Source: Alkaliphilus pronyensis (lineage in GTDB: Bacteria; Bacillota; Clostridia; Peptostreptococcales; Natronincolaceae). From it: a stretch of DNA of 64,000 nucleotides. A program made the position numbers and the translations under genes. A model generated the notes under the pieces. That model was not told the DNA's origin. It was given only the letters and a program-made list of their open reading frames with translations, and did no database searches. The DNA is taken from assembly GCF_009017275.1 (NCBI RefSeq), contig NZ_WBZC01000013.1, positions 1 through 64,000 of the forward strand, in the 5' to 3' direction. Shown here piece after piece: positions 1-64,000 of this stretch; position 1 is the first letter of the stretch; the number at the start of each line of letters is the position of its first letter.

Positions 1-182
1 CTCTTAACTCTTAACTCTTAACTCTTAACTCTTAACTCTTAACTCTTAACTCTTAACTCTTAACTCTTAACTTTTAACTCTTAACTCTTAACTCTTAACT
101 CTTAACTCTTAACTCTTAACTCTTAACTCTTAACTCTTAACTCTTAACTCTTAACTCTTAACTCTTAACTCTTAACTCTTAA
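1..182. repeat. Heptamer tandem repeat (CTCTTAA)n, about 26 copies
   Basis: The first 182 bases are about 26 head-to-tail copies of the 7-base unit CTCTTAA. One variant unit (CTTTTAA) lies near 70-76, and the array decays into TTTTTAA units just before the ubiX stop. It starts at the window edge and so may be longer. The unit carries TAA in a 7-base period, so no frame stays open through it. Arrays of this kind change length by replication slippage. Confidence 0.95.
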
Positions 183-195
183 TTTTTAATTTTTC

Positions 196-762
196 TTACT
201 TCTCGCCCCATCTTTTAAATAGGTTATTTTCTATATCAAGTTGATCTAGTGCTCTACCAACCATTATGCTTACAATCTCTTCAATGCTTTCTGGTAGATG
301 ATAGAAGCCAGGGGCAGCAGGTAATATTTTTACTCCCATACGGGCAAGCTTCAACATGTTTTCCAGATGTATTACACTTAAAGGTGTTTCTCTTGGTACG
401 ATCACAAGCCTTCTACCTTCCTTTAGCACCACATCTGCAGCCCTAGTCAACAAATTATCAGACATTCCATGGGCAACTGCTGCTAAGGTTCTCATTGAGC
501 AGGGAATAATAATCATTCCATCTGTCTTAAATGATCCACTTGCTATGGCGGCGGCAAGATCATTATTGTCATGATATACTGTAGCTAAACTCTTTAACTC
601 GTCTAAATTCATACCGCACTCATGATTAACGACATACTCACCCATTTTTGATACAACTAAGTGGGTTTCTATATTTAGTTGCTGTAGAACCTTCAAAAGG
701 CCTACTCCATAAATGGCACAGCTACCACCAGTTACTCCTACTATTATTCTCATTAGCATCAC
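196..762 (-). CDS. ubiX: UbiX-family flavin prenyltransferase
   Basis: This 188-residue protein has the UbiX layout. There is a Rossmann-like start GVTGGSCAIYG near residue 9, a central PCSMRTLAAVAHG segment, and the C-terminal signature around VPRETPLSVIHLENM and PAAPGFYH. UbiX enzymes join dimethylallyl phosphate to FMN and make the prenylated-FMN cofactor of UbiD decarboxylases. No ubiD is visible in the window, although one could lie beyond the left edge. It is the last visible gene of the minus-strand catabolic operon, 101 bases after the amidase gene. The start is unsure: GTG at 762, ATG at 759 and ATG at 753 are all in frame, and the best Shine-Dalgarno-like AGAAGGA lies about 18 bases upstream of the GTG. 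The context suggests it supplies cofactor to a decarboxylase of heterocycle breakdown, which is inference. Confidence 0.9.
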   Translation of the reverse strand: MMLMRIIVGVTGGSCAIYGVGLLKVLQQLNIETHLVVSKMGEYVVNHECGMNLDELKSLATVYHDNNDLAAAIASGSFKTDGMIIIPCSMRTLAAVAHGMSDNLLTRAADVVLKEGRRLVIVPRETPLSVIHLENMLKLARMGVKILPAAPGFYHLPESIEEIVSIMVGRALDQLDIENNLFKRWGEK

Positions 763-863
763 CGCACTTTATTCAAGTTTTCCTTCTGAAGATTAACATC
801 ACTTAGATAAATACTATTAGCCTGTTAATAAAAAGCTTTATTAGTTAACAGGCAATAGTAATA

Positions 864-1466
864 CTATTCTACTTGGTTATTGGCATCTCCTCCACCAATC
901 CAAGGGTCTTCTCCCTTTTCCCATGCTTCAATATACTCATCTATAGTCATAACCTTAGAAAAAATACTTAAATCCTTTAGTCCATTTAAGTGCATTTCTT
1001 CAGTTTTAGAAGCACAACCATCACTTAAGGTTATTACCTTGTAGGCATTAGCTAATGCATCTGTAGCAGAGCTTCTAACACATACATTTGTCCATACTCC
1101 TGTAACTACAACAGTGTCGATGTTTTCTTCCCTTAAATATAGGTCTAAATCTGTATGGGCAAAGGCACTGTGTCTTCTCTTAGGAACGATATACTCGTCT
1201 CCTTCTGGGTAAAGCTCTGGAATAAAGTCTGAACCCCAAGTACCCTTAACTGCATGTAGAGGTCTTACTCTAAAGTCTGCATCATTCTTTCTGTGGGCCT
1301 CTTGAATGTGAACTAAATGAATGTCATCATCCTTACGATTTCTTACCCATTTAAAAAGCTTCTGAAGATCTGGAATTATTGTTTCACCACCTGGACATCT
1401 TAGTGGTGCCTTTACTCCTACAAAATCATTTAGCATATCTATTACTAATATAGCGTGTCTTGGCAT
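864..1466 (-). CDS. Isochorismatase-family cysteine hydrolase (amidase)
   Basis: A 200-residue member of the isochorismatase/nicotinamidase superfamily. The catalytic triad is visible: Asp10 in VIDMLNDF, Lys96 in VPKRRHSAF and Cys129 in GVWTNVCVRSSA. Relatives include nicotinamidase, N-carbamoylsarcosine amidase and ureidoacrylate amidase, so hydrolysis of an amide or ureido group is expected. An upstream in-frame TTG at 1484 would add six residues, but those codons contain the AAAGGGAGAG ribosome site, so ATG at 1466 is chosen. It lies 66 bases downstream of the hydantoinase-like gene. Cyclic amidohydrolase followed by carbamoyl amidase is a standard ring-opening then deureidation pair. The substrate cannot be read from the sequence; a ureido-imidazole acid fits the neighbours. 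Confidence 0.9.
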   Translation of the reverse strand: MPRHAILVIDMLNDFVGVKAPLRCPGGETIIPDLQKLFKWVRNRKDDDIHLVHIQEAHRKNDADFRVRPLHAVKGTWGSDFIPELYPEGDEYIVPKRRHSAFAHTDLDLYLREENIDTVVVTGVWTNVCVRSSATDALANAYKVITLSDGCASKTEEMHLNGLKDLSIFSKVMTIDEYIEAWEKGEDPWIGGGDANNQVE

Positions 1467-1532
1467 AATCTCTCTCCCTTTCAAAGTTAGTTTTGTCTAG
1501 ATTGGTATAAATACCAATCTAGACAATTATAA

Positions 1533-2948
1533 TTAGTATTTAATAACTCTCTCAAGCTTTTGTATTCTTTGTCTCTTAACAAATTGACCATAGCCTGGTT
1601 TACCAACAATACCTTCTTTATCATCATATACAACAGTTCCACGAACAACAGTTTTAACTGGCTTACCTTTTAGTTTAATACCGTGTAATGGGTTGTATTT
1701 AGCCATAGAGTAGGTTTCTTTTTGATCTATAGTCCATTCTCTTTCTAAATCTATAATTGTAAAGTCAGCATCTGACCCTATCATTATAGCACCTTTTTTG
1801 GGGTATAAGCCATACATTTTAGCAGCATTTGTACTTAAAACCTCTACTAATCTGCTTAATGTAAGTCTTCCCTTGTTGTAGCCTTCACTAACTACTATAG
1901 GAACTAATGTCTCTACTCCTGGTATTCCTGGAAAGGCTGACCAAATGTTCATTCCTGGACCTTCTTTTTCTGTTGCAATTTCGTATGGGGCATGGTCTGT
2001 AGCCATAAAATCTACGCTTCCATTTTGTAGACCTTCCCAAAGCTCTTCGTTATCCTTCTTTGTTCTTAGTGGTGGTGCAATCTTTGCAAATTGCTTATGC
2101 TCTGTCATTGCATCTTGGTAATTAAGCATTAAATAATGTGGGCATGTTTCCGAAGTAACACTTGAACCTCTTTTCTTAGCCTCTCCAATCAGCTTTGCAC
2201 CAACACCAGCACTCATATGCACTATGTGAAGTCTTGCTCCTGTAGCTTCTGCAAAGTTTATACCTAGCTCAATTGCTGATCTTTCAGCTTCAACGCATCT
2301 AGCTTCTGCCCAAGCTGGACCATCTGTTCTACCTTCTTTTTCAAACTTTTTAACGAAATAGTCGCACATAGCAAAGTTTTCAGCATGAATTCCTACTGGT
2401 ACACCTATTTCTGCAACCCATCTGAAGGCCTCAAGCATTTCAGGGTCAGTTACTCTCTCGTAGGTTGGTACTGAAGGTGTCATATAAACCTTGAAGGCGC
2501 AAACCCCATAATCTGCTTGTTCCTTAACAATATGCTTTTTACCAGCTCTTATATCTTCACCGGTTACTCCACCCCACATAGCATAGTCAATAACAGCTTG
2601 ATCCTTAATAGCATTAAGCTTATGCTGTAGCTCCTCTACACCCCTTACTGATGGCTTAGAGCAGCATGGCATATCCATTATCATGGTTAATCCACCAGCT
2701 GCAGCTGATGATGATCCAGTTAAAAATGTTTCTCTGTGGGTAAAGCCTGGGTCCATAAAATGGGTGTGGGAGTCGAAGCAGCCTGGTAATGTTAAGTGTC
2801 CCTCTGCATCAATCTCGCTATTGTACTCTATACCCTCTAGATCAGTCACAAATCCTGCTATTTTTTCATCCTTTACTAAAATATGAGTTAAAACTGTTTC
2901 GTCACCATGGGGTATTTTTGCATTTTTAACAACAACATCGTATTTCAT
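1533..2948 (-). CDS. Hydantoinase/allantoinase-type cyclic amidohydrolase
   Basis: A 471-residue amidohydrolase of the dihydropyrimidinase/allantoinase group. The binuclear metal site is readable: His61 and His63 in DSHTHFMDPG, the likely carboxylated Lys153 in CAFKVYM, His188 in GIHAEN, the HIVHMSAG motif near 241-248, and Asp318 in MATDHAPY. The TIM-barrel domain is flanked by the usual small beta domain, and length is normal for the family. Such enzymes open cyclic amides (hydantoin, dihydrouracil, allantoin). It follows fhs by 22 bases and has an AAGGAGG site. With formiminotransferase, fhs, an amidase and a PucR regulator nearby, a purine-derived substrate such as xanthine is plausible. 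Allantoin or hydantoin remain real alternatives because family members cannot be told apart by eye. Confidence 0.9.
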   Translation of the reverse strand: MKYDVVVKNAKIPHGDETVLTHILVKDEKIAGFVTDLEGIEYNSEIDAEGHLTLPGCFDSHTHFMDPGFTHRETFLTGSSSAAAGGLTMIMDMPCCSKPSVRGVEELQHKLNAIKDQAVIDYAMWGGVTGEDIRAGKKHIVKEQADYGVCAFKVYMTPSVPTYERVTDPEMLEAFRWVAEIGVPVGIHAENFAMCDYFVKKFEKEGRTDGPAWAEARCVEAERSAIELGINFAEATGARLHIVHMSAGVGAKLIGEAKKRGSSVTSETCPHYLMLNYQDAMTEHKQFAKIAPPLRTKKDNEELWEGLQNGSVDFMATDHAPYEIATEKEGPGMNIWSAFPGIPGVETLVPIVVSEGYNKGRLTLSRLVEVLSTNAAKMYGLYPKKGAIMIGSDADFTIIDLEREWTIDQKETYSMAKYNPLHGIKLKGKPVKTVVRGTVVYDDKEGIVGKPGYGQFVKRQRIQKLERVIKY

Positions 2949-2970
2949 TAAAAAATCCTCCTTTTTATTT

Positions 2971-4641
2971 TTAGAATAAGCCTAAAATCTCTCCATCTTC
3001 TGTAATATCCATATTATTTGCTGCTGGTATCTTAGGTAAGCCAGGCATTGTCATTATGTCTCCAGTTAAAGCAACTAAAAACTTAGCACCCGCTGAAACT
3101 CTAATTTCTCTTACTGTTACCTTAAAGCCCTTTGGTTTTGCTAAAAGTGTTGGGTCATCTGATAAGGAATATTGTGTTTTAGCCATGCAAATTGGCATTT
3201 TGTCTAATCCTAGTTTTTCAATGTTTTTAATTTGCTTTTCGCAGCCCTTAGTAAACTCAACTCCATCAGCGCCATAAACCTCTTTTGCTATTTTTTCAAT
3301 TTTTTCAGGTATAGATAGCTCAACATCATATAGTGGTTTGAAGCCAGTAGGTTTCTTTTCTATAGTTTCTACAACCTTTTGTGCCATTTCTTTACCACCT
3401 TCACCACCATTTGCCCAAACATCTGACAATACTACTTCAGCACCTAAATCCTTACATTTATCAAAAATGTATTGTAGCTCTGCTTCTGTATCTGTTGGGA
3501 ATTTGTTAATTGCAACAACCACTGGAACTCCAAATTTTTGAACATTCTCGATATGCTTCTCTAAATTACCAAAGCCAACCTCTAATGCCTTTAGGTTTTC
3601 AGAGTTCAGTTCAGCCTTAGGTACTCCACCATGATTCTTTAATGCTCTGGCTGTGGCAACTATTACTGCACAATCTGGCTTTAACTCAGCAAAGCGACAC
3701 TTTATGTCAAAGAACTTTTCTGCTCCTAGATCAGCACCAAAGCCAGCCTCTGTTACTACGTAATCTGCTAATTTAAGGGCTAACTTTGTTGCCATAACAC
3801 TGTTGCAGCCATGGGCTATGTTTGCAAAGGGGCCACCATGAATGAAGGCTGCTGTGTTTTCTAATGTTTGCACTAAGTTAGGCTTAATTGCATCCTTCAG
3901 CAGTAAGGTTAATGCACCAGTTGCGTTTAAATCCTTTGCTCTAACAGGTTCATTATTGGAGTTATAAGCTACTATCATGTCACCTATTCTTGCCTTTAAG
4001 TCCTCCATGCTGGTTGCTAAACAAAGTATTGCCATTATCTCAGAAGCTACTGTAATATCAAAGCCATCCTGTCTTGGTACTCCATCACCCCTGTTACCTA
4101 GACCTACAACAGTATTTCTAAGGGCTCTGTCGTTCATGTCTAAAACTCTTCTCCACACTATTCTTCTAGTATCTATATCTAAGCTATTACCTTGATGAAT
4201 GTGATTATCCAGAAGTGCAGCCATTAAATTATGGGCAGTTGTAATAGCATGAATATCTCCTGTGAAGTGTAGGTTAATATCCTCCATTGGTACCACCTGA
4301 GAGTAGCCACCACCTGCTGCTCCTCCCTTTACTCCAAAGCATGGACCAAGTGATGGTTCTCTTAGGGCTGTAATCGTTTTCTTGCCAATTTTGTTTAGCC
4401 CCATGCTTAATCCAATATTAGTTGTTGTCTTTCCTTCTCCTGCTGGTGTTGGATTAATAGCAGTAACTAAAACTAACTTTCCATCAGGCTTGTTTTCTAA
4501 TCTTTTGAATACGTCTAAGGAAACCTTTGCTTTGTACTTACCATAAAGCTCAAGCTCATCCTCCAGTATTCCAAGATTTTGGGCTATGTCTGTAATTGGT
4601 TTCATCTTCGCCTCTTGGGCTATTTGAACATCTGTCTTCAT
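2971..4641 (-). CDS. fhs: Formate-tetrahydrofolate ligase
   Basis: A 556-residue, full-length formyl-THF synthetase. It has the P-loop [14 protein letters not shown] near residues 65-78, followed by the family-typical [20 protein letters not shown] stretch, and NPTPAGEG is intact. The enzyme interconverts formate, ATP and THF with 10-formyl-THF. In fermenters it can run backwards and make ATP from formyl-THF. It sits directly between ftcD and the cyclic amidohydrolase, so here it most likely serves catabolic C1 recovery rather than biosynthesis. The ATG at 4641 has a CGGAGGG ribosome site. The 63-base gap to ftcD holds a decayed copy of a dispersed repeat (4664-4699). Confidence 0.97.
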
Positions 4642-4663
4642 TTGTTATATCCCTCCGTAGTAT

Positions 4664-4699
4664 TTTATCTCAGCGGTGTTACTATGCTCCCACTTTTTA
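4664..4699 (+). repeat. Partial copy of the ~120-nt dispersed structured element
   Basis: The stretch TTTATCTCAGCGGTGTTACT and the following CTCCCACTTTTT match the first ~36 bases of the full copies at 43686 and 63601. The match then stops. It lies in the ftcD-fhs gap inside an operon, so it looks like a remnant or a partial insertion. Confidence 0.65.
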
Positions 4700-4704
4700 T
4701 CCCT

Positions 4705-5610
4705 TTACTTCATTAAATGTGTTTCAAGTATTTGCTCTTTTCTAAAGCCTTCTAATCCTAGATAATATTCTAAGGAGTTAATTATATAATCTAGCTTAAC
4801 AGGCCCAACTATCTCTGATCCAGTAACAGCAACTCCATACCTAGCTGCCTCCTGCTTAACAAAGTTAAATGCCCTGTATAAAGGTGTAGCTCCACAATCA
4901 AACATGTTCATTGATACTACAACGCCTTCTCTTTCTGGAAACTTAATGCCTACTGCTCTAACAGTTGAAAATCCACCACTAGGTCCTCTTACTCCCTTAG
5001 CAATGGCTTTAGCAATGCTTAAGTCGTCGGTTGCTAAAAAGATATTATAGGCTGTCAAACCTTCTAAATCTGCACTTACAATAGTAGCCCCAGCTGTTGG
5101 ATGCAGGGCTGCTGGTCCAACATCAGGCTTTCTTTCATCAGTATGGGCAACCTCCTTTAATCCCTCATATTGACCTTTTCTAATAAAAGAAAGTGCTTTT
5201 CTATCTTCATTTCTTGCATTTTGTCCTGAGAAGAATACTGGAACCTCAAATCTTTTATATATTTCTTCTCCTATTTCTTCTGCTAGATTAACACATTCTT
5301 CAATTGTAATGTTTTTAAATGGAAATATAGGTATTGTGTCTTGAGAACCTATTCTTGGATGAGTTCCTTCTTGCTCCTCCATGTTAATTAATTCATAGCT
5401 TTTTTTAGCCATATTTAGTAGTGCTTCCTTAAGGGGGGCTGGCTCACCAATAACAGTAACAACTGTTCTGTTGAAGTCATGCTCTGGCTCATAGCTAACA
5501 AGACTAACACCTTCAACGTTTTTTAATGGTTCAACTATTGCTTCAATTACTTCTTTTCTTCTTCCATCACTAAAATTTGGTACAGCTAAAACATACTGCT
5601 TTTCTGTCAT
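4705..5610 (-). CDS. ftcD: Glutamate/glycine formimidoyltransferase (FtcD N-domain type)
   Basis: A 301-residue stand-alone formiminotransferase. The opening VPNFSDGR and the active-site region GTHPRIGSQDTIPIFPF (His84) are characteristic of the formiminotransferase half of FTCD. The cyclodeaminase half is absent and is encoded separately at 10187-10825. The reaction moves a formimino group from formiminoglutamate or formiminoglycine to THF. No hutH, hutU or hutI is present in the window, so histidine breakdown is not supported by context. In purine-fermenting clostridia the donor is formiminoglycine. The start ATG at 5610 has an AAGGAGG site. It belongs to the operon that begins with the chemoreceptor gene. 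Confidence 0.93.
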   Translation of the reverse strand: MTEKQYVLAVPNFSDGRRKEVIEAIVEPLKNVEGVSLVSYEPEHDFNRTVVTVIGEPAPLKEALLNMAKKSYELINMEEQEGTHPRIGSQDTIPIFPFKNITIEECVNLAEEIGEEIYKRFEVPVFFSGQNARNEDRKALSFIRKGQYEGLKEVAHTDERKPDVGPAALHPTAGATIVSADLEGLTAYNIFLATDDLSIAKAIAKGVRGPSGGFSTVRAVGIKFPEREGVVVSMNMFDCGATPLYRAFNFVKQEAARYGVAVTGSEIVGPVKLDYIINSLEYYLGLEGFRKEQILETHLMK

Positions 5611-5666
5611 AAAATCTAACCTCCTTAATATATGTTGTATATTTTTGTAAGATTACTTTTGAAAAA

Positions 5667-7253
5667 CTAAAACTTTAGTAAAGTGTCAATAGATAATCCT
5701 ACTTGATATATAATACCCTTATCATCAATTGTTGCTAAAAACTTAAAAAGCCTATTATCTTCCACCCTTTTCTTTACAGGGGTTGTAACCTTCATTGTGG
5801 TTCCCTCTTTAAAAGCATTAAAGCTTTTATCTATTTTGTATAGATCTAACCCTATAGAATCCTCTACGTTGCTAAATTTAACTACTCCTTTATTATCGGT
5901 AACATAAATAGCATCCATTCCTGTTTCTTCAATTAGACTAGCAACCCGTTGTTGGTCTATACCGTTTTGCTTAATGGTTGTCTGTATGTAGTCTACTGCC
6001 TGCTGCATTTTCCCCTCCATCACCCTACTGGTTACATGTTGTTGCATGTCGTCTGCCTTTTCGTATAGGGTGTCGGTAATCTCTTGAAGATTAATTAGCC
6101 TTTCATTTTGTAATAAAACTTCGGCTGTTGATTGCTGCATTGTAGCCGATATTTCTTTAGAAAAGTCTGTGGCCTCTACAATATTGGAGCCAATGCTTTT
6201 GCACTTTTTATTTACTTTCCCTATGCTTTGATTCATATTTTCTACTTTATCTACACTTAGCTGCAAAGCGTTATTGACCCTATTGAAGTCTTCTACTGTG
6301 TGTTCTGTTAATTGGTAGCTTTCATCAACCTGTTGCTTTTCCTCCTCCATCCATTGACCAATTCCAGTAATTTCTTTTTTAAGCTCTAGTAATACCTCTT
6401 CAATTTGACTTGAAATAGTCCTTGTGTCTTGGGATAGTTTAGATACTTCATTGGCTACCACAGCAAAGCTTTTTCCATGCTCCCCAGCTCTAGCAGCCTC
6501 TATAGAGGCATTAAGTGCCAAAAGATTTGTTTGCTCTGTTATTGAGTTTATTAGGTCCATCATGCCTTCCATTTTATAGGAATCTTTCTTAAGCTTATCA
6601 ACTTGCCCAGCAGTTATCTCAACTGCATTTTTAATTTCCTTCATTTTGACTTTGATGGTTGCAGTAGAATTAATTCCCCTTTGAGCTTCTCTAATTGTAT
6701 TTGCTGTAAATTTTGCTGTATTATCCATTTCTAAGCTTACATCATTTAGGGTGCTAATCATTTCATTATTGTTTTTTGCTATTATATTAAGCATTTCAAA
6801 TTGTTCTTCACTCTTTTTGCATGTTACTTCAGTTGATGCTGCAATGGTGTTCATTGTTTCAGTGGATTCGTTAGAAACTTCATTTAGACTGCTACTTACC
6901 TCTGCAATTTTTGTTGAGATATTAACCTCTTGTCTAAAATTTGTTTTTAGATTTTCCACCATTGTTTTTATATCCCTTAGTATTGTTCCACAATAGCCTA
7001 TTTCATCTTGTGGAACCTCAAACATTAGGTCATTTTTATTGATTTTTTCAATGGAACTTTGTATCTTTTTTAATGGTCGATAAACAAAATAATTATATAA
7101 TACGGTTAATATTATGGGTATTAGTATAACGTTTAAAATGACTAATGCAATTTTAGAACCGTAAACTGCTACAACTGCATTTAGTAAGGTTAATGCTAGA
7201 ATAGTTGATAGGATTACAAAGCTTATTAGAACCTTCTTTCCCCTCGGAACCAT
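5667..7253 (-). CDS. Methyl-accepting chemotaxis protein with C-terminal sensor-like domain
   Basis: A 528-residue chemoreceptor. Two membrane segments at about 8-30 and 34-57 are separated by only a few residues, so there is almost no external sensor domain. A HAMP-like stretch follows. Then comes the signalling hairpin, with the tip region around [20 protein letters not shown] near 243-262. The last ~110 residues (from about 418) form a soluble alpha/beta domain containing [17 protein letters not shown], which looks like a PAS/Cache-type fold. Putting the sensor after the signalling domain suggests detection of a cytoplasmic ligand. It is the first gene of the catabolic operon, 56 bases ahead of ftcD, so it may direct movement in response to the substrate or metabolites of that pathway (inference). 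Confidence 0.93.
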
Positions 7254-7629
7254 AATTTTCCTCCTTATCCCCTAGGCTATGTTTTTGCCTCTATTTAAAG
7301 GTACCACAAAATTGAAAATATTTCTTTGTAGTTTTTACATGAATATTCCCAGTTATCTTATGGATAATTCATTGTAGTTTTGTGAAATATATATAATTTT
7401 TCTGACTTTTTAAAAATTTTAAACTGCGTATATAAAGTCCAGTTATTTGGTAATACTTTAACCTATAGATTTTATTCATTATAATAAACTCAACTGGGTA
7501 ATATAAATAGTTGTCCATTAAAGTAGGAATTTCTTATAAAAAAATGTATAATTAACTTATTATTGCCTGGATCTTCTCTTTCTTGAATTCCTTATCCCAC
7601 GTAATTCAAATTGAGAAAGGAGAATAATC
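7254..7629. other. Divergent regulatory region between the chemoreceptor and cyclase genes
   Basis: These 376 AT-rich bases separate two divergent genes and must hold both promoters. A TATAAT box is at 7547-7552 for the plus-strand gene, but I see no matching -35 box. A TATTTGGTAATA segment near 7444 faintly recalls the PucR box (TTGGTTAA core) known from Bacillus. No sigma-54 or sigma-D promoter and no riboswitch was recognised. Confidence 0.4.
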
Positions 7630-8322
7630 ATGACTCTACGACTTATTGATTTATCGCAAGAAATTTTTCAAGGAATGTCTGTATTTCCTATGCATCAGCC
7701 TACCTTTATAATGACAAACATGACCCATGAAGATAATATGAAGGCTACTGGCAGTAAAAAACTAGGGTTCTCTGCAAGAAACCTTTTAATTAGTGAACAT
7801 GGTGGCACCCATTGTGATGCAGTATGGGAGTATAAACCGTCTGGAGCAACCATAGAAAAAATGCCCCTTGAGTATTTCTGGGGAAGTGCTATTTGTATTG
7901 ACTTGTCCCACATTCCACCCACCCGTTATATAGAACCAAAGGATTTATCTTTAGCACTTGATAAGTCTGGACTAACTATCGAAAAGGGAGATATTTTACT
8001 TATGTATACAGGTCACCATGATCGCCATTTTGGTACTGATAAATGGCAAACCACATATAGTGGGTTAAGCTACGAGGGTGCTAAGTGGCTTGCTGAAGCA
8101 GGAGTTGTAAATATTGGTGTAGATGCCCCTGCTATCGATCATCCAGAAGACCTTGACTTTTCAGGGCATTTGATATGTGGTGAGTATGATATAACAAATA
8201 CTGAAAATCTGTGTAACCTGCATTTAGTTGTAAATAAAAGATTCTTATATTTTGGACTTCCTTTAAAAATTCGCGATGGATCTGGCTCACCTATAAGAGC
8301 AGTAGCGTTATTAGAGGAGTAA
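7630..8322 (+). CDS. Cyclase-family metal-dependent hydrolase (kynurenine formamidase-like)
   Basis: A 230-residue member of the cyclase family that includes bacterial kynurenine formamidase and isatin hydrolase. The metal-binding signature HGGTHCDA is present near residues 57-64, followed by the family-typical DLSHIPP segment and a GVDAPAID loop. These enzymes hydrolyse formamide or cyclic amide bonds using zinc or manganese. No tryptophan-degradation genes are nearby. The gene diverges from the catabolic operon and converges with the PucR-type regulator, so a role in the same nitrogen-heterocycle pathway is plausible but unproven. It has a strong GAAAGGAG ribosome site. A shared hairpin terminator follows the stop. 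Confidence 0.88.
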   Translation: MTLRLIDLSQEIFQGMSVFPMHQPTFIMTNMTHEDNMKATGSKKLGFSARNLLISEHGGTHCDAVWEYKPSGATIEKMPLEYFWGSAICIDLSHIPPTRYIEPKDLSLALDKSGLTIEKGDILLMYTGHHDRHFGTDKWQTTYSGLSYEGAKWLAEAGVVNIGVDAPAIDHPEDLDFSGHLICGEYDITNTENLCNLHLVVNKRFLYFGLPLKIRDGSGSPIRAVALLEE

Positions 8323-8327
8323 CTACA

Positions 8328-8356
8328 ATAGCCCTTATTTATTAAGGGCTATTTTC
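8328..8356. terminator. Bidirectional hairpin terminator
   Basis: Perfect 10-base arms ATAGCCCTTA (8328-8337) and TAAGGGCTAT (8343-8352) flank a 5-base loop, followed by a T-rich stretch. It lies between two convergent genes. The stop codon of the minus-strand regulator is part of the stem. Confidence 0.85.
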
Positions 8357-10001
8357 TTAGTATTTTCTTTATTTTCAATGCTATTTCTAGGTTAAGCCTA
8401 TCCTTATGGTTATCTAGGCTCATTCCTGTTATGGCTTGTATTCTCTGTATTCTATATAAAGTAGTATTATAATGGGTGTATAGTTCCTCAGATAGTTTTT
8501 TTAGATTTCCATTGTTTAAAAAGTAAGCCTCTAGGGTTTTAACCAATTCGGTAGACTTTCTTTCATCATATTCTACTAATTTTGAAATAGTTACTTGATA
8601 AAATCTTTCAAGCTCTTCGCTAAGGTAATCCTGACATAATATTTTATATATGCCTAACTGCTCAAAATGTATAACACTACCACTATCAATGAGTTCACCA
8701 CTAATAATTGCTTTTACAGCATCAATATAGCTTTTATAAACCTTTGATAGTCCCCAGTAGGAGCGACCAACACCAATTTTAAAATCCTTAATATTTAATC
8801 TTCTCAACAATACCTTTTCCAGCTGACTACAGAAATTATTTATCTTATCTTCACTATTACATTCCTTTGTTAAGCTTAATAGGATATATAGGCTATCGGT
8901 TTTATTAACTATAAAGGCCTTTAGCTTTAAGCCTTCAACCAAGCCTTCTGTATCATTATTTAAAAGAGAAACCTTTTGTAAAAGCTCATCTGCCATTTTA
9001 TTATCTTGGTTTTCTAATTGAACAACAATCATTTTATACTGCCTATCAGGTTCCAGCTTGAAAACCGATACTTTTTCCATTGCTTTTTTTTGCCTATTTA
9101 CATCTAATGATAATAAATCCTCAATAAACTCTGACCTATGTCTATTTTCTACATCTCTAATTGATAGCTGTTTTAATACTTCTAAGGCAATAGTGGTTGA
9201 TGCTGCCTCTAAAATAGACAAATCAAAGCCTCCTAGGGGTGTTTTAAGTGCCCAAGTAAACATATGACCATATACATTGTTTTTAACAATAATGGGCATT
9301 ACCATTCTTCTAACATGCTTACCTGTAATAATTTCTACAGTTTCATTAAATTTCTTCTCCCTTACTTTATCTATTCCATTATAAAAACGACCATAGTTAT
9401 TTAGTATCTCTATCCTTACATCTTCTGGTAGCTCCTCTAATCCCATTAGTACATTATCATTGAACTCAAGGTTTATTAGAATTGGGTTTTGTAAATTCTC
9501 ATAAACTACTCTGGATATATCGTTAACATCTCCACCACTTAATACAACATTCATTAATTGTTCGTGTACGTTTTCTATTCTCTGAAGTAATGTAGCCTGC
9601 TTATTAAAGATTTCTTTAAATATTGAAGTCATGATGTCAGATAAAGGTGTTTCATGATAGATATCAATTATAGGGAAATCAAGCTCATCTGCTAAATCAA
9701 GAACCTCTTCAGGAAGCTTATCTAAATATGGATATATTTTAATGCCTATACCTGCTAGTCCCTTTTTTGCACAATTTTTTATCAGTTCTTTTTGAATAGC
9801 TATATCTTCATTCTTGAAGGAGTAGGCGGTTGTCAATAGAAACTCACCTGCATCAACCCAATCAGCAAAATCTGGATCTGCAGTAATATTAACTTTAGAA
9901 ATTGTATTATATAGTCCTCTATTGCCTGCAATAATTTTGCAATTTTTCATCCCTTTAAGTCCCATAGCATCTTTGATTGTGATACCATTTTGTCTAATCA
10001 T
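8349..10001 (-). CDS. PucR-family transcriptional regulator
   Basis: A 550-residue regulator with the PucR plan. The N-terminal purine-catabolism domain (from ITIKDAMGLKG through NITADPDFADWV and GEFLLTTAYSF) is followed by a central GGDEF-like region and a C-terminal PucR-type helix-turn-helix (LKKLSEELYTHYNTTLYRIQ). In Bacillus PucR activates purine breakdown genes. An upstream ATG at 10073 would add 24 residues of poor character and lacks a ribosome site. ATG at 10001 has AAGGGAG nine bases upstream and is preferred. The gene sits between the cyclase-family gene and fchA, inside the folate/amidohydrolase cluster. It is therefore the obvious candidate regulator of the cluster and the main independent pointer towards purine substrates. 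Confidence 0.92.
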   Translation of the reverse strand: MIRQNGITIKDAMGLKGMKNCKIIAGNRGLYNTISKVNITADPDFADWVDAGEFLLTTAYSFKNEDIAIQKELIKNCAKKGLAGIGIKIYPYLDKLPEEVLDLADELDFPIIDIYHETPLSDIMTSIFKEIFNKQATLLQRIENVHEQLMNVVLSGGDVNDISRVVYENLQNPILINLEFNDNVLMGLEELPEDVRIEILNNYGRFYNGIDKVREKKFNETVEIITGKHVRRMVMPIIVKNNVYGHMFTWALKTPLGGFDLSILEAASTTIALEVLKQLSIRDVENRHRSEFIEDLLSLDVNRQKKAMEKVSVFKLEPDRQYKMIVVQLENQDNKMADELLQKVSLLNNDTEGLVEGLKLKAFIVNKTDSLYILLSLTKECNSEDKINNFCSQLEKVLLRRLNIKDFKIGVGRSYWGLSKVYKSYIDAVKAIISGELIDSGSVIHFEQLGIYKILCQDYLSEELERFYQVTISKLVEYDERKSTELVKTLEAYFLNNGNLKKLSEELYTHYNTTLYRIQRIQAITGMSLDNHKDRLNLEIALKIKKILRK

Positions 10002-10142
10002 ATGCTCCAGCTCCCTTACATCTTTGCCTTGTAAAATATATACAATATGCATGGCCCATTTAATATTAATCATTTAAATATTCAGTATTATTTTCTAAAA
10101 TCCTTTAATTATTTATTATTTATATAATATTTTAAATATAAC

Positions 10143-10171
10143 TAAAAAAAATCTTGAGGTTATCAAGATTC
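10143..10171 (-). terminator. Rho-independent terminator of fchA
   Basis: Arms AATCTTGA (10150-10157) and TCAAGATT (10163-10170) with a 5-base loop are followed, on the minus strand, by a run of eight T. It lies 16 bases past the fchA stop. Confidence 0.85.
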
Positions 10172-10186
10172 TTTTTTTACAATAGC

Positions 10187-10825
10187 TTAAAGCTTTGAAT
10201 AAACTAATTCAATTACTTCATCCTTAAGCTTTGTGCCTTCCTTTAAAATCATCTCACATTCACTATTTATCCCTGAAACATATTCTTCATTCTTTAATCC
10301 CTGTAAATTAATTCTAACATTAAACAACGCACCCTCTAATCCGCCATAGGCCATAAGAGCTGCAACTCCAATGTCTGTAATAGCATTAACATTTCCAGAT
10401 TCAGCAAAAACCTTTTGACACTGAAGCACCTTTAAGCATTCCTTAGCTGCTGATAAAGGCACCTCTAAAGCTCCGATAGTTGCCTTTTCTATAGCTTCTT
10501 TTCTTGCTTTTTTATCTTCATCTGTTTCCTTTGGTAGCTTAAAGGCTGCCATTACTTCGTTAAATGCCTTTGTATCTTCATCAATTAGCTTATTAAGCTG
10601 TGCTTTTAGCTCTATAGCAAAATTGTGCTTTTTTTGTATTACATTTTGCACCTCTGAGTCTAATTCATTATAGGCTTTTCTACCAATAGTTAAATTTCCT
10701 ACCATAGCTGTTAATGCTGCTCCTAAGCTACCAGCCAATGCAGATACACTACCCCCACCTGGTGTTGGCTCTTTACTTTCAACCACTTCTATAAATTCTT
10801 TAACAGTTTTGTCGACTAACAACAT
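10187..10825 (-). CDS. fchA: Formimidoyl-tetrahydrofolate cyclodeaminase
   Basis: A 212-residue cyclodeaminase. The N-terminal signature PTPGGGSVSALAGSLGAAL (residues 21-39) is diagnostic of the FchA/FTCD C-terminal family, and the rest is helical as expected. The enzyme turns 5-formimino-THF into 5,10-methenyl-THF and releases ammonia, which is the step directly after the formiminotransferase encoded at 4705-5610. In vertebrates the two are one protein; here they are separate genes flanking the regulator region. AAAGGGG precedes the ATG by nine to ten bases. It has its own terminator and probably its own promoter, so it may be under the neighbouring PucR-type regulator as a single-gene unit. 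Confidence 0.95.
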   Translation of the reverse strand: MLLVDKTVKEFIEVVESKEPTPGGGSVSALAGSLGAALTAMVGNLTIGRKAYNELDSEVQNVIQKKHNFAIELKAQLNKLIDEDTKAFNEVMAAFKLPKETDEDKKARKEAIEKATIGALEVPLSAAKECLKVLQCQKVFAESGNVNAITDIGVAALMAYGGLEGALFNVRINLQGLKNEEYVSGINSECEMILKEGTKLKDEVIELVYSKL

Positions 10826-10902
10826 ATCTTTGCCGCCCCTTTCATTAGTTTGTTACATGTATATTTTACACAATTCATTGAATTTAAGTCTATGTAGAAT
10901 AT

Positions 10903-10934
10903 ATACAAAAGAGGAAGGCTAAGTTTAGCCTTCC
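10903..10934 (-). terminator. Terminator overlapping the end of the next gene
   Basis: Arms GGAAGGCTAA (10913-10922) and TTAGCCTTCC (10925-10934) form a hairpin with a 2-base loop, followed on the minus strand by TCTTTTGT. The last codons and the stop of the 10925-11467 gene make up one arm. Confidence 0.8.
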
Positions 10935-11467
10935 AATAGTTCCTGAATTTTCTCTTCAATATAAGCTGTAATAGGTTTGTCCCCTATTGATGCTTTGTTT
11001 TCTTCATATAAGTCTGGTTTTACTCTAAAGAAATTGATAATTAGCTTGTTATCAATAATCTTATATTCATCAGTGTGACTTGGTAAAAAAATCAACTCAA
11101 GCTCTTCATGGCTGATATTCTTATTATGGCTATTTATTTTTTCAACAAGTGAATCTAGGTTTAAAGTTTTTAATGGAGCCACCATCAACTTAGTATAATC
11201 TAAATCCTCCATCATCCACATATTATTATTCCAAAAAACCCTTTCCTTTTTGTTATCACTGTGGAAGATTTCTCTATTGGATATTGCACTTAAAGCTCTT
11301 CTTACAGATTCACTATTAAATTCATTATCATAAATATAGCTCATTTCTGGTTGCTGTGCCTGACTGTTAAGATAAGCCTCTCCAACCTTTTCCCTTTCAC
11401 TTGTTGCTTGCCAGTAGTAAAGCATACCTTCAATTACATCCAGCTTGATTTTTATCCTTTTAACCAT
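10925..11467 (-). CDS. Conserved protein of unknown function (TDE1712-like)
   Basis: A 180-residue soluble protein with no signal peptide or membrane segment. The sequence has a distinctive centre with NREIFHSDNKKERVFWNNNM and YTKLMVAPLKTLNLD. It resembles, from memory only, proteins labelled TDE1712 family, which have no assigned function. An in-frame GTG at 11476 overlaps the GAGGAG ribosome site, so ATG at 11467, eight bases after that site, is chosen. It is a single-gene unit with its own terminator, between fchA and a flavin-reductase gene. Nothing visible ties it to either neighbour. Confidence 0.75.
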   Translation of the reverse strand: MVKRIKIKLDVIEGMLYYWQATSEREKVGEAYLNSQAQQPEMSYIYDNEFNSESVRRALSAISNREIFHSDNKKERVFWNNNMWMMEDLDYTKLMVAPLKTLNLDSLVEKINSHNKNISHEELELIFLPSHTDEYKIIDNKLIINFFRVKPDLYEENKASIGDKPITAYIEEKIQELLEG

Positions 11468-11550
11468 AACAAACACTCCTCTACTTTAAGACTCTTAATA
11501 AGTATATACTTAATACATTACTAAATCAATTTCAACAAAGGTATTGATTT

Positions 11551-12264
11551 TTAGAAGGGACTATTCTTTCCCATTAACCATCCTTTTTTTCTCCAATATT
11601 CCTTGTCTGCATTACCATCCTTATAGCCATTGATCATTCTTCTCATCATCATAAACATTATTCTAGTAAATATCTGTGGTCTCAATAAATCTCTTTTTTC
11701 TAACATAAAATAAAAGGCTCTTGACTTTTTTCTTAATAATCTACTAAGCTTTTCCTTCTTAACATCACTCATATCTTCCCAGTTCTTGGCAGCCATGCTG
11801 AAGCCACACTTTATAACCCTTTTAACTCCCCAAAACTTGAGATTCCTTGCAATAGGCTTAATGGCATAGCTGGTACCTGTACCTGCAGTAGTAGATATAA
11901 CCATTGCTACCTTCGAAAACATTTCCTCCATAGGCCTATGGGGAAGATACATATAGGCAAGGTGATCTAAAAATGCTTTCATTCCACCACTTTCAGCTAA
12001 AACATATACTGGTGAGGTTAAAATTAAACCATCTGCCTCCCTCATGGCTTGGACAATTGGTTGAATGTGTTTTGAGTGGGGGCATTTGTCTTCACTAACT
12101 TCAAAGCAGGTATAACAGCCACAGCAAAAGCTAGGCATATCAGCAGGTAGAAAAAACTCATCAAACTGTATACTTGTAGCTTTTAATAATTCCTCTTTAA
12201 TTATTTCAGTAGCTTTATAGGTATTTCCTCTTCGAGGACTACCATGAATTATACAGACCTTCAA
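11551..12264 (-). CDS. NADPH-dependent FMN reductase-like flavoprotein with Cys motif
   Basis: A 237-residue flavodoxin-fold oxidoreductase. The FMN phosphate loop HGSPRRGNTY is at the N terminus. CCGCYTCFEVSEDKCPH is the Cys-rich insert typical of iron-sulfur-linked members of this family, and TSPVYVLAESGGMKAFLDH is the second flavin-contact region. The C-terminal ~50 residues are basic and Met-rich. GTG at 12273 lacks a ribosome site of its own. TTG at 12264 has GAGGTG at good spacing and gives the usual MKVCIIHGSPR start. It follows the two-gene nucleoside-gate pair by about 40 bases and probably shares their transcript. The electron acceptor is unknown. Confidence 0.85.
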   Translation of the reverse strand: MKVCIIHGSPRRGNTYKATEIIKEELLKATSIQFDEFFLPADMPSFCCGCYTCFEVSEDKCPHSKHIQPIVQAMREADGLILTSPVYVLAESGGMKAFLDHLAYMYLPHRPMEEMFSKVAMVISTTAGTGTSYAIKPIARNLKFWGVKRVIKCGFSMAAKNWEDMSDVKKEKLSRLLRKKSRAFYFMLEKRDLLRPQIFTRIMFMMMRRMINGYKDGNADKEYWRKKGWLMGKNSPF

Positions 12265-12304
12265 TACCTTCACCTCATTTAATATTATTTTTTATTCCTT
12301 ACCC

Positions 12305-12772
12305 TTATGATAAATTCTCCTGTCTTATTTCTTGTAATTCAGCAGCTGGTAGCTTTTTTGAAAATATATAGGTTAGTATAAATGCCGCAATTAGTCTTGT
12401 AATTAACAGTATATACCCATTTGCACCTACTGCAACAAATATAAGTGTATCTTCGAAAACTGCATGACATGACACTAAAAATATTGTTATTAAGGTTAAG
12501 TCCCGTTTGTTTAAGTTGCCTTCCTTAGCACTTTGAATAATAACCCCTGCTCCATAGGAAAGACCAAATAAAATACCTACCAATAGTGGTAATACTGTTT
12601 CATTCGATGTTTTAAATATTCTTGCTAAAAAATTGAAGGGTTTAGTAATTTTGTCTAATACTTTATAATCCTTTAAAATTTGTAGGGTTATCATTATAGG
12701 TATTATTATTATTGCAATCGAGTAAACAGAATTAATGCTTCCAAATGTAGCCTCTTTTAAAATATTCATCAT
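12305..12772 (-). CDS. Nucleoside-recognition (Gate) domain membrane protein, second half
   Basis: A 155-residue protein with about four membrane helices and the Gate/nucleoside-recognition pattern (SYGAGVIIQSAKEG, then SCHAVFEDTLIFVAVG). It is shorter than SpmA or SpmB of spore formers but of the same kind. The ATG overlaps the TGA of the upstream partner (ATGA, 12769-12772), so the two are translationally coupled and probably form one transporter-like unit. The substrate is unknown. The Gate name does not prove nucleoside transport. Confidence 0.85.
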   Translation of the reverse strand: MMNILKEATFGSINSVYSIAIIIIPIMITLQILKDYKVLDKITKPFNFLARIFKTSNETVLPLLVGILFGLSYGAGVIIQSAKEGNLNKRDLTLITIFLVSCHAVFEDTLIFVAVGANGYILLITRLIAAFILTYIFSKKLPAAELQEIRQENLS

Positions 12773-13194
12773 ATAATGGCACCTAACCTTCCTACAATTA
12801 CTCCCGATACAATTGCTAGGCTTATTCTAATGAGTATAACCTTAGTAACGCTTATTCCCAGCTTCTTTGAAACAGCTGTTTCTACTAATAATGAATGGGA
12901 AAAAGAAAGCATCATTGCAATAATTGTTACTTCTAATGGGGTAAGTTGAATTGCATTTATTCCTCCAATGGCTGCATATAGGTTAAGTATATTACCTAAT
13001 ACCAATATAATAGCGGCTTCCCCTGGTAAATTAAAGACTGCCATAATAGGCTTAAATATCTCAGCTATCCAATTAATAAGAGGTGTATATTGTAAAAAGG
13101 TTATTATAAAATATACAGGAACTATTACCTTTGCTAGCATCCACGTGGTTTCTACTCCTTTTTTTATGCCTTCCTTTATTGAGTTTATTAGCAT
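12769..13194 (-). CDS. Nucleoside-recognition (Gate) domain membrane protein, first half
   Basis: A 141-residue partner of the previous protein with about four hydrophobic helices. The motif region LVLGNILNLYAAIGGINAIQ and SHSLLVETAVSKKLGI matches the Gate domain. The AAGGGG ribosome site lies ten bases before ATG at 13194; a TTG three bases earlier is less likely. It is the first gene of a short minus-strand operon that continues with the second half and probably the flavin reductase gene. Confidence 0.83.
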   Translation of the reverse strand: MLINSIKEGIKKGVETTWMLAKVIVPVYFIITFLQYTPLINWIAEIFKPIMAVFNLPGEAAIILVLGNILNLYAAIGGINAIQLTPLEVTIIAMMLSFSHSLLVETAVSKKLGISVTKVILIRISLAIVSGVIVGRLGAII

Positions 13195-13298
13195 CAATAT
13201 TCAACCCCTTTTTATGCAGCCTTAAGTAGTTTTATGATTACTATTACTAGTATAGTATAACAAAGGTTTTAATACTTCTCCACTAAAAAATATTCACC

Positions 13299-13362
13299 TG
13301 CCGGGGGGACACCTCTATGTTTTACTTGCACTTGTCAGAGGGAAGCCACACTCCCAATATTT
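13299..13362. other. GC-rich intergenic segment of unknown origin
   Basis: Inside an AT-rich gap lies a markedly GC-richer stretch (GCCGGGGGGACACCTCTATG and what follows, ending near GGGAAGCCACACTCCC). Its GGGGGAC core recalls the REP-like units found elsewhere in the window but does not match them through their length. It may be a decayed repeat. Confidence 0.35.
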
Positions 13363-13467
13363 TACTCATAAAATCAATAAATTTGGTAATAATTATTATA
13401 TTAGTAAAAATATTCTGAGTCAATAATAAGCAATATAGTAAAAAAGCACATCATTTGGGAGGTCAAT

Positions 13468-14250
13468 ATGGATATAAATGGAAAATGTATTGTTTTAACT
13501 GGAACAGCTTCAGGTATAGGAAAAAGTCTTTTAGAGCATCTACTTCAATATAATGTAAAAGTAATAGCAGTAGATAAAGAGGAACAGCCTTGGTTATTTT
13601 CCCACCCAAAGGTAATTCCTTATCAATGTGACATTAGTAAAAAGAAAAATATTGATATGCTATTTGAGTTTGCAGTAAATAAATTAGGTGTTGTTGATAT
13701 ATTCATAGGTAATGCAGGCTTTGGATATTATGAGAAAATTGTAATAGAAGATTGGGAGAGGATAGAAAAAATCTTTCATACTAATGTTTTTGCTTCCATC
13801 TATGCAGCAGAAAAAATGTATGCTCTAAATAAAGATAGGAGATACATGATTGCATTTACAGCATCGACTATGGTTGAGTTTCCTATTCCTGGGTATGCTT
13901 TATATGCTGCAACAAAGTGTGCACTGGATGGTTTTATAAGGACCTATAGATACGAAATGGGTAATAAGGGTAAAATATTAATGATTTACCCTATATCTAC
14001 CAAAACCCAGTTTTTTCAAACAGCTGGGAATACTAGACCTCTTGAATGGCCATTGCAAACGCCTGATAAGGTGGCAAAAGCTATTATTAAAGGTATACAG
14101 AGGGAGAAGGCCTGTATCTATCCTTCGAAAATATATAGTTTGGGTAAAATTATATCCGCAGTTATACCCTTAGTTCCTAAACTGTATATGAAAAGGGAAA
14201 TCATGAAGCTAGAAAAATGGCATAAGTCTTCATTACATCCATATAACTAG
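13468..14250 (+). CDS. Short-chain dehydrogenase/reductase
   Basis: A 260-residue SDR enzyme. The cofactor loop TGTASGIG (residues 11-18), the NAG motif in GNAGFGYYEK, and the catalytic YALYAATK (Tyr-x-x-x-Lys) are all intact, with the Ser-type region FTASTMVEF before it. The C-terminal part holds a basic/hydrophobic segment (IISAVIPLVPKLYM) common in membrane-associated SDRs of lipid metabolism. The ribosome site GGGAGG is well placed. It stands alone, converging on rluF. The substrate cannot be assigned. Confidence 0.9.
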   Translation: MDINGKCIVLTGTASGIGKSLLEHLLQYNVKVIAVDKEEQPWLFSHPKVIPYQCDISKKKNIDMLFEFAVNKLGVVDIFIGNAGFGYYEKIVIEDWERIEKIFHTNVFASIYAAEKMYALNKDRRYMIAFTASTMVEFPIPGYALYAATKCALDGFIRTYRYEMGNKGKILMIYPISTKTQFFQTAGNTRPLEWPLQTPDKVAKAIIKGIQREKACIYPSKIYSLGKIISAVIPLVPKLYMKREIMKLEKWHKSSLHPYN

Positions 14251-14343
14251 CTTGCATCAGGGGTTTAATCTTGAAATATCTTGCATTTACTGCCTATTTA
14301 GGTTAATTGCTTCTAGTATACGTCTAAAAAGTTGTCAACAACC

Positions 14344-15039
14344 CTATCCCCGTGACACTAAGTCTGTGAGCTGTTTTAATTCTTTTTCTTTTATGTATCG
14401 CCATTCCCCAGTTTTTAGTCCCTTTAGGGTTATGTTCATTATACGTATACGCTTCAGCTTAATTACCCTATAGCCAAAGGCCTGACTCATTCTTCTTATC
14501 TGTCTGTTAAGCCCCTGTGTTAGAATTATTCTAAAGGTTTTTTCATTTATTCCTTCAACTACACATGGCTTAGTTATTTGTCCCAAAATAGAAACCCCAT
14601 TTGCCATACCCTTAATAAAGGCTGAGTTTATGGGTTTATTAACTGTAACTATATATTCTTTTTCATGGTTGTTCTCAGACCTTAGTATTTTATTAACTAT
14701 ATCTCCATCATTAGTTAAAAGAATAAGCCCTTCGGAATCCTTATCTAATCTACCAATAGGAAATATTCTTTGAGGATAATTTATAAAATCTATTATATTT
14801 CCATTTACATGCCTTTCTGTTGTGGAAATGATTCCTGTTGGCTTGTTTAAAGCAATATAAACAGATTTCATTTTATTACCAATTGGCTTATTATCAATTT
14901 TAACTATATCACCTGGCCTAACAATGCTACCAACTTCAGATATACTACCATTAATAGTTACTCTTTTATCAAGTAGTAGCTTATCTGCTTCTCTTCTGGA
15001 GCAAATACCAGTTTCACTTATATATTTATTGATTCTCAT
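14344..15039 (-). CDS. rluF: 23S rRNA pseudouridine synthase RluF-like
   Basis: A 231-residue protein of the RsuA/RluB/E/F family. An S4 RNA-binding domain (MRINKYISETGICSRREADK) is followed by the catalytic domain with FPIGRLDKDSEGLILLT carrying the catalytic Asp near residue 99, and GLNRQIRRM near 180. The N-terminal layout and the KLKRIRIMNITL ending fit RluF, which modifies U2604 of 23S rRNA. The exact position is inferred from the family. Its ATG is preceded by GGGGAAGG. It is monocistronic as far as can be seen. Confidence 0.88.
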   Translation of the reverse strand: MRINKYISETGICSRREADKLLLDKRVTINGSISEVGSIVRPGDIVKIDNKPIGNKMKSVYIALNKPTGIISTTERHVNGNIIDFINYPQRIFPIGRLDKDSEGLILLTNDGDIVNKILRSENNHEKEYIVTVNKPINSAFIKGMANGVSILGQITKPCVVEGINEKTFRIILTQGLNRQIRRMSQAFGYRVIKLKRIRIMNITLKGLKTGEWRYIKEKELKQLTDLVSRG

Positions 15040-15356
15040 TTAAAATACCTTCCCCGTTGTTTATTTCTATTTCTTTATTAGCTTTATATCGGAGGCTTTA
15101 CGACATTCCCCATTCTTAAGGAGGAGATATGTATCGCCACCCATGAAAGCAAGTGGAACTAAGCTTACTTTATTTTACAGCATAGTTTTAAAGAAGTCAC
15201 TAAAAAATTATACCTCATATTAGGGTTAGTAATTATGCAATTTCCTATGCTTTTGGTAAAAATAGTATTAAATATGATTGGCTAGAATTTTTTGGGGTAT
15301 ATATTTAAATATTTGGTATATATCTATAATTAGTACAAACTATAAGGAGGAATTCG
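15040..15356. other. Intergenic region rluF / PLP-GNAT gene
   Basis: This 317-base gap between divergent genes holds a diverged relative of the dispersed structured element (15082-15180) and otherwise AT-rich sequence. A promoter for the plus-strand gene is expected near 15290-15340, but no convincing -35/-10 pair was fixed. Confidence 0.4.
15082..15180 (+). repeat. Diverged relative of the ~120-nt structured element
   Basis: The order ATC..GGAGGC TTAC.ACA TTCCCCATTCTTAAG GAGGAGA ..CGCCA follows the order of the full copies at 43686 and 63601, with roughly 60 percent agreement by eye and without the 3' palindrome. It is treated as an old copy. Confidence 0.4.
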
Positions 15357-16730
15357 ATGAAGAATACTATTATCAACATGGTGGGAAAAACCCCCTTGGT
15401 GAGAGCAGAAAACCTAGAAAAGGAATTAGGTATATCGAAAATATATCTTAAGTTAGAGGGTAATAATCCATCAGGTCAACGTTTCGACCGATTAGCACAT
15501 TTATTAATAAAGGATGCAGTATCTATAAATAAAAGAACTATTTGCATGGGTACACCAGGTCCATTGTCCAACTCCCTTGCTTTAATATCACAATTTTATG
15601 ATGTGGAATGTGTTTTTGCATTCCCTACAAGCAGTAGGGCATTAAAAAACAAACTGTTTAATAAGGAGAACATTAAACTTGTTGAATGTGGAAAAACACA
15701 AGCTGAATGTGTAAACTATTGCTCTGAAATGAGTGAAAAACACGGATGGTATAATGCCACCTTAGGAATGGAGAATAATATTTTAAATATGACTGCATTA
15801 TCCTTCATTTCCCAAGAGCTACACAACCAGGTAAAGGAAGAAATTGATACTGTGTTTTCACTTATGAGTTACGGTTTTTCAGTGTCTGGACTACACTTAG
15901 GCTTTAGGCAGCTTTGGATTAATAACCATATTAAGAAACTACCTAAGCTGTACAATTGTACTATAAATGAAGGAAATGTAATTTATGAATCCTACAAAAA
16001 AAATTCACTAAAGATCAAGCCGTTGCCTAATGAAAAAATAAAAGTTACTAGATATAACAGACACTTACTCAATTTTAATAGCTCTATAGCTCAAGATGCA
16101 TTAGATTCAATATATGATGCTAACGGAACAATTACTGGTATTACCGAAGAGGAACTATTAAAGTACACAGGTAAGTTTAAAAAGATAGAAAATATTAAGT
16201 TTAGTACAGAAAATGGCTATGCTATTGCAGGATTTATGAAGGAAGTAGAAAAAGGTAATATTTCTAATGGTAATCATGTAATTCTGCTGAATGACGGAAG
16301 AGTTGATTTAGACGTCAGAAGGGTTACTAGAAATGAAGTTGATATGTCTATAGACGAGATTGTAAGCAATATAGATGAATGGCTAATGGAGTATACAGAT
16401 CCTCTTTATGAGATTAAAGAAGCCTTAGAGCAAGCATTTGAAACAGGCTTCGTGTTAATGTCCTTTTATAACAACCAATTGTCTGGTATATCTGTTATTG
16501 TACATACTGGCTTTGAGAATTTTATACCAACCTATCACCTAGGCTATATAGCTACAAAACGCACTATTAAGGGTCGTGGAATAGCTACACAGCTTCTAAG
16601 AAAGGCTATTGAGCTTTCTGGTGGAAATATCTCATTACATGTTGAAAAAGACAACAATAGAGCTATAAAGCTTTATGAAAAAATGGGCTTTAAAAAATCC
16701 TATCTAAGAATGATTCATCAATCCCGATAA
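15357..16730 (+). CDS. PLP-fold (threonine synthase-like) pseudoenzyme fused to a GNAT acetyltransferase
   Basis: A 457-residue two-domain protein. Residues 1-330 follow the fold-type II PLP family (cysteine/threonine synthase-like): MVGKTPLVRAENLEKELG at the start, then LKLEGNNPSGQRFDR. At the position of the Schiff-base lysine (usual pattern NPSGSFKDR) the sequence has Phe43, and the glycine-rich phosphate loops are also changed (GTPGPLSNSLAL). Residues ~340-457 are a GNAT domain with HLGYIATKRTIKGRGIATQL and LYEKMGFKKS. So the acetyltransferase looks active while the PLP domain looks non-catalytic and may bind an amino-acid ligand or the acetyl acceptor. The start ATG has AAGGAGG. It is monocistronic with a terminator at 16741. 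Confidence 0.85.
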   Translation: MKNTIINMVGKTPLVRAENLEKELGISKIYLKLEGNNPSGQRFDRLAHLLIKDAVSINKRTICMGTPGPLSNSLALISQFYDVECVFAFPTSSRALKNKLFNKENIKLVECGKTQAECVNYCSEMSEKHGWYNATLGMENNILNMTALSFISQELHNQVKEEIDTVFSLMSYGFSVSGLHLGFRQLWINNHIKKLPKLYNCTINEGNVIYESYKKNSLKIKPLPNEKIKVTRYNRHLLNFNSSIAQDALDSIYDANGTITGITEEELLKYTGKFKKIENIKFSTENGYAIAGFMKEVEKGNISNGNHVILLNDGRVDLDVRRVTRNEVDMSIDEIVSNIDEWLMEYTDPLYEIKEALEQAFETGFVLMSFYNNQLSGISVIVHTGFENFIPTYHLGYIATKRTIKGRGIATQLLRKAIELSGGNISLHVEKDNNRAIKLYEKMGFKKSYLRMIHQSR

Positions 16731-16740
16731 ACAAAATATT

Positions 16741-16786
16741 ATAGTCACCATACTAATTAGCTTTAGTGTTGGTGGCTATTTTTTAT
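16741..16786 (+). terminator. Rho-independent terminator
   Basis: Arms ATAGTCACCA (16741-16750) and TGGTGGCTAT (16770-16779), with one G-T pair, are followed by TTTTTTA. It lies ten bases past the stop of the PLP-GNAT gene. Confidence 0.8.
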
Positions 16787-16808
16787 GTAGAGATTTTTAT
16801 TTATTAAA

Positions 16809-16846
16809 AGCAAGGTGTTAATAAAAAATTAACATAAACACCTGCT
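16809..16846. repeat. Inverted repeat in the HD-GYP leader
   Basis: AGCAAGGTGTT (16809-16819) pairs with AACACCTGCT (16837-16846), with one unpaired base. Nested inside is TTAAT/ATTAA. It is not followed by a T-run on the plus strand, so it is more likely a protein site or an RNA structure than a terminator. Confidence 0.4.
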
Positions 16847-17116
16847 ATTAGTAATTTAAAGTAGTCTAGGCTTTTTTTTAGTCATATTCTTATATATTTC
16901 GATATTATTTTAACAAATTATTATTAATAGAGTGAGTATGCAAATATCAAAGTGGTATATATGACATATATTAATAAAATAAACAAACATAATAAATTAT
17001 GCTGTTTCAACCTTTATAATAATATTGACATTGATATATATTATAATAGCAATGTAGGAATTTGTTATTTTTTGACGATGTTAGCAAAATTCAAAATCCC
17101 TACTAAAGGAGGTACA

Positions 17117-19060
17117 ATGAATAGTTTAAGAGGAATAATTACAGTAATTTTAGTTATTGTACTAATCATATTAATAAGTGTTAGTCTACTTAACTTTTTT
17201 TATGTAAATAGTGTCTATAATGACCTTGAGGATTTATATAAAGCAATTATCTTGTCTCAAAACATACATAACGATATTAACTTACCACTTAAGGTTATAA
17301 ACAATATCGAAAACCAAACAAGCTCTAATCAGCCTATGGATTCTGATAGATACGATAGATTGTTGGAAGCCTATTTAAGTAATTATAGCAAACTAACCGA
17401 GAAAACTGATGCCTTATTGACTACTACCTCAGTTTTAGAAGAAATGTTAGAGGACTTTAACAGCCGAATTATATTAAATGGTACAAATGAATTTAGAATA
17501 TTGTCAAAAGATATTAATAGTGTTTTAAATAATACAGATTATTTTATATTAAGCTTCAACAGCATGCCCAAAAGCGAGATAGTAAATATTTATAGATTAG
17601 ATTCAAGTGCCATAAGAAAAACAGCATTAAACTACGATAAGCTAAAGGTGGAAATAGATAGCTCCTTAGATAGCTTTAGAAGCCTACAAAGATCCCTTAT
17701 CACAAAATATATATCTATAGTTTTTTTATCCTTTATGATAACACTTGCAATAATTATTGTTTTAACAGCTGTACTTATTAAACTATTAAGGACTGACATT
17801 CCCTTTGTAGTGAAAAGCTTTAATATGCTCTATGCCCATGATTACGATATTAATAATTTACCGAAAATCCATGGAATTTTCAAAGAGGAAATTCAGGTGA
17901 AAAAATTTGTAGAAGGTGTTTTTCAAGAGCAAAAGATAATAGATGAAATAAAGCAAATCTCCAGTAGTGAATTTATGCTGGAGGATGTGATTGATAATAT
18001 TTTTAAGATAATACATAAGCCCTTGAAAACCGACAGAATTGGTGTGGCCTTTATCAATTACCCTCAAGAAAAGATTATAGCAGAGCATGGTGTTTTTAAG
18101 TATAATAGAGTACTACTTGGACCAGGCTTTGAGGTTAGTTTAAAGGATACAACCTTAACTGATTTAATTAAAGAAAACAGACCTATAATTACCCATGATA
18201 TTGATCAACAGCTGATTAAACGGCCGGATAGTAAATCCCTACAGCTATTAAGGGATGAGGGTATAAAATCTAATATGATAATACCTATAACGACAAATAA
18301 AACCGTTGTTGGTTTCATCTTCTTTAGCTCTATTAAGGAAAACAATTACGATGAAAAAGCTTTAAGACTAGGTAAAAACATTGCTTATGAATTATCCTCT
18401 ATTATAAACAAAACATATTTAACAAAGCTAATGTTTACTAATGTAACAAAAACCTTTGCAGATATAGTTGAGAAAAAGGATTACGAAACTGGGGACCACA
18501 TTAAGCGTATGACAGCTTATTCTAAAATAATAGCTTCAAAGCTTATTAATCACCCCCACAAGGATTATTCTATTAAGCAAAGCTTTATAAATGATGTAGA
18601 AAACTATGCTGCTGTACATGATATTGGTAAAGTTGCTATTCCAGACTGCATTCTAAAAAAGCCTGGAAAACTAACCTCAGAAGAATGGGATATTATGAAA
18701 GCTCATTCAACCATCGGAGCAGATTTATTAGTAGGTCTAAAGGATAGCTTGCAAATATTCAATAAGAATTTCTTTGAAATGGCGATTACTATTACAAGAT
18801 ATCATCATGAGCGATGGGATGGTTCTGGATATCCTGAAGGGTTATCTGGTGTATCTATTCCTTTAGCAGCAAGAATTGTGGCAATAGCAGATGTGTTCGA
18901 TGCCCTATCATCAAAAAGAATATACAAAGAGCCCTTAAGCTTTAAAGATTCAGTAAAGCAAATTAATATTGGATCTGGTAGTCATTTTGACCCCGAGTTA
19001 ATTAAGATATTTAATGCATCAATTGGTAGCATAAGAGAAGTATATGAAGACCTTAATTAG
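17117..19060 (+). CDS. Membrane HD-GYP domain protein (c-di-GMP phosphodiesterase)
   Basis: A 647-residue sensor enzyme. The domain order is: membrane helix ~5-28; a helical external domain of ~170 residues; a second helix (YISIVFLSFMITLAIIIVL); a linker; a GAF domain (from LEDVIDNIFKIIHKPLKTDR to KTVVGFIFFSS); and an HD-GYP domain. The HD-GYP motifs are intact: HDIGKVAIPD, then HHERWDGSGYPEGL, then ADVFDALSSKRIYK. This predicts hydrolysis of cyclic di-GMP controlled by an external signal and a GAF ligand. The start at 17117 is chosen because AAAGGAGGT sits just upstream; an extension to 16952 lacks any site. It appears monocistronic, with a terminator directly after the stop. Confidence 0.93.
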   Translation: MNSLRGIITVILVIVLIILISVSLLNFFYVNSVYNDLEDLYKAIILSQNIHNDINLPLKVINNIENQTSSNQPMDSDRYDRLLEAYLSNYSKLTEKTDALLTTTSVLEEMLEDFNSRIILNGTNEFRILSKDINSVLNNTDYFILSFNSMPKSEIVNIYRLDSSAIRKTALNYDKLKVEIDSSLDSFRSLQRSLITKYISIVFLSFMITLAIIIVLTAVLIKLLRTDIPFVVKSFNMLYAHDYDINNLPKIHGIFKEEIQVKKFVEGVFQEQKIIDEIKQISSSEFMLEDVIDNIFKIIHKPLKTDRIGVAFINYPQEKIIAEHGVFKYNRVLLGPGFEVSLKDTTLTDLIKENRPIITHDIDQQLIKRPDSKSLQLLRDEGIKSNMIIPITTNKTVVGFIFFSSIKENNYDEKALRLGKNIAYELSSIINKTYLTKLMFTNVTKTFADIVEKKDYETGDHIKRMTAYSKIIASKLINHPHKDYSIKQSFINDVENYAAVHDIGKVAIPDCILKKPGKLTSEEWDIMKAHSTIGADLLVGLKDSLQIFNKNFFEMAITITRYHHERWDGSGYPEGLSGVSIPLAARIVAIADVFDALSSKRIYKEPLSFKDSVKQINIGSGSHFDPELIKIFNASIGSIREVYEDLN

Positions 19061-19093
19061 AATCTAGTTTAATAAAACTAGATTTTGTTGTTT
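19061..19093 (+). terminator. Rho-independent terminator
   Basis: AATCTAGTTT (19061-19070) and AAACTAGATT (19075-19084) form a perfect 10-base stem followed by TTGTTGTTT, immediately after the HD-GYP stop codon. Confidence 0.8.
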
Positions 19094-19178
19094 ATTAAGC
19101 TTTTGTTGGGGTAATTAGAATTATAATGTGTATTAATATTCATGGTATTGATACGGTGTTATTAGAGGAGGCTAATAA

Positions 19179-20249
19179 ATGAACTATTTAACTAAGGACT
19201 TACTTACCAGCTTAATCAAAGAAAACTACAATGAAAAATGTGTATCTATATTTATTCCAACAGCACAGGTGGGTAAGGAAGCATCGGTTGGTAGTATTAG
19301 TCTTAAAAATCTATTGGATATAGCAAAAATAGAGCTACAAAAGGATGGCTTTTCCTCCAAAAAAGCTCATCAGTTTTTAAGATCTGCCTACGACTTAGTT
19401 GATAATTCTATGTTTTGGAGCTATCAAAAGGAAGGTCTATGGATTTTTATAACCTCCGAGGAAATAGATTATTATAGATTACCTATAGGCTTTAAGCAAC
19501 TAGTTATTCTATCTAAAGGACTTTATATACAACCATTGCTTAAATTTTTTGTAGCAGATACGGATTTTTATATATTAGCACTAAGTCAACAAAAAATTAG
19601 ATTAATACATTGTACAAAGTATAGCTCCAAGGAAATCAATAATGATATAAATAACAAATGGGAATCTGTATACCAGAGTAATGGCATAGATTGCGAGGAT
19701 AGCAAGAAGGGTATTTGTAAATTTTTACAGCATGTTAGCAGCAGCTTACTTAAATATATTGACGTAAAGGATGCTCCTATAATATTAGCTGGTGTAGACT
19801 ATATACTATCAATATTCAAGGAGCTACAACCCCAAATCAATATACATAAAAAGGTTATATTAGGAAACTCAGATGATTTAAGTGTAGATGAGCTTCATGG
19901 TAAGGGTTTGGAACTACTTGAAGCATATTTTAATAAGCCTATCCATAAAGCCCAAGAAGAATATAAACATAAAAGTGAATCAAAACAGGTATGTAACTGT
20001 ATTGAAAAGGCTATTTCCTCTGCTTATAATGGTAGAATTAAAACACTACTTGTTACTGCTGGAGTACGGCAATGGGGTACATACAAACCCTATTCAAATG
20101 ATATTATTTTATATGAGGATAGAAAGCCTAATTCGATAGATCTAATTAATTTTGCTGCAACCCATACTTTTTTAAACGGTGGTAAGGTATATGAAGTAAA
20201 TCATGGTAAAGCACTGGATAGCTACTGCTACGGTATCTTAAAGTATTAA
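19179..20249 (+). CDS. Bacterial eRF1-like (baeRF) family protein
   Basis: A 356-residue soluble protein recognisable by its start (SIFIPTAQVGKEASVGSISL, then LKNLLDIAKIEL) and by a C-terminal third with IEKAISSAYNGRIKTLLVTAG followed by a Gly-poor loop. This matches the bacterial/archaeal eRF1-related group, whose members resemble the translation release-factor/pelota fold. Their role is not settled; ribosome-associated or RNA-quality roles have been proposed. The ribosome site AGAGGAGG precedes the ATG. It converges on a flavodoxin-type gene. No partner gene is obvious. Confidence 0.78.
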   Translation: MNYLTKDLLTSLIKENYNEKCVSIFIPTAQVGKEASVGSISLKNLLDIAKIELQKDGFSSKKAHQFLRSAYDLVDNSMFWSYQKEGLWIFITSEEIDYYRLPIGFKQLVILSKGLYIQPLLKFFVADTDFYILALSQQKIRLIHCTKYSSKEINNDINNKWESVYQSNGIDCEDSKKGICKFLQHVSSSLLKYIDVKDAPIILAGVDYILSIFKELQPQINIHKKVILGNSDDLSVDELHGKGLELLEAYFNKPIHKAQEEYKHKSESKQVCNCIEKAISSAYNGRIKTLLVTAGVRQWGTYKPYSNDIILYEDRKPNSIDLINFAATHTFLNGGKVYEVNHGKALDSYCYGILKY

Positions 20250-20272
20250 ATGTCGAAGCCTTTAAGGGGCAA

Positions 20273-20941
20273 CTATATATAGGGTTTTTCTTCTATATTA
20301 GTGGCACCCATTTGCAGTGATATTTTACGGCTCTTATAATTTAAGTATAGAGCTAAGGGCCAATATAATATCTTAGGTATTTTAACCGTCAGCAACTCTT
20401 GAGATTTTGCTGGAATTTTTTCTCCCTTTAGAATATTGTCGATAGCATAATCAAATGCTAATATCATTTTTTCACCCTTTTTGCCTAAATCCTCAAGCAA
20501 GGCACCATCTAACATTGCCCCACCACCATAGCCTAAGCCTCCTAGCCAGGTCATATTATGGTCTTCTGCAAAGGATCTACAGGCATCAAGCACCGATTGA
20601 CAGAAGCGGATTTCTGGAAATCCACACTGACCAATTGCAAAGGTCCCCTTACCCTTCAGCTCTTCACCATATTTTTTTGAAAGCTCTTCTAAAAACCATA
20701 TTGTTGGATATGGTAGTGTATCAACGTACACTGGTGCAATAAAACCTATTATATGACAATTATTGATAAGCTCCTCTAAATCTTCCAAACTAGACTTACC
20801 TTTAAAATAATCTATTGCATTAATAATATCAGCATTGCTATCTCTTTTTTCTGATAGTGCTTTAATAGTTCTTGCAAAGCTATAGGAGGTTTTATTTCTT
20901 CTAACGCTTCCATTTACAAGAATAATCTTTTTAGCTACCAT
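20273..20941 (-). CDS. Flavodoxin-fold NAD(P)H oxidoreductase
   Basis: A 222-residue protein with the FMN loop VNGSVRRNKTSYSF near the N terminus and a second flavin-contact region FIAPVYVDTLPYPTIWFLEE. The C terminus is basic, with an amphipathic segment (KILYWPLALYLNYKSRK) that could touch the membrane. It is the last gene of the MarR-led flavin operon. Its ATG lies inside the end of the upstream gene (7-base overlap), with an AAGGAGG site. The redox partner is unknown. Confidence 0.82.
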   Translation of the reverse strand: MVAKKIILVNGSVRRNKTSYSFARTIKALSEKRDSNADIINAIDYFKGKSSLEDLEELINNCHIIGFIAPVYVDTLPYPTIWFLEELSKKYGEELKGKGTFAIGQCGFPEIRFCQSVLDACRSFAEDHNMTWLGGLGYGGGAMLDGALLEDLGKKGEKMILAFDYAIDNILKGEKIPAKSQELLTVKIPKILYWPLALYLNYKSRKISLQMGATNIEEKPYI

Positions 20942-21504
20942 GCCGACACCTCCTTAACCAAATCCATTATCTCATTTTCAGCCTCTGCAGATTTATTATT
21001 TAAGCTAATAGTTATTGCTTTGTGATGGGGAGACTGCATATTCAACGCATTTCTTTCTATCAACAGCTTAAATGCCTGCTTTTGGCCTTCAGTAGTATCT
21101 TTTCCAACACCAACTCCAATTAGATTATGATACCCATAGCGCATAGGATGCAATAGATTGCCATTCTTTACAGTGTAAAGGGGTAAGCCAATTAGAGTAA
21201 ACTTATCTACTGCTTTTTTTAATAGAGATGAGTACCCTCCAAATGTAATTGGCGTAAGGAGGATTATACCTTTACTATTGGCTATGGCTTTAATAATACT
21301 AGGTATCTCATCTTCAAAGCCACATCTTCCTGGAGTTTTACTTCCACATGATCCACAGCCAGTACATGCTAATATATTCATATCCTCTAAATCAAAATAG
21401 TTGTAGGTAATTTTTTTGTTTTCTAAGTTCCTCGTTAATAAATCTGTAACTCTTCTTGCACTGATGTTATCTTTACTTGAGCCATCAAGTATTACCCAAT
21501 CCAA
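20935..21504 (-). CDS. FMN reductase-like flavoprotein with Cys cluster
   Basis: A 189-residue flavodoxin-fold protein with ILDGSSKDNISAR as FMN loop. ACTGCGSCGSKTPGRC is a Cys cluster typical of iron-sulfur flavoproteins, and LLTPITFGGYSSLLKKAVDK is the second flavin region. The start is TTG at 21504, seven bases after AAGGGGG. It follows the small flavodoxin by 14 bases and overlaps the next gene by 7, so it is clearly co-translated within the MarR operon. Confidence 0.85.
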   Translation of the reverse strand: MDWVILDGSSKDNISARRVTDLLTRNLENKKITYNYFDLEDMNILACTGCGSCGSKTPGRCGFEDEIPSIIKAIANSKGIILLTPITFGGYSSLLKKAVDKFTLIGLPLYTVKNGNLLHPMRYGYHNLIGVGVGKDTTEGQKQAFKLLIERNALNMQSPHHKAITISLNNKSAEAENEIMDLVKEVSAW

Positions 21505-21518
21505 ATCTTTTCCCCCTT

Positions 21519-21995
21519 TTACTTATTCATTAATTCTGCAAACCTTTCAATATTATCATATAAGTATTTCGCTGTATCTTTATTGGTCTTTGCAACCTTC
21601 TTTGTTATAAATCTATCAATAAAGCTCATTTTACTTATAGTAAACTCTCCACCAAAAACCTCCTTTGCTTTAGCCTTTTCAGTAAGCTCTTGTGGAAAGG
21701 AACTATACAATTGATCTAAGGCTTCTTTTTCATCTCTCATGCAGCAAATATATAACCCCAGCTGTTTATTTTTTAAGGCCTTAAGATTATCTTTGCAAAA
21801 GCTTGTCACCTCTTTTTGTATGCTACCAATATAAATTGACCCACCAATAATTACTGTTTCATACGTGGATAAATCAATATTATTTTTAGTTTTTAAATTG
21901 ATGCAGTCAACTTCACCAGCTAGCTTTTTTGCAAGTATTTCAGCACATTTTTCTGTAGCACCATATTTTGTTGAATAGACAATTAAAGTTTTCAT
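21519..21995 (-). CDS. Flavodoxin-domain protein (HemG-like)
   Basis: A 158-residue flavodoxin. VYSTKYGATEKCAEILAKKL is the FMN-binding T/S-x-T-G-x-T-like loop, and IIGGSIYIGSIQKEV is the 60s-loop equivalent. It resembles the menaquinone-dependent protoporphyrinogen oxidase (HemG)-type flavodoxins, but no heme genes are near. An upstream in-frame start at 22010 overlaps the GAGGGGGA ribosome site, so ATG at 21995 is used. It sits between the FMN-binding membrane protein and the Cys-cluster flavoprotein of the same operon. Confidence 0.87.
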   Translation of the reverse strand: MKTLIVYSTKYGATEKCAEILAKKLAGEVDCINLKTKNNIDLSTYETVIIGGSIYIGSIQKEVTSFCKDNLKALKNKQLGLYICCMRDEKEALDQLYSSFPQELTEKAKAKEVFGGEFTISKMSFIDRFITKKVAKTNKDTAKYLYDNIERFAELMNK

Positions 21996-22019
21996 TATAA
22001 TCCCCCTCATATTTTTTTC

Positions 22020-22412
22020 TTAATTAACTGTAAGAGCATTTTCAACAGCTTTGCTTATGGCATTACTGCTAACTGTAGCTCCACTAATTACGTCTACATT
22101 TAAGGACTGTTTTTCTAATATACTATCTATCACCTTTTCCGCTTTTCCACCTAGTCCATTTTGATGTCTTTCTATTGTTATATCGGTAATTTTATTGTCC
22201 TTTACCTCTACCACTACCGACACCTTAACAAGCCCAGCATCACATTCTCCAGTATAGGCTCCATCGCTAACCTGGCTTAAATCCACATCATTAACTACAA
22301 TTTCTGGTGACTCCTCTAATAGTCCCATTGAATTAAGTATAATCATATCTACAACCATTAAAGCAAGCATTGTAGCAAATATTATGCCTAATATTTTAAA
22401 AAGCTTCTTCAT
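22020..22412 (-). CDS. Membrane-anchored FMN-binding domain protein
   Basis: A 130-residue protein with an N-terminal membrane helix (residues ~5-27) and an external FMN-binding domain. VISGATVSSNAISKAVENAL is the motif by which such domains carry FMN, covalently attached to Thr or Ser in RnfG/NqrC relatives, and GGKAEKVIDSIL precedes it. Proteins of this type pass electrons across or along the membrane face. It sits second in the MarR operon and could link the three soluble flavoproteins to the membrane. Which electron donor feeds it is not visible. Confidence 0.87.
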   Translation of the reverse strand: MKKLFKILGIIFATMLALMVVDMIILNSMGLLEESPEIVVNDVDLSQVSDGAYTGECDAGLVKVSVVVEVKDNKITDITIERHQNGLGGKAEKVIDSILEKQSLNVDVISGATVSSNAISKAVENALTVN

Positions 22413-22442
22413 TTTACTATCCCCTTTGTTTTCTTTATAGTT

Positions 22443-22895
22443 TTACTCCGTTTCCTCTATCTTTGATGATAGCTTGTATATACCTCTATACATCCTTACT
22501 AATTCTTCATCCTTAATGTCTCTAAAAAGCTCCCTTAGAAAAAGGTCACTGTCTGGTTCACGTTGACTCCAGAAGGAATAGCTTTTTTCAGTTAATCTAA
22601 GTCTAATAACCCGTTTATCATTATTATCTTTTTCTAGTGCTAAATATCCCTTCTTTTCTAGCTTAAGTGCAATTTGCTTAACATTTTGATGTGAAGAGCC
22701 CATTACACGTGAGACTTCTTTAAGGGTTGGTGGACTATCAAAAAACTCCTCAATTACTGCCGTCATAAGCCACTGCTTTGTAGTCATGTCAAACTTTGCA
22801 AGTTCCCTATCTAGTACTACCTGTAGCTTATTTGCTAATACAAAAATACTTCCAAATATATGCTTTTCCATGTGCAAATCATCTCTTATTTCCAT
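22443..22895 (-). CDS. MarR-family transcriptional regulator
   Basis: A 150-residue winged-helix regulator. The MarR core is visible: LTTKQWLMTAVI-like entry (MTTKQWLMTAVIEEF), recognition region SHQNVKQIALKLEKKGYL, and wing with DKRVIRLRLTEK. It is the first gene of a five-gene flavin/flavodoxin operon. Two matching palindromes overlap its own promoter (22913-22948), so autorepression and control of the whole operon are likely. AGGAGGTG precedes the ATG. Redox or phenolic inducers are common in the family, but none can be assigned here. Confidence 0.92.
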   Translation of the reverse strand: MEIRDDLHMEKHIFGSIFVLANKLQVVLDRELAKFDMTTKQWLMTAVIEEFFDSPPTLKEVSRVMGSSHQNVKQIALKLEKKGYLALEKDNNDKRVIRLRLTEKSYSFWSQREPDSDLFLRELFRDIKDEELVRMYRGIYKLSSKIEETE

Positions 22896-22912
22896 AGAAC
22901 ACCTCCTAAAAA

Positions 22913-22948
22913 AGGTAATACATTACCTACATAAGTAATATATTACCT
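22913..22948. promoter_or_regulatory. Twin MarR operator
   Basis: Box 1, AGGTAATACATTACCT (22913-22928), is a palindrome with 7-base arms. Box 2 (22933-22948) has the same form with one changed base, around the perfect GTAATATATTAC. The centres are 20 bases apart, two helical turns. Box 2 covers the -10 element and box 1 the start region of the marR promoter. Confidence 0.8.
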
Positions 22949-22965
22949 TTTTGTATTTCTGTCAA
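22937..22965 (-). promoter_or_regulatory. Sigma-A promoter of the marR flavin operon
   Basis: On the minus strand TTGACA (22965-22960), a 17-base spacer and TATATT (22942-22937) make a strong vegetative promoter 42 bases before the marR start. The -10 lies within one of the two operators. Confidence 0.75.
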
Positions 22966-23009
22966 GCATTTTTATGTTATTTTTTAAATTAGTACAGCCT
23001 ATAAAAGCT

Positions 23010-23453
23010 TTAATACTCCTCCCTTAGTATAGACATAATGTTCAAAGAGTAATATTGATTGTTATGCTTTTTACATTTTCTTAGGGTTCCTTCATGTGTA
23101 AAGCCTTCGCTTATATATAGCTTTATTGCTCTTTCATTGTATTCAAAAACATCCAACCATAGACGATTACAATTAAGTTTATTAAAGCACAGCTCTTTTA
23201 TTAGTCTTACACATTTTCTTCCATAACCCTTTCCCTTATGTTTTAGAGCAATTCTGTCCAATGATATAACATCATCTTTACCTTCTAATCCCGATAAAAT
23301 TACATAGCCAATTATCTCTGTACTGTTACTGGCTCTAATAATCAAATGTAGCTCATCCTTCATTTCAATAGACTTAAGATGCCTTTCCCTTGACCATAAA
23401 TATACATATCGTCTCTTTTGATGATCATGCTGTACTTCTTCTATACTCAACAC
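23010..23453 (-). CDS. GNAT-family N-acetyltransferase
   Basis: A GNAT acetyltransferase with the acetyl-CoA loop KGKGYGRKCVRLIKELCF and the C-terminal NERAIKLYISEGFTHEGTLR (RimJ/RimL-like). The first usual start codon is GTG at 23453, with GAAGGAG about eleven bases before it, giving 147 residues. However, the open frame continues upstream to an ATC codon at 23522. The 23 extra residues contain IRLCYTTEGDIDDVLSIE, exactly the first strand and helix expected for a GNAT fold. A very strong AAAGGGGGAG lies six bases before that ATC, with no ATG, GTG or TTG between. The true protein may therefore begin at 23522. The substrate is unknown. Confidence 0.85.
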   Translation of the reverse strand: MLSIEEVQHDHQKRRYVYLWSRERHLKSIEMKDELHLIIRASNSTEIIGYVILSGLEGKDDVISLDRIALKHKGKGYGRKCVRLIKELCFNKLNCNRLWLDVFEYNERAIKLYISEGFTHEGTLRKCKKHNNQYYSLNIMSILREEY

Positions 23454-23664
23454 ATCATCAATATCTCCTTCAGTTGTATAGCATAGCCTAATAGTCTCAT
23501 CCTCAATAACTACTTTAGTGATAAGCCACTCCCCCTTTGTTTTGCTTTACCTATATTTTATAGTTAGTTATAGACAAAAGCAATCGACTACTAATAAAAC
23601 ATCTATTAACGGTTATACACAAATCATATGAAGAACCTATTGATTTTGACTGAATATACTATAG

Positions 23665-23686
23665 TATACTATCCTACCATAGTATA
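23665..23686 (+). promoter_or_regulatory. Palindromic promoter region of the LysM gene
   Basis: TATACTAT (23665-23672) and ATAGTATA (23679-23686) form an inverted repeat 27 bases before the LysM start. The right arm with its preceding C reads CATAGTATA, which fits the CATA-N3-TA -10 of late sporulation sigma factors. The -35 match is weak, so this is tentative. Confidence 0.35.
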
Positions 23687-23713
23687 TTTTATATGTGAAA
23701 AGGAGGAAATCAA

Positions 23714-24472
23714 ATGTACTACTACTATAATCAATTACCTTGTCCTGCTGGTACAGCACCATATATTATTCAGGCTGGGGATAATTACTTTAGTTTAGCT
23801 ATTCGTTTCAATACAACTGTTCAAGCCATAATTGCCGCTAACCCAAATATTAATCCGCTAATGTTAATGATTGGTCAGAGAATTTGTATACCAACACCAA
23901 CTACATGCCCAACAGGAACAACTCCCTACACCATTAAGGTAGGGGATACATTCTTTAGTATAGCTAGAGATAAAAACATCTCAGTTGATGCTCTATTAGA
24001 AGCAAACCCTGGTGTAGATCCCGATAGATTATTTATTGGTCAAATTATTTGCATACCAGTTGTTCCACCGCCAACCGTTTCTTGTCCTACGTTGAGGGAG
24101 GGCAGCAGAGGTGCTGATGTAGAAAGGCTTCAAAGATTATTGAGGGACGCTGGATTTGATCCAGGACCTATAGATGGAATTTATGGGCCCAGAACTAAAG
24201 CTGCAGTTATTGCTTTTCAAGAAAGTAAAGGGCTATCTGCTGATGGTATAGTAGGTGTTTTAACTTGGACTGCACTTGGTATAGACTGTGACACTCCTCC
24301 ACCTCCAGCTTGCCCCACGGGAACCACTGCCTATACTATAGTAGCTGGTGATACCTTCTTTAATCTTGCTAGAAGATTTAATACTACAGTTGATGCAATT
24401 AGGAGGGCTAATCCCAATGTGAATCCAGATAACCTTCAGATCGGTCAGGTTATTTGTATACCAGCATCTTAA
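23714..24472 (+). CDS. LysM / peptidoglycan-binding / LysM repeat protein
   Basis: A 252-residue protein made of binding modules only. LysM 1 is at ~15-60 (YIIQAGDNYFSLAIRFNTTV), LysM 2 at ~70-115 (YTIKVGDTFFSIARDKNISV), a PG_binding_1 domain at ~122-190 (LQRLLRDAGFDPGPIDGIYG), and LysM 3 at ~203-250. Each LysM ends in GQxICIP. There is no signal peptide and no enzymatic domain. The MYYYYNQ start and lack of a leader are typical of spore-coat or cortex-associated LysM proteins made in the mother cell, which agrees with the sporulation-like promoter. That role is inference. AAAGGAGG precedes the ATG. Confidence 0.9.
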   Translation: MYYYYNQLPCPAGTAPYIIQAGDNYFSLAIRFNTTVQAIIAANPNINPLMLMIGQRICIPTPTTCPTGTTPYTIKVGDTFFSIARDKNISVDALLEANPGVDPDRLFIGQIICIPVVPPPTVSCPTLREGSRGADVERLQRLLRDAGFDPGPIDGIYGPRTKAAVIAFQESKGLSADGIVGVLTWTALGIDCDTPPPPACPTGTTAYTIVAGDTFFNLARRFNTTVDAIRRANPNVNPDNLQIGQVICIPAS

Positions 24473-24474
24473 AG

Positions 24475-24517
24475 GAGTCAAAAAAAGGCCTATACTAATA
24501 TAGGTCTTTTTTGACTC
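24475..24517 (+). terminator. Large hairpin terminator
   Basis: GAGTCAAAAAAAGGCCTATA pairs with TATAGGTCTTTTTTGACTC across a 4-base loop, directly after the LysM stop, followed by TTTTTTATT. Confidence 0.85.
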
Positions 24518-24596
24518 TTTTTTATTCTTCCTTTAGCAACCCTTTACTTAAGCGGTTTGTAATCTATATGCTATGTTTTAGGAAAAGATAAAGCCT

Positions 24597-25523
24597 TTAG
24601 TAAATATCCCTTCTTGAATATTCAAAGCCTAGATACTCTTCTAAAGTAATATCACTGCTGTAAATTGCTTCGGCCTCTTCTTTTCCAACATACCTTAAAT
24701 GCCATGGTTCATAGGTGTAGCCAGTGGTTGTTTCTTTTCCCTTTGGATATCTAATAATAAAACCAAATCTGTGGGCATTTTCCTTTAACCAAATACCCTC
24801 TTTAACATTACCTAGCTCTTCTGTTAGCCTTAAGGCTACACTTCTGCTGCTAACATCCATTGCAAGTCCTGTTTGATGCTCACTTTGTCCTGGAAAGGCA
24901 CTAGTTTTATTGGCTTCCTTTTCTCCCTTACGCCTTACATTAGCTTCAAATATTGATTTTTGTCGACTGTAGGAGCGGTAACCCGATACAGCAAACAGCT
25001 CAATAGCATCCTTCTCTGCCTCATCAAATAGCTCCTCTAATGCTTCAGCAGCTACCTTCCTCATATACTTCTTTGGTAAGTCCTCACTAAAGGAAAAGCT
25101 TACATTAGGTATAACTAAATCACTTGGAACATAGTCTGAAGGTAGTTGTCTTTCTTTATTGACAAGCACCAATATATCCTCTGGGTCTTCAACATTAACT
25201 ATATTTTCTTCCTCCTTGTGGTTTTCTTCAACCTCTTGATTGTTATCAGCTACAGCCTCTACTGATTCTTCGCCATTGGTTTCTGCTTCATCAATTTCAA
25301 CCTCTTCAGCTTGATCAGCTTCAGCCTCTTGATTTTCTTCTGCCTCTTCAATTGCAGCTGTTTCTTCAGCTTCTTCTGTAGCCTCTTGGTTAGCTTCTGT
25401 TTGTTCTTCAGTAACTTCCTCAAAGCCTTCTGCCTCTACTGGCTCCTTAAAATTCATTCTTACTAAACCAAACACCATTACAACCAGTAGAATGGTTAAA
25501 AAAGCTATAGTCCCCTTTTTCAT
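24597..25523 (-). CDS. D-alanyl-D-alanine carboxypeptidase (VanY/DacB family)
   Basis: A 308-residue exported enzyme. A signal/anchor helix (IAFLTILLVVMVFGLV) is followed by a long, Glu/Ala-rich acidic linker (~30-110). The M15B peptidase domain follows, with SGYRSYSRQ, the zinc motif SEHQTGLAMDV and the late YEPWHLRYVG. These residues are those of VanY-type D,D-carboxypeptidases, which remove the terminal D-Ala of peptidoglycan stem peptides. The linker, almost purely E/A/N/Q/V, probably spans the wall or keeps the domain off the membrane. The gene has AAGGAGA before its ATG. It lies between a LysM protein and the flavodoxin/FtsEX block, without obvious co-transcription. Confidence 0.92.
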   Translation of the reverse strand: MKKGTIAFLTILLVVMVFGLVRMNFKEPVEAEGFEEVTEEQTEANQEATEEAEETAAIEEAEENQEAEADQAEEVEIDEAETNGEESVEAVADNNQEVEENHKEEENIVNVEDPEDILVLVNKERQLPSDYVPSDLVIPNVSFSFSEDLPKKYMRKVAAEALEELFDEAEKDAIELFAVSGYRSYSRQKSIFEANVRRKGEKEANKTSAFPGQSEHQTGLAMDVSSRSVALRLTEELGNVKEGIWLKENAHRFGFIIRYPKGKETTTGYTYEPWHLRYVGKEEAEAIYSSDITLEEYLGFEYSRRDIY

Positions 25524-25624
25524 TGGTATATTCTCCTTAATTTTGTCTATTATTTTATGTCATTTTGCTTATCAAATATACTATTGAGTATAGCAGAAAA
25601 AGCCTTTTAAATCAATGTTGTTAG

Positions 25625-26116
25625 CTATTCTATAGCTTTTCCAGCTATATCCTTAGCCCACTTTTCTGCCTTTTCTCTAGCTAATGTTTGATAATTAGAT
25701 AGTGGTTCAAAGAAGTCTATTTCTCCAAGTATATTACTATCAGCTAGCCTTTTTTTTAGATTAATAAAGGTTTTACCTATTTGCCCTCCATGACAGCTGA
25801 ATAACCCAACGCTTTTATTTTTAAGATTAGCTTTTTCCAGTAATGAAGCTATGGGAGGTGCATAGGTCCAAGCCCATACTGGAGTTCCAATAATTATTAG
25901 GTCATAGTCCTGTAAATCCTGTTTGAAGGTCTCCAATTCTGGCTTTTTATTCATTACAACTTGACTACCACCCCAGAGGTACTTTCCAAAGCCCCTAGAT
26001 TTTATTTCCTTTTTAGGCTTTAGTCTAAGGAGGTCAGCACCAATAGCTTCTGCCATAACTTCAGCAATAAGGTTGGTGTTGCCTTCAAAGGAATAATAAA
26101 CAACTATTGATTTCAT
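25625..26116 (-). CDS. Flavodoxin
   Basis: A 163-residue flavodoxin-like protein with YYSFEGNTNLIAEVMAEAI as phosphate loop and IIGTPVWAWTYAPPIASLLE as second flavin contact. It belongs to the group with a conserved KPKKEIKSRGFGKYLWGG insert that is often annotated simply as flavodoxin. It lies 28 bases after ftsX on the same strand with its own AAGGAGTG site, so it may be at the end of the FtsEX transcript. A functional tie is not evident. Confidence 0.87.
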   Translation of the reverse strand: MKSIVVYYSFEGNTNLIAEVMAEAIGADLLRLKPKKEIKSRGFGKYLWGGSQVVMNKKPELETFKQDLQDYDLIIIGTPVWAWTYAPPIASLLEKANLKNKSVGLFSCHGGQIGKTFINLKKRLADSNILGEIDFFEPLSNYQTLAREKAEKWAKDIAGKAIE

Positions 26117-26143
26117 TACTATTCACTCCTTAAATATTAATTA

Positions 26144-27031
26144 TTATTTGACTTTTGATGATACTAGCCCAAAAATACCCCCAGCAATTCCTAAAAAAAT
26201 GCTTAACAATGTAGTTATAATAACTAGTCCTGTTTTTAGTGATTCTACGGGTGGTAGAGGGATAAAGGGAAGTGGACCTACCATCATAGTAAACAAATGC
26301 TCTAGGGTTAAGTTTGATAGTATTATTGCTAAAGCCCCTCCCCCTATAGTTAAGAGCACCCCCTCTAATAAAAAGGGTGTGGCTATAAAGCCTTCTGGAG
26401 CCCCAAGCAACCGTAAGGTTCTTATCTCTTCTCTATTGTTATAAATACCTAAGCGAATAATGTGGGAAATAATAAATAGAGTTGTAATACCAACAGCCAC
26501 AACTACTATTACTCCCAATATCCTTAATATTTTTGAAATGCTATATAATCTATCTAGCACCTCTCTATTATCCCTAATATAAGTTATACCATACATTTCT
26601 TCAACATCTTCTATAACCGAATCAATTGTATTTAAATCGATTTTAGCCTCTATAAAACCGCTGAAGGGATTATCCTCAAAAAACTCTAATACCTGTGCCT
26701 CCTTCCCTAATATTTCCTCCATTCTTTTTAAGGCTTCCTCCTTTTTTACTATCCTTGCCTCCAGCACCCCCTCATGGCCTTTTATTTCTTCAGCCAGCTT
26801 AAGGGCATCGTCCTTTACAATTCCTTCATCGTAATATATATTTATTTCTGATTCTTTTTCAATAACCCTAACAACTTCGTTACTGATCCACCAGCCGGAT
26901 ATAACCATTGATAAAATAAATAAAATTAAGCCTGTACTGAATATAGTAAAAACATTGGATAAGAGATTTATTTTAAATAGGGTTTTAGCCTCCTTAATAA
27001 AATATCCTATATTAAATAAAATGCTTTTCAT
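26144..27031 (-). CDS. ftsX: Cell-division ABC permease FtsX
   Basis: A 295-residue FtsX with one N-terminal helix (~28-48), an external domain (~50-165) with the alternating ARIVKKEEALKRMEEILG pattern, and three C-terminal helices. The segment RLGIYNNREEIRTLRLLGAP after the second helix is the usual FtsX cytoplasmic coupling loop. FtsX with FtsE gates peptidoglycan hydrolases on the outer face. The start overlaps the ftsE stop by four bases (27028-27031). The third member of the operon encodes a coiled-coil exported protein, the expected binding partner. Confidence 0.93.
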   Translation of the reverse strand: MKSILFNIGYFIKEAKTLFKINLLSNVFTIFSTGLILFILSMVISGWWISNEVVRVIEKESEINIYYDEGIVKDDALKLAEEIKGHEGVLEARIVKKEEALKRMEEILGKEAQVLEFFEDNPFSGFIEAKIDLNTIDSVIEDVEEMYGITYIRDNREVLDRLYSISKILRILGVIVVVAVGITTLFIISHIIRLGIYNNREEIRTLRLLGAPEGFIATPFLLEGVLLTIGGGALAIILSNLTLEHLFTMMVGPLPFIPLPPVESLKTGLVIITTLLSIFLGIAGGIFGLVSSKVK

Positions 27032-27705
27032 ATGCTACACCCCAAACTCTCACAATATATATTTCCATTATTTATATGAATTAACTTGTCATAATTACTA
27101 TTTTTAATCAAATGGGTTGCATGGGTTGTAATAATCACCGAGGTATTTATGTCTTTGAATGACTCCAAAAGCTCCAATATATTCACAGCATTATCAACAT
27201 CTAAATTACCAGTAGGCTCATCAGCTAGTATTAATGATGGTTTTCTTGCCACAGCCCTTGCAATAGCAACTCTTTGACTTTCACCAAAAGACAGGTTTTC
27301 CACTGGAGTCAATAGCTTATGCTCCAGCCCCACCTTCTCCATTGCATCGTGGGAGGCCCTTTTAATTTCACTAGGTGTAAGGTTCAGAAATCTCATTCCT
27401 AGCATAACATTTTCAATTGCTGTCCTACCTTTAATTAGCCGAAATTCTTGAAATACTGGTCCTAGCTTTAACCTTAGCCTTCTAATATTACTGGCCTCTT
27501 CCTTCTCCATTGTTTGACCTAGTATTTTCAGTAAACCAGAAGTAGGAAATTCTATTCCCATAAGTAATTTTAATAGGCTTGTTTTACCTGATCCGCTGAC
27601 ACCTGTAATATAAACCATTTCTCCTGCTTTTATATCTATATTAATATCCTTTAGGGCCATAGTGCCATCGGGATATCTTAAGTAAATGCTTTTTCCTTCA
27701 ATCAT
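27028..27705 (-). CDS. ftsE: Cell-division ATP-binding protein FtsE
   Basis: A 225-residue ABC ATPase with the Walker A loop GVSGSGKTSLLK, signature LSFGESQRVAIARA (usual form LSGGEQQR), and Walker B LILADEPTGNLD, followed by the H-loop TTHATHL. The Q-loop VFQEFRLI fits FtsE (usually FQDFRLL). It is 21 bases downstream of the coiled-coil gene and overlaps ftsX. This gives the order partner-ftsE-ftsX, which differs from the usual ftsE-ftsX-partner order. Confidence 0.93.
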   Translation of the reverse strand: MIEGKSIYLRYPDGTMALKDINIDIKAGEMVYITGVSGSGKTSLLKLLMGIEFPTSGLLKILGQTMEKEEASNIRRLRLKLGPVFQEFRLIKGRTAIENVMLGMRFLNLTPSEIKRASHDAMEKVGLEHKLLTPVENLSFGESQRVAIARAVARKPSLILADEPTGNLDVDNAVNILELLESFKDINTSVIITTHATHLIKNSNYDKLIHINNGNIYCESLGCSI

Positions 27706-27726
27706 CGTTTGTCCTCCCCCTTAGTA

Positions 27727-28845
27727 CTAAAATAAAACTAGCCTAGCTAATATTTCTATGTAACCCTCCTTAATCTCTATTTCCCGTATAATATTTTTAC
27801 CTATAAGTGGCTTTAAATCAATTTCTAAATAATCCTCCTTAAATAGACCCTCTAGGGAAACCTCCTTCAAGGGTACACCATAAAATTCTCCGCTTTCTAC
27901 TTGAAATCTTAATACATTGCCCTGATGAATAACAAATTTCCCCATTAAGGTTAGGTTGCTGTTAGGCATGTTCACTTTAACCTCATTAGGTAAAAATTCA
28001 AACTCCATTTTAGGTAAATTTGAATACTCATCAAAAATACTATTAAGGGTTTCGTCATCTATGGAGCCTTTAATGCCAGACAATGTAAAGGTTGTTTTTA
28101 CTGCATCAAGAGGTAGACTGCCCTCTTCAATAATTCGTGAAAACTCCTTTATAGTGTCAGTAAACAATGGCTTTAATTTATCCCACATAATCTCCATGTT
28201 ATGTAGCCGTTCTTGATAATACTCCTTTTCCTCCTCCAGCTGGGTTAAGTAGCCTTCAAGCTCATCCATTAATTCCTTTTGTGTGGTAAGATAGCTGGCT
28301 AGCTGCCTTTGCTTTTCTTTTACTATGTTAAGGCTCTCTGTTAGCTTTTTCTTTTCTATGTCTAGTCTATTTTTACTATCCTCTAACTTCACCATTAATT
28401 CTCCAGTGTTTTTGGTTAAATCCCTTAATACATTTATTCTTCTAAGTAGAGCTGCTAAGCTGTCAGAGCTTAAAATAATCTCGATGTAAGATGCTGCACC
28501 TCTTCTTTGATAGCTTTTCAATACTTCTTCTAATGCCCTTTTATTACTAATATACTTTACTTCTTCTGCCTTTATCTTTAGCTCTAAATCCTTTATTTGG
28601 TAGCTTAAAGCATCTATTTCTTTTACAGTTTCAGCCTCTTGTTCTTCAGCCCTCTTAATTACCTCAGTCAGAAAGAATAAATCATGAAGTATTTTTATTT
28701 CCTCCTCTGATATTCCCGACAGCTTCTCTTCTACATTATCAAAGGGCTCTGCTTCACTAATTAGAATTGCTGAAGAAATAACCATAATAGTTATTAAAAA
28801 TATCAAGCTAAAGGCTATAGCTAGTTTTTTCCTATTCTTAACCAT
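27727..28845 (-). CDS. Exported coiled-coil protein, PcsB/CwlO N-domain-like, no hydrolase domain
   Basis: A 372-residue protein. It has a signal/anchor helix (LAIAFSLIFLITIMVISSAI), then a long coiled coil (~70-215) interrupted by YIEIILSSDSLAALLRRINV, the motif found in the FtsX-binding coiled coil of PcsB and CwlO-type hydrolases. The C-terminal ~150 residues are beta-rich and show no CHAP, NlpC/P60 or M23 catalytic motifs. It is encoded first in an operon with ftsE and ftsX, so it is the likely external partner of FtsX, but it would have to recruit a separate hydrolase. AAGAGGAA precedes the ATG. A TetR gene diverges from it. Confidence 0.82.
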   Translation of the reverse strand: MVKNRKKLAIAFSLIFLITIMVISSAILISEAEPFDNVEEKLSGISEEEIKILHDLFFLTEVIKRAEEQEAETVKEIDALSYQIKDLELKIKAEEVKYISNKRALEEVLKSYQRRGAASYIEIILSSDSLAALLRRINVLRDLTKNTGELMVKLEDSKNRLDIEKKKLTESLNIVKEKQRQLASYLTTQKELMDELEGYLTQLEEEKEYYQERLHNMEIMWDKLKPLFTDTIKEFSRIIEEGSLPLDAVKTTFTLSGIKGSIDDETLNSIFDEYSNLPKMEFEFLPNEVKVNMPNSNLTLMGKFVIHQGNVLRFQVESGEFYGVPLKEVSLEGLFKEDYLEIDLKPLIGKNIIREIEIKEGYIEILARLVLF

Positions 28846-28979
28846 AGGGTGTCACCATTCCTCTTATCCAGTTAATTGTATTCCTATGTCTATTCTATCA
28901 GAATGGTGTAAATACTAAAATAACTAAATGCTAATTCTTTTACTAAACCTTATTGCATAATTATAATTACTATTATATA

Positions 28980-28997
28980 ATATACCATATGTTATAT
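28980..28997. promoter_or_regulatory. Candidate TetR operator
   Basis: ATATACCATATGTTATAT is an interrupted palindrome centred on CATATG. It lies in the 185-base gap between the divergent tetR-like gene and the coiled-coil/ftsEX operon, 34 bases before the tetR start. Confidence 0.4.
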
Positions 28998-29030
28998 ATC
29001 TGAAGTTATATATTGTTTTAGGAGGGTATT

Positions 29031-29618
29031 ATGGCACCTAAGAAAAAGTTTTCTAAGGAGAAGATTATTGACGCTGCTTTTGAAATAGCAAAAACAGAAG
29101 GTTTAGATAATATAACCATTAGAAAGGTTGCTGACAAAATAGGCAGCTCTATAGCACCTATTTATGTCAACTTCAAAGACATTGACGAGCTTATTTCTAA
29201 TGTTGTAATGAGGATATATGAAGTAAGCCATAAAATGTATTTAGCTGAGGATTCTGGTGACTCCTTTAAAAATATGGGAGCTGCCAGCATTAGATTTGCT
29301 AAAGAGTATAGTGTGTTGTTTAGAGATCTTTTACTGAAAAGCAATAAATATATGAAGGATTATGATAAAGCATTAGGAGGCTTTTTAGTGGAGGAAATGC
29401 GGAAAGACCCCGACCTTGAAGGCTTTTCTGATGAAGAGCTAATGAATATTCTGCTTAAAATGAGGATATTTCAGTTAGGTCTTTCTGTAATGGTTGCTAA
29501 TGATCAGTTACCACCTAGCTTTAATGATGACAATATTCTTGAGCTATTGGAAAGTGCAGCCTCAGATGTTATTATATCAACAAGAATTAAAGGAAAAAAC
29601 AAAGACCTGCAGGTTTAA
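29031..29618 (+). CDS. TetR-family transcriptional regulator
   Basis: A 195-residue regulator with the TetR helix-turn-helix (KIIDAAFEIAKTEGLDNITI, then RKVADKIGSSIAPIYVNFKD) and a helical ligand domain. The stretch SSIAPIYVNFKD is typical of a TetR subgroup in Firmicutes. It is divergent from the partner-ftsE-ftsX operon and overlaps the end of nagZ by four bases tail to tail. By the usual neighbour rule it may control the FtsEX operon. AGGAGGG precedes the ATG. Confidence 0.9.
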   Translation: MAPKKKFSKEKIIDAAFEIAKTEGLDNITIRKVADKIGSSIAPIYVNFKDIDELISNVVMRIYEVSHKMYLAEDSGDSFKNMGAASIRFAKEYSVLFRDLLLKSNKYMKDYDKALGGFLVEEMRKDPDLEGFSDEELMNILLKMRIFQLGLSVMVANDQLPPSFNDDNILELLESAASDVIISTRIKGKNKDLQV

Positions 29619-30853
29619 TATTGCTTTAGCAGCTCACTTGTATGGTTTATTATCTCATTTATATTTATGTTACTGATTGGTTTATCTGTTAACATATATT
29701 TGTTTTTTAATTTCAATATTCTATATACACTTTCATTAATTCTCTCTGGTGTTATTTCTCCTTTTTTTACAGCATCCTTTAAGTAATTAATTACTGTCGT
29801 CCAGTTTTCATATTCATGGCAAACTAAAACTATATCACTACCAGCCTTAACAGATTTTACGGCTGCTTCCCCTATATGATAGGTTTCAATTATTGCTCCC
29901 ATAGTCATATCATCTGTTATAATTAAGCCATTAAAGTTCAGCTGTTTCCTTAAAATATCAGTAATAATTACTGGTGATAAGGTTGCAGGATTTTCTAAAT
30001 CTATTTTATTATACTTTATATGTGCTATCATTATTGCATCTGTATCATTGTTTATTGCTGCTTTAAAGGGAACCAACTCTAATTCTAACAGCTGATTTAA
30101 ATCTTTATCTACAGCTGGTAGACTATCATGTGAGTCTATTAAGGTATCTCCATGTCCTGGGAAATGTTTTACAACTGGGATTACTCCTGTTGACTTTATT
30201 CCCTTCATAACTTTAATTCCATGCTTACTAACAACTGCTTCATTTGAGCCAAAGGCCCTATCACCTATTACTGGATTTTGTGGATTACTGTCTATATCTA
30301 AGACTGGTGCAAAATTCATGTTAATGCCATAGCCCTTAACTCTTTTTCCAATTGTATTACCAACTGCATAGGAAAACTCTTCATCATCTATTTTTCCTAT
30401 TTTTCTGCTGGATGGTATTTTTCCTAGTAGCTTCTGGAGTCTGCTTACCCTACCACCTTCTTCATCAATAGATATAAATAATGGAGTATTATTAACCCTA
30501 TTTGCTTCTTTAAGGGAATTAATTAAATGTAATAGACCATCTGAGTCCTTGATATTCCTCTCAAATAGTATAAAGCCACTTACCTTATATTTCTCAATTA
30601 ATTCTATCGTATTGTCGTCAAGCTGGTGTCCTACAACACCAGCCATCACCATTTGTCCTATTTTTTCATCAAGGGTCATATTCTTCATTTCTGTTAATAT
30701 AGGATCCTCATCTATTATTATATCCTCAGCAAGCTTTTCATCTTTAGGTTGAGATAAGTTGTTTTTACCCTCATCTTCATCCACTTTAGTTGAGCATCCT
30801 GTAAGCAAAATTATAGACAAAAGTATAGATACAAAAAGGGATGGCTTTATCAT
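29615..30853 (-). CDS. nagZ: Beta-N-acetylhexosaminidase (glycoside hydrolase family 3, lipoprotein)
   Basis: A 412-residue lipoprotein. The signal peptide ends in the lipobox LLTGC (Cys20). The GH3 catalytic domain shows GFILFERNI, SIDEEGGRVSRL, KHFPGHGDTLIDSHDSLP (the NagZ His/Asp pair), and ITDDMTMGAI with the nucleophile Asp. Enzymes of this type cut N-acetylglucosamine from muropeptides during wall recycling. In Gram-positives they are found outside the membrane, as the lipobox suggests. The gene follows the ABC permease by 47 bases on the same strand and may share its transcript. Confidence 0.93.
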   Translation of the reverse strand: MIKPSLFVSILLSIILLTGCSTKVDEDEGKNNLSQPKDEKLAEDIIIDEDPILTEMKNMTLDEKIGQMVMAGVVGHQLDDNTIELIEKYKVSGFILFERNIKDSDGLLHLINSLKEANRVNNTPLFISIDEEGGRVSRLQKLLGKIPSSRKIGKIDDEEFSYAVGNTIGKRVKGYGINMNFAPVLDIDSNPQNPVIGDRAFGSNEAVVSKHGIKVMKGIKSTGVIPVVKHFPGHGDTLIDSHDSLPAVDKDLNQLLELELVPFKAAINNDTDAIMIAHIKYNKIDLENPATLSPVIITDILRKQLNFNGLIITDDMTMGAIIETYHIGEAAVKSVKAGSDIVLVCHEYENWTTVINYLKDAVKKGEITPERINESVYRILKLKNKYMLTDKPISNININEIINHTSELLKQY

Positions 30854-30900
30854 TATTTATCTTCCTCCATTTAGTCCTATAGTTAATCTATTTTAGGTAT

Positions 30901-32502
30901 TTAGTATATTATAGAATCAAATTTATCAATATACCACCTAGTTATTACATAGTAAACAGCTATAAATAAAACTATTGAAATAAGACTGTATATTAAAAGA
31001 ATAGTATGCCCACTATAATTGGGCATCAACCCATATAATATGTAGAAGGCTCCTCCTATTACTAATCTCACTACTAATGAAATCATAACATTTAAATTGT
31101 TTTTTACAGCTGTTGTTGGACTGGTCCAATTTAATATAGGGCGTTCTATATTGATAGCTATATCTATTGTAGAAAACAATAGGGTAGCAGTTATGCAAAA
31201 CAATAATCCTATTCCCATCATATCTAAGCTTATCGGTAGGTACGCTGCAGCTGCCAATGCTAGAATAATAGACCCAATAAAGGATATTATCAAAGTAGAA
31301 TATACCCTATATCTTATGTTTTCTGCTGTAGTAATTGGTAGTACCCTAGTTTCCCAGAAGGTCTTTCCTTCCCTTGTAATTACAGTTGCAGATAGGTTTC
31401 CTATTATTGCTGGAGTAGTAACTATACCTGCATACAGATATATCAAGTATGGTGCTATTGCTTCAGACCTAAATATTTCATTATTAAGCTGACCTGTAAA
31501 GGACATAATTATAAACATCAATATGGGAACTAGCATTGTTAATACTGTATTTAATGTAAACACAGGATTACTAAAAATAATTAAAATATGTCTTTTTATT
31601 AATTGAAAACCTCTGCTTCTTGATTTATAGTATATATTATTATTGCTGATAACCCCACCATCCGATTGATTAAAGGACATTAATGCTCTGTTGTATAGGA
31701 AATGGGACATAAGCTTTAAGGCATATAACAATATTATATGAAGTAATATAAAGAGACCTCCGTATAAGAATGAACCCTGTATCATTTTAGTTAGCCATAT
31801 ACTAGGGGGAAAGCCTCTACCAATTAGCTTTAATAAACCATCCTCTTGTAGCATCAGGTTTGTGAAGCCTTCAGGGTCAATTTCCACTCTTGTTAAAGTA
31901 ATTTGAATAAGTAAAATCAACATCAACAGCAATATATTTCCACCTATAGCCATTAGGTTTCTTCTTTTACCTCCAGCAATAATGGACATAAAGGGGATAA
32001 TAACTAATGTTGCCAATAGCATCGGAATTAATGGTGACATAATTAATGCTATAATTCCTATAATTAACGGTAGTGGTTGAATTCCTCCTATTATACCATA
32101 GGCTATAACTGCTGTGCCAAAAAATAAGCAGGCGATAGCTAAAAGATATAAATAAACAGAGGCCAATTTAGAAAATATAATTGATTCTTCCTTTAAAGGT
32201 AGAGAGGCTATAAACATTAAATCCTTAGAATAAAAAAAGTTAGATATTATTAATGGGATACATGCAAAAAATATCATCATTACATTACCTATATACATAT
32301 AGGTTATTGTAAGCTCAGGAATACCAATACTTGAAAAAACTTTATATATGCTTAAAGCTAAGTTAAAGGCTGGAATGATTAATAAGACTGGTATCAAAAT
32401 AGCCAGCTTTTTAAGCCACCTATTATTAAGGTTTAGGTGCTGAGTGTACTTGCTAAAAAAATCAAATACTTGTATTTTGGTTAATGATATAAATTTATTC
32501 AT
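30901..32502 (-). CDS. ABC transporter permease (ABC-2-like exporter)
   Basis: A 533-residue membrane protein with about twelve hydrophobic segments, including KLAILIPVLLIIPAFNLALS and LIIGIIALIMSPLIPMLLA, and charged loops between. It resembles the large putative ABC exporter permeases of Firmicutes. Its start lies inside the end of the ATPase gene (8-base overlap, 32495-32502), so the two make one transporter. The substrate is unknown. The nearby MerR/GyrI-type regulator hints at drug or peptide export, but a terminator separates them. Confidence 0.88.
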   Translation of the reverse strand: MNKFISLTKIQVFDFFSKYTQHLNLNNRWLKKLAILIPVLLIIPAFNLALSIYKVFSSIGIPELTITYMYIGNVMMIFFACIPLIISNFFYSKDLMFIASLPLKEESIIFSKLASVYLYLLAIACLFFGTAVIAYGIIGGIQPLPLIIGIIALIMSPLIPMLLATLVIIPFMSIIAGGKRRNLMAIGGNILLLMLILLIQITLTRVEIDPEGFTNLMLQEDGLLKLIGRGFPPSIWLTKMIQGSFLYGGLFILLHIILLYALKLMSHFLYNRALMSFNQSDGGVISNNNIYYKSRSRGFQLIKRHILIIFSNPVFTLNTVLTMLVPILMFIIMSFTGQLNNEIFRSEAIAPYLIYLYAGIVTTPAIIGNLSATVITREGKTFWETRVLPITTAENIRYRVYSTLIISFIGSIILALAAAAYLPISLDMMGIGLLFCITATLLFSTIDIAINIERPILNWTSPTTAVKNNLNVMISLVVRLVIGGAFYILYGLMPNYSGHTILLIYSLISIVLFIAVYYVITRWYIDKFDSIIY

Positions 32503-33214
32503 TCTTTGTCATCTCCAGGAACACCTCTTCAAGTGTTATATTTTTATTCTTTTTAATGGTTTCTAGCTTATCACAGGCCACCAGTTTACCCTTATTAATT
32601 ATGGCTACTCTATGACACAGGTTTTCCACAACTTCTAGTACGTGGGAAGAAAAGAATATGGTTCCACCATTCTCACAATGCTCCCTCATTAAATCCTTTA
32701 GTATTTTGGCGGAATGGGGATCTAACCCCACTAAGGGTTCATCTAAAATAAAAAGGTTAGGATTCGGCAGCAATGCTCCAGATAGAAGTAGTTTTTGCCT
32801 CATTCCATGGGAGTATGAGTTAATGGTCTTAGGAAGAGCATCATATATTTGAAAAGCCTTAGTAAACCTCTCAATTTTCTTCCTTCTGTCTTTAAGGGAA
32901 ACCTCATACATATCTGCTATAAAATTTAGATAGTCGATACCCTTTATTGCATCAAATATTGCAGGATGGTCTGGTACATAGGTGAAGTTCTTTTTAGCTT
33001 TAACTGGTGCTTTTGAAATATCTACTCCATTTATTATTATAGAACCCTCTGTTGGTGAAAGAATGCCAGTAATCATTTTTATTGTTGTTGTTTTACCTGC
33101 ACCATTGGGACCTATAAACCCAATTATTTCTCCTTTTTTTATTTCCAAAGAGATATTGTCAACAGCCCTCTTTGATTTATCGTAGGCCTTTGTAACATTT
33201 TTTAAAACCAACAT
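32495..33214 (-). CDS. ABC transporter ATP-binding protein
   Basis: A 239-residue ATPase with Walker A GPNGAGKTTTIK, signature SYSHGMRQKLLLSGAL (an export-type variant of LSGGQ), Walker B LFILDEPLVGLD and H-loop SSHVLE. The C-terminal part is short, without a regulatory extension. An upstream in-frame start at 33238 is rejected because AGGAGGT sits just before ATG at 33214. It pairs with the overlapping permease gene. Confidence 0.92.
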   Translation of the reverse strand: MLVLKNVTKAYDKSKRAVDNISLEIKKGEIIGFIGPNGAGKTTTIKMITGILSPTEGSIIINGVDISKAPVKAKKNFTYVPDHPAIFDAIKGIDYLNFIADMYEVSLKDRRKKIERFTKAFQIYDALPKTINSYSHGMRQKLLLSGALLPNPNLFILDEPLVGLDPHSAKILKDLMREHCENGGTIFFSSHVLEVVENLCHRVAIINKGKLVACDKLETIKKNKNITLEEVFLEMTKNE

Positions 33215-33334
33215 GATAAAACCTCCTCCACTAAACATTCTATATGTCTTTATATTTGTTATATATATACTATAACAATTCTAATAGATAATCAATAGCA
33301 CTTTGATAAATAGTTATTAAATCTTTTTAGCTAT

Positions 33335-33386
33335 AAAAAAAAGGGCTAATATATTAGACTTTAGTCTTATATTAAACCCTTTTTTT
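33335..33386. terminator. Long bidirectional-looking terminator
   Basis: An A8-GGG...CCC-T7 stem with a long AT-rich helix (AGACT/AGTCT at the tip) lies just after the MerR-type gene and ahead of the ABC operon. A-run and T-run on opposite sides allow termination on both strands. Confidence 0.85.
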
Positions 33387-33391
33387 AATAA

Positions 33392-34255
33392 TTATCCTTT
33401 TTTAACTATAGGCTGCATTATATCCATTTCTGGGTATTCCTTTTTACGACTTCTATCATCGTATACTTCCAATGAGAAGCTTTCTGCATGCTTATACTCT
33501 GTTTTCGGAAGCCATGTGGTAAGCAAGTAATCATTTGCCCTTTGCATTGAGCTATTAACCATCTCATCAAATGTCTCTCCATTAAAGGTACATACTGCAT
33601 ACTCCCCCTTTGGTATATCAAAGGTGACAAGGCCTTCTGGTATATCTTCATATGATGATACTGCATCTGCTACTATGTATTGTATACCTGCTTCTGTAAA
33701 TGCTAGTATTCCATATCTAACTGATGGGTATATTTTATTTGATATTTTACTGCTTACATCCCTATCCCAATATTGGCTCCAAAGGTCACCAAAGATGCTT
33801 GCATCCTCAGGAGGCCATGCTGGTATATTTATGGATATTCCCACGGTTTTAATAGGTTTATCCTTAGAGGCAACCTTTATCTCCAATTTATTAGCTTTAT
33901 TATTTATTTCCATAAAACTATCAGCTCCTTGTGTTTTTTTAATTCTTTCCTTTAGCTTTCTTCTAACATATAAGATTTTTTGCTGCTTCCAGAATAGTTT
34001 CTCATGTTTTTTCTGTAATTCTGCCACTAAATTGATTTTATTGCTACCAATAAAGCCTTTTATTTCCTCTAAGGAAAATTCATATTCCCTCATTTCTGTT
34101 ATGAAATGAATATCTTCAACCTGATCTTCTGAATAGTATCTATATCCGTTAAATCTGTTGATTTTACTGGGCTTCAATAAACCAATTTCATCGTAAAACC
34201 TTAAGGCAGATGTTGAAATCATACCTATTCTTGAAAACTCTCCTATTGTGTACAC
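33392..34255 (-). CDS. MerR-family regulator with GyrI-like effector domain
   Basis: A 287-residue regulator. The MerR DNA-binding domain (YTIGEFSRIGMISTSALRFY, then NGYRYYSEDQV) is followed by a coiled-coil dimer helix and a C-terminal GyrI-like/BmrR-type ligand domain (from ~125), with YEDIPEGLVTFDIPKGEYAV. Proteins of this plan bind amphipathic drugs and activate exporters. The ATG at 34264 is too close to AAAGGAG, so GTG at 34255 (giving MYTIGEF) is chosen. It is upstream of the ABC exporter on the same strand but cut off from it by a strong terminator. Confidence 0.88.
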   Translation of the reverse strand: MYTIGEFSRIGMISTSALRFYDEIGLLKPSKINRFNGYRYYSEDQVEDIHFITEMREYEFSLEEIKGFIGSNKINLVAELQKKHEKLFWKQQKILYVRRKLKERIKKTQGADSFMEINNKANKLEIKVASKDKPIKTVGISINIPAWPPEDASIFGDLWSQYWDRDVSSKISNKIYPSVRYGILAFTEAGIQYIVADAVSSYEDIPEGLVTFDIPKGEYAVCTFNGETFDEMVNSSMQRANDYLLTTWLPKTEYKHAESFSLEVYDDRSRKKEYPEMDIMQPIVKKG

Positions 34256-34495
34256 AATAATCATCTCCTTTGGCCTAATTATATTATAAAGCTTCAGGTA
34301 ACTTTAAGGTCAATAGGGTTTTTAAAATTTTAGCTTTATAGGTTATAGCTATAAATATATTTGCTATGTTATAATTACGCTATATAGTAAATAATAAAGA
34401 TTAAATAATATTTCCAAAGGTTTTCTTTATGATATATTAATATGGCTAAAGGGTATAACTATATCATAATTTATATTACGAAGGGAAGAAAAGCC

Positions 34496-35566
34496 ATGAT
34501 AATAGAAGGTAAACTAATCAAGCATTTAATAAATATTCTTTTAGTTTTATTAATTATTTTCCTGCTTGGACAGATAGATTTTATTTTAATACCTTTAGGT
34601 AATATTCTATTTCTTACTTTATTACCTATAGTTTTTGGTGGACTTTTTTATTACATACTTAGACCATTAGTTGCTTTTCTTGTTGGTAGGAAGGTCAATA
34701 AGACAGCAGCAGTAGTTATTGTTCTACTGGGCTTAATTGTAGCTTTTTCCATTTTAATTGTTTATGGTAGTGGGTCTATAAGGGAAGAGTTTAGCTACTT
34801 CTATGTCACCTTTTCTGAACAACTGGAGGATATAAGTGAGAGTACTAAGGACATTTTAGATCAAGAAAACTATTGGATATTTTCCGTTAAAGACCTAGAG
34901 AGCAAAATAATAAATGCCTCGGAAATTGGACTTGAAAAGCTAGGAGAAAGTATGACTGGGTGGATATCTATTATTGCAAATGTAGGTACCGTTATAGTTC
35001 TAATACCTATAGTTATATTCTTCTTATTAAAGGACGATGAGCTGTTTTATAATTATTTACTTAAGCTGATTCCAAAAAAACATAAGGAAACAGTAACCAC
35101 ACTTTTTAAAGATATTGATCAAGTGCTTTCTATTTATATTACAGGTCAATTAATTGTAGCATTGTTTTTAGGAATACTTACATATATAGGTTACTTAATA
35201 ATAGGACTACCTAACGCCTTGATATTAGCTATTTTTTCTATGATTACATCTATAATACCCTTCCTAGGACCTTTTTTAGGAGTTCTTCCAGCTATAATAA
35301 TAGGTGGAACCGTCAGCTTCTTTATGATAATCAAGGTACTTATTGTACTTATTGTAACACAGCAATTAGAAGGCAGCTTAGTTAGACCTAATATTGTAGG
35401 TAACAGGCTACAAATACACCCGCTGGTTGTTATATTCTTAGTTATAATAGCTATAGCATTGTATGGATTTATTGGAGCTTTCCTAGTGATACCTATATAT
35501 GGGGTCATTAGAGTTATTATAAGACACTTTTATGGAAGGTACATGTCCTCCAAGCAAAATAAGTAA
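34496..35566 (+). CDS. AI-2E family transporter (YtvI/PerM-like)
   Basis: A 356-residue membrane protein of the AI-2E/UPF0118 family. It has two or three N-terminal helices, a soluble stretch of ~70 residues, and then a cluster of helices with SIIPFLGPFLGVLPAIIIGG and the typical NRLQIHPLVVIFLVI ending. Family members have been linked to autoinducer-2 export or Na+/H+ exchange; which applies cannot be seen. An upstream ATG at 34442 has no ribosome site, while ATG at 34496 has AAGGGAAG. It converges on the ABC operon at 35574. Confidence 0.88.
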   Translation: MIIEGKLIKHLINILLVLLIIFLLGQIDFILIPLGNILFLTLLPIVFGGLFYYILRPLVAFLVGRKVNKTAAVVIVLLGLIVAFSILIVYGSGSIREEFSYFYVTFSEQLEDISESTKDILDQENYWIFSVKDLESKIINASEIGLEKLGESMTGWISIIANVGTVIVLIPIVIFFLLKDDELFYNYLLKLIPKKHKETVTTLFKDIDQVLSIYITGQLIVALFLGILTYIGYLIIGLPNALILAIFSMITSIIPFLGPFLGVLPAIIIGGTVSFFMIIKVLIVLIVTQQLEGSLVRPNIVGNRLQIHPLVVIFLVIIAIALYGFIGAFLVIPIYGVIRVIIRHFYGRYMSSKQNK

Positions 35567-35573
35567 AAATTCC

Positions 35574-36284
35574 TTATTCAGTTATTTTATCTTCTAGCAT
35601 TTCTCTATACTTTTGGATTTTATCAATACCGCTCCTAGCTTTTCCTGGGGGTTCATCTATAACGATTTCCTTCTTTAAGGTTAAGGGTGGCCCCTCCAGA
35701 ACATGTATATAATTAGCCATACACAGGGCTTCATCAGCATCATGGGTAATCAAAATAAAAAGCCCTTTTTTTCTATGCCAATAATCTATAATATAGTCCA
35801 TTAACGTTTTCTTCATGTTTAAATGTAAACCCTTAAAGGGTTCGTCCATAATAAGAATATCTCCATCATATGCCAAAGCCCTAGCAATAGACACCCTCTG
35901 CTTCATACCACCACTTAATTCTTTAGGATAATAGTTTTTAAACTCCTCTAAATCCACTAAAGACAGATAATTATCTACAATGCTATCAATATCTCCCTTG
36001 TGATTGTAGCTTTCTAAAACAAATTTTATGTTTTTTTCTACAGTTGCCCAGGGCAGTAGCCTTTCTTCTTGAAAAATATAAGAAAAGCTTTTGTTATTAA
36101 AGCCTTGTATATCTCCCGAATCATAGGGAATAACACCTGCTAAAATGTTTACTAGGGTTGTTTTTCCACATCCAGAGGGGCCAAATAGACAGTGGATTCC
36201 TTCAGAAGAAAAATCCATGTTAAGGCCACTAATAACCTTTTGCTTACCGTAGCTTTTATGTAAGCTCTTAATTTTTAGCTCCAT
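35574..36284 (-). CDS. NitT/TauT-type ABC importer, ATP-binding subunit
   Basis: A 236-residue SsuB/TauB-like ATPase: Walker A GPSGCGKTTLVN, signature LSGGMKQRVSIARA, Walker B ILIMDEPFKGLH, H-loop THDADEA. GLH replaces the usual GALD after Walker B, so the D-loop is altered. ATG at 36284 with AAAGGG eight bases upstream is preferred to GTG at 36293. It is the last gene of the SBP-permease-ATPase operon that begins at 38103 behind a Fur-like box. It and the 39059 ATPase are paralogues. Confidence 0.92.
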   Translation of the reverse strand: MELKIKSLHKSYGKQKVISGLNMDFSSEGIHCLFGPSGCGKTTLVNILAGVIPYDSGDIQGFNNKSFSYIFQEERLLPWATVEKNIKFVLESYNHKGDIDSIVDNYLSLVDLEEFKNYYPKELSGGMKQRVSIARALAYDGDILIMDEPFKGLHLNMKKTLMDYIIDYWHRKKGLFILITHDADEALCMANYIHVLEGPPLTLKKEIVIDEPPGKARSGIDKIQKYREMLEDKITE

Positions 36285-36302
36285 ATAACTCACCCTTTAC
36301 AG

Positions 36303-37079
36303 TCAACTATTTATCTTAGAATACTCTTTCATATTCCTCTTTGTAGTAAATCTTTTAAAAATCCCCTCAAACAACATACTTAGTATTATCACCACAAAGG
36401 TCCAAGCAAATAGCATGCTAGAGTCTAAATATACCTTAGCACTGTATAAATGACTTCCTATTGCATTTTGTGGATGACTTAATACCTCGGCAGCCACGCT
36501 TACCTTCCAGCCTAGGCCTAGGCAAGTAATACAGGCAGCAAGCAAATAGGGAACAATTGTAGGTAGATATATTCTCCTTAAAATAATCAGCTTCTTTATA
36601 CGGTATACCTTAGACATTTCTATAAGCTTATGATCTACATTACGGACTCCAGCAACTACATTTGTCCAAATTATAGGAAAGCACATTAAGAAGCAAATAA
36701 AAATTGGAACATTGGAAGAGGTAAACCAAATAAGTGCAATAATTATAAAGGATAATACTGGAGTAGATTTTAAAATCGTCATGAAGGGATTAATTATATC
36801 ATACACATAATCATTTAAAGCAGAAATTATACCGACTATAAGACCTAACAATATAGATATACTAAGTCCAGCAACTACACGAAAAATTGAGTAGGCGATG
36901 GTTCTCCAAAAAACATTAGAAAAAATCATTTGCCCTAATGTAGTAATTACCTGTAAAGGGGACGGAACATAAATATCCCGTCCAACTACTATATGGGTAA
37001 GCTGCCATATGCTAATCCAAAATATAAAGACTAAAATCTTATTTAGTGATTTTTTATCTTTTATAGTAGAAGCCTTCAT
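36303..37079 (-). CDS. NitT/TauT-type ABC importer, permease subunit
   Basis: A 258-residue inner-membrane permease with about six helices. The EAA-type coupling loop is recognisable in LIEMSKVYRIKKLIILRRIY followed by LPTIVPYLLAACI. It resembles SsuC/TauC. ATG at 37079 has GGAGGAAA eight bases upstream and lies inside the end of the substrate-binding-protein gene (26-base overlap). A TTG at 37112 is less likely. It pairs with the flanking genes to form one importer. Confidence 0.92.
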   Translation of the reverse strand: MKASTIKDKKSLNKILVFIFWISIWQLTHIVVGRDIYVPSPLQVITTLGQMIFSNVFWRTIAYSIFRVVAGLSISILLGLIVGIISALNDYVYDIINPFMTILKSTPVLSFIIIALIWFTSSNVPIFICFLMCFPIIWTNVVAGVRNVDHKLIEMSKVYRIKKLIILRRIYLPTIVPYLLAACITCLGLGWKVSVAAEVLSHPQNAIGSHLYSAKVYLDSSMLFAWTFVVIILSMLFEGIFKRFTTKRNMKEYSKINS

Positions 37080-38103
37080 TTGGTAGCTTTCCTCCAACCG
37101 ATTTTGGTTCAAAATTAAATAAAACCTGGTAAAAATCCTCTAGGTAGGACTTGGCCTCGTCCCCCTCTATGAACACAATATTGCTATAGGGAATTGCTTT
37201 CTTAGCTATAGCAGCCTTAGGTAAAATACCATGCTTCTCAATTAACTCAGATGCCTTATCAATATTACTATTTACAAAGGCTACTGAGCTTTTATACTCA
37301 TCTAAAAATCCATTAAATGCTTCCTTGTTTTCTTCTACAAAGGCTTTTTGAACTATTATAGCTCCCATTGGTAGCTTGCTATCCTCTGGTGTTACTTCAT
37401 TCCATTCCTTAGTTATATCTAGGGCTATTTTCAAGTCTGTATTCTTCATCATTGCTGTAGTAACATGGGGCTGAGGTAATAATGCTATGTCAACATCTCC
37501 TGCGGCTAAAGCAGCTGCCAACTCAGCATGCTGCAGCTTATATTCTAACATAACATCCTTGCCTACAACTAATCCATTTTCATTTAATATGTATTGAATT
37601 ACAAAGTCAGGTGCAGAGCCCTTACCACTAGTATACAGTGTCTTACACCTTAGGTCTTCAACTGAGTTAATGGTATCTCCATTTTCCACTACATAAAGTA
37701 CTCCTAGGGTGTTTACCGCTGCCAATTGAACAGCTCCTTCGGTTTTGTTGTGTAAAACTAAGGCTAGGTTAGTAGGTACTGCTGCCACATCCACTTCTCC
37801 ACTAATAACCTTACCAACTAAATCATCAGGGCTTCCTAGTACAGTAAACTCATAATCTATAGTAGACTCGTTGGTTTCACTTTTCTCCATTAAATCCACC
37901 ATGCCCATTCCTGTAGGACCCTTTAATGTTGCTATTTTAAGCTTTGGCTTTTCTTCTGCTTCCATGGAGCTATCATCAGCTACCTCCTGCTGTATTTCTT
38001 CAGTCTGTTCTCCTGTGTCTGTAGTACAACCTACAGCTACAGTAACTAGAACTAGTATCATTAGTAATGCTAAAACTGTTTTTGACTGCCATTTATTTAA
38101 CAT
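37054..38103 (-). CDS. NitT/TauT-type ABC importer, substrate-binding lipoprotein
   Basis: A 349-residue lipoprotein with a signal peptide ending in a VAVGC lipobox, a short acidic linker and a two-lobed NMT1/THI5-like binding domain beginning LKIATLKGPTGMGMVDLM. Later motifs TSGKGSAPDFVIQYIL and GDVDIALLPQPHVTT fit this family, which carries sulfonates, nitrate, pyrimidine precursors and similar small anions. The ligand is not assignable. AAAGGAGG precedes the ATG. A sigma-A promoter and a Fur-like palindrome are 22-70 bases upstream, so metal-dependent control is likely. Confidence 0.9.
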   Translation of the reverse strand: MLNKWQSKTVLALLMILVLVTVAVGCTTDTGEQTEEIQQEVADDSSMEAEEKPKLKIATLKGPTGMGMVDLMEKSETNESTIDYEFTVLGSPDDLVGKVISGEVDVAAVPTNLALVLHNKTEGAVQLAAVNTLGVLYVVENGDTINSVEDLRCKTLYTSGKGSAPDFVIQYILNENGLVVGKDVMLEYKLQHAELAAALAAGDVDIALLPQPHVTTAMMKNTDLKIALDITKEWNEVTPEDSKLPMGAIIVQKAFVEENKEAFNGFLDEYKSSVAFVNSNIDKASELIEKHGILPKAAIAKKAIPYSNIVFIEGDEAKSYLEDFYQVLFNFEPKSVGGKLPNEGFYYKR

Positions 38104-38124
38104 ATTCTCAACAACCTCCTTTAT

Positions 38125-38139
38125 TGATAATGATTGTCA
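38125..38139. promoter_or_regulatory. Fur-family (7-1-7) operator
   Basis: TGATAATGATTGTCA fits the TGATAAT-N-ATTATCA 7-1-7 consensus with one mismatch, and the flanks extend the palindrome by one more pair. It lies between the -10 box and the start of the substrate-binding-protein gene. Fur, Zur or PerR could use it. Confidence 0.7.
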
Positions 38140-38144
38140 ACTTC

Positions 38145-38173
38145 ATAATACCACTGCCACTATTTGTTGTCAA
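38145..38173 (-). promoter_or_regulatory. Sigma-A promoter of the ABC importer operon
   Basis: On the minus strand TTGACA (38173-38168), 17 bases, and TATTAT (38150-38145), followed at once by the Fur-like box. It sits 42 bases ahead of the lipoprotein gene start. Confidence 0.75.
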
Positions 38174-38178
38174 CTTTT

Positions 38179-38807
38179 CTAAAATATTATTTTATTCCCT
38201 TTAAGTGTTAGATATTCCTCTTCTTGAAGTTCCTTAAATATCCTATATAGAGATGCCCTGCTGATTCCCAAATAATCTGCCAGCTGGCATTTATTTAAGG
38301 AAAGTGTAACTATATTCTGGTTCCTTTGCTGATACTTTAGCTGTTGGAGGTACTCCTTAACCCGTTCACTTATCTTATCATGGGTAAAGCATTCAACCCT
38401 TTGGTTTAAAAATAAATACGCTGGCCTACGTAGCTTAAATAATTTTGCAATATAACTTCATCCATTTTAAAAAGCTTTAATAAGCAACTTTCCGTAATAA
38501 AAAGTACAACTGCTTCACTATTGGTGTATAGATAGGTGACATTTTCAAGCTCTTTCTGGAATAAATATGGGATTCCGAAAATACTTCCAGCCTTAATTCT
38601 ATTCATTATTATCTTTTTACCAGTTAAAAGATTTTTTTGCACTTCAATTTTTCCCTTTAAAACTATACCTATCTCATTACTAAAATCCGCTATGTACTGT
38701 CCCTTCTTATATTCTATAATTCTATAATTAATATTTTTTATATATAGCTTAAGCTTCTCTGGAGTTACGTCCTTGAACAAGAAGCATTTTTTTAATGTAT
38801 TATACAT
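38179..38807 (-). pseudogene. Crp/Fnr-type regulator, frameshifted before the HTH
   Basis: The first 133 codons (38406-38807) encode a cyclic-nucleotide-binding-type sensor domain (KGQYIADFSNEIGIVLKGKI, then AGSIFGIPYLF) and stop at TAA after VGQRIYF. A -1 shift at the T5 run just before that stop restores a perfect continuation to 38179. It reads on through FLNQRVECFTHDKISERVKE and the helix-turn-helix LNKCQLADYLGISRASLYRI, ending GNKIIF. So it is either a recent 1-base deletion, a sequencing indel, or frameshift decoding on TTT before a stop codon. The gene lies between two related ABC importer operons and would be their natural regulator. Confidence 0.82.
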
Positions 38808-38884
38808 AGATTTTTCCTTCTCTCTTAAAGTATATCAATTATCATCATTAATTTGTATAGATTTATTCCGTAAAATAAATAAAA

Positions 38885-38910
38885 ACACAGGGGGACGGTT
38901 CTTCTGTGTT
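38885..38910. repeat. REP-like palindromic unit
   Basis: ACACAGGGGGACGGTTCTTC followed by TGTGTT is a close variant of the units at 49217, 49249 and 49308. It stands in the gap between the Crp-like pseudogene and the second ABC operon. Confidence 0.75.
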
Positions 38911-38977
38911 AGGCACAAAAAACGACAACAATATTCATAATTTTTATAATACATAGTCTAACTATAGAAGTTTTTAA

Positions 38978-39007
38978 TTGGTAATAATAAAGCGATTGTA
39001 ATATAAT
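38978..39007 (+). promoter_or_regulatory. Possible promoter of the second ABC operon
   Basis: TTGGTA, 18 bases, TATAAT, ending 52 bases before the ATPase gene at 39059. The -35 match is moderate. Confidence 0.4.
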
Positions 39008-39058
39008 TCATTATGCCTTCTTAGTATTAAGCAAGTTCTTTCCCAGAAAGGAGTTACC

Positions 39059-39886
39059 ATGTTGATAAATAGCAATGCCAAAGCTATAGAGCTACCCTTG
39101 CAGGCAACAGTAGCTAGTAATGAAAAATTTATTGTTAAGGGGTTAAATCATAGATACAGTGTTAAAAAGGACAAAAGGATAGATGTATTAGATAATATTG
39201 ATTTCACAGTAAAAGAAAAGGAATTTTTAGCAATAGTAGGCCCTAGTGGCTGTGGCAAAAGCACTTTGCTAAATATTATGTCGGGGCTTCTAAAGCCAAC
39301 TGGTGGTGAAATACTACTTGAAGGTGAAGCCTTAAGCTCCACTACTAAGCGTATTGGCTACATTTCACAAACAGATACTTCGATGCCCTGGAGAACTGCT
39401 ATATCAAATGTTGAGCTAGGAATGGAGATTAAGGGAGTTTCTAAGAAAAAGAGAAGAGAAATTGCCCTTAAGCTTATGCAAGATGCAGTGCTGGCAGGAT
39501 TTGAAAAGAGCTTTCCCTATGAGCTTTCAGGTGGGATGAAGAAAAGAGTAGATATTATAAAAGTACTAGCTATTGACCCAGAAATAATATTCATGGATGA
39601 ACCCTTTGGTGCCTTAGATGTTTTCACTAGGGAAATGCTTCAAAACTATATTCTTTCTTTATGGGAGAAAACTAAAAAAACAATAATTTTTATTACACAT
39701 GATTTAACAGAGGCTATTACCCTTGCAGGCCGAGTAATAATTTTAACTAATCGCCCAGCAACAGTTAAATCAGAGTATAAAATTGACTTGCCACGACCTA
39801 GATCTTCCTTTGACATAAGGTATGACAAAAAATTTATTGAGCTGCATAAAAGGATTTGGGAGGATTTAAAGTCAGAGGTCAGGTAG
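39059..39886 (+). CDS. NitT/TauT-type ABC importer, ATP-binding subunit (second system)
   Basis: A 275-residue SsuB/TauB-like ATPase with an unusual ~25-residue N-terminal extension (AKAIELPLQATVASNEKF). Walker A GPSGCGKSTLLN, signature LSGGMKKRVDIIKVLA, Walker B IIFMDEPFGALD and H-loop ITHDLTEA are all intact. In the signature, KKRVDI replaces the usual QQRVAI. It leads a plus-strand operon with a (frameshifted) permease, a binding lipoprotein and a TudS-related protein. GAAAGGAG precedes the ATG. Confidence 0.92.
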   Translation: MLINSNAKAIELPLQATVASNEKFIVKGLNHRYSVKKDKRIDVLDNIDFTVKEKEFLAIVGPSGCGKSTLLNIMSGLLKPTGGEILLEGEALSSTTKRIGYISQTDTSMPWRTAISNVELGMEIKGVSKKKRREIALKLMQDAVLAGFEKSFPYELSGGMKKRVDIIKVLAIDPEIIFMDEPFGALDVFTREMLQNYILSLWEKTKKTIIFITHDLTEAITLAGRVIILTNRPATVKSEYKIDLPRPRSSFDIRYDKKFIELHKRIWEDLKSEVR

Positions 39887-39911
39887 CAAGAAATCAATTG
39901 GAGGACGGTAC

Positions 39912-40717
39912 ATGAAGGACATTAAGCTTATAAAGCAAGGAAAGGCCTTAGGTATTAGGCTATTGTTAATTTGTGGTTTTTTAATATGCTGGGAGCTATT
40001 TACTTCTACAGGTTTTCTTGACCCCTTTTACACCAGTAAACCATCACTTATATATAAGGATTTGCAGGAGTTTTATAATAGCGGAGCTTTAATGAAGCAC
40101 ACAGCTATAACTTTGCAGGAGGCTATATGGGGCCTAATAATAGGTACAGCTATTGGAATAAGTGTAGGGTTTCTTCTCGGTCTTGTTAACATACTGGGTA
40201 GAATATTTGAACCAATAATCACTGCCCTCTACGGAATACCTAAGCTAGCCTTAGCACCTATATTTGCTATATGGTTTGGACTTGGAATAAAATCAAAATA
40301 GTGCTATCAAGCCTACTAGTATTCTACCTTGTTTTCTTTAGTACATACGCAGATGTTAAGGGTGTAGATAATAATTTAATAGCTTCAGTTAAATTAATGG
40401 GGGATACTAAGCTACAAGTGTTATACAAGGTAACTTTACCCTCCTGTGTCCCCTGGATACTATCGGGTATTCGTGGAGGACTAGGTGCCTCTCTAATTGG
40501 GGCAATTGTTGGAGAATACATGGGTGCTAGCGCTGGCCTTGGCTGGATGATATCATATGCAACTTCATTCTTTAAAATTCAGCGTGTAATGTCCTGTATA
40601 TTTATACTCTTGCTAATTGGTATAAGCTTTAATTTCTGCTTAAAGGTGGCTGAGGGTTGGCTGCTTCGTTGGCGTCCTAACGCAAGCTTAAATACTACAA
40701 ATGAAGAAGCAATATAA
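39912..40717 (+). pseudogene. NitT/TauT-type ABC permease, frameshifted in the middle
   Basis: Codons from 39912 give the N-terminal half up to IFAIWFGLGIKSK, stopping with TAG at 40299-40301. A -1 shift at the AAAA just before that stop continues as IVLSSLLVFYLVFFSTYADV, the expected next residues of a TauC/SsuC permease, and runs to 40717 with the EAA-type loop intact (LMGDTKLQVLYKVTLPSCVP). Everything else looks functional. As in the Crp-like gene, the fault is a single base in a short homopolymer next to a stop codon. Loss would disable this importer unless the frame is recoded or the base is a sequencing error. Confidence 0.85.
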
Positions 40718-40744
40718 ATAATAATTGATAAGGAGATGAGTGTT

Positions 40745-41779
40745 TTGAAAAAAATTATAGTAAGTTTTTTAGTGTTAATTTTAGTAGCATCAACTTTAGT
40801 GGGCTGTGGGGAAAAAACGCCTGAAGCAAATGAAGCCTCAAACCCAAATAATGAAGAGCAGCAGCTAGAAAAAATAGTTGTATCAGAACTAAGAAGTGAA
40901 TTTTGGCTTCCTGTTTATCTTGCCGATGAGTTGGGCTATTTTAAGGAAGAGGGTCTTGATGTGGAGTTTGTTACCTATAAGGATGGTCCCCTTGCCTTCC
41001 AGGGAATGCACGCAGGAGATTCACAATTTTGCATGCTAAGCTCTGAGCCAGTTCTAAGGGCATATGATCAGGGAAAAGAGTCTAAAATCATTTTATCAAC
41101 CCTAACCAATAAACCATATATGTTTGTAACAAGTCCAGAAATTAAATCTGTTAAGGATTTGAAGGGTAAAGTAATATTTGGTGGTATGCCAGGATCAGCC
41201 CCCTACTCCTTTGTTGCTTCAATATTAGCCAGTGAAGGCTTAGACCCTGAAGCAGATGTAACATGGGCAAATTTGGAATACGGTGCTTCATTAGCTGCCC
41301 TTGAAAGTGGACAGATTGTAGGTAGTTACATTAGATCTACAGCAAAAACTGAAGTAGCCCAAATGGGAGGAAATATACTTGTTGATGCCACAATCGCTGA
41401 TTCCCATAAAAAACTATACGGATCAGATAAGTATGAATCTACTATTGTCACAGTAACTAAGAAATATGCTGAAGAAAACCCAGAAACTGTTCAAAAGTTT
41501 ACCAATGCAGTAGTTAGAGCTATAATTTGGCAAACAGAGAATACTGATGAAGAGGTTGCAAGGGTTGCTACTCCAGTGTTCCCTGGCAAAAGCTACATAA
41601 ATGCAAAGCTGATTGAGTATCTAAGAAGCTCATTATCAGTAGATGGAAATATTTCAGAGGAAGGTCATAATACAATTATAGACTTTTGCTTAAAGGAAGG
41701 CTTGATTTCTAGTCCAATACCCTATGAAGATGTAATTGATACATCATTTGTTAAGAAGTCATACCAGCAGTTTAAGTAA
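40745..41779 (+). CDS. NitT/TauT-type ABC importer, substrate-binding lipoprotein (second system)
   Basis: A 344-residue lipoprotein: a signal peptide from MKKIIVSFLVLILVASTLVG ending at Cys, an Asn/Glu-rich linker, then an NMT1/THI5-like domain with VVSELRSEFWLPVYLADELG and GYFKEEGLDVEFVTYKDGPL. The ATG at 40736 abuts AAGGAG, so TTG at 40745, nine bases after it, is chosen. The N-lobe pattern is that of binding proteins for pyrimidine precursors, sulfonates and aromatic or sulfur heterocycles. Its operon partner downstream is a putative desulfidase, which makes a sulfur-containing ligand plausible. Confidence 0.9.
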   Translation: MKKIIVSFLVLILVASTLVGCGEKTPEANEASNPNNEEQQLEKIVVSELRSEFWLPVYLADELGYFKEEGLDVEFVTYKDGPLAFQGMHAGDSQFCMLSSEPVLRAYDQGKESKIILSTLTNKPYMFVTSPEIKSVKDLKGKVIFGGMPGSAPYSFVASILASEGLDPEADVTWANLEYGASLAALESGQIVGSYIRSTAKTEVAQMGGNILVDATIADSHKKLYGSDKYESTIVTVTKKYAEENPETVQKFTNAVVRAIIWQTENTDEEVARVATPVFPGKSYINAKLIEYLRSSLSVDGNISEEGHNTIIDFCLKEGLISSPIPYEDVIDTSFVKKSYQQFK

Positions 41780-41799
41780 TGAAAAGGTAGGATAAAGCC

Positions 41800-42303
41800 A
41801 TGAAGCGAAATAAGCGTATTGTAATAGTTGCCCATTGTATTCTTAATGTAAATTCAAAGGTTGTAGGGTTAGCCCAATACGGTGGAGCCATTAGAAAACT
41901 TGTTACTGATTATGTAAATGAAGGCATAGGAATTATTCAACTACCCTGCCCCGAAATAACTTTTTTGGGCTTGGAGAGATGGGGTATGACTAAAAATCAA
42001 TATGACACCCCCAGCTATCGTAAACACTGTAAAAAGCTAATAGAACCATATGTAGAGCAAATAATAGAGTACTTGAATAATGGATATATTATAGAAGAAA
42101 TTGTAGGTATTGACGGTAGCCCAAGCTGTGGAGTGAGCTTGACCTGTTCTGGATACAAAGGCGGAATGGTAGATGAAGGACATCACCAATGCCATGAAAT
42201 TAGTGGTAGTGGTATAATGATAGAAGAGCTTAAGGGGCTTCTTAAGGAGCACAACGTAAATATTCCTATGTCAGCAATAAGTGAAAAGGATGAAATTGAG
42301 TAA
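41800..42303 (+). CDS. TudS-related putative desulfidase (CD3072-like)
   Basis: A 167-residue protein resembling the CD3072 group of TudS-related proteins. Three Cys positions fit a [4Fe-4S]-type site: HCILNVNSKV near the start, LPCPEITFLGLERWGM near 48, and GIDGSPSCGVSLTC near 107. TudS enzymes remove sulfur from thiolated bases such as thiouracil using an iron-sulfur cluster. The gene is the last of the second ABC importer operon, 21 bases after the lipoprotein gene, and is followed by a terminator. Uptake of a thio-compound followed by desulfuration is the simplest reading; the true substrate is unknown. Confidence 0.82.
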   Translation: MKRNKRIVIVAHCILNVNSKVVGLAQYGGAIRKLVTDYVNEGIGIIQLPCPEITFLGLERWGMTKNQYDTPSYRKHCKKLIEPYVEQIIEYLNNGYIIEEIVGIDGSPSCGVSLTCSGYKGGMVDEGHHQCHEISGSGIMIEELKGLLKEHNVNIPMSAISEKDEIE

Positions 42304-42307
42304 TAGA

Positions 42308-42336
42308 AATACCCCTTGTAATTGGGGTATTTTTTA
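42308..42336 (+). terminator. Rho-independent terminator of the ABC/desulfidase operon
   Basis: AATACCCC (42308-42315) and GGGGTATT (42324-42331) with a T6 run follow the stop codon by a few bases. Confidence 0.88.
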
Positions 42337-42351
42337 TTATTAACCTAAGGC

Positions 42352-42385
42352 TTTAGCTTAAGATTAAGTTATAGGTTAAGCTAAA
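42352..42385. repeat. Inverted repeat before the M23 gene end
   Basis: TTTAGCTTAA (42352-42361) and TTAAGCTAAA (42376-42385) are perfect 10-base arms. On the minus strand it follows the M23 peptidase stop and may help end that transcript, though no T-run follows directly. Confidence 0.45.
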
Positions 42386-42391
42386 CTAACA

Positions 42392-43507
42392 TCACTTGTT
42401 TGCAACTCTTTCACCTTTTTTTATGAATGTCTGTGACGAAAAATTACCATTGACCTTCAAGCTGCTAAACTTTATAGGTAATCCATCTGCAAAATAAAAG
42501 CTTGGTCGATTTTGAAAGTGAAGATGTAAATGGGGTTCTGTTGAATGTCCTGAATTGCCGCACCTCCCAATTACCTCCCCTCTTTTTACGTAATCCCCTT
42601 TTTTCACTCTAATGCTACCTGGAATAAAGTGAGCCATAAAAGAATACTCGTTTTCTTCATGCTTAATAATAACAAAATTACCTCTAAAATCTGTGGATAA
42701 AAAATCTAGTTTCATAGTACCTGGATATGGATAATCCCTAACATTGTTTTTTGTTGCCATAACTTCTCCATCGGCTGGAGAAAGAATGTTTTTACCAAAG
42801 CAAATATAATCCGTTAGTTTGTTTCCTTCATTTATATGTCTAATATTATTAGAGTCAGCCATTACAAAATCGTAGGCATATCTTTGATTAATAACCTCCC
42901 AGGAATGTGAATCTTTTTGATCTATTCCACCATTCATAATTAACCATTCATCTTCAAAGGGCAATGAGTAGTTACCTTTTTGCTTAAAATTCTTTAGTCC
43001 AGATGAACCTATCATACCAATAATTTGCATTATAATCTGGTAAAACTGAAAAGGGTTTAAAAAAGCTAGTATAGATGTAATATAACAATTCATTATAATT
43101 TTAATGCTCCCTGCCCTCTCACTAGGTGCTGGCAATGGAAAAACTTCATTTTGTGTATCCTCTGTTATAGAAAACCCAGTAAAAGTATCAATAAAAATGA
43201 ATACTATTGCAATTATAATAGCTATTGATGCCATTAGGAATAGCTCCGAAACAAAAATACCAATAAAATATAAAGCTATGCAAGCTACCCCTATAGCTTT
43301 ATACAATAACTTGCTTTTCTTCACCAAAGGTAGGGATAGTGCAGAGGTTATAAATATTGTTAATATAATTAGTCTAGCAATATTTAAGTACACTTGTGGG
43401 GGGGATAGTGTTCTCTCTACTACCAGCATAAGAACTAATAAAAATCCCGTTATGTTTATGGCTTTCGTAATAATAGAAGTAAGACCTAGTTTTTCCAAGC
43501 TTATCAC
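42392..43507 (-). CDS. Membrane-anchored M23-family peptidase
   Basis: A 371-residue protein with five or six N-terminal membrane segments (~10-125 and ~145-170) and a C-terminal LytM/M23 domain. The domain shows QRYAYDFVMAD, where the first metal site is usually His-x-x-x-Asp, FGKNILSPADGEVMA, and the strong ending HSTEPHLHLHFQNRPSF. The first motif has Gln-Arg-Tyr-Ala-Tyr-Asp, so the ligand His may be supplied by HSWEVINQRYAYD just before it or may be lost. That leaves activity open. If active it would cut cross-bridges in peptidoglycan. It appears monocistronic. Confidence 0.85.
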   Translation of the reverse strand: MISLEKLGLTSIITKAINITGFLLVLMLVVERTLSPPQVYLNIARLIILTIFITSALSLPLVKKSKLLYKAIGVACIALYFIGIFVSELFLMASIAIIIAIVFIFIDTFTGFSITEDTQNEVFPLPAPSERAGSIKIIMNCYITSILAFLNPFQFYQIIMQIIGMIGSSGLKNFKQKGNYSLPFEDEWLIMNGGIDQKDSHSWEVINQRYAYDFVMADSNNIRHINEGNKLTDYICFGKNILSPADGEVMATKNNVRDYPYPGTMKLDFLSTDFRGNFVIIKHEENEYSFMAHFIPGSIRVKKGDYVKRGEVIGRCGNSGHSTEPHLHLHFQNRPSFYFADGLPIKFSSLKVNGNFSSQTFIKKGERVANK

Positions 43508-43685
43508 CCATATTAATGTATTTTACAAGGCAAGTAGTCCTTATTTTCTTTATAACCTGTATTTGGCTTCCAGCTAACCTATTCCATCACTAGGTATATA
43601 ATTTCTAATAGCTTTGCTATTTTACTATATCATAAAAAACTATGATTTTATACCATATTTTACTATGTACACTATTAGTTTAAAT

Positions 43686-43805
43686 TTATCTCAGCGGCGT
43701 TACTAACACTCCCACTTCTTAAGCGGAAGATAAGTGCCGGCAAGCTTCGAAATAAGGGCAACTAGAGTTCAGGTGGAGTTAAATCTCCATCTGAACTATG
43801 TTTTC
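43686..43805 (+). repeat. Full copy A of the ~120-nt dispersed structured element
   Basis: It begins TTATCTCAGCGGCGTTACTA, contains an imperfect CTCCCACTTCTTAAG hairpin and AAGCTTCGAAATAA, and ends in the strong palindrome GTTCAGGTGGAG..CTCCATCTGAAC. It is nearly identical along its whole length to copy B at 63601. No open frame runs through it. The hairpin set resembles ends of IS200/IS605-type elements or stand-alone omega/HEARO-like RNAs. Confidence 0.82.
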
Positions 43806-43830
43806 TTTATAAATAATATGGGTCTAGAAG

Positions 43831-43850
43831 TTATGTCGCATAATGTCATA
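43831..43850. promoter_or_regulatory. Ten-base direct repeat upstream of the ppx/ppk operon
   Basis: TTATGTCGCA and TAATGTCATA are head-to-tail and share seven of ten positions, with TGTC cores ten bases apart. This loosely recalls Pho-type boxes (TGTCA repeats), which would suit a polyphosphate operon. The spacing is 10 rather than the usual 11. Confidence 0.3.
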
Positions 43851-43953
43851 AAAGCATGGAAATTCACTAAAATTTAACCTTTTACTACTTTAATATAAAT
43901 ACTACTTGTAATATAATTATAATAATTCAAAAAAATTTGCTGGGGGAATCGTC

Positions 43954-45498
43954 ATGAATAAGAGAAGGAAGTCTTTAGTGATTGCAGGTATAAGTGTAGG
44001 CTCCCACGCTCTAAAGATAAAAATCGTTGAGGTAACAGAAAAAGAGGAAATTATAATACTAGAAAAGGTTAGTAAAAAAACCACTTTAGGAAGAGACACA
44101 TTCTCAAAGGGAAAAGTAAGCTATGGGGTGGTTGATGAGGTTTGCCAAGTTCTAAAAGGCTTTAAGAGATTAATGAACACCTACAAGGTACAAACCTATC
44201 AAGCTTTTGCCACTAGTGGTATTAAAGAAGCAGAAAACAGAGATTATATATTAAATCAGATTAAATCAAAAACGGGATTAAATGTAGAGCTAATCAATAG
44301 CTCCCATAAAAGATTTCTTACCTATAAGGCTGTTAGAGAAAAGCTAACTAATCACCAACAGCTACGAAGGGAAGGAACTATGATTTTAGATGTTGGCTCA
44401 GGTAGTATTGAGCTTTCTATCTATAGTAATGGTAATTTAACCTTTAGTCAAAACTTAAAGCTTGGCTCCCTTAGGCTGAAGGAGCTACTGCTAAGTCTTG
44501 AGGACAAGACCTTGAACTTTCCTAAGGTTTTAGAGGATTATATAAGAAGCAATACGGATATACTATGGAAAACATTTGATTTTAATGAACCTATTAATCA
44601 CTTTATTTTATTAGGTGATACCATCAAGGATATATGTAGCATTTGCAATAGCCATGACTACTCTATAAATAAAACCCGTTTTTTAAACATGTACCATGAG
44701 CTAATTAACAGGCCCTCTCATAAAGCTATGTATCGTCGCAATGTTACACAGGAAGGTGCCTATATTCTTTTGCCCACCATGATACTTGCAAAAACTTTTT
44801 TAAACTTAACCTCTTCTTCAAAAATTTACACCCCTTTAGTATCCTTAGAGGATGGTATAGTTTCTAATATTATAGATGAAAGGCTTAACACAAGTAGAAG
44901 GCAAGAGTTTCTTAAGGACACCTATTCTCTAGTAAAAACAATGGCAGCAAAATACCGTTATGACGAAAAGCATGCCCATGAGGTAGAAAAAAATGCCTTA
45001 ATAATGTTTGATGCACTAAAGAAGCACCACGGTTTAGGGGATCAGGAAAGATTATTACTGCAATTGGCTTCGGTTCTTCATGATATAGGAAAGTTTATTA
45101 ATATGAGTAAGCATTATAATCATTCCTACGACATTATTATTGCCTCTAATATAATGGGTATTTCCCAAGAACAGCTGGCGATTATAGGAAACATAGCCAA
45201 GTATCACAGCGGCTTATTCCCTAAAATGTCCCATGAAAGCTTTCAGCAGCTAAGCTTCGAAAATAGAGTTGTTGTTGCCAAGCTAGTATCCATAATTAAA
45301 ATCGCTAATGCTCTTGATCGAAGTCACCAGCAAAAGATAAAGGATATAAAAATAAGAGTTCATGATAAAAAAATGTTTATAAAAGCCATTGCTAAAGGTG
45401 ATACTCTACTGGAGGAATGGACCTTTGAAAACAATTCCTTCTTTTTTGAGGATGTTTTTGGTATTACACCTATTCTAAGTATAGAAAGGGAGATATAA
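43954..45498 (+). CDS. Degenerate Ppx/GppA-like protein with HD domain
   Basis: A 514-residue relative of exopolyphosphatase/pppGpp phosphohydrolase. It keeps the second nucleotide-loop motif (MILDVGSGSIELSIYSNGN) and a C-terminal HD domain (LHDIGKFINMSKHYNHSYD). Two catalytic features are lost. The N-terminal IDLGSNS motif is IAGISVGSHALK, with no Asp, and the catalytic-Glu segment (SGEKEA in the neighbour at 47685) is SSHKRF. So the Ppx site is probably inactive while the HD site may still work, or the protein may regulate its partners. It is the first gene of the operon; the stop is two bases before ppk1. Confidence 0.88.
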   Translation: MNKRRKSLVIAGISVGSHALKIKIVEVTEKEEIIILEKVSKKTTLGRDTFSKGKVSYGVVDEVCQVLKGFKRLMNTYKVQTYQAFATSGIKEAENRDYILNQIKSKTGLNVELINSSHKRFLTYKAVREKLTNHQQLRREGTMILDVGSGSIELSIYSNGNLTFSQNLKLGSLRLKELLLSLEDKTLNFPKVLEDYIRSNTDILWKTFDFNEPINHFILLGDTIKDICSICNSHDYSINKTRFLNMYHELINRPSHKAMYRRNVTQEGAYILLPTMILAKTFLNLTSSSKIYTPLVSLEDGIVSNIIDERLNTSRRQEFLKDTYSLVKTMAAKYRYDEKHAHEVEKNALIMFDALKKHHGLGDQERLLLQLASVLHDIGKFINMSKHYNHSYDIIIASNIMGISQEQLAIIGNIAKYHSGLFPKMSHESFQQLSFENRVVVAKLVSIIKIANALDRSHQQKIKDIKIRVHDKKMFIKAIAKGDTLLEEWTFENNSFFFEDVFGITPILSIEREI

Positions 45499-45500
45499 CT

Positions 45501-47663
45501 ATGGCAGAAGTTAATTTAAATAAAAGTGAACACTATATTAATAGAGAGCTTAGTTGGTTGGAATTTAACTATAGGGTTTTGCAGGAGGCAAAAAACAACA
45601 AAAACCCATTACTTGAGCGTTTGAAGTTTTTATCTATAGTCTGCTCAAACCTTGATGAATTCTTTATGATTAGGGTAGCCTCCTTAAAGGATCAGGTTCT
45701 TGCTGGTTATAATAAGCCTGACCCCTCTGGTCTTACTCCGAAAAAACAGCTTAAGGAGATTTCTATAGAGACCCATAAAATGATTGAACAACAGTATCGT
45801 CTTTTTAACAGGTCCATAGTACCTAATTTAAAAAACCATAACATATATCTTTTATCAAAGGACAGTCTAAATAAAGAAGATGTGGTATTTTTAGAGGATT
45901 ATTTTAAGAACGTTGTCTATCCTGTTTTAACACCAATGGCAGTTGATTCTAGTAGACCCTTCCCTTTAATTTTGAACAAAAGCTTAAATATCGCTGTGCT
46001 AATTGAAGATAAGTCTAATGAAGGTGAGTTTATTTTTGCAACTGTACAGGTCCCCTCTCTCCTTCCTCGCTTCAAAGAGCTACCCAGTGGTGATGGTCAG
46101 TCTAAGCGCTTTATACTTTTAGAAGAGATTATTTCCCTCTTTATTGAAGAACTGTTTTTAGGACATCCTGTAGTTTGCTCTTACCCTTACCGTATCACAA
46201 GAAATGCTGATTTAACCATTGAAGAGGAAGAAGCAGAGGATCTGCTTGTAGAAATACAGAGATCATTAAAAAATAGAAAAAGAGGCTCTGCTATTAGGTT
46301 AGAAATTCATAAGGCAATGGATGAAAGATTAGTCCACATATTAAAAACTGCTTTAGAGATTCACGAGGGAGAAATATATTATATTGATGGACCTTTAGAT
46401 TTAACTTTCCTCATGAAATTATCTAGCTTAGATGGATATGATTTCTTAAAATATACCAACTATACCCCTATAATCCCTAAGGATTTTATAGATAGTGATG
46501 ATATATTTGAGATTATTTCGAGAAAAGATATTCTTCTACATCACCCCTATGATAGCTTTGACCCTGTAGTAGATTTTGTCAAAAAATCCTCACTTGACCC
46601 ACAGGTGCTGGCCATTAAACAAACCCTCTACCGGGTAAGTGGTGATTCCCCCATTGTACAGGCTTTGATAGACGCTGCAGAACGAGGAAAGCAGGTTACT
46701 GTACTATTGGAGGTTAAGGCTCGTTTTGATGAGGAAAACAATATTCAATGGGCAAAAAAGCTTGAAAAAGCTGGCTGTCACGTTATATATGGCTTAGTGG
46801 GACTTAAAACCCACTGTAAGGTTACACTTGTTGTTAGAATGGAGGAAAGCAGAATTAAGAGGTATGTACACTTAGGTACTGGTAACTATAATGATATTAC
46901 CGCTAGGCTATATACCGATATAGGTTTATTTACCTGCAAGGATACCTTTGGAGCAGATGCATCTGGCATCTTTAATATGTTATCGGGCTACTCAGATCCC
47001 CCAGACCTCTACAAGCTTGAAGTTGCACCCTTTAACCTTAGGGAAAAGTTTTTGGAGTTAATTGAAGCTGAAATTCATCATGCCCAGCAGGGCAAAAAAG
47101 CAAAAATTATTGCAAAAATGAACTCTCTTGTTGATATAGCCATTATTAAAGCTTTATATAGGGCATCAATGGCGGGTGTGAAAATAGATCTGATTATAAG
47201 GGGTATTTGCTGTCTAAAGCCAGGTATTCCTGATGTTAGTGAAAACATTCGCGTTTTTAGTATTGTTGGTAGATTTTTAGAGCATAGTAGAATTTTTTAC
47301 TTTCATAACGATGGTTCGGAGGAAATATATCTTTCCAGTAGTGATTGGATGCAGAGGAATTTGGACAGAAGAATAGAGATTTTATTTCCTGTTGAGGATG
47401 AGGCTATTAAACATAGAATTTTAGAACTGTTTAAAATCTCTATATTAGATACAGTTAAAGCAAGACGCTTGAATTCTGATGGTAAGTATGTAAAAATTGA
47501 TAAAAGAGGTAAAAAGACCCTCGACTCCCAAAACTATTTCTGTAGACTTGCAGAAAAGGAAATGAAAAAGCAGAAGAAGGAAAAGTTAAACCCGGTTCTT
47601 GAACCTATTACCTCTAGTGAAACCATTAGAGAGGATATAATTATTGAACCAAAAACCAGTTAA
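45501..47663 (+). CDS. ppk1: Polyphosphate kinase 1
   Basis: A full-length, 720-residue Ppk1. The start YINRELSWLEFNYRVLQEA and FLSIVCSNLDEFFMIRVA are the N-domain signature. The first catalytic His is in GLKTHCKVTLVVR near residue 435, followed by VHLGTGNYNDITARLYTDIG. The second phosphorylation-site region is EHSRIFYFHNDG with SSDWMQRNLDRRIE. The enzyme makes long polyphosphate chains from ATP. It is flanked by two Ppx-type genes in one operon, so synthesis and breakdown are co-expressed. GGGAGATATAACT precedes the ATG. Confidence 0.97.
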   Translation: MAEVNLNKSEHYINRELSWLEFNYRVLQEAKNNKNPLLERLKFLSIVCSNLDEFFMIRVASLKDQVLAGYNKPDPSGLTPKKQLKEISIETHKMIEQQYRLFNRSIVPNLKNHNIYLLSKDSLNKEDVVFLEDYFKNVVYPVLTPMAVDSSRPFPLILNKSLNIAVLIEDKSNEGEFIFATVQVPSLLPRFKELPSGDGQSKRFILLEEIISLFIEELFLGHPVVCSYPYRITRNADLTIEEEEAEDLLVEIQRSLKNRKRGSAIRLEIHKAMDERLVHILKTALEIHEGEIYYIDGPLDLTFLMKLSSLDGYDFLKYTNYTPIIPKDFIDSDDIFEIISRKDILLHHPYDSFDPVVDFVKKSSLDPQVLAIKQTLYRVSGDSPIVQALIDAAERGKQVTVLLEVKARFDEENNIQWAKKLEKAGCHVIYGLVGLKTHCKVTLVVRMEESRIKRYVHLGTGNYNDITARLYTDIGLFTCKDTFGADASGIFNMLSGYSDPPDLYKLEVAPFNLREKFLELIEAEIHHAQQGKKAKIIAKMNSLVDIAIIKALYRASMAGVKIDLIIRGICCLKPGIPDVSENIRVFSIVGRFLEHSRIFYFHNDGSEEIYLSSSDWMQRNLDRRIEILFPVEDEAIKHRILELFKISILDTVKARRLNSDGKYVKIDKRGKKTLDSQNYFCRLAEKEMKKQKKEKLNPVLEPITSSETIREDIIIEPKTS

Positions 47664-47684
47664 TTAAACAGAAGGTGACACAAC

Positions 47685-49208
47685 ATGGATAAAAAAATAG
47701 CTATTATAGACTTAGGCTCCAACTCTTTAAGAATGATTATAATGAGACTTTATGAGGATGGCTCCTATAAATTGATGGATCAAGTGAAGGATATGGTACG
47801 ATTAAGTGAAGGCATGGGAAATGATATGCTTCTCAAGCCCCAGCCTATGGAAAGAACATTAAATGCTTTAAAATTGTTCAAAAGACTAATTAAGGTACAT
47901 GCAGTAAAAGAAGTTTATCCTATTGCCACTGCTGCCATTAGAAATGCAAGCAATAAACTGACCTTTTTGAATAGGGTTAAAGCAGAGACCGGGCTTCAAT
48001 TCCAGATTATTTCTGGTGAAAAGGAGGCCTATTATGGTTACCTTGGAATAATTAACACCTTAGATATAAAGGAAGGCATAACAATAGATATTGGTGGTGG
48101 TAGTACTGAAATAGGCTGGATTGAAAATAGAAGGCTTGAAAAATCTGTAAGTATTCCTTATGGTTCTATGAGTCTAACTGAAATGTTTTTGTTTAAAGAT
48201 GCTATTGAACCACAGGCTATAAAATCCTTAGAAGACTTTATTAAAAAGCAGCTGAAGCAAGTTAAATGGCTTAAGGATACAAAGGATCTGCCTGTTATTG
48301 GCTTAGGAGGTACAGCACGAACCTTAGCAAAAATAAATAAACAGGAGATTAAGTTCCCTTTAGTTAGTCTACACAATTATCAAATGACCTACAAGGAGGT
48401 GCTTTCTGTTTACAAGAAGGTAAATCACGGTCCTAAGGCTGATCTAAAGGAGGTTGCAGGTATATCAAAGAACCGTATTGATATTATTACTGCTGGAATT
48501 GTGCCTATTAAGTTATTGATGGAACATATTGACTCCCAAAGGCTTATTATCAGTGGTAGCGGCTTGAGGGAAGGAGTGTTTTATGAGAATTATCTGCAAG
48601 AAACCCAGAAGGGAGAAATCTTGGAGGATGTTCTCTTTCATAGCATTGACAATATACTTAAAAACTATGATATGAACTTAAAACATTGCCATCAAGTTAA
48701 AAATTTGGCTATGGCTTTATTTGATGAAACCCAAGAGCTACATGGATTAAGTCATAATGAGAGAAAGCTTTTAGAGGTTTCCGCTCTACTTCATGACATT
48801 GGTATGCACTTAGATTATTACAATCATCATAAGCATGGGTTTTATCTAACTTTAAATGTTCCATTAAACGGCTTAAGGAACAAAGAGAAGGTCATGTGTG
48901 CTTTTTTAGTAGCTATGCATCGTGAAAACAGCTTTAAAGAAAATTGGGAAGATTTCAACATGCTAATTGATAAGGATGATTATAAAATCATTAAAAAATT
49001 AAGTGTTTTTCTTAAAATAGCAGAAAAGCTAGATAGAGGGGAATCCAGCAGCGTAGAAAAGCTTAGCTGTAGTATTAATAAAGATTCCTTTAACCTTTTG
49101 ATTAAATCCTCTATTCCTGTTGCCCTAGAGGTTTCAGGTGCCATGGAATATCAAAATCTATTCAAAAAGATTTATAAGAAAAACCTTACTATAGAAGTTT
49201 TGAAATAA
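47685..49208 (+). CDS. ppx: Exopolyphosphatase / pppGpp phosphatase with HD domain
   Basis: A 507-residue canonical Ppx/GppA protein: AIIDLGSNSLRMIIM at the N terminus, catalytic Glu in IISGEKEAYYGYLG (residues 109-120), DIGGGSTEIGWIE, ISGSGLREGVFYE, and a C-terminal HD domain (LHDIGMHLDYYNHHKHGF). It removes terminal phosphates from polyphosphate and possibly from pppGpp. It follows ppk1 by 21 bases and is the intact counterpart of the degenerate protein two genes upstream. A cluster of REP-like palindromes follows. Confidence 0.95.
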   Translation: MDKKIAIIDLGSNSLRMIIMRLYEDGSYKLMDQVKDMVRLSEGMGNDMLLKPQPMERTLNALKLFKRLIKVHAVKEVYPIATAAIRNASNKLTFLNRVKAETGLQFQIISGEKEAYYGYLGIINTLDIKEGITIDIGGGSTEIGWIENRRLEKSVSIPYGSMSLTEMFLFKDAIEPQAIKSLEDFIKKQLKQVKWLKDTKDLPVIGLGGTARTLAKINKQEIKFPLVSLHNYQMTYKEVLSVYKKVNHGPKADLKEVAGISKNRIDIITAGIVPIKLLMEHIDSQRLIISGSGLREGVFYENYLQETQKGEILEDVLFHSIDNILKNYDMNLKHCHQVKNLAMALFDETQELHGLSHNERKLLEVSALLHDIGMHLDYYNHHKHGFYLTLNVPLNGLRNKEKVMCAFLVAMHRENSFKENWEDFNMLIDKDDYKIIKKLSVFLKIAEKLDRGESSSVEKLSCSINKDSFNLLIKSSIPVALEVSGAMEYQNLFKKIYKKNLTIEVLK

Positions 49209-49215
49209 CCAGAGA

Positions 49216-49339
49216 CGACACAGGGGGACGGTTCTCTTGTGTTCTTTCGACACAGGGGGACGGTTCTCTTGTGTTCTTTCTTATAGTTTTAGTAGCTCTA
49301 TCAATTTAAAGAACACAAGAGAACCGTCCCCCTGTGTCG
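49216..49339. repeat. Cluster of three REP-like palindromic units
   Basis: Two head-to-tail 32-base units (49217-49248 and 49249-49280) read GACACAGGGGGACGGTTCTC then TTGTGTTCTTTC. A third copy lies inverted at 49308-49339. The direct and inverted copies can pair into a long hairpin between the convergent ppx and CCG-protein genes. It may stop transcription from both sides. Related units occur at 38885 and 52155. Confidence 0.92.
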
Positions 49340-49352
49340 TTTTAAGTATAAA

Positions 49353-50006
49353 CTAATGCTCCTTTATAAACTCGTCAAGCTGAGCATGCCACTGGTCGGG
49401 CTCAAAAACACCAGGTACAGTTTCTTCATTGAATATTAAATCAACTAAGTATCTACCCTTTTTTCCTCCTATATGCATTGATTTTATACAGGATACGCAG
49501 TAAACAACCACATCTTCATGGGGCATCTCAGATGCACGTTTTCTCATTAGCTCCTTAACCTCATCAACTGGTAAAGCTCCATAAAAGCTATCCCCACAGC
49601 ATGTGCCCTTTGTTCTGGTTTTTTCTGGCTCAATAATCTTAACATTCATTTTGTTTAATATAGCTCTTATTGCTTCATGAACCCTCTCTTTATTACGAGT
49701 AGGGCAAGCATCTAAAATAGACATCTTTTGCCCTTTGTAGTCAGGGAACATATAGTTTTTGCTTTTAGCCAACAGCTCCCAAAGTGAAATAGTAGATATT
49801 CCTTGGTTAAGCTCTCTATAACGCCTATCACAGCCAGGGCAAGTATTTATTATTTGTGTACTAACTTCTAAGCTATGTTCATGCTTGCAGCAAGTTATAT
49901 GTTCTTGTACATTACCATATTCATCATTTAAAAACTCAAGTATCCTTTTTGCAAGATGTGGTTTGTATATTAAAAGTGCACACCCTGGGGCAAATACATT
50001 TTTCAT
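49353..50006 (-). CDS. CCG-domain iron-sulfur protein (HdrB-like)
   Basis: A 217-residue soluble protein with heterodisulfide-reductase-type Cys motifs. These are ITCCKHEHSL, NTCPGCDRRY, DACPTRN, KGTCCGDSFYGALP and YCVSCIKSMHIGG. Two CCG-like units can bind a non-cubane or [4Fe-4S] cluster. Family members sit in HdrB, GlpC or lactate-utilisation complexes, but none of those partners is adjacent. Its role here is therefore an unspecified redox or thiol/disulfide function. ATG at 50006 has TTGGAGGAA upstream. Confidence 0.85.
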   Translation of the reverse strand: MKNVFAPGCALLIYKPHLAKRILEFLNDEYGNVQEHITCCKHEHSLEVSTQIINTCPGCDRRYRELNQGISTISLWELLAKSKNYMFPDYKGQKMSILDACPTRNKERVHEAIRAILNKMNVKIIEPEKTRTKGTCCGDSFYGALPVDEVKELMRKRASEMPHEDVVVYCVSCIKSMHIGGKKGRYLVDLIFNEETVPGVFEPDQWHAQLDEFIKEH

Positions 50007-50030
50007 AGGTATTCCTCCAATACTAAATTT

Positions 50031-50456
50031 TTATTTGTTAAACTTTATTTTTATAGTTGATAGTGCTGATATTATAATAAGTAGGAAAATAAACAAGATA
50101 TCAAGCACTGTTGGTAATAAAATTAGTAAGCTAATGACTCCATAAAACAATGCTATTAATAGCATTTTAAAGAATATGTCTAGATGTGCCTTTGCATATT
50201 TTTTTCTTTTTTCACTTCCTGCAGACTTTGCTTCTTCAAAATTAGGACCACCATTTATCCAATAAACATATTCACCCTTGTAAATTATAAGCATTAACAA
50301 ATACATACTAATAACCATAAAGATTAGTAGAACTAAAGTTGATAATTTTGAAGATAAGTTTGATAAACCTCTGCTAATAATTATTACTGTAACTGGAAAA
50401 CCAATTAACCAACCTATAAGCGGTTTATAGGTTTTTTTGTATATATTGTTGTTCAA
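50031..50456 (-). CDS. Small membrane protein of unknown function
   Basis: A 141-residue protein with about four membrane helices: PLIGWLIGFPVTVIIISRG, STLVLLIFMVISMYLLMLII, DIFFKMLLIALFYGVISLLI and LPTVLDILFIFLLIII. A charged cytoplasmic stretch (FEEAKSAGSEKRKKYAKAH) lies between the second and third. I do not recognise the family. The start is TTG, with GGGGGG and AAGGA upstream. It is 24 bases before the CCG protein on the same strand, so they may be co-transcribed. Confidence 0.7.
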   Translation of the reverse strand: MNNNIYKKTYKPLIGWLIGFPVTVIIISRGLSNLSSKLSTLVLLIFMVISMYLLMLIIYKGEYVYWINGGPNFEEAKSAGSEKRKKYAKAHLDIFFKMLLIALFYGVISLLILLPTVLDILFIFLLIIISALSTIKIKFNK

Positions 50457-50511
50457 TTTCCTTAGCCCCCCTATACTTTCATACTCTGTATGTATTCTTA
50501 CATCAAGATTA

Positions 50512-50646
50512 TTAATTATTTTCTATTACTACTTTAGTTCTAATACAGAACATATCTCCTCCACCAAGCAAGTCATTGGGTACTGCAACATATTGAAGCT
50601 TCTTGCATTTGTATACATTGACTATATTAGCTTTAGACTTTGCTGT
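50512..50646 (-). pseudogene. Possible gene remnant downstream of the kinase gene
   Basis: Overlapping the kinase stop in another frame, an open stretch of about 44 codons encodes a protein-like sequence (KLQYVAVPNDLLGGGDMFCI) that ends at TAA 50512. It has no ATG, GTG or TTG start and is closed upstream by a stop. It looks like the tail of a lost gene or of a longer, frame-broken ancestor of the kinase gene. Confidence 0.3.
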
Positions 50647-51241
50647 TTAAAACCAAATCAGCTGTGTCTATCGGTCTATGATTTTCTACATACATGTCTT
50701 CACCAATCATCCACTTTTCCCATAGCTCTCTATACTCTTCGCCATCTCTTTCTATACCTCTTTCTAATCTTAACTCTCTGGGTGCGTCTATCCAAATCTT
50801 AAAGTCATATAGTTTTGCAAGTTCTTTTCTTGTTGAATATACCCCTTCAACTAATACAATGCCTCCAACCTTTACCTCAACCCATTCACCAAGATTGTCT
50901 GAACTCCAATCATACTTTTGATATGTAGCAGCATTATCATTTACAAGGGGCTCCAGTACTTGTTTTTTCAATCGCCTCCAATCGAAATCTGCACCTATCT
51001 CCTTATCTTCAGGGTCACCATTATTTCTTAATTGTGACGGTAAATAAAAATCGTCCATATGCACTATGGTTATTTGGTTATATTCTTCACTAAGCTTTTT
51101 AGCTAAAGAACTCTTCCCAGCTCCACCACATCCATCTATTCCTATTAGTAATGTTTTTTGCTTTTGGGGTAAATTTAAGACTGTAAAAATCAAATCACTA
51201 TAGGACACTGCTTTTCCCTTATCATTTTTAAATTCCAACAT
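50633..51241 (-). CDS. Uridine-kinase-like P-loop kinase
   Basis: A 202-residue P-loop kinase with Walker A GIDGCGGAGKSSLAKKL near residue 35, the following HMDDFYLP motif that binds substrate in uridine kinases, FDWRRLKKQVLEPL, and VLVEGVYSTRKELA. It belongs to the uridine kinase/phosphoribulokinase-like group. Small-molecule phosphorylation, probably of a nucleoside or related hydroxyl compound, is expected. GTAAGGAG precedes the ATG. The gene is isolated, and a possible gene remnant follows it. Confidence 0.85.
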   Translation of the reverse strand: MLEFKNDKGKAVSYSDLIFTVLNLPQKQKTLLIGIDGCGGAGKSSLAKKLSEEYNQITIVHMDDFYLPSQLRNNGDPEDKEIGADFDWRRLKKQVLEPLVNDNAATYQKYDWSSDNLGEWVEVKVGGIVLVEGVYSTRKELAKLYDFKIWIDAPRELRLERGIERDGEEYRELWEKWMIGEDMYVENHRPIDTADLVLNSKV

Positions 51242-51413
51242 GCCAGCTCCTTACCTATCATTTAAATACTCTACTCTATTTTATAGCTTTAGTGCTCTCT
51301 ATATAAGCAGATCTGTTATAAAGCAACATGTTAACACAATTAATAACATAAATTAAAATACATTATGGACACAGGAGAACCAATTGGGTAAGTTGCTTAG
51401 TATAGCAGATTTT

Positions 51414-52016
51414 TTATTTTTTATAGAAGCGAAGTTTAAGCTCATGTAAAGCAAGCAGTGGCCCCTGATCATATGTATCATTAGGATATGTTTTTTTCAT
51501 TTCATAAAACTTATCAAGCATCCAAGGAATTGTATCTTCTGTTCCTCGAAAGCCTATAACCAGACAAACTAACGATTGGGTATAAGGACTTCTAATCTCA
51601 GCATACCTTTCTTTTAGCAAAGGAGAATAGTTTTTATTGCTTCTTGCAAGTATATCAATAGAATTCTCAATAAAAATCTCATTGTAGCTGCGTACCAGCT
51701 TTTCCAACACCATAGGAAGGAGGATTTCCTCAAACTCAAGTGCTTTCTTAATTAATACAACTCTATTAATCATCTCTGTTTCTTTACGTAAGATATTAAG
51801 TATAGCCTTAGGGTTTTCTTCTGCTTCAATTAACGCCTTTTCTTGATTTATGTGTTTGAGACGCTCATCATTTAATATTTTATGCTCTATAACTAATTTA
51901 TTTACTTCTTCTTCAAAATCTTCATATACAAGAGTGCTATAAATAAGACGCTGCACAGAGTTTTCTAGATGTGGGTTGTCTTTGAAGAATTTCTTTGTCA
52001 AAAGCTTCTTATACAT
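51414..52016 (-). CDS. Helical-repeat protein of unknown function
   Basis: A 200-residue, almost wholly helical soluble protein (LVIEHKILNDERLKHINQEK, then LPMVLEKLVRSYNEIFIENS). The second half has the spacing of HEAT-like repeats, with GTEDTIPWMLDKFYEMKKTY. I do not recognise a defined family. An in-frame upstream ATG at 52031 precedes AGAGG, so ATG at 52016 is preferred. It lies past the end of the Wadjet operon, separated by REP-like palindromes, so there is no strong case that it belongs to that system. Confidence 0.7.
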   Translation of the reverse strand: MYKKLLTKKFFKDNPHLENSVQRLIYSTLVYEDFEEEVNKLVIEHKILNDERLKHINQEKALIEAEENPKAILNILRKETEMINRVVLIKKALEFEEILLPMVLEKLVRSYNEIFIENSIDILARSNKNYSPLLKERYAEIRSPYTQSLVCLVIGFRGTEDTIPWMLDKFYEMKKTYPNDTYDQGPLLALHELKLRFYKK

Positions 52017-52113
52017 AATAAAACCTCTCATTCTTAATAATACTTTTTAACTATATATTATCATATTATCTTATTGTGAAGGTATTTTATCAAGGTTATG
52101 GCTGATGGTTTAT

Positions 52114-52182
52114 AGGAACACAAGAGCACATGACAACTGTGTGTCATCCCTTGAGAACACAAGAGAACCGTCCCCCTGTGTT
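52114..52182. repeat. REP-like units after the Wadjet operon
   Basis: A complete inverted unit (GAACACAAGAGAACCGTCCC then CCTGTGTT, 52155-52182) is preceded by a degenerate one beginning GGAACACAAGAGCACATGAC, with an ATGACA/TGTCAT hairpin. It lies just after the jetD stop and may serve as its terminator. Confidence 0.8.
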
Positions 52183-52189
52183 ACCTGTG

Positions 52190-53362
52190 TTATAGATTAA
52201 TTGCCTCTTGCTCTAATTTGCAATTATTCTCAAGCATATAATTAATTACTGTGCCATATTGGCTATCGGCTAATCTTCGAAGTCTATTTTTATCGTTTTC
52301 TGTTAACCTTTTAGTATACTTGGCATATGTTTTAATTGTTTCTATATCCATTTTAAAAGGGATGAAGTCAATACCTGTTTGATTTTTTAAATGTTCTAAT
52401 ATATAGAATCCTCCAGCATCAATATCTCCAAAATGATAAAATACAGTTTTGGGATTCTGATGATGTATTTTTTTAATAAACTCCCGTCTAACACTATTAT
52501 GATAGCCACCCAAATATATAGCCAACATATCTTCATTAGAAAAACTATGAAAGCTTGTTAAGTTTTCAATAGTTATGACTGCTTTTCCAATAACATCAAC
52601 TCTATCTATATCTGTTAGCATTGCTGATGAAATTCCAATATCACTGCTTAGTCTTGTTAAGTCAATTAACTGCCCATTAATAGTTATATAGCCTGCTCCT
52701 TTTAAATTTACATATGTTGGATTCTTAACAATATTTAGATTCCCTAATACTTGATCTCGATCTGGGTAGTTACCAAACTCAAATATAAGATTTACTGCTT
52801 TAGGGGCTACCCTTTCAAAAACCTTTGAGTCTTTGAAAACTCTTACTGAAAAATCCCTAGCAAAGGTTTCAGTCTGAACCTTCATTAATTCATCTACTGC
52901 TAATAAAAGGTTTTTAAACTCTTTTAGGTCATTGCTGAAAAACTGTATCGATTTATTTTGATGTATTCTTTCATGCTGTACTAAGCAATATTCCTTTAAA
53001 ACTTCATTTTTTTCTTTGTACTCATCCAGTAGTCTTATTACGGCACTATTAATATCTTTCTTGGGTACCCTGTCAACATAGATGTATATAGCTTCTAGAT
53101 TATCTGTATTTAATACAACATTATTATAAACATGGGCGGTGTTTGATTGTGCAATAATAAAGGATTTTCTCACTAAAACATCAATGGCTTCGTTTACCCC
53201 TTGGAACACCTCATAATTGGAGTGGTCATTATACTTAGAAAACAAGGCTGAAATCTTTACACTAAATTTTTGATTAACTTTGTTTTCCCCTATAAAGCTT
53301 TTACTTTTCTCGTATTTATCTATTAATTTATTTATAATTATTCTCTCATACTTACCTATCAT
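52190..53362 (-). CDS. jetD: Wadjet system nuclease subunit JetD
   Basis: A 390-residue protein with a C-terminal topoisomerase-VI-like (Toprim) domain. VFYHFGDIDAGGFYILEHL carries the metal-binding Asp-x-Asp, and IYLGGYHNSVRREFI precedes it. The N-terminal half is the DNA-binding part of JetD/MksG. JetD cleaves closed circular plasmid DNA after the JetABC loop extruder brings it in. It starts inside the stop of jetC (ATGA overlap at 53359-53362) and is the last gene of the operon. The catalytic acidic residues look intact. Confidence 0.93.
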   Translation of the reverse strand: MIGKYERIIINKLIDKYEKSKSFIGENKVNQKFSVKISALFSKYNDHSNYEVFQGVNEAIDVLVRKSFIIAQSNTAHVYNNVVLNTDNLEAIYIYVDRVPKKDINSAVIRLLDEYKEKNEVLKEYCLVQHERIHQNKSIQFFSNDLKEFKNLLLAVDELMKVQTETFARDFSVRVFKDSKVFERVAPKAVNLIFEFGNYPDRDQVLGNLNIVKNPTYVNLKGAGYITINGQLIDLTRLSSDIGISSAMLTDIDRVDVIGKAVITIENLTSFHSFSNEDMLAIYLGGYHNSVRREFIKKIHHQNPKTVFYHFGDIDAGGFYILEHLKNQTGIDFIPFKMDIETIKTYAKYTKRLTENDKNRLRRLADSQYGTVINYMLENNCKLEQEAINL

Positions 53363-56300
53363 AGATCATACTCCTCAATTATTGATGTGCTTCCTTCCCT
53401 CATTGCCATAAGAATAGTATCTACCTTTTCACCAATTACTTCTATCTTTGATGGAGGTGTAGCAAGTATAATTTGAAAGCTTTGACTATTAAAAAAGTCC
53501 ATCATTGAAGTTATTCTGTTATCGTCCATCTTATCGAAGGCTTCATCCAGCATAATAATTCTAATGGTATCCCCTAGTCTATAAAGCTGAACAAAAGAAG
53601 CAGCTATAGCAACATAGTATGGTGTCTGGGTTTCACCGCCGCTCTTCTCACCGTAGATTTTAGAAAAACGCTGCAAAGAACCATCTCTCTTTTCAACCAC
53701 AATATCGTAGTCCAAATAGCTACGATAATCTGTGTACTCAGCAAGTACTTTTTCTCCTTTGTCATCATAGGCTGTTAATTTAGCAAATAAATCCTCCATC
53801 TCTTCTTTATATTCCTCTTCAAATGAGTTTGCCCAAAGGGTGAAGCCTCCCATATTATCATTAGAGGTAATCATCTTATAAATACTTTCTTTACTCTTGT
53901 TGTAGGTTATTTCAAACCTATAACTATCCTCTCCGTAATATATATCTTTAAGTGCAGAATTAAGATATTTAAACTCTAGTCTTGCATTTTCTATGTTTTC
54001 CTTTAACCTTGCTAAAAAAGATTCCTTGAACTCTAGCTGGCAGTTTTCTTTAGCTTTTTTCAAATCCTCTTCATATTTAATTATATCAGATGCAACCAGC
54101 TTATGATGTTCCTTAAGGTATTCACCCATTTGCTCAGTTCCAGTTCCGAGGTCACAATCATATTTACTGCAAAAACTGCTTTGAAGCTTAATAAGGTCAG
54201 TACGCAAATCATTTTTCTTATTTTCAAGCCCTACTTTAAGTGGTGAAAAGTTTTGAACTATTGTTGCAGGAGATTTTCTTTTTACTTGTTCATTATATTT
54301 ATTAATTCCTAGCATAGTTATTTCTGTGTCTATATTACAAAGTTCATTGAAGTTCTTTTCTAAAACAGAAATAGTATTATTTATTTGAGTAATATCATTA
54401 TTGTTGTATTCTAACTCTTTATCTAGTTCTGTTATTTTTCTAATTGATAAAGTATGTTCTTTATCCTTCTCTTTAACAGCTTTTATACACTCTTCTATCT
54501 GAATTTGTATCTGTATATAGCTTGGATTGTCTTCCGCCTTCTTAAGTTCTATAGCTTCCTTAGTAATCAGTTCTTTTAATTCCTTAAGTCTATTTGGAGC
54601 ATCCATGTTTTCTTCTAAGGTTTCAATTTTACATTGGTCTATACTTTCAATTATTTCATGGCTAATTTGACCCTTTTCTTCTGCAATTTTTATATCCTCA
54701 TTTAATGCTATTAATTCTGCTTCTTTGTTTTTAAGCTGTATTTCATAGGCCTGTGCTCCAATATAAGGAGTTCGATAAACAGCCTCATGAATTTTACGTA
54801 CAGCATAATTTTGATAAAGCATACAATCTGATGTTATTGCAATTTTATAATCCTTTAGCTTCTCTATTTCATCACAGCGAATTACTCTATTAAGCAGGTA
54901 TATTGCATATGCTTTTGCATACCGGTTTTCACTTTTTAGGATATAAGCAAGAGAATCCTTGTCAGCTATAGCATTAGTATCAAGTTTGCCAGTATTTACA
55001 AGGCCAACTGTATGTACTTCCTTTTTTATTTTGTTGTATACTGCTAAAGCAATTCTATAATACTTGGGCTCAACAATAATATAAAATCTTTGACTATTCA
55101 AATAACCTTCCACTGCATTTTGCCATTTACTATCTGTAACCTCCAAAAGGTCAGAGAATATTCTAACATCACTACGTATACCTTGGTTTAAAAACTCTTT
55201 TTCAATAGCTATTTTCAGCTTCATAGTATTTTCAGGATACGGTAATTTTTTATTTTTTAGATTCTTTATCTCCTTTTCTAATTTAAGCTTTTGTGTTTTA
55301 TACTGTTCTAATAAATCCTTAATTCTAACATAATCAAAGCTATACTCTTTATCTAATCTTCGCAATTCCTTATCTAGCTTGTATATTACTTCAATCTTGA
55401 TTTCCGTTTCTACATCTTGTGACTCTAGCTTTATAACCTCATCCTTGCTCATAATGAAAATTTCATACTTATTCAATAAGCTCAATGCATCAACTACTTT
55501 TCTTAGCATCTTTTGAAGTTTACTTGAATTCTTATCTGCATTTTCTTTATCTTTTTGTAGGATTTGTATTCGATGTTTTGTATCTTTGATAAGCTGTGTT
55601 GTTTCGTTTTGTCCAAGTGCAATCTGTAGGTTAGTGAGTCTTTCTCTCTCATTTTCAAGGCTAATTTTTAAAGACCCTTCAACTTTTTGCTGATTTATTA
55701 GCTTTTGCTCAAGGAAATGATTTTTTTTCTTCAGTTCCTCATGGGTTTGCTTTTTAGCTTCTATTTCTGATTTTTTAATTAAAATATCATTAGTTTTTAT
55801 CTCACGATCCTTGGCGAGAATATCATCATTCTTTAATAAAATTGTCTCAAGCTCTTCTATTTTCTCCTTTGTAATATCCATTAAGTCCTCAAGTTCTTTT
55901 AGAGCAGCAATGTTATTTCTAAGGGTTGCTACTTCTATATCCTTTTCTGACAAAATGAACTTATTTATAAAATCCTTTACGTTATCCATAGGTTTGAATG
56001 CCAGTGATTTTGGTATCATATCAAAGAATCGATCTTCTAAATTACCTAATCTTTGTCCAAACCTTGCTTTGGCTTCTGAAAGCTGAGATATTAGCTGTAT
56101 TTTTTTATCATTTCGTCTAAACTCCTCTGTGGTAGAAGGTCTAGCCCCTGTTAAGAAGGATAGGTCCTCTAATTTGCATTCTTCTCTAAACCATTTTGTA
56201 GTAAGCTTACTCTCCTCATCGGGAGAATCAATTTTAACACCAAGTGTAAAGTACTTAGCTGTTTTTTCTTCGAAGAACTCCAGTGCAACATACGTGATTA

Positions 56301-56565
56301 CACTACCTCTTCTAAGATAGGTGCTTTCTTCACTTCCTGTCTTGCAACGGACATAGCCCTTTAAATTCCTATTGCTCTTCTCATTGGCAGCTGTATTAAA
56401 CTTTCTAGTATTTGTGGTTAACACCAATTGGATTGCATCTAAAATTGTTGATTTTCCTGTTGTGTTTTCACCACTAATCAAAAACGAGCCGTTGACTTTG
56501 ATGGTTTCATTAACAAAATAATGCCAATTAATTAATCTAATCCTGCACAGCTTCTTCATCATCAT
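53359..56565 (-). CDS. jetC: Wadjet system SMC-like ATPase JetC
   Basis: A ~1068-residue SMC/MukB-like ATPase. Walker A GENTTGKSTILDAIQ is near residue 32. Two very long coiled coils (~220-430 and ~640-880) flank a hinge-like region near YLNSQRFYIIVEPKYYRIAL. The C-terminal signature EKSGGETQTPYYVAIAASF and Walker B IRIIMLDEAFDKMDDNRI are complete. It provides the motor of the plasmid-recognising condensin. ATG at 56565 with GGAGG eight bases upstream is preferred to ATG at 56580. It overlaps jetB by about 30 bases. Confidence 0.94.
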   Translation of the reverse strand: MMMKKLCRIRLINWHYFVNETIKVNGSFLISGENTTGKSTILDAIQLVLTTNTRKFNTAANEKSNRNLKGYVRCKTGSEESTYLRRGSVITYVALEFFEEKTAKYFTLGVKIDSPDEESKLTTKWFREECKLEDLSFLTGARPSTTEEFRRNDKKIQLISQLSEAKARFGQRLGNLEDRFFDMIPKSLAFKPMDNVKDFINKFILSEKDIEVATLRNNIAALKELEDLMDITKEKIEELETILLKNDDILAKDREIKTNDILIKKSEIEAKKQTHEELKKKNHFLEQKLINQQKVEGSLKISLENERERLTNLQIALGQNETTQLIKDTKHRIQILQKDKENADKNSSKLQKMLRKVVDALSLLNKYEIFIMSKDEVIKLESQDVETEIKIEVIYKLDKELRRLDKEYSFDYVRIKDLLEQYKTQKLKLEKEIKNLKNKKLPYPENTMKLKIAIEKEFLNQGIRSDVRIFSDLLEVTDSKWQNAVEGYLNSQRFYIIVEPKYYRIALAVYNKIKKEVHTVGLVNTGKLDTNAIADKDSLAYILKSENRYAKAYAIYLLNRVIRCDEIEKLKDYKIAITSDCMLYQNYAVRKIHEAVYRTPYIGAQAYEIQLKNKEAELIALNEDIKIAEEKGQISHEIIESIDQCKIETLEENMDAPNRLKELKELITKEAIELKKAEDNPSYIQIQIQIEECIKAVKEKDKEHTLSIRKITELDKELEYNNNDITQINNTISVLEKNFNELCNIDTEITMLGINKYNEQVKRKSPATIVQNFSPLKVGLENKKNDLRTDLIKLQSSFCSKYDCDLGTGTEQMGEYLKEHHKLVASDIIKYEEDLKKAKENCQLEFKESFLARLKENIENARLEFKYLNSALKDIYYGEDSYRFEITYNKSKESIYKMITSNDNMGGFTLWANSFEEEYKEEMEDLFAKLTAYDDKGEKVLAEYTDYRSYLDYDIVVEKRDGSLQRFSKIYGEKSGGETQTPYYVAIAASFVQLYRLGDTIRIIMLDEAFDKMDDNRITSMMDFFNSQSFQIILATPPSKIEVIGEKVDTILMAMREGSTSIIEEYDL

Positions 56566-57160
56566 TCTGCTCGCCTCCATTCAAATACTTATTTAGTTTT
56601 TCATTTACTGCATCATACATTTTAGTTAAGTTATCATTTGGCACAGCAAATAGTACCGATGGATAAATTTTTATTCGTGCATCCGACATAGTAATATCAC
56701 TGTCCATGTTAGAGATGATGTTATATCTCTTAAATATTCTAATTGCTTCTCTGTATACTGTTTTATCTAGGTTAGATTTTGATTCGATCTTAAGCATATT
56801 ATATTTTTCATGTATTTCATCAGATAAAACAACTACTTCTTCATTGAGGCTTAATTCCTTACGTTTTTCAATATACAAAAGTCTCAAAATCAGTAAGACA
56901 ATACTTTCTACTTTTCTAAGTCTTAGCCTGCCTGTTCCCTCTACATTGGTGAGAGCCACAACCCCTTGGATTTCATTAATCTCTATTTTATAGCCCAACA
57001 AGTCAAAGTATTCAATAAAAAGGTTTTTATTTTGAAGGATAAAAATATAGTCATTTCTTGTATCTTCTTTTTTCTTTATGATAAAGCAATAATTGAGAAG
57101 TTTGTTTGCGGCAATTCTAAATTTCTCTTTTTGTACTACACTTTCATTTAATATTTCCAT
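56537..57160 (-). CDS. jetB: Wadjet system subunit JetB (MukE-like)
   Basis: A 207-residue DUF4194-type protein, the MukE-like kite subunit of Wadjet complexes. Winged-helix regions (KFRIAANKLLNYCFIIKKKE, and later REAIRIFKRYNIISNMDSDI) and an acidic tail rich in Asp and Glu are visible. It bridges JetA and JetC. It begins five bases past the jetA stop and overlaps jetC. AGAGGTG is upstream of the ATG. Confidence 0.9.
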   Translation of the reverse strand: MEILNESVVQKEKFRIAANKLLNYCFIIKKKEDTRNDYIFILQNKNLFIEYFDLLGYKIEINEIQGVVALTNVEGTGRLRLRKVESIVLLILRLLYIEKRKELSLNEEVVVLSDEIHEKYNMLKIESKSNLDKTVYREAIRIFKRYNIISNMDSDITMSDARIKIYPSVLFAVPNDNLTKMYDAVNEKLNKYLNGGEQNDDEEAVQD

Positions 57161-57165
57161 GATTT

Positions 57166-58581
57166 TTACTTACACCTCTCTATTATGAAGTCAGAAAATC
57201 GAAAACTATTTATGGCTATAATTTTATTGGTCTTAGTGGTCTTATATTTTGATTTTTTATCCTTACCGTATAGGCTTATAAAAATAACTCTAATTAAATC
57301 TCGCTTGCTTTCTAAGGGTAAGGTTGAAGCAAGTACAGCTTTTTTGTCTGTTAGTAGCTGATTAACATAATTATTAATGTTTTTTCTAGAAAACCTGTTC
57401 TTGTTCTTTTCTTGCAAAGCAAGCTTTCTTAGTTCCCGCTCTTCTTCAGAAATACCTAAGGTAGCACTCAACTCTTCTGGTAAAGACATCTTCTTGGAAA
57501 TAGGAACAACGTATAGGGAATCGTTATCGATAAATCCTTGGGGAAACATATTAAAAACCTCTAATAGGTCTTCACTCACATCATCATTCAAATTTAATGT
57601 ATCATCATTATTAAACTCATCTGCAAGATATGCCAGTATCTTTGAAATCTTGCCTTCTGCATTATTGGTGTTTGTCAGTAAAAACTTTGCTCTTGCAACT
57701 GCACTTCCAATATATTTGGCGTTTTTATTATCTATCTCAGATATAATATCATCATAGTTTCTAAAGGCAGATATAATACTTAATATTTTTCTTCTCAATG
57801 AATCTTCAGCATCTATTCTGTTTTCCACTTCCTCTATTTCCATGTAACCTAAAATCGCACGCTCATAAATATGTTCATCATTTAAAATGTTATATAGATT
57901 TTCAATTATAGAGGTTCTGAAGTGGGATATATTGTCGCTGGTTTTGATTCGGTGATATGCTTTAGATCCAATATCCCTATGATATAGGAAGAAATCCTGT
58001 ACAATTTCTCCAGCTGTCTTTTCGTTAGTTATTGCATCAATATATTTTTTTATATTTGTATTTAGTTTTTTTAGTCCTACTATAAGCTCTTCGGTATTTT
58101 CTATAACACGTTTTATAATATATTCGTATGGTTTTACATAGGCCTCTTTATTTAAAAGGGTAGCATGAATCTGTGATACTAGACTCTGATACTCCATTTC
58201 CTCATTTTTAATTATTTTGTTGAAGGATTCAATCATTGTAGCGGTATAATCATATAGATTTACTTTTACCCTGTAGTCATTAGATACTTCATATGTAAGC
58301 CAACCACTATCCTTTAATCTACGTAAAATGGCATTAGCCTTTGTCCTTGAATCTTTTGCAACCTCTTGGTCTTCATCAAATACCATATCTTCACTTGATT
58401 GATCATCAAAATAGTGCTCTAGCTCTGCTAAAATAACCACTTTATCTACGCCAAATGACAGTTCTGTTTTGTAGGTATTATATATGAGTCTTATGCAATC
58501 TATATATGTAACTTTATACTTGCTAGTTAGTGGTTTGAAAAAATCATCTGAGACTATATTAAATAAATTAATTATAATCAC
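57166..58581 (-). CDS. jetA: Wadjet system kleisin-like subunit JetA (type III-like)
   Basis: A 471-residue helical protein beginning NLFNIVSDDFFKPLTSKYKV, which fits the DUF5716-type JetA of type III Wadjet systems rather than the DUF3375 type. Winged-helix segments (GWLTYEVSNDYRVKVNLYDY) flank a long helical middle. It is the kleisin (MukF-like) that ties JetB to JetC. The start is odd. GTG at 58581 is part of AGAGGTG itself, whereas an ATT codon eight bases after AGAGG would give the family-like start M-N-L-F. So the real start may be non-standard. Confidence 0.9.
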   Translation of the reverse strand: MIIINLFNIVSDDFFKPLTSKYKVTYIDCIRLIYNTYKTELSFGVDKVVILAELEHYFDDQSSEDMVFDEDQEVAKDSRTKANAILRRLKDSGWLTYEVSNDYRVKVNLYDYTATMIESFNKIIKNEEMEYQSLVSQIHATLLNKEAYVKPYEYIIKRVIENTEELIVGLKKLNTNIKKYIDAITNEKTAGEIVQDFFLYHRDIGSKAYHRIKTSDNISHFRTSIIENLYNILNDEHIYERAILGYMEIEEVENRIDAEDSLRRKILSIISAFRNYDDIISEIDNKNAKYIGSAVARAKFLLTNTNNAEGKISKILAYLADEFNNDDTLNLNDDVSEDLLEVFNMFPQGFIDNDSLYVVPISKKMSLPEELSATLGISEEERELRKLALQEKNKNRFSRKNINNYVNQLLTDKKAVLASTLPLESKRDLIRVIFISLYGKDKKSKYKTTKTNKIIAINSFRFSDFIIERCK

Positions 58582-58636
58582 CTCTTTTGAATAAGTCTAA
58601 AGGCTTAAGTAAATTAGCCTCCTCTTTGCCAAAAAC

Positions 58637-58861
58637 CTATTTACTTTGGTTTTCTCCCTCTGGTATATAGTCAACAATATCTCCTATATTACATTTTAAC
58701 TCTTTACATATTCTAGCTAGAATATTCATACTTACAGGCTGGTTCTTGCTAAGCTTTGCCAATGTAGCTGGCGTAATTGAAGTTGCATCTCTAAGGGCAA
58801 CCTTATTCATTTCTTTATCAATTAGCATCTTCCAAAGTTTATTATAGCTGAATGCCACCAT
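58637..58861 (-). CDS. Small XRE-family regulator of the Wadjet operon
   Basis: A 74-residue helix-turn-helix protein (KLWKMLIDKEMNKVALRDAT, then SITPATLAKLSKNQPVSMNI) of the Cro/C1-type YozG-like group, with the usual CNIGDIVDYIPEG ending. It lies 56 bases before jetA on the same strand. Its own promoter carries a perfect palindrome, so it probably represses itself and the jet genes. TAGGAGGAG precedes the ATG. Confidence 0.9.
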   Translation of the reverse strand: MVAFSYNKLWKMLIDKEMNKVALRDATSITPATLAKLSKNQPVSMNILARICKELKCNIGDIVDYIPEGENQSK

Positions 58862-58887
58862 AACTCCTCCTAATAATTTTATACCTA

Positions 58888-58918
58888 ATTATACCCTTGC
58901 TATTGTAATAATACAATA
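58888..58918 (-). promoter_or_regulatory. Promoter and operator of the XRE-jetABCD operon
   Basis: On the minus strand TTGTAT (58916-58911), 17 bases, TATAAT (58893-58888). A palindrome TATTGTA-ATAA-TACAATA at 58901-58918 overlaps the -35 box and is a likely operator. A second GGTATAA repeat follows ten bases after the -10. Confidence 0.7.
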
Positions 58919-58987
58919 CATTTGGTACATATTTGTGAACTTTGACACATGGGGATGGTAGAAAACAATGCAAAAAAAAACGAGAGA

Positions 58988-59040
58988 ATAGCACAAGGGG
59001 TCAGTCCCCTTGTGCTAAGGTGACTGACCCCTTGTGCTAT
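58988..59040. repeat. Compound palindrome, possible terminator
   Basis: Outer 19-base arms (58988-59006 and 59022-59040, ATAGCACAAGGGGTCAGTC and its complement) enclose a second GCACAAGGGG/CCCCTTGTGC pairing. On the minus strand it follows the yitT-like stop by a few bases and is trailed by a T9 run, so it can end the suc operon transcript. Confidence 0.85.
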
Positions 59041-59047
59041 AGTTCAG

Positions 59048-59899
59048 CTAACATGTCCCATTCCAAAACCCTTCACCTAACACCTCTTGCACAAAACTAA
59101 CATTTATAAAGATTTTTGGATCTGTTACTTGAGCGAATTTCTTTATTTTAATGTATTGTCTTTTATTTACAACTGTACTTACAATTGTCTTTTTTGTCTT
59201 CGTATAGCCTCCATCTGCATAATATAGTGTAGTTCCCCTCTTTATTTCATTTATTATATAATCATTTATTTCATCACTTTTTTCACTTATAATTACAACC
59301 TTCATCTTTGTATTAAAGCCTGCAATTACCTTATCTATAACTAAAGCGTTTATACCTATTCCTAGTAAAGCATATAGTGCTAACCTTGGACCAAATGTAA
59401 ATATAGCCAATATTATGATAAGAAAATCTGCCATAAGCAATGACTTTCCTATTTCAATATGAGTAAATCTATTTATTATCTTAGCTACTATATCGGTCCC
59501 TCCTGTTGAGGCATTTTGATAAAATATAATAGCCATTCCTATGCCTTGAATAATAATTCCATATATTAAATTTATCATTATATCATCTATTAATGGCTTT
59601 TCGAGGGGGGTTGTTATTTCAAACAAATATATGACGCTGGACAGTAAAATACTTGAATATATTGTATAGCCACCAAAATCCTTACCAATCACTAGAAAAG
59701 CTATAATAAAAAGAATAACATTGGCTATTAACATAAGAATACCTATAGGTATAACAGGTACAAGTTTATTAATTACCATAGCTAGTCCTGTAACCCCTCC
59801 TACAGCTAAATCTGCAGGGATTAGAAAATAATACAGCCCTGCCGACATAATTATAATGCCTAAATTAATAAGCCAAAATCTCTTAAAGCTAAACCCCAT
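59048..59899 (-). CDS. YitT-family membrane protein
   Basis: A 283-residue YitT/DUF161-DUF2179 protein with five or six N-terminal helices ([20 protein letters not shown], and [20 protein letters not shown] as the conserved loop) and a soluble C-terminal DUF2179 domain ([20 protein letters not shown]). Its function is not firmly known. ATG at 59899 with GGAGGAG upstream lies inside the end of sucD, so it is translationally coupled to the succinyl-CoA synthetase operon. That is unusual company for this family. Confidence 0.9.
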
Positions 59900-60791
59900 A
59901 TTCACTCCTCCAAAGATTATTATCCTTCAATGTATTAACTAAAGTCTCTCCAATAGCCGTAGGGTTATCCACAATATGTAATCCACAGCTTTTCATTACT
60001 CTAACTTTTTCATCTGCTGTTCCCTTTCCGCCTGATATTATTGCCCCTGCATGACCCATTCTTTTTCCAGCAGGTGCAGTTCTTCCACTTATAAACCCAA
60101 CTACTGGCTTTTTCATGTTTTCTTTTATCCATTCTGCTGCATTCTCCTCTGCATTTCCTCCTATTTCTCCAATCATGATTACAGCATCAGTATTTTCATC
60201 CTCATTAAAGGCCTTTAATACATCTATAAAATCTGTTCCAATAATAGGGTCTCCACCTATACCCACTGCACTTGATTGCCCTATTCCTCTTTGGCTTAAT
60301 TGGTGAACAGCCTCATAGGTTAATGTTCCAGAGCGGGATACCACACCAATTCTTCCTTTTTGGTGTATATATCCTGGCATGATGCCTATTTTGCACTCTC
60401 CTGGTGTAATAATTCCAGGACAATTTGGACCAATCAATCTAGTTTTTTTACCTTCCATATACCTTTTTACAGTAACCATATCCATAACAGGAATATGTTC
60501 AGTAATACAAATAACCATATCTAATCCAGCATCCACAGCTTCTAGTATTGCATCTGCTGCAAATTTTGCTGGTACATATATTACAGAAACATTTGCCCCT
60601 GTTTCTTCAACTGCTCTCTCAACAGTATTAAATACAGGAACTCCTTCTATACATGTTCCTTCCTTTCCTGGAGTTACACCAGCTACAATCTTCGTTCCAT
60701 ACTCCAGCATTTGCTCTGTATGATAGATGGCTGTTTTTCCAGTTATACCCTGTACTAAAACTTTAGTATCTTTATTTATCCATATGCTCAT
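59889..60791 (-). CDS. sucD: Succinyl-CoA synthetase alpha subunit
   Basis: A 300-residue alpha subunit: CoA-binding [19 protein letters not shown] and GVTPGKEG at the N terminus, [20 protein letters not shown], and the phosphohistidine loop [18 protein letters not shown] near residue 246. It catalyses interconversion of succinyl-CoA with succinate and ATP or GTP. It is 16 bases after sucC. In an anaerobe it may make ATP or feed the B12-dependent methylmalonyl-CoA route. It lies in an operon with a cobalamin riboswitch. Confidence 0.96.
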
Positions 60792-60807
60792 TATTATCCC
60801 TACCCTT

Positions 60808-61968
60808 CTATTTTATCAACTCTACTATTCTTTTAGCACCTTCACCCATAGTCTCAGCTGTAACAATATTTAAATTAGAGTTATCTAGAATTTCTCTTCC
60901 TATATCCACATTGGTTCCTTCAAATCTAACTACTAAAGGTACATTTAAGTTAACTTTTTTTGCAGCCTCTACAATACCCTTTGCAATTATATCGCACTTC
61001 ATTATCCCACCAAAAATATTAACAAATATACCCTTAACTCTATTATCCGATAATATTATGTTAAAAGCATTTGTTACCTTTTCCTCTGATGCCCCACCTC
61101 CAACATCTAAGAAGTTAGCAGGTTCTCCACCGTAGAGCTTTATAATATCCATGGTAGCCATTGCTAAACCAGCACCATTTACCATGCACCCAATATTTCC
61201 ATCTAAAGATATATAGGATAACCCATGCTTTGATGCTTCTACTTCTTTTGGATCTTCTTCGTATAAATCCCTATACTGAAGTATATCTTTATTTCTATAC
61301 AAAGCATTAGCATCGAAGTTTAACTTAGCATCTAAGGCCATTACTTTTTGGTCCTCTGTTATAACCAATGGATTAATTTCTACTAAAGTACAATCATTTT
61401 CAACATAGCATTTATATAAGTTCTTCATTAATGCTACTGTATCTATAACTAAACTATCGGGTATATTAATATTAAAGCAAATACTCCTAGCTTGAAAATC
61501 CGTCAATCCTGTTAGTGGATCAATGACCTCTTTAAAAATTTTATCGGGACTCTTATCTGCTATTTCTTCTATATCCGTACCACCATCTTCTGATGCAACT
61601 AAGGTTATTCTTGAAGCTTCACGATCAAGAGTAAAAGCTAAATAGAATTCTTTACTTATATTACAGCCTTCTTCAATCAATAAAGTTCTTACTTTTTTCC
61701 CTTCTGGACCTGTTTGATGGGTTACTAAAGTTTTACCTAATATTTCATTAGCATAATAATTTACCTCATCAATTGTTTTAGCTAACTTAACTCCTCCAGC
61801 CTTTCCTCTACCCCCAGCATGTATTTGAGCTTTTACAACTGCTATTTCAGTTTCTATACTCCATGCGGCACTTGTTGCTTCGTCTAGTTGATTTATAACT
61901 GTACCTTTAGGCACTGTAACATTATACTTACTTAATAGCTCTTTTGCCTGATATTCGTGTATATTCAT
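60808..61968 (-). CDS. sucC: Succinyl-CoA synthetase beta subunit
   Basis: A 386-residue beta subunit with an ATP-grasp domain ([40 protein letters not shown]) and the ligase domain ([44 protein letters not shown]). It pairs with sucD downstream. Length is normal. Its ATG with ACAGGAGG is 14 bases past the AspT-like gene, so the transporter, sucC, sucD and yitT-like genes form one transcript. Confidence 0.96.
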
Positions 61969-61982
61969 CTTAATACCTCCTG

Positions 61983-63167
61983 TTATAATTTAAATAATAT
62001 ATTTGTGAATAGTATCATGAAAAATAATGCAAAGGGATAGGTGGCACCATATCCCGCTGTTACTTCATCACTATCTAAAGCCTCTATTGAAGCTGCTAGC
62101 CCTGGGGTACTGGTCATACCTCCACATATGCCTCCTATTAAATAAATAATTGGAAGCCTTAAAATCTTTGTGCCCACTAGGTATCCTACCAATATACTTA
62201 TTGCAGCAGTTGTTGTTCCAATTAAGATTAGCTGTCCACCAGTTGTTCTAATAAGGTTTAATGCATTGTAACCATAGTTAAGCCCCACAATGGATAGAAA
62301 CATATTTAGGGAAATATCTCTAACAACACATAGTTGCCTTTCAATCATATTGAAATTTAGAAATCCTATTCTTTTTATGTTTCCTAATATTAATGCACTG
62401 ATTAGAACACCACCAGTAGCTCCCAGAGAGAAATATCCTAGATAGCTACCTAAATAAATATTGAGATTTCCAATCAGTATTCCAATTATACAAACGAAAG
62501 CAAAGGATACAACACAAAAATTACATTCATTTATATTTATTCTTTTGGGTTCATCATCTTTTATTATATTACTTTTAGTTACTGTAGTCTTATTTTTCTT
62601 TGCCAAAAGTTGTACAAATAGAATTACAGCTATTACACCAGGTATGTATGATATTGAATACCCCAAGCCTACCATTGCCTCCGAGTTCCCACCTAAGCCC
62701 CTTGCTGACTCTAAGGCTGTGGCTAATCCTGGAGAGCTGGTTAATGCTCCTGCGTAGGTCCCAATAATGGATACTTTAATATCCTCTGTTAACAAGCTAA
62801 TTAACAGCCATGAGCTTAATGCCCCAGCCAAAGTTATTACAAAGGCCAGTATTACAAAGCTATAACCTCTTGTTTTAATTATTGATATGATGTTTTTTGA
62901 TGCTAATAGGCCTACTGAAGCTATAAAGCCAATTAAACTGAGTCTAAATAATTCATTAGAAATAAATCTGCCATTTAATAGCGGAGAGTTAGGGGCTTCC
63001 ATTTGTAAGTACAGAGTTATAAAATAGCTGATAATTATTCCTACAAATAAACCACCTGAACTTCCTAGTTTTATGTTTTTGTAATCTATCCTACCAAGGA
63101 AATGCCCTAAAAATATGCTAAGAAACATTAGTAAAAGGGGGTTAGATAAAACTTCTAGTATGTACAA
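61983..63167 (-). CDS. AspT/YidE-type membrane exchanger
   Basis: A 394-residue membrane protein with about ten helices and two copies of the YidE/YbjL duplication motif: [20 protein letters not shown] and [20 protein letters not shown]. AspT exchanges aspartate for alanine. This protein lacks the central TrkA-C domains of AspT, so it is a short version. It is the first gene after a cobalamin riboswitch and is followed at once by sucCD, which suggests a dicarboxylate such as succinate as substrate, though a role tied to B12 is also possible. The start is TTG at 63167 with GGAGAG upstream. Confidence 0.87.
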
Positions 63168-63246
63168 CTTAATCTCTCCTCTTCTTTTAAATAAAACAAA
63201 CCCAATTTGTTAAGCTATTGAACATTAATACTTTTACAATAAAACA

Positions 63247-63268
63247 CCCTCTCTAAATATAGAAAGGG
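63247..63268 (-). terminator. Hairpin terminator in the riboswitch expression platform
   Basis: On the minus strand CCCTTTCT and AGAGAGGG pair over a 6-base loop and are followed by TGTTTTATTG. It lies between the B12 aptamer and the AspT-like gene and is the likely OFF-state terminator. Confidence 0.7.
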
Positions 63269-63339
63269 CATTATTAATTAAGTAGAAGTTTAATTGTCTA
63301 CTAATATAACACCTCCCCATCCTCGTGAGTAATAATCAG

Positions 63340-63505
63340 CGCTTTTCCCATTGGCAGGTCTCCTGACTAAGGATTACAAAGCATTACACCTTCCCATACT
63401 TCAGTACAGTGGTATCTGTAAGCTTCTATCCATTACAGTGGCGGGACCGTGTCGGATTTTCACCGTTCTTCCCTTTTAAACAATCTTAAAATAAGATTAT
63501 ACCAA
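63340..63505 (-). promoter_or_regulatory. Cobalamin (B12) riboswitch
   Basis: Read on the minus strand, the conserved blocks occur in the right order. They are AAAAGGGAAGAACGGTGAAA with AATCCGAC, CGGTCCCGCCACTGTAA (the B12 box) at 63435-63456, and AGTCAGGAGACCTGCC at 63368-63353. A hairpin terminator follows downstream. It should switch off the AspT-like/sucCD/yitT-like operon when adenosylcobalamin is plentiful. Confidence 0.93.
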
Positions 63506-63600
63506 TAGTAATTATTAAATTTTAAAATTGATGATTATTTGTAGAGTAAAAACTTCTTCCCTCTTTTTTATTTTGTACTTAGATCAAAGCAGTCTATAGG

Positions 63601-63722
63601 TATATCTCAGCGGCGTTACTAACACTCCCGCTTCTTAAGCGGGAGAGAAGTGCCGCCAAGCTTCGAAATAAGTGCAACTAGAGTTCAGGTGGAGTTAAAA
63701 CTCCATCTGAACTAAGTTTTCT
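63601..63722 (+). repeat. Full copy B of the ~120-nt dispersed structured element
   Basis: It begins TATATCTCAGCGGCGTTACT, has a perfect CTCCCGC-TTCTTAA-GCGGGAG hairpin, AAGCTTCGAAATAAG, and ends with the palindrome GTTCAGGTGGAG..CTCCATCTGAAC. It matches copy A (43686) almost base for base. It sits between two cobalamin riboswitches. Confidence 0.82.
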
Positions 63723-63763
63723 TAAAAATGGGGGTAAACGAGATGATTTTGGGAAATAAAAAA

Positions 63764-63785
63764 ATCCATATTCTCAAGTACGGAT
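63764..63785 (-). terminator. Terminator after the upstream cobalamin riboswitch
   Basis: On the minus strand ATCCGTA and TATGGAT (one G-T pair) enclose an 8-base loop and are followed by T7. It ends any transcript started at the truncated riboswitch before it reaches the next one. Confidence 0.75.
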
Positions 63786-63939
63786 CTGTTAGCTAACGAC
63801 ATTTAATATTATGTAATAAATACATAAGCAAAACACCTATTCCCATAAAATGAAATACTACAAAGCTTTAAAGCAAAGCCTTTGCAACACATATCTATAG
63901 AAATATACGTCTGTATGCTAACATACTTCCCACCGAAGC

Positions 63940-64000
63940 TGTTATTAACCATTATAAGGCAGGTTTCCTGACTGATAGATCATCTTACTCTCTTTTTCCT
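63940..64000 (-). promoter_or_regulatory. Second cobalamin riboswitch, cut by the window edge
   Basis: AGTCAGGAAACCTGCC on the minus strand (63973-63958) is the 3' conserved block of a cobalamin aptamer. Its B12 box and 5' blocks would lie beyond 64000. No gene longer than 27 codons separates it from the terminator at 63764. Confidence 0.75.

Follow-up and report, generated by a model that had tools for sequence, protein, structure and literature searches.

What does a threonine-synthase-like domain do in a protein whose second half is an acetyltransferase, once the lysine of its PLP chemistry is gone? This question is raised by a gene in a stretch of 64,000 nucleotides from Alkaliphilus pronyensis (contig NZ_WBZC01000013.1, positions 1 to 64,000), hereafter called the window. 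The gene (15357..16730, + strand), supported by Pfam matches and orthologues, encodes 457 amino acids, with its ATG at 15357 and its stop codon ending at 16730, and a Shine-Dalgarno-like AAGGAGG can be read in the sequence 6 nt 5' of the ATG (15344..15350, +). The original prediction regarded the design as one that it did not recognise as described; indeed, a search limited to one open-access literature library returned no published description of such a fusion.

Domain architecture and the state of the GNAT half

The N-terminal part, approximately residues 1-318 (15357..16310, +), is a threonine-synthase-like PALP pseudo-domain of the fold-type II PLP class, as judged from Pfam, an AlphaFold2 model and PDB matches. 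PF00291 covers residues 8-311 with an E-value of 3.7e-31 and 109 bits against a cut-off of 35, which places the domain in the PALP family. Its best NCBIfam model is NF004996/PRK06381, named 'threonine synthase', at 186.9 bits and thus under the cut-off of 266, a value reached in none of 297 genomes of the order; the runner-up threonine synthase model scores 91.6 bits. The AlphaFold2 model of the fusion, built from 40 family members, has a mean pLDDT of 88.5 and a pTM of 0.80, and threonine synthases of the PDB superpose on its residues 1-315 with Z ~30 and an rmsd of 2.7-3.0 Å, the PDB matches listed for the model falling nearly all on the PALP half and barely covering the GNAT half.

The C-terminal part, approximately residues 321-457 (16317..16727, +), is a GNAT N-acetyltransferase domain by Pfam and by its invariant residues, with PF00583 (Acetyltransf_1) matching residues 343-445 at an E-value of 2.6e-13 and 50.7 bits against 20.7, within the GNAT superfamily. 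The prediction that this half is intact holds at the level of sequence: Y440, G406, G408, N433 and A436 are invariant in the family alignment. Y440, which the alignment places in an LYEK motif (codon 16674..16676, +), occupies the usual position of the general-acid tyrosine of GNATs and would have the catalytic role that this implies. Besides this tyrosine, the window protein has the acetyl-CoA loop (Q/R-x-x-G-x-G/A) as K405-G-R-G-I-A, where K405 is a conservative replacement of R, the residue found in the lysine-bearing fusion L209 described below. With these motifs intact, acetyl transfer from acetyl-CoA by the window GNAT would be expected.

Loss of the Schiff-base lysine and of the phosphate loop

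In an alignment with threonine synthases, the segment EGNNPSGQRFDR of the window protein places F43 (codon 15483..15485, +) in the column of the K of NPTGSFKDR, just as predicted, so that the x-K-D-R motif of a PALP enzyme is here without its Schiff-base lysine. Is this a property of one protein or of a family? Among 39 Lys-less fusion proteins, drawn from 60 related genomes, the GTDB contig set and further genomes, none has K in this column, which holds E in 11, I in 10, Y in 6, F in 4, N and H in 3 each, and A and L in 1 each. The lysine is kept in 13/13 Lys-bearing PRK06381 relatives, in 7/7 threonine synthases and in a single fusion, L209. A single mutant or a sequencing error is ruled out by the 39 sequences. 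On the evidence of these alignments the loss of the lysine is conserved and family-wide, and the Phe itself is not: the proposed check for a conserved Phe gave 4/39, and what the orthologues conserve is the absence of Lys. The two following residues, D44 and R45, are invariant across all 39. No member of the Lys-less clade has kept the usual lysine, L209 lying outside it, and no other lysine has become newly conserved that could take over PLP. The PALP half has only one nearly invariant lysine, K32, which the Lys-bearing enzymes have too and which is therefore no replacement for the lost one; a compensating lysine elsewhere in the domain was thus ruled out.

The phosphate loop, also predicted to be altered, has changed from the GNAGN or GNGTT of Lys-bearing relatives to SYGFS in the window protein and its clade, as part of a degenerate LMSYGFSVSG at residues 169-178 (15861..15890, +). 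The window protein hence lacks a Gly/Asn-rich loop. Among the Lys-less fusions, a partial one (GNGSS) survives in some archaeal members alone: two of these retain G-N-G (QTGNGSSISG in L211 and L212), as the clostridial fusions do not, and the others read SNGSS (L205) and FDGSS (L215). Since it can form no internal aldimine in the usual position and its phosphate clamp is lost, the PALP domain should carry out no PLP chemistry, and threonine-synthase activity (O-phosphohomoserine to threonine) is predicted to be absent owing to the loss of the Schiff-base lysine.

Split, fused and lysine-less stages in the archaea

Intermediates between a Lys-bearing PALP enzyme and the fusion were found in MAGs of Thermoplasmatota. 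In L068, three separate neighbouring genes of a split operon encode a PALP with its lysine, a DUF1611 protein and a GNAT. L209 is a full-length PALP-GNAT fusion in an open frame of 507 aa that keeps both the lysine (NPTGTQKDR) and a loop reading GNGST, and four further archaeal fusions (L205, L211, L212, L215) are Lys-less (HREDR) with part of the phosphate loop kept. A more divergent Lys-less fusion (L244, NPSGHKCDR) has an Orr-like gene adjoining it. The archaeal placing does not depend on binning only, because a gene for the large subunit of an archaeal primase lies on the contig of L215.

The 29 Lys-less fusions sampled for the PALP tree make up a single clade (support 100/100); as drawn, its outermost members are the archaeal fusions, and L209 and L068 group together (90/67) outside this clade. 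In the GNAT tree, the GNAT of L209 joins those of the fusions (97/96) and is separate from the standalone GNATs of Bacteroidota. Fusion first, loss of the lysine second and loss of the phosphate loop third would be the simplest sequence of events; the data support it well without proving it, because the PALP tree was rooted at its midpoint and L209 is one MAG sequence. For two genomes of the same genus (G006 and G016), dN/dS is 0.043 for the PALP half and 0.032 for the GNAT half, the only pair for which we quote a ratio since dS is saturated for more distant pairs, nearest relatives included. By this measure of sequence change both halves are under purifying selection, and the ratio of 0.043 indicates that the PALP half is not drifting.

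Two further observations concern copy number. In one clostridial family each genome carries two fusion paralogues (G024, G035, G046 and G055; L008-L011 and L031-L034). In Saliniplasma (L171, G693:C32:6718-7602, and L068) a PRK06381 gene occurs together with a second threonine-synthase-like gene of 144.5 bits, so that PRK06381 may there be mislabelled as 'threonine synthase'.

Gene context and proposed function

Does the neighbourhood reveal what the fusion acts on? In the Clostridia it does not: across 17 regions, the window included, we found no conserved neighbourhood, and shared neighbours occur only between close relatives. The flanks in the window comprise an RluF-type pseudouridine synthase, an SDR, an HD-GYP-type protein and a baeRF-type putative ribosome hibernation factor (19179-20249, +; AOC03_06830 family, below cut-off). 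Rfam gave no upstream RNA regulator near the fusion gene, its sole match being a distant cobalamin riboswitch (63336-63521, -, 110 bits), and PADLOC gave no match for the gene as a member of a defence system. Elsewhere the window holds a complete Wadjet operon, JetA-JetB-JetC-JetD (52190-58581, -; JetA1 564 bits, JetB1 240, JetC1 1084, JetD1 390), and, from translations read by eye, isochorismatase-like, dihydropyrimidinase/allantoinase-like, formate-THF ligase, glutamate formiminotransferase-like and cyclodeaminase-like ORFs (864-5610 and 10187-10825, -), probably a cluster for purine or allantoin-type degradation.

An adjacent Orr-like gene, absent from the window and the other clostridial loci, is present in archaeal and Bacteroidota relatives. 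The archaeal Lys-less fusions are followed by an Orr-like amino-acid racemase, either directly or after an M20 deacylase of the ArgE/DapE type; the racemase adjoins the fusion in G694, G707, G758, G792 and G727, with the M20 gene between or next to them in G694 and G792. In a sample of 194 Thermoplasmatota genomes, from which L244 was omitted as it had been found through its Orr gene, an Orr-like gene occurs in 5/5 genomes with a Lys-less fusion versus 9/189 others (Fisher 9e-7, uncorrected for phylogeny). Among the relatives the association is weak (18/18 versus 30/42, p 0.012, likewise uncorrected). No Orr-like gene was found in the Lys-bearing G775 and G693. As a strict rule, the idea that Orr replaced the PALP step fails: four archaeal genomes have a Lys-bearing PALP and an Orr-like gene together, and three fusion-bearing Bacillota genomes (G106, G145 and G893) have no Orr match.

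Among Bacteroidota loci retrieved by GNAT similarity alone, the standalone GNATs resembling that of the fusion have an Orr-like gene downstream in 34/39, in 23 of them at no more than 150 bp. Some of these operons comprise an SSF symporter, the GNAT, an M20 amidohydrolase, Alr and the Orr-like gene (in Flavobacterium, L089: GNAT, M20, Alr, Orr-like). In the archaea, a standalone GNAT stands immediately 5' of an Orr-like gene in three cases (L246, L250, L251), DUF1611 adjoins an Orr-like gene in two (L241, L242), and the partner of Lys-bearing PRK06381 genes is DUF1611, whose match to DgcN stays under the cut-off of that model. From the fusion and the GNAT/Orr-like and PRK06381/DUF1611 pairings it follows that genes for an amino-acid N-acetyltransferase and a PLP enzyme recur in several combinations. 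After PRK06381-DUF1611 pairs of Thermoplasmatota we also noted a family of 455-476 aa proteins without a Pfam match (L204 3408-4772, L222 6120-7538, L223 1453-2880). In the window genome DUF1611 is absent, and its own Orr lies on another contig in an ornithine-fermentation cluster of OrtB, OraE, Or-4 and Orr (L253 186-6689, G000:C2); nothing links the fusion to it.

We favour, with about even confidence, the reading that the fusion is an amino-acid N-acetyltransferase in which a PLP-dead PALP domain is kept as a scaffold and perhaps as a ligand-binding or regulatory module. The ancestor of the N-terminal domain would be a PALP enzyme of the PRK06381 lineage that still had its lysine and was joined to a GNAT. 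Within the Lys-less clade, the Schiff-base lysine would have disappeared (archaeal members having E instead of K) before the phosphate loop did, and PLP chemistry should have ended. For the GNAT we predict that a free amino acid, or a close derivative of one, is acetylated on its amino group, in a pathway that elsewhere may use an Orr-like PLP racemase and M20 deacylases. This acceptor is a prediction from the racemase and deacylase context. GNAT acceptor specificity is not readable from sequence; the archaeal and Bacteroidota context supports amino-acid metabolism over regulatory protein acetylation. Although PLP-dead, the PALP half is retained by purifying selection; it would serve as a folded scaffold and might also bind a ligand for regulation or present a substrate, and its retention suggests a role in structure, oligomerisation or ligand binding. 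The data establish the fusion, the family-wide loss of the lysine, the single clade, the predicted fold and the operon linkage in archaea and Bacteroidota; we infer the acceptor, the role of the PALP half as scaffold or regulator, and a common function for the clostridial members. In the plainest case, the GNAT would acetylate an amino acid and the dead PALP domain would be no more than its scaffold. Of the original proposal, the PLP-fold pseudoenzyme next to an intact GNAT is borne out by conservation, trees and the confident fold model; its control of acetylation by amino-acid sensing or substrate presentation is plausible and unproven.

Possible, if on the doubtful side, is that the PALP domain is a sensor which binds an amino acid, another metabolite or a phospho-compound without PLP and allosterically switches the GNAT. 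The purifying selection and the confident fold would suit such a role, as would the near invariance of G173, D44-R45, K32 and N37 despite the loss of the lysine; much of the remaining conservation, however, is found within the first 45 residues and would fit a purely structural role, and the lysine position and phosphate loop differ between subclades, so that no common ligand signature is visible. It is improbable that PLP or a PLP-like cofactor is still bound without an internal aldimine, or through the adjacent K42, for a new PLP chemistry. K42, which is K in 15/39 fusions and R in 21, does adjoin the lost position in the GHK-x-DR subclade, and some archaeal members keep the G-N-G of the loop, but the members with K42 have lost G-N-G, most of the family, the window's clade included, has R, L or I at 42, and on geometric grounds a shift by one residue in helix 43-56 should turn the side chain elsewhere. 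Slightly less credible still is a protein acetyltransferase in which the dead PALP pairs with an active homologous PLP enzyme and presents it to the GNAT: the fold is kept and fold-type II enzymes are commonly dimers, but the archaeal operon partners, a racemase and a deacylase, belong to metabolism, and in Bacteroidota the closest GNATs do without any PALP domain. Least of all do we believe in a decaying, functionless remnant on a working GNAT, since, for all its missing catalytic residues, the protein has low dN in both halves, a confident fold and a long ORF intact across some 40 genomes and retained in several phyla.

Beyond the scaffold reading that we prefer, it is conceivable, though unlikely, that these proteins are undescribed PLP-fold pseudoenzyme regulators, in which a PLP-less threonine-synthase fold binds an amino acid and gates or presents substrate to the GNAT of a racemisation/acetylation pathway, with split, fused-active and fused-dead stages extant. 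Kinases provide well-known examples of pseudoenzyme domains; a PLP fold that lacks its lysine throughout a family, is fused to a second enzyme and has natural intermediates by which the steps can be ordered offers a clean case for asking what purpose a fold serves after its enzymatic chemistry has been lost. The findings also point to an uncharacterised module of amino-acid acetylation, racemisation and deacetylation common to Thermoplasmatota and Bacteroidota, and give reason to test whether PRK06381 deserves its 'threonine synthase' label.

How does the fusion compare with known systems? The nearest family of its N-terminal domain is the archaeal PALP lineage PRK06381/NF004996, with the same fold and a shared N-terminal G-x-TPL-x-RA...LK-x-EG-x-NP-x-G-x-x-x-DR; unlike it, the window protein has neither the Schiff-base lysine nor the GNGTT loop, is fused to a GNAT and scores below the cut-off. 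The threonine synthases 2zsj, 6cgq and 2c2b have the fold of residues 1-315 at only 17-21% identity, and the window PALP has lost their catalytic lysine and phosphate loop. The standalone GNATs of Bacteroidota, in operons of the form GNAT - (M20 - Alr) - Orr-like, are about 35-42% identical to the GNAT half, with homology extending into the segment that precedes the Pfam domain, and adjoin the same racemase family as the archaeal fusions, but have no PALP domain. DgcN/DUF1611, by its NCBIfam name the N-acetyltransferase of D-glutamate catabolism, is alike in that an amino-acid N-acetyltransferase gene is coupled in archaea to a PALP or Orr-like racemase gene; its Pfam families differ from GNAT, and the archaeal genes score 142-149 bits against the DgcN cut-off of 480. 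Finally, a relative of the ornithine racemase Orr (NF040742) adjoins the archaeal Lys-less fusions, and since the archaeal and Bacteroidota genes reach about 270-432 bits, below the cut-off of 480, their substrate may not be ornithine.

Follow-up and report, generated by a model that had tools for sequence, protein, structure and literature searches.

Between positions 35574 and 42303, the window (the whole stretch of 64,000 nucleotides that was analysed) contains a NitT/TauT-type ABC importer on the minus strand (system A, 35574-38103), a Crp-like regulator gene, and a block on the plus strand in which a second importer, system B, is followed by a tudS gene (39059-42303). The first-pass annotation had placed two ABC systems here, together with a Crp-like gene and a TudS-type gene, and open reading frames together with Pfam and NCBIfam profiles bore this out. 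The features are as follows.

35574-36293, minus strand: system A ATP-binding subunit (Pfam ABC_tran, 2.2e-27)
36303-37112, minus strand: system A permease (Pfam BPD_transp_1, 1.8e-17; the ORF starts with TTG)
37054-38103, minus strand: system A lipoprotein binding protein (NMT1_2, 3.8e-8; Phosphonate-bd, 6.6e-10)
38125-38139, no strand assigned: predicted Fur box of the 7-1-7 type, TGACAATCATTATCA
38145-38173, minus strand: sigma-70-type promoter of system A (TTGACA-17-TATTAT, 11/12)
38179-38430, minus strand: Crp-like regulator, C-terminal part in another frame (HTH_Crp_2; Pfam, 4e-11)
38406-38807, minus strand: Crp-like regulator, N-terminal part with the cNMP-binding fold (Pfam cNMP_binding, 1.6e-8)
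38890-38908, plus strand: REP-like, genome-wide repeat between the Crp-A and B-tudS blocks
39059-39886, plus strand: system B ATP-binding subunit (Pfam ABC_tran, 5.1e-31)
39912-40301, plus strand: system B permease, N-terminal part (63% identity to residues 15-145 of the L037 permease)
40271-40717, plus strand: system B permease, C-terminal part in another frame (BPD_transp_1, 3.4e-15; 65% identity to residues 145-279 of the L037 permease)
40736-41779, plus strand: system B lipoprotein binding protein with the NMT1/THI5 fold (NMT1, 1.2e-26)
41800-42303, plus strand: CD3072-type TudS desulfidase (NF045597, 192.9 bits, cut-off 130)

The permease ORF of system A overlaps the 3' end of the binding-protein gene, and the same overlap was found in three orthologous loci (L184, L186, and L188). 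The closest solved chain to the A binding protein is 3hn0 (2.8e-24). System B likewise has the makeup of a NitT/TauT-class importer, with an NMT1-type binding protein, a BPD_transp_1 permease and an ABC ATPase, except that the permease lies in two frames. The B binding protein was modelled with a pLDDT of 87.8, and structure comparison returned 3qsl (VIA; Z 31.2). Its structural neighbours bind pyrimidine, thiamin, bicarbonate, and taurine or sulfonates, and the ligand of 3qsl is not known, so the nearest folds are not decisive for the ligand of B. The two systems had been described as twins, which was overstated, and a duplicated importer was rejected, as the binding proteins are only 21% and the ATPases 36% identical.

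The Crp-like gene is present as annotated, but it is not intact. Its orthologue in L185 is a single protein of 211 amino acids, whereas in the window the cNMP-binding and HTH_Crp domains lie in two frames, with 58% (N-terminal part) and 65% (C-terminal part) identity to that protein. The Crp-like gene and the similarly split B permease each lack a single base of a homopolymer when compared with intact orthologues. Since the two halves of each gene are about equally conserved, the frameshifts either arose recently or come from sequencing errors within runs of A or T; no clear third frameshift was seen among the window ORFs examined. The frameshifts may reflect decay. Two homopolymer frameshifts within 2 kb would fit a decaying locus, with genuine frameshifts and with neither the B importer nor the Crp-like regulator still working in this strain, but the even conservation of the halves and the open surrounding genes make this unlikely.

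Promoter and Fur box of system A

The strong A promoter is followed directly after its −10 element by the predicted Fur box TGACAATCATTATCA, which has one mismatch from the 7-1-7 consensus and is the only site in the window with at most one mismatch. A near-consensus Fur box had been noted for one of the two importers; it belongs to A only, and upstream of B no Fur-type site better than three mismatches was found. When palindromes of the same composition were permuted, at least one site with one mismatch or fewer occurred in 6 of 60 trials, and for this reason the box is suggestive when the window is taken alone.

Evidence from the same genome and from orthologues makes the box convincing. Elsewhere in the genome, Fur sites with at most one mismatch precede or adjoin the genes for FeoB/rubrerythrin, a siderophore-type binding protein (Peripla_BP_2), flavodoxin, and Fe/Mn-SOD. 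Among 23 A loci, window included, a Fur box near A was found in six by script and in seven when L196, read by hand, is counted; these are mostly the loci that carry the Crp-like gene, and a near-perfect box near A is absent from the other 16. The rate of such boxes was 7 in 28980 bases near A versus 3 in 337202 bases elsewhere. Fur-type control of A, as first suggested, is thus well supported at the sequence level: A would be transcribed from its own promoter, and Fur would repress it when iron is plentiful.

Flavodoxin genes adjoin A in L186, L192, and L196. Because of these neighbours, we entertained the idea that A imports a riboflavin or thiamin precursor, tied to the use of flavodoxin in iron limitation. 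This is not favoured, nor is the thiamine-precursor case that the first-pass annotation had named as its refutation, since an Rfam scan of 20 A loci and 16 TudS loci gave no riboswitch match (TPP or FMN control). The sole riboswitch in the window is a cobalamin riboswitch.

The CD3072-type TudS and its importers

The match of the window protein to NF045597 spans positions 1-147 of 148, while PF04463 fell below the Pfam gathering score (28.1 versus 34.7 bits) and a sequence search of the PDB with a TudS profile returned nothing at 0.01. The model (pLDDT 91.4) matches the fold of 6z92 with a Z of 10.0 (rmsd 3.4, 134 aligned), and the next other fold scored 6.1. Cys13, Cys50, Glu52, Ser107, and Cys110 occur in every one of 40 rows, and this Cys/Glu/Ser set matches that of RudS/TudS by motif; position 109 is Ser in 90% of 20 rows and Thr in some. 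Cys77 is also invariant in the 40 CD3072-type rows, whereas it is alanine in all 20 canonical rows compared. A canonical DUF523 gene is present elsewhere in this genome as well (C22:22047).

Of 490 relatives, the best 80 were surveyed for the genes around tudS. Within 3 kb of it, 69 of these 80 loci have the binding protein of an importer or an ECF S component (SBP3 in 36, ECF S in 18, NitT in 12, UgpB in 1, and two loci with two classes), and none of these importers was found at the other 11. The link between importer and desulfidase noted for B is therefore a recurrent one, and it involves four importer classes that are mutually unrelated. Flanks of 4 kb beside tudS were positive in 63 of 133 cases, as against 2 of 108 segments lying at a distance of 5-9 kb. 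The strand was shared with tudS in every ABC-linked case (NitT 13/13, SBP3 37/37, Ugp 1/1) and in 9 of 18 ECF cases, and the TudS tree requires 13 or more switches of importer class. Within 1.5 kb, these importer families were found beside 25 of 29 CD3072-type genes versus none of 30 canonical DUF523 genes, a comparison that is partly circular because the reference importers were picked from CD3072 neighbourhoods and some of the named loci are the same genomes. Binding proteins of the B type with E ≤ 1e-150 adjoin tudS in 7 of 7 cases, window included; importers that are related to B less closely occur without tudS, in G027 and G146 with URO-D/B12 proteins. Among the open-licence papers searched, we found no paper on CD3072 or CD3073, none joining TudS with an ABC transporter, and none combining a desulfidase, thiouracil, and a substrate-binding protein. 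We conclude that the pairing of importer and desulfidase is a widespread, uncharacterised pattern in anaerobes, in which the enzyme probably strips sulfur from what is imported. This result is stronger than that for Fur control of A.

We propose that in unit B the lipoprotein binds a small compound with a thione (C=S) group on the outside of the cell and the ABC importer carries it inward. At a [4Fe-4S] cluster held by three cysteines, the CD3072-type TudS would then detach the sulfur, which would pass to the free iron of the cluster and come off as sulfide; both this sulfide and the oxo product would be available to the cell. That importer B feeds a thione to TudS in this way, with A as a separate, Fur-repressed unit, is the account we regard as reasonably likely.

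The desulfidase could instead be chiefly protective, with importers that leak toxic thio-analogues such as 4-thiouracil and a co-transcribed TudS that neutralises them. The accessible text of PMC12210855 describes a C. difficile TudS that both guards against 4-thiouracil and permits its use. However, this genome already has its canonical DUF523 gene, none of 30 canonical genes accompanies these importers, and tight same-strand operons with several binding-protein classes resemble dedicated uptake, all of which renders a protective role quite improbable.

Sulfur-inserting enzymes also use [4Fe-5S] chemistry. This and the invariant Cys77 would suit a sulfur carrier or transferase that builds something from imported sulfur compounds, but the protein retains the Glu and Ser by which TudS/RudS promote the attack of water, and no biosynthetic partner is prominent among the listed neighbours, and we hold such a function to be very unlikely.

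More broadly, the CD3072-type TudS might mark a widespread scavenging of natural thiones by anaerobes, in which the desulfidase retains its chemistry while its partner among unrelated importers has changed 13 times or more, a generalisation that we offer tentatively. The importers concerned would be polar-amino-acid-type, NitT-type, and UgpB-type ABC systems, ECF S components, and perhaps MFS transporters. An unrecognised environmental pool of thio-heterocycles would then serve as a source of sulfur or bases in sediments and guts. The importer-linked subfamily, unlike canonical TudS, could lead to the compounds that anaerobes actively import and desulfurate, and its several unrelated binding proteins would offer independent routes to one ligand.

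Systems A and B among relatives and known systems

In some relatives the Crp-like gene upstream of A accompanies it, adjoining A in 7 of 22 other loci. What diverges from the Crp-like gene in five loci (L185, L197, L201, L248, and L249) is not B but the operon of a CobW-like GTPase; a search of this genome for a CobW-like GTPase, run without a positive control, found none. The REP-like repeat between the two blocks has 17 copies in the genome with up to 2 mismatches, and its reversed control has none. Joint metal-responsive uptake of one sulfur-bearing molecule had been proposed, and the adjacency of A and B and the Fur box before A would suit a single iron-responsive module, centred on the regulator, for a molecule that chelates or bears sulfur, but this is scarcely credible given that no CD3072-type tudS comes within 100 kb of A in any of the 18 other genomes having both, that B lacks a Fur box, and that the Crp-like gene goes with A elsewhere. 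Most likely, A and B are two independent units, and their adjacency here reflects rearrangement rather than a common pathway.

For A, the nearest parallel is ssuA2B2C2 of C. difficile (CD2989-2991), which is also a NitT-class importer within the iron/Fur stimulon and goes up when iron is scarce or fur is mutated; unlike for A, no Fur box is reported for it in the accessible part of the source (PMC6311696). The two are candidate orthologues only. The best A match in G105 and G196 is 26% identical (PF09084-guided; L247 and L250 were also examined), and A orthologues at 47-50% occur in G113, G117, and G068, which belong to the same genus group. Through its link to Fur, A offers a second case in Clostridia in which iron control of NitT-type uptake can be tested.

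System B resembles the NMT1/THI5-type importers SsuABC, TauABC, and ThiXYZ in its three subunits and the fold of its binding protein, but it falls below every curated NCBIfam cut-off listed for sulfonate, taurine, and nitrate systems and has no TPP riboswitch (Rfam). TudS enzymes are known, from the available portions of PMC10611767 and PMC12210855, mainly for recycling or detoxifying 4-thiouracil-type compounds. The window protein shares with the thiouracil desulfidase TudS (DUF523, 6Z92/6Z96) the fold and the active-site three Cys, Glu, and Ser, yet is only about 16-22% identical to it, lies under the Pfam cut-off, carries the invariant Cys77 and other subfamily residues, and is encoded in an operon with importers. 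It passes NF045597 (CD3072 family TudS-related putative desulfidase), and the ECF neighbours in L044, L045, and L048 pass NF045596 (CD3073 family putative ECF S component). The window differs from this CD3072/CD3073 pairing in that the partner of its desulfidase is a NitT/TauT-type ABC importer and not an ECF S component.

Layout of the locus and separation of its two importers

The first-pass annotation had placed ABC system A (minus strand), a Crp-like gene, ABC system B (plus strand) and a TudS-type gene in that order, and these places were borne out in the genome that holds the window as C5:1-64000 (3.06 Mb, 94 contigs); it had overlooked splits in the Crp-like gene and the B permease.

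35574-38103, minus strand: system A, NitT/TauT-type ABC importer
38179-38430: HTH half of the Crp-like gene
38406-38807: cNMP-binding half of the Crp-like gene
38890-38908, 49223-49332 and 52158-52176: REP-like repeat GGGGGACGGTTCTTCTGTG
39059-42303, plus strand: system B, NitT/TauT-type ABC importer followed by CD3072-type tudS
39912-40301 and 40271-40717, plus strand: the two pieces of the B permease

Homopolymer frameshifts at 38406-38430 (Crp-like gene) and 40271-40301 (B permease) account for the splits. Against intact orthologues each gene lacks a single base in a homopolymer, and its two halves are conserved to a similar degree (58% and 65% to the regulator of locus L185; 63% and 65% to the permease of locus L037); the breaks are therefore either recent or sequencing errors. 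No split was seen among the other window ORFs inspected, a selection rather than a systematic audit.

The reading of A and B as one module around the regulator did not hold. Among the 18 other genomes with both an A orthologue (at least 45% identity) and an over-cut-off CD3072-type tudS, none had A and tudS within 100 kb, the smallest distance being about 113 kb (genome G157). Divergent from system A and its adjoining Crp-like gene in five loci (L185, L197, L201, L248 and L249) lies not B but an operon for a CobW-like GTPase, an ABC ATPase and an SBP6-like protein, identified by domain searches on L185 and one L201 gene and otherwise by similarity of the listed starts. In the window, the REP-like repeat, which has 17 genome copies at up to two mismatches versus none for the reversed pattern, separates the Crp-like gene from B. 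We conclude that A and B form two units rather than one. Elsewhere in the window, a polyphosphate kinase gene lies between two exopolyphosphatase-like genes (43954-49208), and a cobalamin riboswitch (63336-63521, minus strand, 110 bits) lies upstream of an AspT/YidE-like transporter gene (61983-63167).

A Fur-type palindrome at the system A promoter

The system A promoter is an 11/12 match with a 17-base spacer, and the Fur-type palindrome TGACAATCATTATCA directly follows its -10, as had been proposed. Eight palindromes with at most one mismatch occur in the whole genome. Besides the one at A, near-perfect sites lie beside feoB and rubrerythrin, Peripla_BP_2 (siderophore-type) binding protein, flavodoxin and Fe/Mn-SOD genes; three of the eight have no clear iron link, namely C52:8547, C35:9791, C20:35123 (near DUF2325/DUF3793 genes). 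At up to two mismatches, sites were no more frequent in the genome than those of a reversed control (156 versus 216 strand hits), and the weight therefore rests on the near-perfect sites only.

A search at E <= 1e-30 recovered relatives of the A binding protein from 110 of 198 genomes. When 1.2 kb upstream of A was surveyed at up to one mismatch in 23 loci (the window, L183-L202, L248 and L249), the script found the box in six, or seven with L196, where a reading by hand places it just after a -10-like hexamer. The box was present in 6/8 loci having the Crp-like gene beside A, and its scripted density near A was 27 times that elsewhere in the same loci (7/28,980 versus 3/337,202 bases). System A is thus, by its sequence, a putative Fur-linked importer.

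Other genes also lie near such sites. The CobW/HypB-like GTPase, ABC ATPase and SBP_bac_6-like genes (L185:8954-11413; also L197, L201, L248 and L249) adjoin a Fur box, and both L177 (the window's genome) and L196 (genome G070) have DUF3793 genes close to Fur-box-like sites. A bacteriorhodopsin-like gene (PF01036, 2.5e-55; L179:4534-5232, minus strand, equal to G000:C35 near 11033-11731) in this Clostridia-like genome is flanked by two Fur-box-like sites, one identical to the system A site.

Importers beside CD3072-type tudS

Scanning one genome per species yielded 490 relatives; the 80 best were analysed. A binding protein or ECF S-component lay within 3 kb of tudS in 69 of these best 80 loci: SBP3 (polar-amino-acid-type ABC) in 36, ECF S in 18, NitT in 12, and UgpB, ECF plus NitT and ECF plus SBP3 in one each. 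The other 11 had none of these classes within 3 kb; two of them carry two MFS genes upstream (L053) or an ABC permease and ATPase (L068). The importer references were drawn from neighbourhoods of CD3072-type tudS relatives, and some of the genomes supplying them recur among the 80 loci (e.g., L066, L089, L084, L105, L056 and L058).

Flanks adjacent to tudS were positive in 63/133 cases versus 2/108 distal segments of the same loci, and partners shared the strand of tudS in 51/51 ABC and 9/18 ECF cases. A quick maximum-likelihood tree built from 81 rows requires at least 13 switches of importer class once the importer-less rows are dropped and 21 when they stay; many forks are weak, and the well-supported branches alone force four changes for SBP3, three for ECF and three for NitT. 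Within 1.5 kb, these importer families accompany 25/29 CD3072-type loci, a partly circular count, but 0/30 loci of canonical DUF523, the ordinary TudS thiouracil desulfidase family, which speaks to the absence of these families only.

All seven B-type binding proteins at E <= 1e-150 adjoin tudS. Since more distant ones (genomes G027, G082, G123, G100, G146, G196 and G013) have no tudS in the fetched flanks, and those of G146 and G027 adjoin URO-D and B12-binding proteins (with a RACo-type protein in G146), importer and desulfidase are separable. B-like importers without tudS in L251 and L252 lie in corrinoid methyltransferase-like clusters, with URO-D and B12-binding genes in both and a RACo-type gene in L251. 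In L124, L125 and L127, a protein of 361-378 aa with no Pfam match, resembling URO-D-type methyltransferases by eye, is encoded just downstream of tudS, between it and the SBP3 importer.

Proposed role and comparison with known systems

The likeliest role is that the system B importer would take up a thione compound, which TudS would then desulfurate hydrolytically at its cluster. That the imported ligand is what TudS acts on is suggested by the importer-tudS coupling; structure comparison of the binding-protein fold named no ligand for system B, and a riboswitch search gave no hint to one. Because the window's genome also carries a canonical DUF523 gene, the CD3072-type enzyme may act on a substrate other than 4-thio-UMP. 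NCBIfam already has both the enzyme fold and the names CD3072/CD3073, and we found no description of the coupling of CD3072-type tudS with importers in the open-licence literature searched.

System A has a precedent in kind in C. difficile ssuA2B2C2, an iron-responsive 'sulfonate' importer (PMC6311696). For the enzyme, the window TudS model (pLDDT 91.4) matched TudS crystal structures at Z of about 10, the next other fold scoring 6.1. Three cluster cysteines, a Glu and the first Ser were invariant in 40 aligned rows, and the CD3072-type conserved residues correspond by motif to TudS Cys10/43/104, Glu45 and Ser101/103 as given in PMC10611767, the RudS mutants of PMC11417400 being a further source for this active-site set. 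The canonical second cysteine and Glu fall in a shifted column of the mixed alignment, and this pair was matched through the shared C-P-E motif instead. Cys77 is common to CD3072-type members, whereas all 20 canonical DUF523 rows compared have Ala.
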